Below, one piece after another: positions 1 to 18,539 of a DNA stretch of 18,539 nt. Under the pieces are notes generated by a model. That model worked only from the letters and a program-made list of their open reading frames with translations. It was not told the origin of the DNA and searched no databases. Within the stretch, counting starts at the first letter, position 1; each line of letters starts with the position of its first letter. The DNA is from an uncultured Erysipelotrichaceae bacterium. GTDB lineage: Bacteria > Bacillota_I > Bacilli_A > RF39 > UBA660. The position numbers were made by a program, and so were the translations under genes. The DNA lies in NCBI GenBank assembly GCA_902767005.1, contig CACXFY010000077.1:1-18539 (forward strand), read 5' to 3'.

Positions 1-348
1 AATGGAATGGGTTATACTAATACTACGAATTATCAATTGATAAATCATTTCGCTGGTATAATTGCATTTGCAGTTTTTTATACAACTATGGCTTTTTTAT
101 TAGAAAAGACTGGAGCAGCATTATTAGCTTGTATATTTGTACCTGATTTTTTGCCAACATTATTTATTTTATTAAATAAAATTACACATGTTGATATCAG
201 TAAATTTTGGATGGAACATGGAGCTGATTTGTTTTCAGATAAACCTACTTTAGGTAATTTAGGATGGTCAGTTTTATATTATTCTATCTATACTTTTATC
301 TTTATAATAGTTGGTATACAAATATTAAAAAGAAAAGAAATAAAATAA
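1..348 (+). CDS. 3' end of a membrane protein, probably an ABC-2 type transporter permease (partial)
   Basis: The frame is open to the left edge (codons AAT GGA precede the first ATG at 7) and that ATG has no ribosome binding site, so this is the C-terminal end of a longer protein. The visible 115 codons encode hydrophobic segments at about residues 17-35, 40-58 and 88-107 (counted from the ATG at 7), and the chain ends in the basic tail ILKRKEIK. A final membrane helix followed by a short Lys/Arg tail of this form is typical of ABC-2 permeases, which export drugs, lipids or peptides with a separate ATPase. No ATPase gene is visible; it would lie to the left. The gene converges on the minus-strand RNHCP gene and both use the hairpin at 348-370. 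The permease call rests on general sequence character rather than a diagnostic motif; another polytopic membrane protein is possible. Confidence 0.5.
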   Translation, partial: NGMGYTNTTNYQLINHFAGIIAFAVFYTTMAFLLEKTGAALLACIFVPDFLPTLFILLNKITHVDISKFWMEHGADLFSDKPTLGNLGWSVLYYSIYTFIFIIVGIQILKRKEIK

Positions 349-376
349 AAACTAGATATTATCTAGTTTTTTTATT
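348..376. terminator. Bidirectional intrinsic terminator between convergent genes
   Basis: A perfect stem pairs AAAACTAGAT (348-357) with ATCTAGTTTT (361-370) around the loop ATT. On the plus strand it is followed by T residues to 373. On the minus strand it ends in TTTTATTTT, so it can also terminate the RNHCP gene, whose stop codon is at 374-372. The plus-strand gene's stop codon (346-348) touches the stem. Confidence 0.8.
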
Positions 377-674
377 GTTTTGTAGATATTTCTATTATTT
401 TATTCATATCATCATCTTTAGCTATTATATTTTTATGTCTTTGATGACATTTTTCACATTCATATACTATTTTATAGGTATCTTTGTATTTTTCTATTTC
501 TATTGGTTTTAATAGACCTTTACAGGTGTTTAGTCTATCTCCTGGATTAATATCTACATGTTTAGAATATAAGCAATAGGGACAATGATCTCTTGAAGAG
601 TATATTAACTTATCTACTTGTCTTTTACAATGTTCACATGTAAATCTTTCATCTAATGTATTGAATTGCTTCAT
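372..674 (-). CDS. RNHCP-domain zinc-ribbon protein
   Basis: A 100-residue cytoplasmic protein with the RNHCP family signature: FTCEHC at 11-16, then RDHCPYCLYSKHVD at 28-41, PGDR at 44-47 and NTCKG at 49-53. Likely metal ligands are the pairs C13/C16 and C31/C34 (with H30), and C51 with the C73-x2-C76 pair in YECEKCHQRH. The length fits the family, whose molecular function is unknown; zinc binding is inferred from the Cys pairs. The family's name motif reads Arg-Asp-His-Cys-Pro here, with Asp in place of Asn. The start is ATG (674-672), preceded by AGGTGA on the minus strand and a TATAAT box at 696-691. The gene stands alone and is divergent from the 760 gene; their promoters overlap. Confidence 0.85.
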   Translation of the reverse strand: MKQFNTLDERFTCEHCKRQVDKLIYSSRDHCPYCLYSKHVDINPGDRLNTCKGLLKPIEIEKYKDTYKIVYECEKCHQRHKNIIAKDDDMNKIIEISTKQ

Positions 675-690
675 AAAATCACCTATAATT

Positions 691-719
691 ATTATAGCAC
701 ATTGACAAAAAACGGAAAA
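691..719 (-). promoter_or_regulatory. Probable promoter of the RNHCP gene
   Basis: Read on the minus strand, TATAAT (696-691) lies 17 bases downstream of TTTTCC (719-714), a weak -35 matching 3 of 6 consensus bases. It sits inside the stretch also used by the plus-strand promoter at 702-730, so the two polymerases would compete for this DNA. Confidence 0.5.
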
Positions 720-730
720 TGTTGTATAAT
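702..730 (+). promoter_or_regulatory. Full-consensus sigma-70/sigma-A promoter
   Basis: TTGACA (702-707) and TATAAT (725-730) are both perfect consensus hexamers, separated by the optimal 17 bases. A strong ribosome binding site, AAGGGGAGGT (745-753 region), and the ATG at 760 follow. This predicts strong constitutive transcription of the surface protein. Confidence 0.9.
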
Positions 731-759
731 GTAGGCGTCTTTTAAGGGGAGGTATAGTT

Positions 760-1839
760 ATGAGTACGACTGACGATAAGTCGAAAACTAGAAAAAAGGC
801 AACATCTACAGGAAATGTAATTTTAATTGCGGTTCTTGCAGGTGCAATTGGTTTTGGAGCAGCACATTTAGCTGGTTCAAAAAGTGGTGATATTGTTGAT
901 AATAATATTACACAAGAAGATGCAACTAATTATGAATATACATATGAAGAAGAAATTAATTATGATGAACCTATAGTTGTAGAAGATATTACTTTTAGAA
1001 CAGATGATTATAATCAAATAGTAAATGATGATGTATACAAGTTACTATTAGAATCAAGAAACAATTTTGAATATTTATATTCTAATGGTAGTAGTGTAGC
1101 AGAACAAATGAAGAATCATGGTATTTCACTTGAGCCTCAACATGCTGATTATGTTGATCGTGATATGATCTACAATTTTGAAATTATTTGTAATTATATT
1201 GTTAATTATGAGAAAGGTGATTATGATAAAGCTTATGAATATGGTAAGATTTTATGTGATGATTATGTTACTCACATGAGTCCACAATATTTATATGCAT
1301 TATTAGTAATACCTCATCTAAATGAGGAATTTGTTAGCGATTATCAATATGTAGAAGATAATACTATGTATTTAAATAATGGTAACAAAATTCGTTTAAT
1401 TGGTGATGAAGATCCTTTATTTGATCCAAAAGACGATATTATTAATAGATTTGAATATTATAGAGATTTACCTATTATAATATTAGATAATTATGATGTT
1501 ATCTATGATGAAAATTATGATAGTTCAACATGTAATTTAATTAATGTTAGTCATACTGATAGATTATGTAATGCTGAATTATATGAATTAAAGCAACGTG
1601 CTAGTGAAAAATATGGTATTTCTTCAGATGAATTAAGAATTGTTTGGAATAGTGACGCTGATAGTTGGGTATTTACTAATTCTGAAGATGAATTCATTGA
1701 TTATTTAAATGAAGAAGATAATTCTAAATTTGAAGCATATTGGACAATTATTGATGCTACTAGTCATAATAGTGGTGATACTGATTTAGTTGATGAAATA
1801 GTAGATGATTTAGATGAACGTTATGATTATGTAAGGTAA
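760..1839 (+). CDS. Acidic signal-anchored extracytoplasmic protein of unknown function
   Basis: The protein has 359 residues and I do not recognise its family. A basic N-terminus (KSKTRKK at 7-13) precedes a Gly/Ala-rich hydrophobic segment at about 19-38, most likely an uncleaved membrane anchor, since no clear signal peptidase site or lipobox follows. The remaining 320 residues should lie outside the cell. They are strongly acidic and rich in Asp, Glu, Asn and Tyr. Four cysteines (144, 166, 258, 270) could form two disulfides. No repeats, catalytic motif or sortase signal are visible. The start is fixed by an excellent ribosome binding site (AGGGGAGG, 747-753 region) seven bases upstream and by the consensus promoter at 702-730. 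It is a single-gene unit closed by the terminator at 1838-1865. High expression is inferred from the promoter and ribosome binding site. Confidence 0.8.
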   Translation: MSTTDDKSKTRKKATSTGNVILIAVLAGAIGFGAAHLAGSKSGDIVDNNITQEDATNYEYTYEEEINYDEPIVVEDITFRTDDYNQIVNDDVYKLLLESRNNFEYLYSNGSSVAEQMKNHGISLEPQHADYVDRDMIYNFEIICNYIVNYEKGDYDKAYEYGKILCDDYVTHMSPQYLYALLVIPHLNEEFVSDYQYVEDNTMYLNNGNKIRLIGDEDPLFDPKDDIINRFEYYRDLPIIILDNYDVIYDENYDSSTCNLINVSHTDRLCNAELYELKQRASEKYGISSDELRIVWNSDADSWVFTNSEDEFIDYLNEEDNSKFEAYWTIIDATSHNSGDTDLVDEIVDDLDERYDYVR

Positions 1840-1865
1840 GAATAGTTTTAACTATTCTTTTTTTA
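1838..1865 (+). terminator. Intrinsic terminator of the 760 gene
   Basis: AAGAATAGT (1838-1846) pairs with ACTATTCTT (1851-1859) around a TTTA loop and runs directly into a T tract to 1864. The stem starts inside the stop codon (1837-1839). Confidence 0.85.
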
Positions 1866-1874
1866 TGTTATACT
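1866..1874 (+). promoter_or_regulatory. Extended -10 promoter for scpA-scpB
   Basis: TG-T-TATACT gives an extended -10 element right after the preceding T tract. There is no convincing -35 box. It lies 23 bases upstream of the scpA start at 1898. Confidence 0.55.
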
Positions 1875-1897
1875 TTATATAGTTCGGAGTGAAGTGT

Positions 1898-2611
1898 ATG
1901 AATGTAGAGTTCAAAATAAATGATTTTGAAGGTCCATTAGATCTATTATTACATTTAATAAAAGAAGCTAAGATGGATATAATGAATATAGAAATAGAAT
2001 CTATTACTAATCAATACATGGATTATTTGCATAAGCAAGAATCTATGAATCTAGAAATAGCTTCTGAATATTTAGTATTAGCTTCCGAATTATTAGAAAT
2101 AAAGTCAAAATTATTACTTCCAAGAGAAAAATTGGAAGATGATGAAGAAGAGATAGATCCAAGAGATGAGTTAGTAAGTAGATTACTTGAATATCAAGCA
2201 TATAAAGAAATAACTAAAGTTTTAAAAGAAAATGAAGAAAAAAGAAGTGAAATATTTACTAAGAGTCCAGAGAATGTGGATCAATATGTAGATGATGTAC
2301 ATGAAATACAATCTGATGTTACTTTAGATGATTTAGTAGAAGCCTTTAAAAGGTATTTAGAAAGACAAAAAGAAAATAAGCCATTAAAGACTAAGGTAAC
2401 AGTTAAAGAGATTAGTATTGTATCTAGAAGAAGAGATATTAAGAATATATTACGTAAGAAGAAAAGAGTTAGTTTTTTTGAATTGTTTCCTATTGTTTCC
2501 AGAGAATATATAGTTGCGACATTCTTAACAGTACTTGAAATGGCTAAAAATAGGGAAATAAGATTAGTACAAGAAGATACTTTTTCAGATATAACAGTTG
2601 AGGCGGTGTAG
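1898..2611 (+). CDS. scpA: ScpA, kleisin subunit of the SMC condensin complex
   Basis: ScpA bridges the head and neck of the Smc dimer and, with ScpB, forms the ring that organises and segregates the chromosome. The 237-residue protein has the usual family length. The N-terminal signature FEGPLDLLLHLI (from residue 10) and ITNQYMDYL match the Smc-neck-binding helical domain. An acidic central linker follows. The C-terminal winged-helix segment contains FLTVLEMAKNREIRLVQED, the conserved part that binds the Smc head. An in-frame GTG at 1889 exists, but it overlaps the GGAG ribosome binding site (1886-1889), which is well placed for the ATG at 1898, so I chose the ATG. scpB starts one base after the stop. 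The smc gene is not in the window. Confidence 0.95.
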   Translation: MNVEFKINDFEGPLDLLLHLIKEAKMDIMNIEIESITNQYMDYLHKQESMNLEIASEYLVLASELLEIKSKLLLPREKLEDDEEEIDPRDELVSRLLEYQAYKEITKVLKENEEKRSEIFTKSPENVDQYVDDVHEIQSDVTLDDLVEAFKRYLERQKENKPLKTKVTVKEISIVSRRRDIKNILRKKKRVSFFELFPIVSREYIVATFLTVLEMAKNREIRLVQEDTFSDITVEAV

Positions 2612-2612
2612 G

Positions 2613-3176
2613 ATGAAGAAAGCAATATTAGAAGGGTTATTATTTGTAGTTGGTGAAGATGGTTTATCTTTTGAACAAATACAAGATGTATTAGATATCG
2701 AATTAGATGAAGCTAAACAATTAATATTAGAGTTAAAAGAAGATTATCAAAAAGAAGATAGAGGACTTAGAGTAGATTTTTTAGGAAATAGATTTAAGCT
2801 AACTACTAAATATGAACATAGAGAATACTATCAAAAACTAATTGAAAATCCACTAACTAATACTTTAAGTCAAGCGGCTTTAGAGGTTTTAGCAATTATT
2901 GCTTATAATGAACCTATTACTAGAGTAGAGATTGATAAGACACGTGGTGTTGGTAGTACACAAATAGTTAGAAAGTTAGTCGCAAAAGGATTTATAAAAG
3001 AAGTAGGTAGATCAGAACTTCCAGGTAGACCAATATTATATAAGACAACATCTGAATTTTTAGATTATTTTGGTTTAGCGCAAATAGAAGATTTACCTAA
3101 GATGGAAGAAGTAAATATAGAAGAAGATTTTGAAACTGATTTATATAATTCTAAATATAATGAAGAAGAAAATTAA
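2613..3176 (+). CDS. scpB: ScpB, segregation and condensation protein B
   Basis: ScpB is a dimeric double winged-helix protein that binds the central part of ScpA and is needed for Smc-driven chromosome segregation. The 187-residue product is close to the normal size. Diagnostic stretches are LEGLLFVVGEDGLS at the N-terminus, LSQAALEVLAIIAYNEPITR at about 85-104, then the RGVGS element and GRSELPGRPILYKTT. The C-terminus ends in FLDYFGLAQIEDLP plus a short acidic tail. The ATG at 2613 follows the scpA stop (2609-2611) by one base, with GAGGCGG (from 2600) as ribosome binding site, which implies coupled translation. A TTG at 2598 extends the frame upstream but lacks a ribosome binding site. 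Confidence 0.95.
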   Translation: MKKAILEGLLFVVGEDGLSFEQIQDVLDIELDEAKQLILELKEDYQKEDRGLRVDFLGNRFKLTTKYEHREYYQKLIENPLTNTLSQAALEVLAIIAYNEPITRVEIDKTRGVGSTQIVRKLVAKGFIKEVGRSELPGRPILYKTTSEFLDYFGLAQIEDLPKMEEVNIEEDFETDLYNSKYNEEEN

Positions 3177-3179
3177 GAG

Positions 3180-3207
3180 TGGACTTATTATATTTTAATG
3201 ATATAAT
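3180..3207 (+). promoter_or_regulatory. Promoter of the 3234 gene, extended -10
   Basis: TGGACT (3180-3185, 4 of 6 consensus) is 16 bases from TATAAT (3202-3207), which is preceded by TG-A to give the extended element TGATATAAT (3199-3207). The ribosome binding site AGAGGAG (3219-3225) and ATG at 3234 follow. Confidence 0.65.
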
Positions 3208-3211
3208 AAGT
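3183..3211. repeat. Perfect 11-bp inverted repeat over a promoter
   Basis: ACTTATTATAT (3183-3193) and ATATAATAAGT (3201-3211) are exact inverted copies with a 7-base centre. The right arm contains the -10 box of the next gene. Only three T residues follow, so it is a poor terminator. It may be an operator, a weak scpB terminator, or both. Confidence 0.55.
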
Positions 3212-3233
3212 TTAGAATAGAGGAGTTGTTAGT

Positions 3234-3785
3234 ATGAAGACTAGTTATAAGATAAAATTTCGTAATTTTAGGGATTATATGGAATTAAGAAATATTTTAT
3301 CTTCACGTGATAAATTGTTTGAAAATCATAAGGCTAAGTATTTTGATTGGAATAAAATACTATATATAGATTTAATAATATTAGGTTTATTACTTATATT
3401 TGATATGTTCTGTTTTAATAAATATATAGATGTAGTATTATTATTTTTCTTGTTATTTTCTGTATCTGTTACTATTGCTTTACTAGTTATGTATCTATTA
3501 TTCTTTATTAGATATTTGAAATTAAGAAAGAATAGATATGGTACGATATTAGTAGAAGATGAAGGTCTTATAGATATTAGTGATACTGGATATATTTGTG
3601 GATTTACTTGGGATGAATTATTATTAATAGTTAAAGGTAGATTCAATACAGTGTTCTTTTCTGATTTTTCGTTTTCATTATATGTTAATAATGATGTTGG
3701 TGATGAGATTATTGATAATATTAAGAAACATAAAAAAGATGTTCTTATTATTGATAGATCTAAAATGTCAAAGAAAGATAAATAG
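3234..3785 (+). CDS. Two-helix membrane protein, YcxB-like architecture
   Basis: The protein has 183 residues. A basic cytoplasmic N-terminus of about 40 residues (MKTSYKIKFRNFRDYMELRN) leads to two long hydrophobic segments at about 41-61 and 66-93. A basic turn (RYLKLRKNRYG) and a soluble C-terminal domain of about 85 residues follow. The C-terminal part (GTILVEDEGLIDI, then FTWDELLLIVKGRFNTVFF) alternates as a beta sandwich, and its Trp-centred strand recalls YcxB-like proteins, small membrane proteins of unknown function. That match is from general pattern and is tentative. The start is supported by AGAGGAG eight bases upstream. The gene has its own promoter and terminator, so it is not an obligate part of the scpAB operon. 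Confidence 0.65.
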   Translation: MKTSYKIKFRNFRDYMELRNILSSRDKLFENHKAKYFDWNKILYIDLIILGLLLIFDMFCFNKYIDVVLLFFLLFSVSVTIALLVMYLLFFIRYLKLRKNRYGTILVEDEGLIDISDTGYICGFTWDELLLIVKGRFNTVFFSDFSFSLYVNNDVGDEIIDNIKKHKKDVLIIDRSKMSKKDK

Positions 3786-3807
3786 TAGAGAATTCTCTAC
3801 TTTTTTT
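3784..3807 (+). terminator. Intrinsic terminator of the 3234 gene
   Basis: AGTAGAG (3784-3790) pairs with CTCTACT (3795-3801) around AATT, followed by seven T residues (3801-3807). The stem begins inside the TAG stop codon (3783-3785). Confidence 0.9.
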
Positions 3808-3834
3808 ATATAATAATAACTGGGATGTGGTAAT

Positions 3835-5001
3835 ATGCCTAAAGCTAATAAGAAAGTAAAAGAATTATTAGAAGATGCTGATGATTTTTATAAGAAGTTT
3901 AAGAATAAAGAATCATTAGAGAAATATGAAGAAGTATTAAAACTAGATGAAGATAATATTGAGGCTAATTTTAGAATAAATATATTAAATGCATATGAGA
4001 CTACATATGATAATTTTAATGTGGAACAATTAGTTATAAAGTTATTAGAAATATTACCAAAATGTAATGATAAAGATGCTTATAAATATATAACTGAGAC
4101 TTATTTTACGGTATGTGATCTTAAGAATTTTGTTATTGGTCTTTATAACAATAATAAGTTTTCTAAGAATGATGTAGATGATTTATTAAATAAAATAGAG
4201 AGATGTATATTAGCTTATAAAATGATATTTAATGTGGCACCTAATGATATGAAGAATGATATTAGTAAAATGATTATTGTTACTTATGATTATTTAATTA
4301 GTAAAAAGTATTATTACAGCGGATATGATAATAAAAAAGTTAAATTACTATATATAAATACGAATAAGAGTAGATATAAAAAAGAAAGAACAGAGTCTTT
4401 AGATTTATTAAAAGAAAATAATTATGAAGAGTATAAAGATTTAATGATGTATTATGCTATTAACATTAGAGATAAATGGAAAGTAGTTAATTATATTATT
4501 TTAGCTTTATCTTTAATAATAATGGGTTTTAGCTTTATATTATGTAGGAAACTAGTATGTTTAGTATTTTTAATAATCTTATATTTAATTACAATACCTA
4601 TTGTATCTAGTAATTTGTTTAAGGAAAAAGTTAAGTTAGAAATAATAGTAAAAGTATTATTATTTATACTAGGTATTATTAGTTTTATTTGGTTTATGGT
4701 ACCTTTATTTGCGATTAATAAATATTATAATGGATCAGATAAGAGTACTATCTCTCTCAATGTTAAAGAGGGAGTAGAGATTATTGATAATGAGAAGCAT
4801 ACTTATAATTTAAATATTAAAGTATTAGATAATTATTATGAATTTAAATTAGGTAATAATAAATACAGATATAGAGATAAAGGGAATGTTTATTATTTAT
4901 GTAGAGTAAAAAATGATAAATGTAGTACTTATTTTTATGATTCTAATTCTAGTAAGAATTATATTTCTAACGCAAAAGAATTTAAAAAGTATTTTCAATA
5001 A
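3835..5001 (+). CDS. TPR-like membrane protein with three membrane segments and an extracytoplasmic tail
   Basis: The protein has 388 residues; no family is recognised with confidence. Residues 6-45 look like one tetratricopeptide helix pair (ADDFYKKFKNKESLEKYEEV, then LKLDEDNIEAN), and the helical character continues to about residue 210, suggesting a cytoplasmic TPR-type scaffold. Three hydrophobic segments lie at about 218-236, 240-257 and 266-290. The last roughly 95 residues are beta-rich, contain two cysteines (CRVKNDKC) and would lie outside. A TATAAT box (3809-3814) directly follows the previous terminator, but no -35 is recognisable. The ribosome binding site (GGGATG, 3822-3827) is weak. 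A docking role is only suggested by the TPR-like region. Confidence 0.65.
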   Translation: MPKANKKVKELLEDADDFYKKFKNKESLEKYEEVLKLDEDNIEANFRINILNAYETTYDNFNVEQLVIKLLEILPKCNDKDAYKYITETYFTVCDLKNFVIGLYNNNKFSKNDVDDLLNKIERCILAYKMIFNVAPNDMKNDISKMIIVTYDYLISKKYYYSGYDNKKVKLLYINTNKSRYKKERTESLDLLKENNYEEYKDLMMYYAINIRDKWKVVNYIILALSLIIMGFSFILCRKLVCLVFLIILYLITIPIVSSNLFKEKVKLEIIVKVLLFILGIISFIWFMVPLFAINKYYNGSDKSTISLNVKEGVEIIDNEKHTYNLNIKVLDNYYEFKLGNNKYRYRDKGNVYYLCRVKNDKCSTYFYDSNSSKNYISNAKEFKKYFQ

Positions 5002-5003
5002 AA

Positions 5004-5031
5004 AAAGAAGAGATTTCTCTTCTTTGTTTTT
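5004..5031. terminator. Bidirectional intrinsic terminator, 3835 gene and tRNA-Leu
   Basis: AAAGAAGAGA (5004-5013) and TCTCTTCTTT (5016-5025) are perfect complements. Only two bases separate the arms, so the innermost pairs open to make the loop. A T-rich tract follows on the plus strand, and the A run 5001-5006 gives a T tract on the minus strand, so the same hairpin can end tRNA-Leu transcripts. Confidence 0.8.
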
Positions 5032-5034
5032 TAT

Positions 5035-5121
5035 TGGTGCCTCTATCCGGACTCGAACCGGAACTCTATTGCTAGAAGCAGATTTTGAGTCTGCCGCGTC
5101 TACCAATTCCGCCATAGAGGC
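5035..5121 (-). tRNA. tRNA-Leu (anticodon CAA)
   Basis: Read on the minus strand, the acceptor GCCTCTA pairs with TAGAGGC, followed by discriminator A and an encoded CCA. The anticodon arm is GCAGA-CTCAAAA-TCTGC, giving anticodon CAA for the codon UUG. The long variable arm and the T arm GGTTCGAGTCC are those of a class II leucine tRNA, 87 bases in all. It is transcribed divergently from tRNA-Thr. Confidence 0.97.
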
Positions 5122-5134
5122 AACTACTGAAGTT

Positions 5135-5143
5135 ATTATATCA
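5135..5143 (-). promoter_or_regulatory. Extended -10 promoter of tRNA-Leu
   Basis: On the minus strand TG-A-TATAAT runs from 5143 to 5135, 13 bases upstream of the tRNA 5' end. The -35 position holds only AATACA (5163-5158). Confidence 0.6.
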
Positions 5144-5195
5144 TAACTTATATAAAATGTATTTACAAATTATTAATTATTGTGATATAAGTTAT
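5143..5195. repeat. Perfect 11-bp inverted repeat between the divergent tRNA genes
   Basis: ATAACTTATAT (5143-5153) and ATATAAGTTAT (5185-5195) are exact inverted copies 31 bases apart, so each tRNA gene has the same element pointing towards it. The right copy contains the -10 box of tRNA-Thr and the left copy lies just upstream of the -10 of tRNA-Leu. Confidence 0.6.
5162..5191 (+). promoter_or_regulatory. Promoter of tRNA-Thr
   Basis: TTTACA (5162-5167) is 18 bases from TATAAG (5186-5191), which carries an extended TG-A (5183-5185). The predicted transcription start is only a few bases before the mature tRNA 5' end at 5200. Confidence 0.65.
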
Positions 5196-5199
5196 TTAT

Positions 5200-5275
<76 letters not shown>

Positions 5276-5286
5276 TTTATAAATGT

Positions 5287-5320
5287 AAAATAGAAATCAT
5301 AAGTTGATTTCTATTTTTTT
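5287..5320 (+). terminator. Intrinsic terminator of tRNA-Thr
   Basis: AAAATAGAAATCA (5287-5299) pairs over all 13 positions with TGATTTCTATTTT (5305-5317) around TAAGT, with a T run to 5320. Confidence 0.9.
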
Positions 5321-5360
5321 AATTATTAAAAATATGTTATTATTATAATAGGTGAGTATG

Positions 5361-5810
5361 ATGGAAGAGCATATTAAATATAAAATGTTATTTTCTTTAT
5401 TATTTATAGCACTAGTATTTATAGTTGTTGTTGTATTTGCAGTGGCAATTAAAACTGATAGGGAGACTCCTGTAAAGGAACCAGAAGATATTAGTGTTAT
5501 TGATAATAAGATATATGAGGAATATGAAAAAGGAACTAATTCTGAAGAAGTAAAAGATGAATATGTTTTAGATAATGGGGTATATTATTTAGATGATCAT
5601 GCAGTTATAAAATTTACGAATAATACATCTGATAAGAAAGCTCTTAATATATTGAGTGATTTTGCAGAAGCTTATGAATATAATGAAGAAGAAGATAGCT
5701 ATGAAGTTGTTTTAAAAAAGAAATATTCATATAATGATTTGATTAATTATTGTAAGTCTTTAACTAAAAGTTATTCAAGAATTATTAGTTGTGATATTGT
5801 TACAAAATAA
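5361..5810 (+). CDS. Small signal-anchored extracytoplasmic protein, function unknown
   Basis: The product has 149 residues from the ATG at 5361. The candidate starts GTG 5352 and ATG 5358 overlap or crowd the ribosome binding site AGGTGAG (5350-5356), so 5361 is preferred. A hydrophobic segment at about 9-30 anchors the protein. An acidic stalk (RETPVKEPED, then EEYEKGTNSEEVKDE) leads to a C-terminal alpha/beta domain of about 80 residues (YVLDNGVYYLDDHAVIKF onwards) with one cysteine pair at most. I recognise no family. It lacks the N-terminal module shared by the next three proteins. It is a single-gene unit: tRNA-Thr's terminator precedes it and its own terminator starts at its stop codon. 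A TATAAT at 5344-5349 lies too close to the start to be confidently its promoter. Confidence 0.7.
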   Translation: MEEHIKYKMLFSLLFIALVFIVVVVFAVAIKTDRETPVKEPEDISVIDNKIYEEYEKGTNSEEVKDEYVLDNGVYYLDDHAVIKFTNNTSDKKALNILSDFAEAYEYNEEEDSYEVVLKKKYSYNDLINYCKSLTKSYSRIISCDIVTK

Positions 5811-5833
5811 AAACTTTATATTAAAGTTTTTTT
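5810..5833 (+). terminator. Intrinsic terminator of the 5361 gene
   Basis: AAAACTTTA (5810-5818) pairs with TAAAGTTTT (5822-5830) around TAT, with T residues to 5833. The stem starts on the last base of the stop codon. Confidence 0.85.
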
Positions 5834-5847
5834 GTTTGCTTTAGCTG

Positions 5848-5876
5848 TTGTTTCGTTTTTAAATATTTGATATTAT
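5848..5876 (+). promoter_or_regulatory. Probable promoter of the 5906-15491 unit
   Basis: TG-A-TATTAT (5868-5876) is an extended -10 with 5 of 6 consensus bases. TTGTTT (5848-5853), a weak -35, lies 17 bases upstream. It is the best candidate between the terminator at 5833 and the start at 5906. Confidence 0.45.
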
Positions 5877-5905
5877 ATTAGTATAGTGTGATAGTAGGTG
5901 ATTGT

Positions 5906-6613
5906 ATGAAAAATAAGAAGATGATTACATCAATAGTTATAGGTATAGTAGTATTGATTATTATTGCTACTGTAGTTATTAGTATTTTATTAGCTAGAAA
6001 GGATTTAAATACTTTTTCAGTAAAAAAAGAAAATATGTATGTTTATTTTGGTAGTGAAAGGTTTGATGTTAAGGGTAATATTACTTTAAATCATGACGGA
6101 GATGTTACTGATATTAAAATTGATGGTAAGAAAACTACTCTATATGGTGAACCTCTTTATTATGCCAAAGGTAATAAGTTGATATTGCCTGTTAATTATA
6201 ATTTTGTTTTTTATAAGACAGGTGTTCAAAAGAAAGTTCCATTTTTTACTAAATTAGAGAAGAAGTATGGAGATTATTATTTAGATAATAAAGATTTAAA
6301 ATATAAAGTAAATAATGGATTTTTATTTGATGGTAGTGATTATTATATATTTTTAAGTAATGCTAAAGTTAGTTTTGGTGGTAAAAATATAGATATATCA
6401 CCAATGAGTTTTGTTAATTATGTTTATGATACAAAAGATTTATTTATATACAATTATAAAACTGGCAAAATGAGCAGTTATCAGAATGTGAATGGAGATG
6501 TGTTAGTAAATAATAATGAATTTAAAGTTAATTTAAGTTCAGATATTATTATAATTAATAATAAGGAAAAGTTATTAATGAAGAATTTTGATTATTTAAA
6601 GAAATTGAAGTGA
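5906..6613 (+). CDS. Signal-anchored protein consisting of the locus-specific N-terminal module
   Basis: The product has 235 residues from ATG 5906, placed by AGGTGA (5896-5901); an in-frame GTG at 5888 lacks a ribosome binding site. A basic start (MKNKK) and a strongly hydrophobic segment at about 7-30 anchor it in the membrane, with about 205 beta-rich residues outside. The segment from residue 142 (DGSDYYIFLSNAKVSF, then ISPMSFVNY and a DLFIYNYKTGK strand) aligns by eye with residues 146-206 of the giant at 6618 and 147-206 of the giant at 15562. This protein therefore looks like the free-standing form of their common base. It ends in TGA, four bases before the next start, so the two are probably co-transcribed and translationally coupled. 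No known family is recognised. A partner or assembly role for the giants is inference. Confidence 0.75.
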   Translation: MKNKKMITSIVIGIVVLIIIATVVISILLARKDLNTFSVKKENMYVYFGSERFDVKGNITLNHDGDVTDIKIDGKKTTLYGEPLYYAKGNKLILPVNYNFVFYKTGVQKKVPFFTKLEKKYGDYYLDNKDLKYKVNNGFLFDGSDYYIFLSNAKVSFGGKNIDISPMSFVNYVYDTKDLFIYNYKTGKMSSYQNVNGDVLVNNNEFKVNLSSDIIIINNKEKLLMKNFDYLKKLK

Positions 6614-6617
6614 TTTA

Positions 6618-9600
6618 ATGAAAAAAGTTGTTGCAGTAATTACAATTTTATTAATAATATTAGGTGTTGTTTACTTTAATAGCTATAAAAATATGCGTAC
6701 TTTTGATATGGACGGATATATTTTTACTTCAGATAATATTACTAAGAATTTGGTAAATGGTGATGATAAAACAACTAAAATAGATTATTCAAAAGTAAAA
6801 TATTCGGACTATTTATATAAAGGAAGAGGAAAGTATTTTATTGGTGATAGAAGAAAAGTAGGAGTTAATTTAGATTATCCTGTTGTTTCTAAAGATAGTA
6901 AAACGCTATTATTATTATCAGATCAATATAAATTGATTGATACTAAATATAGAAAGACTAATTCTTATAGTAATTCTTTAATAAGTGACAATAAGCTATT
7001 TAATGAGAATGACTATGAGAGAGCCGATAATATTACTTATATTTTTATAGATTTAGGTAATAGTATTATAGTTAATTTAAGTGAAATTACTATTGAAACT
7101 ACTAAGAAGCATACAATTCCTGTTAATTCTTTTATCTCTTTTTCAGAAGAGCATTTAAGATATTATTATATGGATAGTGGTAGATACTTTTATAAAGAAA
7201 TTAGAGGTTTAGATAAAAATGCTACTATAGAGTTTAATAATAAAAAGATGGGGTATTTAGAATTTTTAGAGAGACTTGGTTTGTTTCTTGAAGAAGAAGA
7301 GGAAAATGTAGATGTTGAATTACCACCTGAAGTAGTACAAGAAGAAGAGCAAGAAGAAGTTAAGAATACTGAAGAAACAAAGGGTTCAGGAGATTTAGAT
7401 TACGTTAAACCAGAAATTACTTTTAGTGGTCAAAGTGCTAATATATATTCTGTTTCTGGAAAGTTAGAAATATATGATCCAACAGGAAGAATTGTAAAAT
7501 ATCCAACTTTTGAATTTTATAAAGGAAAGACTCTTGTCTATAGAAAGACTTTTGTTACTTCTGATAGAATTGAAGCTAAAGGATTATTCCCTAATACAGA
7601 ATATGATGTAATAGGTTATTTCCATTATAAAAATGAAGAGGGAAAAGAAATAAAACGTGAATTTACTAGTTTTAAAATAGCAACTAAGGATATTTCTGGA
7701 TTAGAGAATATTGATTTTAGTATTGATAAAATAGTGCCATATTCTAATCATGCTGAATTTAATGGTATGAAACTTAATAATAAGAGTACTGATGAAGTTT
7801 TAAAGGGAGTTAAGAAAGTTATTCTTAAAGTAGGCTCTAATAACTATCAATTATCAACTGGTATAGTTAGTAAATTAGTTAGACTTGAAAGTTATGATTA
7901 TACAACAGGTAAATCTTTAAATAGTAATACTAAATATGACATTAAATTAGAATTTTATGATGTATCTGGTAATTTATTAAAACAAAGTAATAATAATTAT
8001 AGTTTTAAAACGACTAAGAAAGCTCCTAGTGGTAATTTGTCTGTTAAGAGTAGGAGTATAGATAAAGCAACTTTATATTTTGATTTAACTAATAAAGACG
8101 ATGTAAATATTACTAATATGAAATATGTTGTTTATGATAATGAAAAGAATATTGTTAAACAAGCTAGAATTAGTGATATGACTATTCAATTAGATAATTT
8201 ATCTCCTAATGAAGTATATTCTGTTGCTTTAATGGGTGATTTTGATTTAGAAGATGGTAATGGAATAGTTAGGGAAAAAGTAATAATAGATGGTAAATTT
8301 ACTACGGAACCATTATCGACTCTTGGTTATGTTAAATTGGATTTTTCTAACATTGTTACTGATACTAATTCAGCTAGTTTTAATGTTACTATTTCTGATG
8401 ATACTAATAGTATTCTTAAGAGTTTGTTAACAGGTATGACTATTGTATTAAGAGATTCTGATGGTAATGATAGTGTTAAAACGATAGTATTAACTAGTGA
8501 ACAATTAGAGAGAATGAAAAATGGTGAACTATTACCTTTTACTATTAATGGATTAGAGTCTAATCATACTTATTATTTTGAATTATCAAGTGTTGTTGCT
8601 TTAGGTAATAAGGAAAATAATATTATTACTAATTCTAATGTTGTAACTATTAAAACAATGAAATATGAAGCTGAAGTAGATGTTATTAATAAGTTTGTTA
8701 CTGAAAGCGTAATTAATTTTGATGTTAGAGTAGATGATTTAGATGACGCTATACAAAGCAAAAGAGTTTTGCTTGAAGTAAGAAATAATTTGAATGTTCT
8801 TGTATTATATGAAGAAATAACACCAAATACTGATTACAAGAATATATCTTTGGAGAAATTAGCTAAAGATACTACTTATACGTTTAAGTATATTGTTGAA
8901 GAGTATAATACTGGTTATACTAACAGTACTTTTAAAACAAATTATGTTTTATATAGTGAACAGATTGTTACTACAGAAGGACTATCTGGTAAAGTTGAAG
9001 TAGATAGTTTATTAAAACAGATAACTAGTAAAAATATATTTGATATTGATAATAGTAGAAGATGGAAAACAGCTGGTAATAGAGAGCCAAGTAGTAGAAA
9101 AGTAAATAAGACTGATAATACTATTACTTTATCTGCTAAAAATGGATATAGAACTTATTCTTATTATTTACAAGAATATGCTGGTCAGAAAGTTACAGTA
9201 AGTTTTAAGATTAAATATAAAAATAAAAATTATACTAAACCAGTTTATTTGACTGATAGAGGTTCTAATAATAGTTATTCGGCAAATGATCAGATTAAGA
9301 ATGTTACAGCGGATGATTATATATCATATAGTAGGACTTTGACTATTAATTCATCTAGTCCATATATAAGTTTTCATATAATCGAAGTTGATGGCGAAAA
9401 TGAAACGACTGAAGTTGTAATAAAAGATTTACAGATTGAAGTAGGTACTAGTGCTACTAGTTATGTTCCATATAAAGAAAAAGATAATTATATGGGAACT
9501 TTCTTAACTACTTTAATAGATAAGAAACATGAGATAGAACAAGATGATTTCCATTATTTTTTAAGATACTATAAAGATAATGAATTGATTGATACTGTTC

Positions 9601-12600
9601 AATTTGATTTTAATGATACCTATAAAGTAGAAAAAGAAATGTCTAAACATGAGATTTATCCATCTAGTGATTATGTTATTAAATTGAGTATCAGAAAGAA
9701 TGTTGTGGGTGTGTCTTCTGATAAGAGATATTACGATTTAGCGACGCTTAATTTTACTTCTGATGATGAGATTAGAACCATTCATAATATTAATGAATTT
9801 TATGCAATGCATACATCGGGATTCTACTTGGTTTCAGAAGACTTAGATTTTAGAAATCAAACTAGAGTTATTAATTCAGATGTCAATTTTAATGGAATTG
9901 TAGATTTCCAAGGACATAAAGTATATCGTGATACATCTACTAATGGAACAACTGGTGTGTCTTCTAGATATTTGATTTATAGACTTGGTAGTAATGGAAT
10001 TCTTAGAAACCTAGATGTTCATTATTATTTTGATGGTTATGAAATAAATGATTATAATGGTTTAACTTGGTCTAATTACGGAACAATAGAAAATGTTATG
10101 GTAACTTTAGAACAAGGCAATTCAAGACCTAATACAGTTATTTCGTTAATTACAAGAGAAAACTATGGTATAGTTAAAAACTTTGTTGTTAATTCTAAAG
10201 AGTCATTAAGTTTAGCTAGAGATGGTGCTTTGGTTGTCTTTAATAATTATGGAACTATTAGTGATGGATATGTTTATGGTAAAGCTATAGATGCAAGATT
10301 TAACAATCCAAGTTTAAGTAATAAATATGTTGGTGTAATTGCTCGTTATTGTGCAAACAACTCATATATTGCTAACATTTATTCTTTAGTAGATGTTGAT
10401 TTGCTTGAAGGTTTATCATCAACAACATTCCAATATGAAGTTGGTAATATTACCGGGCCAATCAACAGAACAATTATTAGAAATGTTTATACAAATTCTA
10501 GTGGTAAAAATAGAAATAATTCTGTTGATGTTAATATTTATTCTGCTTCGGCGATTAATAGAAGTAATGTTTATTATGCTACGAAAGATATTTATTCAGG
10601 AGCATTCTCTAATAAGATTGCACCTAATGCATTGAGACAGGAACAATTTCAAGAAATACTAAATGCTAATAATGCATTCGATATTAGTAGTTATGTAAAA
10701 TATGGTTATTATCCACATCTTATTTGGCCAGATGTTATGCCAAATCAAGAATATATTGAATTGCCAAAGGAAAATGATGGTATAATTGATTATTTATCAA
10801 TGGAAAATAGAGTAGAATTTGATAATGAGACAGTAGAAGCTACTTTAATATTTGATAATATTGGATTTGACTATATTACAGGTTTAACTTTTTCAGATAA
10901 TTTACATGCTGAAATATTATCTCAAGAAAATATTGATGGTAAATCAAAAGTACGTGTTAGATTTTCAAGCCCTCAAAAATATGTTACACAATATAGTCTA
11001 ACAAGAATAAAACATGAGGATTCATCTGGCCGTCCTGGAACAGATGTAACTTATGGTGACAAAGAACGTGTTGTAGAAGTAGAAATGTATAGAAATATTA
11101 ATAGTATGGCTGATTTTAGGACTATGCAAAACAATCTAGCACAAAACTTTAAATTACAGACGGATTTAGATTTTAGTAATTTAAATGAAAATTTAGGTAC
11201 TTTTACAGGTAGATTTGATGGTAATGGTCATACAATTAGGAATATTAGACTTTCTGGTAAAGCATTTATTACCACTTTATCAACAAATGGTACTGTAAAG
11301 AATTTATTTGTTGAAAACTATACAAAAGATGGAGCTTCTACAAGAGGTGGATTTATAGCGACAGCAAATGGTAATTCTAATATTGTCAATGTACATTTGA
11401 AGCATGTATCAATCACTGATAGTGATCAAAGAATAGGTGGATTAGTAGGTTATACAGATGGTGCTTTGATATCAAATTCTTCAGTTACTGATGTTCACAT
11501 TTATCAAAAGGATAAAAATAATGTTAAGTACTATGGTAGATATGGTGGATTTATTGGAGAGAATAATAATACGGTAATCCAAAACTGTTATGCACAAGAT
11601 GTTAATATTGAAATATTATATGGTTCTGGAACTTATGGTATTGGTGGATTTGTAGGTCGTCATAATTCTGGATATATCCAAGATAGTTATGTTCAAGGAA
11701 CAATAAATACTAATCAACAAGAAGTTGGTGGTATAGCTGGATATAGTTCTGGATATATTGAGAGAGTAATCGATGTTGTTGATATATATTCTCAACAGGA
11801 TTCTGTTGGAGGAATTGTTGGTTATTCAACCAACGATAACATTTATAATACGTTAGTAATAGGTGGAGTTTATACATCTAAAAACGCTATAAATCAAAAC
11901 AGAACTATTGGTAACAGAATTGCGGTTAACTCTAATTATGCTTGGAATGAACAATTAGTTAATGGTTTAAATGCTAATTCCGCTAATGGTGATATTTTCT
12001 TAACATCAGAGGAGTTAAAATCAGCAACTACTTATGATTCGTTAATTAAGTTTGGTAATCAATTTTCTTTGGATAAACTATCTAATTCTAAAGGTCGAAA
12101 TATTATTCCTAAATTAAAGTATTTAGCGAGCGATGAATTATTACCTAATCAGAAAGATATAGAATTCTATGTAAGAGATTTTAAAGTTCGTGATATTGCG
12201 ATTAGTAGATCGTTTAGTGACGCTACTATTCAGATATTTATTCAAAATCCAGATAACTATCAAGTTAAAGATTTAAAAGTAGATGGATTTAATATTATAA
12301 GAGTTAATAAGAATATTACAGCTAATGGGGAAACGCTATATGAAATATATGGTACTCCTGATAAATATTATGATAGTTATTTAATTAGTAAAATTACTTA
12401 TAATGATGGTACTCAAGATGTATCTATTAATCCTTCAGCAAAAATTGATGTTTCTTTCTACAAAGATATAGGAACATTTGAGGATTGGCAAAATATAGAT
12501 GGTGATGTTTATGAAAACTATCGTCTAGTTGCTGATATCGATTTTGCTGGAAAAACTAATGTTAAATCGCGTGTTAGTTTTAATAGGTTAGAAGGAACTG

Positions 12601-15491
12601 ATGAAGGTCATACATTAAAGAACATTACATTAACTGCTTCAGCTCCAAATGTTGGCTTAATAGATACTGTTGCGGCTAATATTACTAATGTTAATTTTGA
12701 AAATATTACTATTAATAGTACTTATAATACGCCGTATACTGGAATTATAAGATTCTTAAATGGAACGATGACAGATGTCAACTTTAGTGATATTAATATT
12801 ACATCTAAAGGAAGTTATACTGGTATAGTTGCATATAATCAGTCACCGGATATTAAAAGAGTAAGTATTGATACAGTAACAATGACAGGTGTTGATTATA
12901 TTGGTGGTTTTGCAGCTTATAGTAGAACCTTCGATATTGCTTATTTATCAGGAACAAATATTAATTTAACAGGTACTTCACAAAGAGTGGGTGGCTTGAT
13001 TGGATCAATTGATACTGTTAATACAACATATGTTACGATGTTTAATTTAACTGTTGATGGAGTTACAGTTAAGGGTGGTAACTATGTTGGTGGTATCTTT
13101 GGTTATGGTAGTGGTAGTTATATGCGAGCGCATGATGTTCATGCCACCGGAGCTAGTTATGTAGGTGGATTTGCTGGTAACGGCTATGTTACTTATTCTA
13201 ATTATGGTTATATATCTGATTCTGAGGTTACGGGAAGTGGAGATAACATAGGTGGAGGATTTGGATATAGTTATGATTTAAGATATTTCTATGTCGATAA
13301 TGTAAAGGTAACCGCAACTCGTCCTAACGCTAACAATTATGTTGGTGGTTTATCAGGAAGAAGTTCATATACAAGATATTATTCTGGTGTTAAAAACTCA
13401 ACTATTGTTAATGCAGGTGACCAAACTGGAGGACTAACTGGTAGATTAGAAAACGCTGGTATTCAACGTTGTTATGTATATAATACAACTGTTACAGGTG
13501 CTAAATATGTTGGTGGTTTAGTAGGATATCACTCTAGTACTAGTAGTTCAGTATATTACAGTATTAGTAATGCAACTGTTAAGGCAACTGTTGATTATGC
13601 TGGTGGAATAATTGGTTATTTGGATAATATTAATACCACATCAGCTACAAATAAAATATATTTATATCAAAATATTGTAGCCAATAGTGATATAACTTCG
13701 GCTGGAGAAAGAGCTAGTTCTATGGCGCCTAACAGTAATAAACTTCCATATGATGGACATTTCTATAAAAACTTTATAGTAGCAAATGTTCATTCAGCAT
13801 CAAATGATAAATCACGTTTCTTTGTAGGTAATAGTAATGATAATACTTATTCATCATATGAAAATACGGCTGGTTTACGAGAGATTAGAGTTTATGAAAA
13901 CTCAACATTTAATGGTGAAAGTATTAAGAACTATACATATCCATCAAATGTTACAAAATATAGTTATAATAATTTAAAAGTACAAGCTACTTATAAAGAA
14001 ATATTAGAATCATATTTTAACTATACAACTTTAGCTAATGGAGAATTCCCATTCTTAACTTATGAGTGGAATGATATTGGATATCAACATTTCATGTTAC
14101 CTGAGGAACCAGTTAATATGGGTAATTCTGGATCAATTGGAAGAGTGGTTGGTAGTATTCCTAGTTATCCTTTAGTTAATGTTTATGCAAGTGATGTTGA
14201 TAAGATTAATGTGGAATTTGATAAAGTAATGAATGGTATAAAGTTTAAGATTAATGGTACTGAATATTTATTAGATAGATTAACTTATACTTTCTATTAT
14301 GACTTTACTAAAGATTTTGATATAGAAATTAGTGATGGTATTAATACTACAAAACTTGATTATAAAGCAGATGATTTAATACAAACTTCTTCTGTTATTG
14401 ATAATAATTATTATTATATTGAGAACGGTAAAATTAAGAGTAATGATGATGTATCGATAAAAGAAATGAAGAATGATAATTTCCAATATCGTGTTCTTAA
14501 ACTTGCGAAAAACAATAATAATAGTCATAAACCTATAAATATATATGAAGATAAAATACTGTTAGAAAATCATAATATTTATAGTATTCCTGATAAGAAG
14601 GTTATTGAGAATTCTATTAAAAATTTTGAGTTATATAGTTCTACTCCGATATATAGTTTCCAATATGGAGATAGTACAATAGATACTTATTATAATTATT
14701 CAATAATCGATGGTAATTATATTTCTAAACAAGTATTTGTAAAAGAAGGAAATATTGAAACAATTGATTCTTCTTTAGATGCTGTTAAAGATAGCGTATT
14801 AATTGATAAGTATAATGGTAATAATCATTTAATATATTTAGGTACAGATGGTAAATTACATAGTTTAAAAGATAATATTAGTATTCCAAGGAGCTTTGTT
14901 AATAAAAATATTAAGGCTATATCTACGGATATTTATAATAATAGTGATATTATATTTGTTTCATATGAGAATGGTGACTATGTAGTATTTAATTATCGTA
15001 ATGGAAAAATAATAGAACAATCTATGAAGAATACTAGTTCAAATGTTTTGTCATATTTTGGAACACATTTTACTAACGATAGAGTAGCTAATAATAGATA
15101 TAATGATTATAAAGAATCTTTGGACTTAATTAATAAGTTGAAAAAGAAGAGTACTGATAAAGTATTGAATAATGATGAATCAAATGAAAAAGCAAGTTTA
15201 TTAGAAGATACGTATATAAGTACTTACAATTCTGCTACTAATAAGTATGAAGTGTTTAAAATTAATAGTGCTAATGATTCTAATAATGCTGTATTATCAA
15301 CACAATTAAGTAGTAATTCTACATCTAATATGATTGATAATAATGTTGTATTATATAATTATTATATTGGTACAGAAAAGAGAAATCAGACAATTTTATT
15401 AAGTGTTTTAGGTATAGTTGTTATATTATTTTTAGGTATAGCAACTGGTGTAATTATGCTTAGATTTAATATTGGAAGGCATTTTAATTAA
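6618..15491 (+). CDS. Giant membrane-anchored GLUG-repeat surface protein (2957 aa), probable adhesin
   Basis: An N-terminal membrane segment (3-20) leads into the module shared with the 5906 protein (to about 222), then an acidic linker (225-259, mostly Glu). Fn3-like domains follow, each with an L-x-x-[NDS]-x-x-Y turn; the Tyr residues lie at 329, 440, 534, 652 and 754, with a sixth at 1019. A carbohydrate-binding-like domain (about 805-955) ends in QIEVGTSATSYVPY. Three beta-helix blocks begin near 1054, 1493 and 1948, each opened by a DLDF/DIDF strand. The second and third carry 5 and 10 GLUG motifs (GGLVGY type). A C-terminal region (about 2520-2915) precedes a membrane helix at about 2925-2949 and the tail RFNIGRHFN. 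No LPXTG or lipobox is seen. Adhesion or glycan binding is inferred from the domains. The ribosome binding site is a modest GAAGTGA overlapping the previous stop. Confidence 0.85.
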   Translation: MKKVVAVITILLIILGVVYFNSYKNMRTFDMDGYIFTSDNITKNLVNGDDKTTKIDYSKVKYSDYLYKGRGKYFIGDRRKVGVNLDYPVVSKDSKTLLLLSDQYKLIDTKYRKTNSYSNSLISDNKLFNENDYERADNITYIFIDLGNSIIVNLSEITIETTKKHTIPVNSFISFSEEHLRYYYMDSGRYFYKEIRGLDKNATIEFNNKKMGYLEFLERLGLFLEEEEENVDVELPPEVVQEEEQEEVKNTEETKGSGDLDYVKPEITFSGQSANIYSVSGKLEIYDPTGRIVKYPTFEFYKGKTLVYRKTFVTSDRIEAKGLFPNTEYDVIGYFHYKNEEGKEIKREFTSFKIATKDISGLENIDFSIDKIVPYSNHAEFNGMKLNNKSTDEVLKGVKKVILKVGSNNYQLSTGIVSKLVRLESYDYTTGKSLNSNTKYDIKLEFYDVSGNLLKQSNNNYSFKTTKKAPSGNLSVKSRSIDKATLYFDLTNKDDVNITNMKYVVYDNEKNIVKQARISDMTIQLDNLSPNEVYSVALMGDFDLEDGNGIVREKVIIDGKFTTEPLSTLGYVKLDFSNIVTDTNSASFNVTISDDTNSILKSLLTGMTIVLRDSDGNDSVKTIVLTSEQLERMKNGELLPFTINGLESNHTYYFELSSVVALGNKENNIITNSNVVTIKTMKYEAEVDVINKFVTESVINFDVRVDDLDDAIQSKRVLLEVRNNLNVLVLYEEITPNTDYKNISLEKLAKDTTYTFKYIVEEYNTGYTNSTFKTNYVLYSEQIVTTEGLSGKVEVDSLLKQITSKNIFDIDNSRRWKTAGNREPSSRKVNKTDNTITLSAKNGYRTYSYYLQEYAGQKVTVSFKIKYKNKNYTKPVYLTDRGSNNSYSANDQIKNVTADDYISYSRTLTINSSSPYISFHIIEVDGENETTEVVIKDLQIEVGTSATSYVPYKEKDNYMGTFLTTLIDKKHEIEQDDFHYFLRYYKDNELIDTVQFDFNDTYKVEKEMSKHEIYPSSDYVIKLSIRKNVVGVSSDKRYYDLATLNFTSDDEIRTIHNINEFYAMHTSGFYLVSEDLDFRNQTRVINSDVNFNGIVDFQGHKVYRDTSTNGTTGVSSRYLIYRLGSNGILRNLDVHYYFDGYEINDYNGLTWSNYGTIENVMVTLEQGNSRPNTVISLITRENYGIVKNFVVNSKESLSLARDGALVVFNNYGTISDGYVYGKAIDARFNNPSLSNKYVGVIARYCANNSYIANIYSLVDVDLLEGLSSTTFQYEVGNITGPINRTIIRNVYTNSSGKNRNNSVDVNIYSASAINRSNVYYATKDIYSGAFSNKIAPNALRQEQFQEILNANNAFDISSYVKYGYYPHLIWPDVMPNQEYIELPKENDGIIDYLSMENRVEFDNETVEATLIFDNIGFDYITGLTFSDNLHAEILSQENIDGKSKVRVRFSSPQKYVTQYSLTRIKHEDSSGRPGTDVTYGDKERVVEVEMYRNINSMADFRTMQNNLAQNFKLQTDLDFSNLNENLGTFTGRFDGNGHTIRNIRLSGKAFITTLSTNGTVKNLFVENYTKDGASTRGGFIATANGNSNIVNVHLKHVSITDSDQRIGGLVGYTDGALISNSSVTDVHIYQKDKNNVKYYGRYGGFIGENNNTVIQNCYAQDVNIEILYGSGTYGIGGFVGRHNSGYIQDSYVQGTINTNQQEVGGIAGYSSGYIERVIDVVDIYSQQDSVGGIVGYSTNDNIYNTLVIGGVYTSKNAINQNRTIGNRIAVNSNYAWNEQLVNGLNANSANGDIFLTSEELKSATTYDSLIKFGNQFSLDKLSNSKGRNIIPKLKYLASDELLPNQKDIEFYVRDFKVRDIAISRSFSDATIQIFIQNPDNYQVKDLKVDGFNIIRVNKNITANGETLYEIYGTPDKYYDSYLISKITYNDGTQDVSINPSAKIDVSFYKDIGTFEDWQNIDGDVYENYRLVADIDFAGKTNVKSRVSFNRLEGTDEGHTLKNITLTASAPNVGLIDTVAANITNVNFENITINSTYNTPYTGIIRFLNGTMTDVNFSDINITSKGSYTGIVAYNQSPDIKRVSIDTVTMTGVDYIGGFAAYSRTFDIAYLSGTNINLTGTSQRVGGLIGSIDTVNTTYVTMFNLTVDGVTVKGGNYVGGIFGYGSGSYMRAHDVHATGASYVGGFAGNGYVTYSNYGYISDSEVTGSGDNIGGGFGYSYDLRYFYVDNVKVTATRPNANNYVGGLSGRSSYTRYYSGVKNSTIVNAGDQTGGLTGRLENAGIQRCYVYNTTVTGAKYVGGLVGYHSSTSSSVYYSISNATVKATVDYAGGIIGYLDNINTTSATNKIYLYQNIVANSDITSAGERASSMAPNSNKLPYDGHFYKNFIVANVHSASNDKSRFFVGNSNDNTYSSYENTAGLREIRVYENSTFNGESIKNYTYPSNVTKYSYNNLKVQATYKEILESYFNYTTLANGEFPFLTYEWNDIGYQHFMLPEEPVNMGNSGSIGRVVGSIPSYPLVNVYASDVDKINVEFDKVMNGIKFKINGTEYLLDRLTYTFYYDFTKDFDIEISDGINTTKLDYKADDLIQTSSVIDNNYYYIENGKIKSNDDVSIKEMKNDNFQYRVLKLAKNNNNSHKPINIYEDKILLENHNIYSIPDKKVIENSIKNFELYSSTPIYSFQYGDSTIDTYYNYSIIDGNYISKQVFVKEGNIETIDSSLDAVKDSVLIDKYNGNNHLIYLGTDGKLHSLKDNISIPRSFVNKNIKAISTDIYNNSDIIFVSYENGDYVVFNYRNGKIIEQSMKNTSSNVLSYFGTHFTNDRVANNRYNDYKESLDLINKLKKKSTDKVLNNDESNEKASLLEDTYISTYNSATNKYEVFKINSANDSNNAVLSTQLSSNSTSNMIDNNVVLYNYYIGTEKRNQTILLSVLGIVVILFLGIATGVIMLRFNIGRHFN
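11430..11880 (+). repeat. GLUG repeats, second beta-helix block (5 copies)
   Basis: Within the giant protein, about residues 1605-1754, five tandem copies of the GLUG pattern occur: RIGGLVGYTD, RYGGFIGENN, GIGGFVGRHN, VGGIAGYSSG and VGGIVGYSTN. Each is followed by a strand of the type I-x-N-S-x-V. GLUG motifs are known in bacterial surface proteins and IgA1-protease-like proteins and are expected to form coils of a right-handed beta-helix. Confidence 0.85.
12810..13630 (+). repeat. GLUG repeats, third beta-helix block (10 copies)
   Basis: About residues 2065-2338 hold ten copies: YTGIVAYNQ, YIGGFAAYSR, RVGGLIGSID, YVGGIFGYGS, YVGGFAGNGY, NIGGGFGYSY, YVGGLSGRSS, QTGGLTGRLE, YVGGLVGYHS and YAGGIIGYLD. 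Tyr-Val or Tyr-Ile before the glycines is the commonest lead-in. The spacing varies from about 22 to 34 residues, so the coils have loops of different length. Confidence 0.85.
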
Positions 15492-15503
15492 AATGCCTTT
15501 TTT
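15476..15503 (+). terminator. Intrinsic terminator overlapping the end of the giant gene
   Basis: AAGGCATTTT (15476-15485) pairs with AAAATGCCTT (15490-15499) around AATT and is followed by T residues to 15503. The left arm encodes the last residues of the protein and the stop codon (15489-15491) lies within the hairpin. It separates this unit from the next giant gene. Confidence 0.9.
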
Positions 15504-15524
15504 GCTGTTTTTTTTTGAAAAAAA

Positions 15525-15533
15525 TGTTATAAT
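15525..15533 (+). promoter_or_regulatory. Extended -10 promoter of the second giant gene
   Basis: TG-T-TATAAT is a perfect -10 with the extended TG. The -35 position (CTGTTT, 15505-15510, 17-base spacer) is poor. It lies 28 bases upstream of the ATG at 15562. Confidence 0.65.
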
Positions 15534-15561
15534 TATTGTATAGTCTGGGAGAGTAGATATT

Positions 15562-18539
15562 ATGTTTAAGAAAGCGTTATTGATAATAGTACCAATTATA
15601 ATTGTTATTGGTTTAATTTTTGGTTATGGAATTATTTCTTATAACTCAAAATATACAGTTTTTCAAGCTGATGGTCATATTATTGCTAAAAATAGTAAGG
15701 CCACTACAGAGAAGATGTTTTTTGATGACTCTACTAAGTATAAAACTGTAGGTGATGAAGTCTATATTGAATCAAAAGACAATAAAACTACTGTTATTCC
15801 TACAGAGACTTTTATTCATTATAACGATGGTTCTATTTCTACTTTCGCTAAGAGTGTAGTTTTAGATTTAAATGAAATGAATAAAGAAAATTATAAATAC
15901 TATAATGTTTTCTCTGAAACTATATTTGTAAAAGATGGTTCTAATTATAGTGTTAATTATTTAGATAAAAAGTTGATTTTTAATAACTTTTTATTAAAAA
16001 TTAATGATCAGAAGTTTATGATTGTTGGATCTTCATTAAAACTAAAAATTGGTGGAGTAGAGAAGACTTTCGATAATAATTATTTAGAGATTACTTATTT
16101 GGAAGGAAATCTTATTAAAGTTGAGAATCAAGGAGTTACTTATCAAAGTGTTGGTGATGATATTTCAGTAGAGATAGGTGATAAAGTAGTCGTTGATTTC
16201 GCTGGTAAAAATGTTTATAAAGATAATGATAGAAAATTATCTTTAAGTGAAATTACTGTTAATAGTGATGATAATATTCAAATAAATGCTGAAGATAATA
16301 AGTCTATTACTGGAGAGCCAACTAATCCTGAAACAAAAGGCAATAATGGTTCTAATGGTAGTAACGGAAATAAGAAGGGGACTAAAAAATATACTAAAGA
16401 AGAATTACCTTCTATGAGTTCTGGTGTTATAGATACTGATAGTGATGTTGAAGAAATAATTGAGACAAATGCAAGAATTAAAGATGCTGAATTTAAAATT
16501 ATTAATTTTGATGTTACTGCTAACAGAATTAGAGCTGAAGTACAAATTGTAGATACTGATAGTGTTTTACAAGGAGATATTAATATAAAAATTATTGAAT
16601 CAAGTACTAATAAGGTTGTTTATGAAACTACTGATGATACTGGTTCTAGTATTATTAGTATTGAAAATGATGTTTTGATTCCTGAAACAAATTATATTTT
16701 AGCAATTAATTCTGATTATAGAAAAAATGATGTTATTTATAACAAGGACTTTATTCAAAAGACATTTGTTACTGATGCAGTTGGTGTTAGTTTAGAAAAA
16801 TATTTTGTTTCTACTAGAGAATTAGAAGTTGTTTTGAAAAAGAGTTCTTATTCAGATGTAGCTAGTGTTAATGTAAATTTGGAAGATAACGCTGGTAATA
16901 CATTAAAAACAGTTAATGTTGTTTTAGATCGAGAAGAAAATATTGTTTCTTTCGATGAATTAAAGAATGATACTAATTATAAAGTAAGAGTATATGACTT
17001 TGTTTATAATGATTCTATTATTTCTGATAATTTTACAATTCTAAAGTCATTTGAAACATTAAAGAAAAAACCGGTTATTGGAGATCTTTCTTTCACAATT
17101 GATAAAAAAGAAGGAAAGTTCAATATGCAAATGAACAATGTTATAGATTCAGATGGCGGAATTATTAGTTATAAATATGAAGTATATGATTCTAGAACTG
17201 TTTCAGAAGAAGGGGCTTTACCAATTACAGTTATTGAAAAGAATAATAATGCATCTGCTTCAGTAAAAGTAGATGGTAAGAATCTTGTACGCGGTGTTCC
17301 ATATGTATTTAGAGTAGTTGTTACTTTTAATGATAATGAAAAAGAATATGATTATGTTACTGAATTCAATGAAGAAGTAATGAAATTAGATGGAGTTGTT
17401 TTCCCAACTGTAAAGTTTAATAAAGGTACAGTTACTTTTGAAAGAATAGCTGGTGAAATTGAAATAATTGATGAAGGAAATGCTATTGATATTAATGGTG
17501 GTTCAATTATTACTATTTCTTATACTGATTCTGTTGGTAATACTAATACATTTACTTCTAGTGGTACTTTAAAAATACCTTTTGATATTAATAACTTAAG
17601 AAGTAATGAAACATATTCATTTGCTGTTACAGCGCCTATTGATTTACAAGATGATAATCCAGTTGTAGATAATTGTTACATAGGTAGTGTTACTATTAAG
17701 ACTGAGGATCCTAATCCTTTCAAGATGTCATTTAATGGTATTGAAGATCCTTCATATGCATTTGCAATTGATGCACAAATTACTAGAGGTAATTCAGGTA
17801 ATACAGAGTTAGAAGCAAATACTTTAACTGGATTTAATGTTAAGTTATATAGTGGTCGTAATACTACAGGAACACTTGTAAAAACTGTTAAATTAGTTGA
17901 TAAAGATCTTGAACCATATTCTAGTGAATTACGTACACTATATTATGATAGACAATTTAGATTGGATCCAGCATTCTTTGATATGAGAAACAGTGACTTT
18001 AAGAGTGAATATTATACTATTGAAGTTACTAATGCTTATGATTATACAAAGTTTATGAATTCATTACCTATAGAAAATAATGTTATTACAGTAAAGATAG
18101 AAAATGCTTTACCTGATATGCCTGCTGATCCAGAAGATGCTGTAGAAGTGTTAGCTATTAGAAATGCTGATATGGCTCTTGAACAACAAAGAGAAGATTT
18201 GAATGATAGTACGGTAGTTGGATATAAATTTAGAGCTATTTACAATAATGAAGCTAAGTATGCACAAAAGATAACATACAAGATTCATGATAGTGATGGT
18301 ACAGTTATTGATACTATAACTTATAATGTACCAAATACTGGAGTTATTGATTATAGCGAAGTATATATTGGAGATGGTATTGCATCTAACAGTAGTGACG
18401 GATCTTTGAGACGTGGACAACCATTCTATATTACTTATGAAATAGATTTGGATACTAACTATGATGGCAATAAAGATATTACTTATCCATTATCTGGTGT
18501 ATTAAAGAGTGTAATGATTGCACCTAAAAGACAAAAACC
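15562..18539 (+). CDS. Second giant signal-anchored surface protein, Fn3-like repeats (partial, 3' end beyond window)
   Basis: From ATG 15562 the frame stays open to the right edge (992 codons, no stop), so the protein is longer than 992 residues. The ribosome binding site GGGAG (15547-15551) lies ten bases upstream. A basic start (MFKK) and membrane anchor at about 5-27 precede a module resembling the 5906 protein and the start of the 6618 giant; both giants share an early F-x-x-DG-x-I strand. A low-complexity Asn/Gly/Ser/Lys linker (about 251-282) separates it from an array of beta domains. Fn3-like turn tyrosines occur at 378, 473, 581 and 685 (for example LKNDTNYKVRVYDF), close to 100-residue spacing. 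No GLUG motif, catalytic motif or sorting signal appears before the edge. It has its own promoter. Adhesin or surface-fibre function is inference. Confidence 0.8.
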   Translation, partial: MFKKALLIIVPIIIVIGLIFGYGIISYNSKYTVFQADGHIIAKNSKATTEKMFFDDSTKYKTVGDEVYIESKDNKTTVIPTETFIHYNDGSISTFAKSVVLDLNEMNKENYKYYNVFSETIFVKDGSNYSVNYLDKKLIFNNFLLKINDQKFMIVGSSLKLKIGGVEKTFDNNYLEITYLEGNLIKVENQGVTYQSVGDDISVEIGDKVVVDFAGKNVYKDNDRKLSLSEITVNSDDNIQINAEDNKSITGEPTNPETKGNNGSNGSNGNKKGTKKYTKEELPSMSSGVIDTDSDVEEIIETNARIKDAEFKIINFDVTANRIRAEVQIVDTDSVLQGDINIKIIESSTNKVVYETTDDTGSSIISIENDVLIPETNYILAINSDYRKNDVIYNKDFIQKTFVTDAVGVSLEKYFVSTRELEVVLKKSSYSDVASVNVNLEDNAGNTLKTVNVVLDREENIVSFDELKNDTNYKVRVYDFVYNDSIISDNFTILKSFETLKKKPVIGDLSFTIDKKEGKFNMQMNNVIDSDGGIISYKYEVYDSRTVSEEGALPITVIEKNNNASASVKVDGKNLVRGVPYVFRVVVTFNDNEKEYDYVTEFNEEVMKLDGVVFPTVKFNKGTVTFERIAGEIEIIDEGNAIDINGGSIITISYTDSVGNTNTFTSSGTLKIPFDINNLRSNETYSFAVTAPIDLQDDNPVVDNCYIGSVTIKTEDPNPFKMSFNGIEDPSYAFAIDAQITRGNSGNTELEANTLTGFNVKLYSGRNTTGTLVKTVKLVDKDLEPYSSELRTLYYDRQFRLDPAFFDMRNSDFKSEYYTIEVTNAYDYTKFMNSLPIENNVITVKIENALPDMPADPEDAVEVLAIRNADMALEQQREDLNDSTVVGYKFRAIYNNEAKYAQKITYKIHDSDGTVIDTITYNVPNTGVIDYSEVYIGDGIASNSSDGSLRRGQPFYITYEIDLDTNYDGNKDITYPLSGVLKSVMIAPKRQK

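Follow-up and report, generated by a model that had tools for sequence, protein, structure and literature searches.

An F-type ATPase that has lost the carboxylate of its c subunit as a candidate motor for giant surface proteins

The operon described here appears to encode an ATP-driven membrane machine, whose surface half would be represented by the stretch of DNA analysed in this study (the window, 18,539 nucleotides from an uncultured Erysipelotrichaceae bacterium) and whose ATPase half is known from the operon of relatives. The window encodes three neighboring surface proteins, termed A, B and C. In the relative G001 the upstream genes of the window and A-B-C recur in the same order (matching at 86% for scpA, 90% for scpB, 78% for 3234, 66% for 3835 and 71% for 5361), and are followed by D-c-E-alpha-gamma-beta-epsilon-X, that is, a fourth surface protein, an F-type ATPase and a membrane protein, X. 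The motor genes lie beyond the window, and would be expected in its own organism from their presence in relatives. We consider it probable, though far from assured, that this ATPase is a rotary motor which no longer moves ions and works on the giant surface proteins, to which it would be coupled. With the ion-binding site of this ATP synthase gone, its role in the cell may be to drive these proteins rather than to make ATP. The sequence-only reading had proposed an undescribed system around A, B and C, and this is backed more strongly than the sequence alone allowed, because the operon runs on into an altered F-type ATPase. No description of this operon, or of carboxylate-less bacterial c rings, was found in the titles and abstract openings of the open-licence literature.

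The relevant features are as follows, with coordinates given as positions in the window, the end of which falls inside C:

5361..5810, + strand: 149-aa protein with one N-terminal membrane helix, the immediate upstream neighbor of A in both the window and G001 (L105 of G001, 71% identity by tblastn across 150 positions)
5906..6613, + strand: protein A, 235 aa, an N-terminal membrane helix and the strand-rich module alone (AlphaFold2 pLDDT 93.1, pTM 0.87); homologs adjoin ATPase genes in relatives
6011..6574, + strand: module of A, residues 36-223, from the strand limits of the model and profile links
6618..15491, + strand: protein B, 2957 aa, comprising an N-terminal membrane helix, the module, a Glu-rich linker, a long outer part bearing GLUG motifs (PF07581, E=1.5e-6) and a C-terminal membrane helix (2930-2948)
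6687..7274, + strand: module of B, residues 24-219 (AlphaFold2 model; B-C 2.1e-3; A-B 0.066, or 3.4e-3 once a G038 sequence bridges the two)
15405..15461, + strand: C-terminal membrane helix of B, residues 2930-2948, from hydropathy, with a similar helix in relatives
15562..18537, + strand: protein C, first 992 residues, an N-terminal membrane helix, module, Asn/Gly-rich linker and fibronectin-like domain, cut by the window end
15643..16275, + strand: module of C, residues 28-238 (its profile matches to A, B and D each outscore the full set of 36 controls)

Full-length C has 1728 aa in P0033, which is identical to the window copy across the shared part. The C-terminal helix of B, as judged by hydropathy, lies within the last 70 residues in 98 of 114 B relatives. 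B scores 28.7 bits against the GLUG model (curated cut-off 20.5) and resembles GLUG-motif surface proteins in these motifs, but differs from them in having a membrane helix at both ends and the module at its start. GLUG motifs by themselves are no pointer to a motor.

The sequence-only reading had held that A, B and C follow one plan and share one module, an observation that was confirmed in part. The plan is seen in all three: two or three K/R and no D/E precede a single N-terminal membrane helix, which is followed by about 190 strand-rich residues. The positions it quoted are exact, both for the segments aligned by eye (DGSDYYIF... at 142 in A, LGNSII... at 146 in B and INDQKF... at 147 in C) and for the upstream match (PLYY... 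at 83 in A, DYPVV... at 86 in B), and both giants carry F-x-x-DG-x-I just past the anchor (FDMDGYI at 29, FQADGHI at 34). AlphaFold2 yielded confident models of a helix followed by short strands for A (pLDDT 93, pTM 0.87; 22 strands) and for the N-terminus of B (pLDDT 88, pTM 0.78; 21 strands), the latter with block means of at least 95 across residues 61-220. Foldseek and VIA searches with the two models gave no clear match to a known structure; the weak matches, none of them above noise, included beta-propellers, sliding clamps, LolA and the CPAP G-box.

Profiles of the modules, with membrane helices removed, were compared pairwise by hhalign, and 36 profiles cut from the remainder of the same proteins served as controls. 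The module proteins number at least four, D being added to the three originally claimed. The three pairs involving C scored better than all 36 controls: C-D (E=3.7e-4, in register), B-C (E=2.1e-3 over 45 columns, out of register) and A-C (E=7.6e-3, in register). The pairs A-B (E=0.066, in register), A-D (0.1) and B-D (0.099) failed to beat all the controls. The kinship proposed for the three N-termini was in this way upheld for A-C and B-C, but fell below the control standard for A-B alone; the alignment made by eye places C about one strand off the computed register. With merged profiles, (C+D) matched A with E=5.5e-4 across 171 columns and (A+C) matched D with E=9.2e-4, while an enlarged profile gave A-B an E of 3.4e-3 across 114 columns, the best control being 0.024; (C+D)-B remained at control level (E=0.054). 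The gain for A-B arose because a giant from the distant genome G038, standing at the place of B, was in the A profile. Strand-on-strand agreement in the A-B alignment is 0.74, which none of the 76 registers shifted by 3-40 reached (best 0.72), with a shift of +1 giving 0.76 and shifts of 7-8 giving up to 0.69.

From these profiles a single membrane-base domain appears to be common to A, B, C and D, the tie to C being remote and that between A and B needing the bridging sequence. It is unlikely that their likeness reflects convergence of strand-rich stalks with no common descent. Such convergence would accord with single E-values of just 4e-4 to 8e-3, with the poor scores of A-B alone and (C+D)-B, and with a strand period that lets false registers score well; against it, the matches among A, C and D outscore every one of the 36 controls and stay in register from close to the membrane helix through most of the module, and the high-confidence models of A and B are alike. 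The location of the module outside the cell is a prediction, because the 15 residues after the helix in A and D are as basic as the start.

Of 385 genomes of the same order, 29 have a strong match to D (E below 1e-47), and these together with G002, G003, G015, G027 and G033 constitute the 34 carriers, which are counted per genome, irrespective of completeness and kinship. A further 15 weak D matches (E 3e-6 to 1e-3), most spanning the first 40-70 positions only, were left out of the count. In 33 of the 34 carriers one c subunit apiece matches PF00137 (ATP-synt_C) above the curated cut-off, retaining the Gly-rich helix 1 and the polar loop; such a subunit could in principle form a rotor ring. 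Helix 2 is devoid of D/E in all 33 c subunits read, with the carboxylate position occupied by S (13), A (10), T (9) or M (1) in an ungapped alignment that keeps the R-N-P-E loop, whereas the ordinary c subunits of 14 related genomes have Glu there in 16 of 16 cases. The a subunit (PF00119) showed no match in the 34 carriers, assuming that its survey and that of D drew the same 385 genomes. Life without this subunit is usual in the order, because 380 of the 385 genomes show none above cut-off; an a subunit too diverged for Pfam may be present in the carriers. X is a membrane protein with about four helices, as judged by hydropathy. It was considered as a diverged a subunit and rejected, since hhalign gave E=0.16, Pfam yielded nothing that reached the cut-off and the PDB held no match, and its match to b (0.0031 across 36 columns) was taken as a chance match of membrane segments.

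The catalytic residues of F1 are preserved. Exactly two PF00006 matches above cut-off, alpha and beta, occur in 33 of the 34 carriers (one in G272 being a fragment and one in G310 a frame with a stop), and in 33 of the 34 the F1 of the operon is the sole one detected. After fragments of 380 aa or less were dropped, the P-loop and the GER glutamate of beta were found to be kept in 28 of 28 sequences, and the P-loop and arginine finger of alpha in 32 of 32. Profile comparison matched the first half of E to b (1.9e-4) and its second half to delta (2.2e-4); a Pfam scan of four E proteins gave no b or delta match, and a sequence search of E against the PDB found no match, the best E being 0.3 and that of coupling factor 6 0.98. 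E appears from these profiles to be a membrane-anchored b-delta-like fusion. An 83-aa protein of the operon matches epsilon (6.1e-5), which at about 80 aa comprises the N-terminal domain only. A second motor, suspected in G042 and G053 from a 676-aa alpha frame, was discarded, as the clusters are ordinary, with a present, c with Glu and a delta-alpha frame.

Two other accounts of this ATPase deserve consideration. A static role for F1 and c, as an ATP-regulated anchor or assembly platform that serves the export, folding or turnover of surface proteins with no rotation doing outside work, strikes us as quite improbable: all membrane-anchoring parts are present and module-based surface proteins share the operon, but the rotor parts (gamma, epsilon and c) and the catalytic motifs, needless for a pure anchor, are conserved. 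We give slightly less credence still to a diverged ATP synthase or ion pump, in which X replaces a, ions take an unfamiliar route (for example, backbone plus Ser/Thr groups) and the surface genes are mere neighbors. Its appeal lies in the order c-(b/delta)-alpha-gamma-beta-epsilon, which is that of ordinary atp operons, in X as a multi-helix membrane protein of the same operon, and in the G001 beta, whose score against the ordinary F0F1 beta model, 478.1 bits, exceeds the curated threshold of 462.9; the G001 alpha falls below the ordinary alpha cut-offs (434.7 vs 554, 404.7 vs 484.5). The uniformly acid-free helix 2 of c, set against the Glu of ordinary relatives, the failure of X to match a, and the commonness of life without a in the order all speak against it.

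D and the ATPase genes are adjacent in 25 of the 34 carriers; two are cut by contig ends, six have them apart and one, G194, has no ATPase found. The link is not absolute, because of these six and G194. A sits inside or right after the ATPase run in several genomes (D-A-c in G278, G243 and G364; X-A in G214 and G285). B, by contrast, was recovered from no more than 11 of the 29 genomes with a strong D match. The distant B relatives (P0060-P0163) are unplaced, with no further strong match in 395 class-level or 295 phylum-level genomes and one weak match (9.5e-5). A run of similar layout recurs in G038, with a c subunit lacking the helix 2 acid, an 800-aa protein carrying the D module (hmmsearch E=8e-17) and a 3969-aa protein that has a helix at both ends, like B. 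The start of this giant matches the A profile in register (hhalign E=0.002); the neighboring 713-aa protein also matches A, but out of register (0.0054). The 315-aa and 156-aa proteins of the run are assigned by place only, because they match neither the E nor the X profile. The one PF00119 match of G038 lies on another contig, in a frame with three TGA. The earlier idea of a common membrane base bearing different outer parts is partly supported, by the profiles, the two confident models and, more weakly, G038, with the 713-aa protein telling against it. Least probable of all is that A, B, C and D are adhesins, functionally unrelated to an ATPase that merely adjoins them because the genome is compact; the carriers with broken adjacency or without B would suit this view, but the prevailing adjacency, the position of A and the G038 run count against it.

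The operon shares with F1Fo ATP synthase the subunits alpha, beta, gamma, epsilon and c and relatives of b and delta in atp-like order, as well as the intact catalytic motifs of alpha and beta, but departs from it in the c subunit without carboxylate, the a subunit not found, the apparent fusion of b and delta and the short epsilon. Two F1-like systems of mycoplasmas are analogous in presumed function. 1) The F1-like X0 ATPase of Type 3, the partner of MIB-MIP, is proposed to drive surface proteins across the membrane; its F1 (alpha, beta, gamma and epsilon) is apart from the ordinary ATP synthase of the cell and lies beside surface-protein genes in many species, and its cluster includes a 12-helix protein, a small cytosolic protein and an 87-kDa membrane protein, none of the seven proteins being described as c (PMC3369863, PMC12994834). 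The present operon likewise has F1 alpha, beta, gamma and epsilon next to surface-protein genes, but differs in its recognizable c, its membrane-anchored b-delta-like fusion and its giants with a related base; no 12-helix membrane protein was seen among its genes (by hydropathy only, the mycoplasma proteins being compared by description). 2) The G1-ATPase, of Type 2, is the F1-derived gliding motor of Mycoplasma mobile and drives large surface proteins (PMC11864180, PDB 9io5); a b-delta fusion has been suggested as the origin of its GliD, and the motor is a twin, has an additional N-terminal beta region and works in a wall-less cell (PMC11864180). The likeness would lie in the use of F1 as a motor of surface proteins, and in the suggested origin of GliD, which parallels what E appears to be. 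The G001 alpha falls below the Type 2 and Type 3 (MMOB/MSC) cut-offs (387.7 vs 600, 312.9 vs 520), as does its beta (409 vs 570, 392.6 vs 850). Among the best 60 of 146 matches to the operon beta, that of G1 is the lowest F1 beta (323.5 vs 336-398 bits); the G1 alpha (272.8) scores above several ordinary alphas against the operon alpha, showing no such gap. A motor analogous to these mycoplasma F1-like motors is the best reading.

Under this proposal of a rotary motor, F1 would hydrolyse ATP and turn gamma, epsilon and c, while E, probably together with the four-helix X, would act as the stator that holds F1 still. As ions would have no route, the torque would instead be transmitted across the membrane to the anchored proteins A, B, C and D, and the related strand-rich modules of these four may make up a base that surrounds or overlies the ring. 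Giants standing on this base might then be moved, swept or cycled, performing mechanical work at the cell surface, such as attachment, movement along a surface or ligand capture. It counts against the proposal that the moving apparatus would need to cross a cell wall, because all 10 carriers tested have penicillin-binding-type transpeptidases.

The defining feature of rotary ATPases is that ATP is coupled to ion flow through c and a. We tentatively suggest, with the balance lying slightly against us, that in these walled mycoplasma relatives a rotary ATPase kept the c ring and gave up ion transport, and now does nothing but convert ATP to torque, by which giant surface proteins are turned or cycled through the membrane. 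Since c and an anchored b-delta stalk have been kept, it would be either an independent invention or an intermediate of the kind behind the mycoplasma gliding and MIB-MIP motors. If true, this would show that a rotor can be freed from ion flow and put to new use as a mechanical motor, with a c subunit unable to bind an ion in the usual way and no a subunit found; F1-like motors would extend to other bacteria, together with an Fo part undescribed in the mycoplasma clusters; the origin of the gliding and MIB-MIP motors would become testable; and the giant surface proteins of an uncultured group may gain a function.

The operon that begins in the window and continues beyond it in related genomes is a conserved association of giant surface proteins with an F-type ATPase that has no recognisable ion path. 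The DNA of the window is low in G+C (22-31%) and carries scpA and scpB, followed by a run of plus-strand genes that includes:

5361-5810, plus strand, 149-aa protein with one membrane helix
5906-6613, plus strand, protein A, 235 aa
6618-15491, plus strand, protein B, 2957 aa
15562 to the window end, plus strand, protein C, 992 residues visible

Full-length C, represented by a protein that is identical over the shared part (P0033), has 1728 aa. C matches fibronectin type III (E=5e-6), and B contains GLUG motifs (E=1.5e-6). B also has a second membrane helix at its C-terminus (residues 2930-2948), and a helix lies within the last 70 residues in 98 of 114 B relatives. Proteins of 2007-3747 aa with a B-like N-terminus, 27-33% identical, make up 104 clusters (P0060-P0163).

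In the related genome G001 (locus L001) the upstream genes are as in the window and A, B and C follow in the same order; the 149-aa protein, a possible extra component, is kept directly before A. After C come D (475 aa), a fourth protein with the putative module (the strand-rich region that follows the N-terminal membrane helix), an 81-aa two-helix protein, E (244 aa), F1 alpha, gamma and beta, an 83-aa protein, and X (178 aa, about four helices). Alpha, beta and gamma are recognised by Pfam and NCBIfam, and the 81-aa protein is the c subunit, ATP-synt_C in Pfam (30.8 bits, cut-off 24). Matched against subunits that ordinary atp operons encode in related genomes, the first half of E resembles b (1.9e-4) and the second half delta (2.2e-4), the 83-aa protein resembles epsilon (6.1e-5), and X shows no likeness to the a subunit (0.16). 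Since five basic residues follow the helix of E and none precede it, the soluble part of E probably lies in the cytoplasm, where a stator would need it. About 6 kb downstream of X, G001 encodes another giant protein with one helix (2778 aa, L033).

Of 385 genomes in the order to which G001 belongs, 29 gave strong D matches; with G002, G003, G015, G027 and G033 they make up 34 carriers, 15 further genomes with weak D matches having been dropped from the count. D and the ATPase genes occur together in 25 carriers and apart in six (G065, G088, G146, G209, G272, G352); contig ends interrupt the operon in two (G224, G310), and in G194 a search for the ATPase found none. Gene order is variable, for instance C-D-c-E-alpha-gamma-beta-epsilon-X-A-B or C-D-A-c-E-alpha-beta-epsilon-X-gamma. 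B was strongly matched in 11 of the 385 genomes, each of which is also a strong D carrier, and samples of 395 genomes at class level and 295 at phylum level added no strong match. Weak D-profile matches near the N-termini of 856-969-aa open frames (G113, G139, G165, G167, G302, G343, G351, G381) may represent further module proteins, or only membrane-helix likeness.

The ATPase of the carriers keeps its catalytic motifs. Exactly two PF00006 matches above cut-off, alpha and beta, are present in 33 of the 34, a count that includes G272 (one match being a fragment) and G310 (a stop in one frame). Among sequences over 380 aa, the P-loop and the catalytic Glu of GER are retained in 28/28 beta subunits, and the P-loop and arginine finger in 32/32 alpha subunits; by these motifs the F1 enzyme looks active. 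Some carriers have a long alpha frame (604-642 aa in G002, G015, G027 and G033; 1416 aa in G088). The ion path, on the other hand, appears to be lost. One c per genome is seen in 33 of the 34 carriers, and these 33 sequences align without gaps to ordinary c from the R-N-P-E loop to the final N-P, with Ser (13), Ala (10), Thr (9) or Met (1) at the carboxylate position, where all 16 ordinary-operon c sequences of 14 related genomes have Glu. Helix 2 is free of acids in all 33; three carry an acid among the residues scored as helix 1, at the start of that helix in G214 and in an N-terminal extension in G102. Two F-type clusters per genome occur in G042 and G053 (L041-L044, L141, L142), with Glu kept in the c of both clusters; in one cluster a 676-aa frame spans both delta and alpha.

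No a subunit (PF00119) was found in any carrier (0/3 in one search, 0/3 in another covering G015, G027 and G033, and 0/29 strong carriers in the order-level sample). Missing data are an unlikely cause in the carrier G169, because a single contig holds 1,256,952 bases of a genome of about 1.3 million. Across the order, an ATP synthase a subunit of the F-type (PF00119) exceeded the cut-off in only 5 of 385 genomes; this search, with six matching genomes, is taken to cover the same 385 genomes as that with D, the handles agreeing where listed.

A distant copy occurs in G038, from the class-level sample, whose alpha is 39% identical. The genes there run 713 aa - 1735 aa - 800 aa - c - 315 aa - alpha - gamma - beta - epsilon-like - 156 aa - 3969 aa. 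At the carboxylate position its c has Phe, and helix 2 contains no acid. The D module is recognised in the 800-aa protein (8e-17), which also matches C (3.4e-4). Helices lie at both ends of the 3969-aa giant, which matches the A profile in register (0.002) and B weakly (0.042), and the 1735-aa protein matches A at 5e-6 with the helix, weakly (0.016) without it, and C at 0.025. Single scores of this size are not proof, because the 713-aa protein reaches 0.0054 to A out of register. The profiles of E and X recognise neither the 315-aa protein nor the four-helix 156-aa protein, and both are placed by position. An a-subunit match on another contig (G038:C25:5646-6257) lies in a frame with three TGA, while on the operon contig Trp is TGG and frames stay open up to 3969 aa; this match is perhaps foreign DNA, a foreign contig or a second ATPase.

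The sequence-only reading had proposed that A and the N-termini of B and C share one membrane module, a candidate undescribed system, and the residue positions it gave proved exact on re-reading. A, B, C and D do have a common plan, in which a few basic residues precede a single helix and a strand-rich stretch. AlphaFold2 predicted 22 short strands for A (51 sequences; pLDDT 93.1, pTM 0.87) and 21 for the B N-terminus (42 sequences; pLDDT 88.1, pTM 0.78), and searches of PDB structures with both models gave no clear match. When module profiles were compared pairwise without the membrane helix, C-D (3.7e-4), B-C (2.1e-3, 45 columns, out of register) and A-C (7.6e-3) scored better than every one of 36 control profiles taken from the remaining parts of B, C and D, whereas A-B (0.066), B-D (0.099) and A-D (0.1) did not. 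Merged profiles, in which C was joined with D and one G038 sequence and A was given one G038 giant, gave in-register matches for (C+D)-A (5.5e-4, 171 columns), (A+C)-D (9.2e-4, 157 columns) and A-B with the enlarged A profile (3.4e-3, 114 columns), against a best control of 0.024; (C+D)-B (0.054) stayed at the level of the controls. The strand agreement of the A-B alignment (0.74) was reached by none of 76 registers shifted by 3-40, but moving the register by +1 raises it to 0.76, and moving it by 7-8 still yields as much as 0.69. The A-B gain is not independent, because the added giant, which sits at the place of B, was chosen through its own match to A. Hence, while A, C and D are very likely of common descent, descent of all four from one module is probable to a lesser degree; the proposed relationship is probably right but remote, with B the weakest case. 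A start that is basic and lacks acids suggests that the module lies outside the cell, a topology that is only a prediction because A and D are just as basic after the helix as before it.

Mycoplasmas are described as having two F1-like clusters, of which Type 2 drives gliding in M. mobile and Type 3 is needed for MIB-MIP (PMC12994834, PMC3369863, PMC11864180). GliD of the gliding motor is thought to be a b-delta fusion (PMC11864180), a feature that E appears to share. The G001 alpha and beta fall under the curated cut-offs of the Type 2 and Type 3 families; beta is above the ordinary F0F1 beta cut-off, and alpha is above no alpha cut-off seen. Against solved structures, G1 beta was the lowest F1 beta among the 60 matches listed and G1 alpha stood above several ordinary alphas, so it is beta only that suggests closeness to ordinary synthases. 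By analogy, the operon ATPase would work like the mycoplasma F1-like motors, yet it appears to fall outside those families. Literature searches among open-licence papers found none on this operon.

We propose that ATP hydrolysis in F1, held by E together with X, would rotate gamma-epsilon and a putative ring of c. This rotation would do no ion work, because c lacks the usual means of binding an ion and the search for an a subunit found none. The torque might instead pass to the membrane-anchored module proteins, these being the other conserved partners, and via them to the giants. Penicillin-binding-type transpeptidases are present in all 10 carriers tested, so the carriers probably have a cell wall, and the length of the giants may serve to span it.
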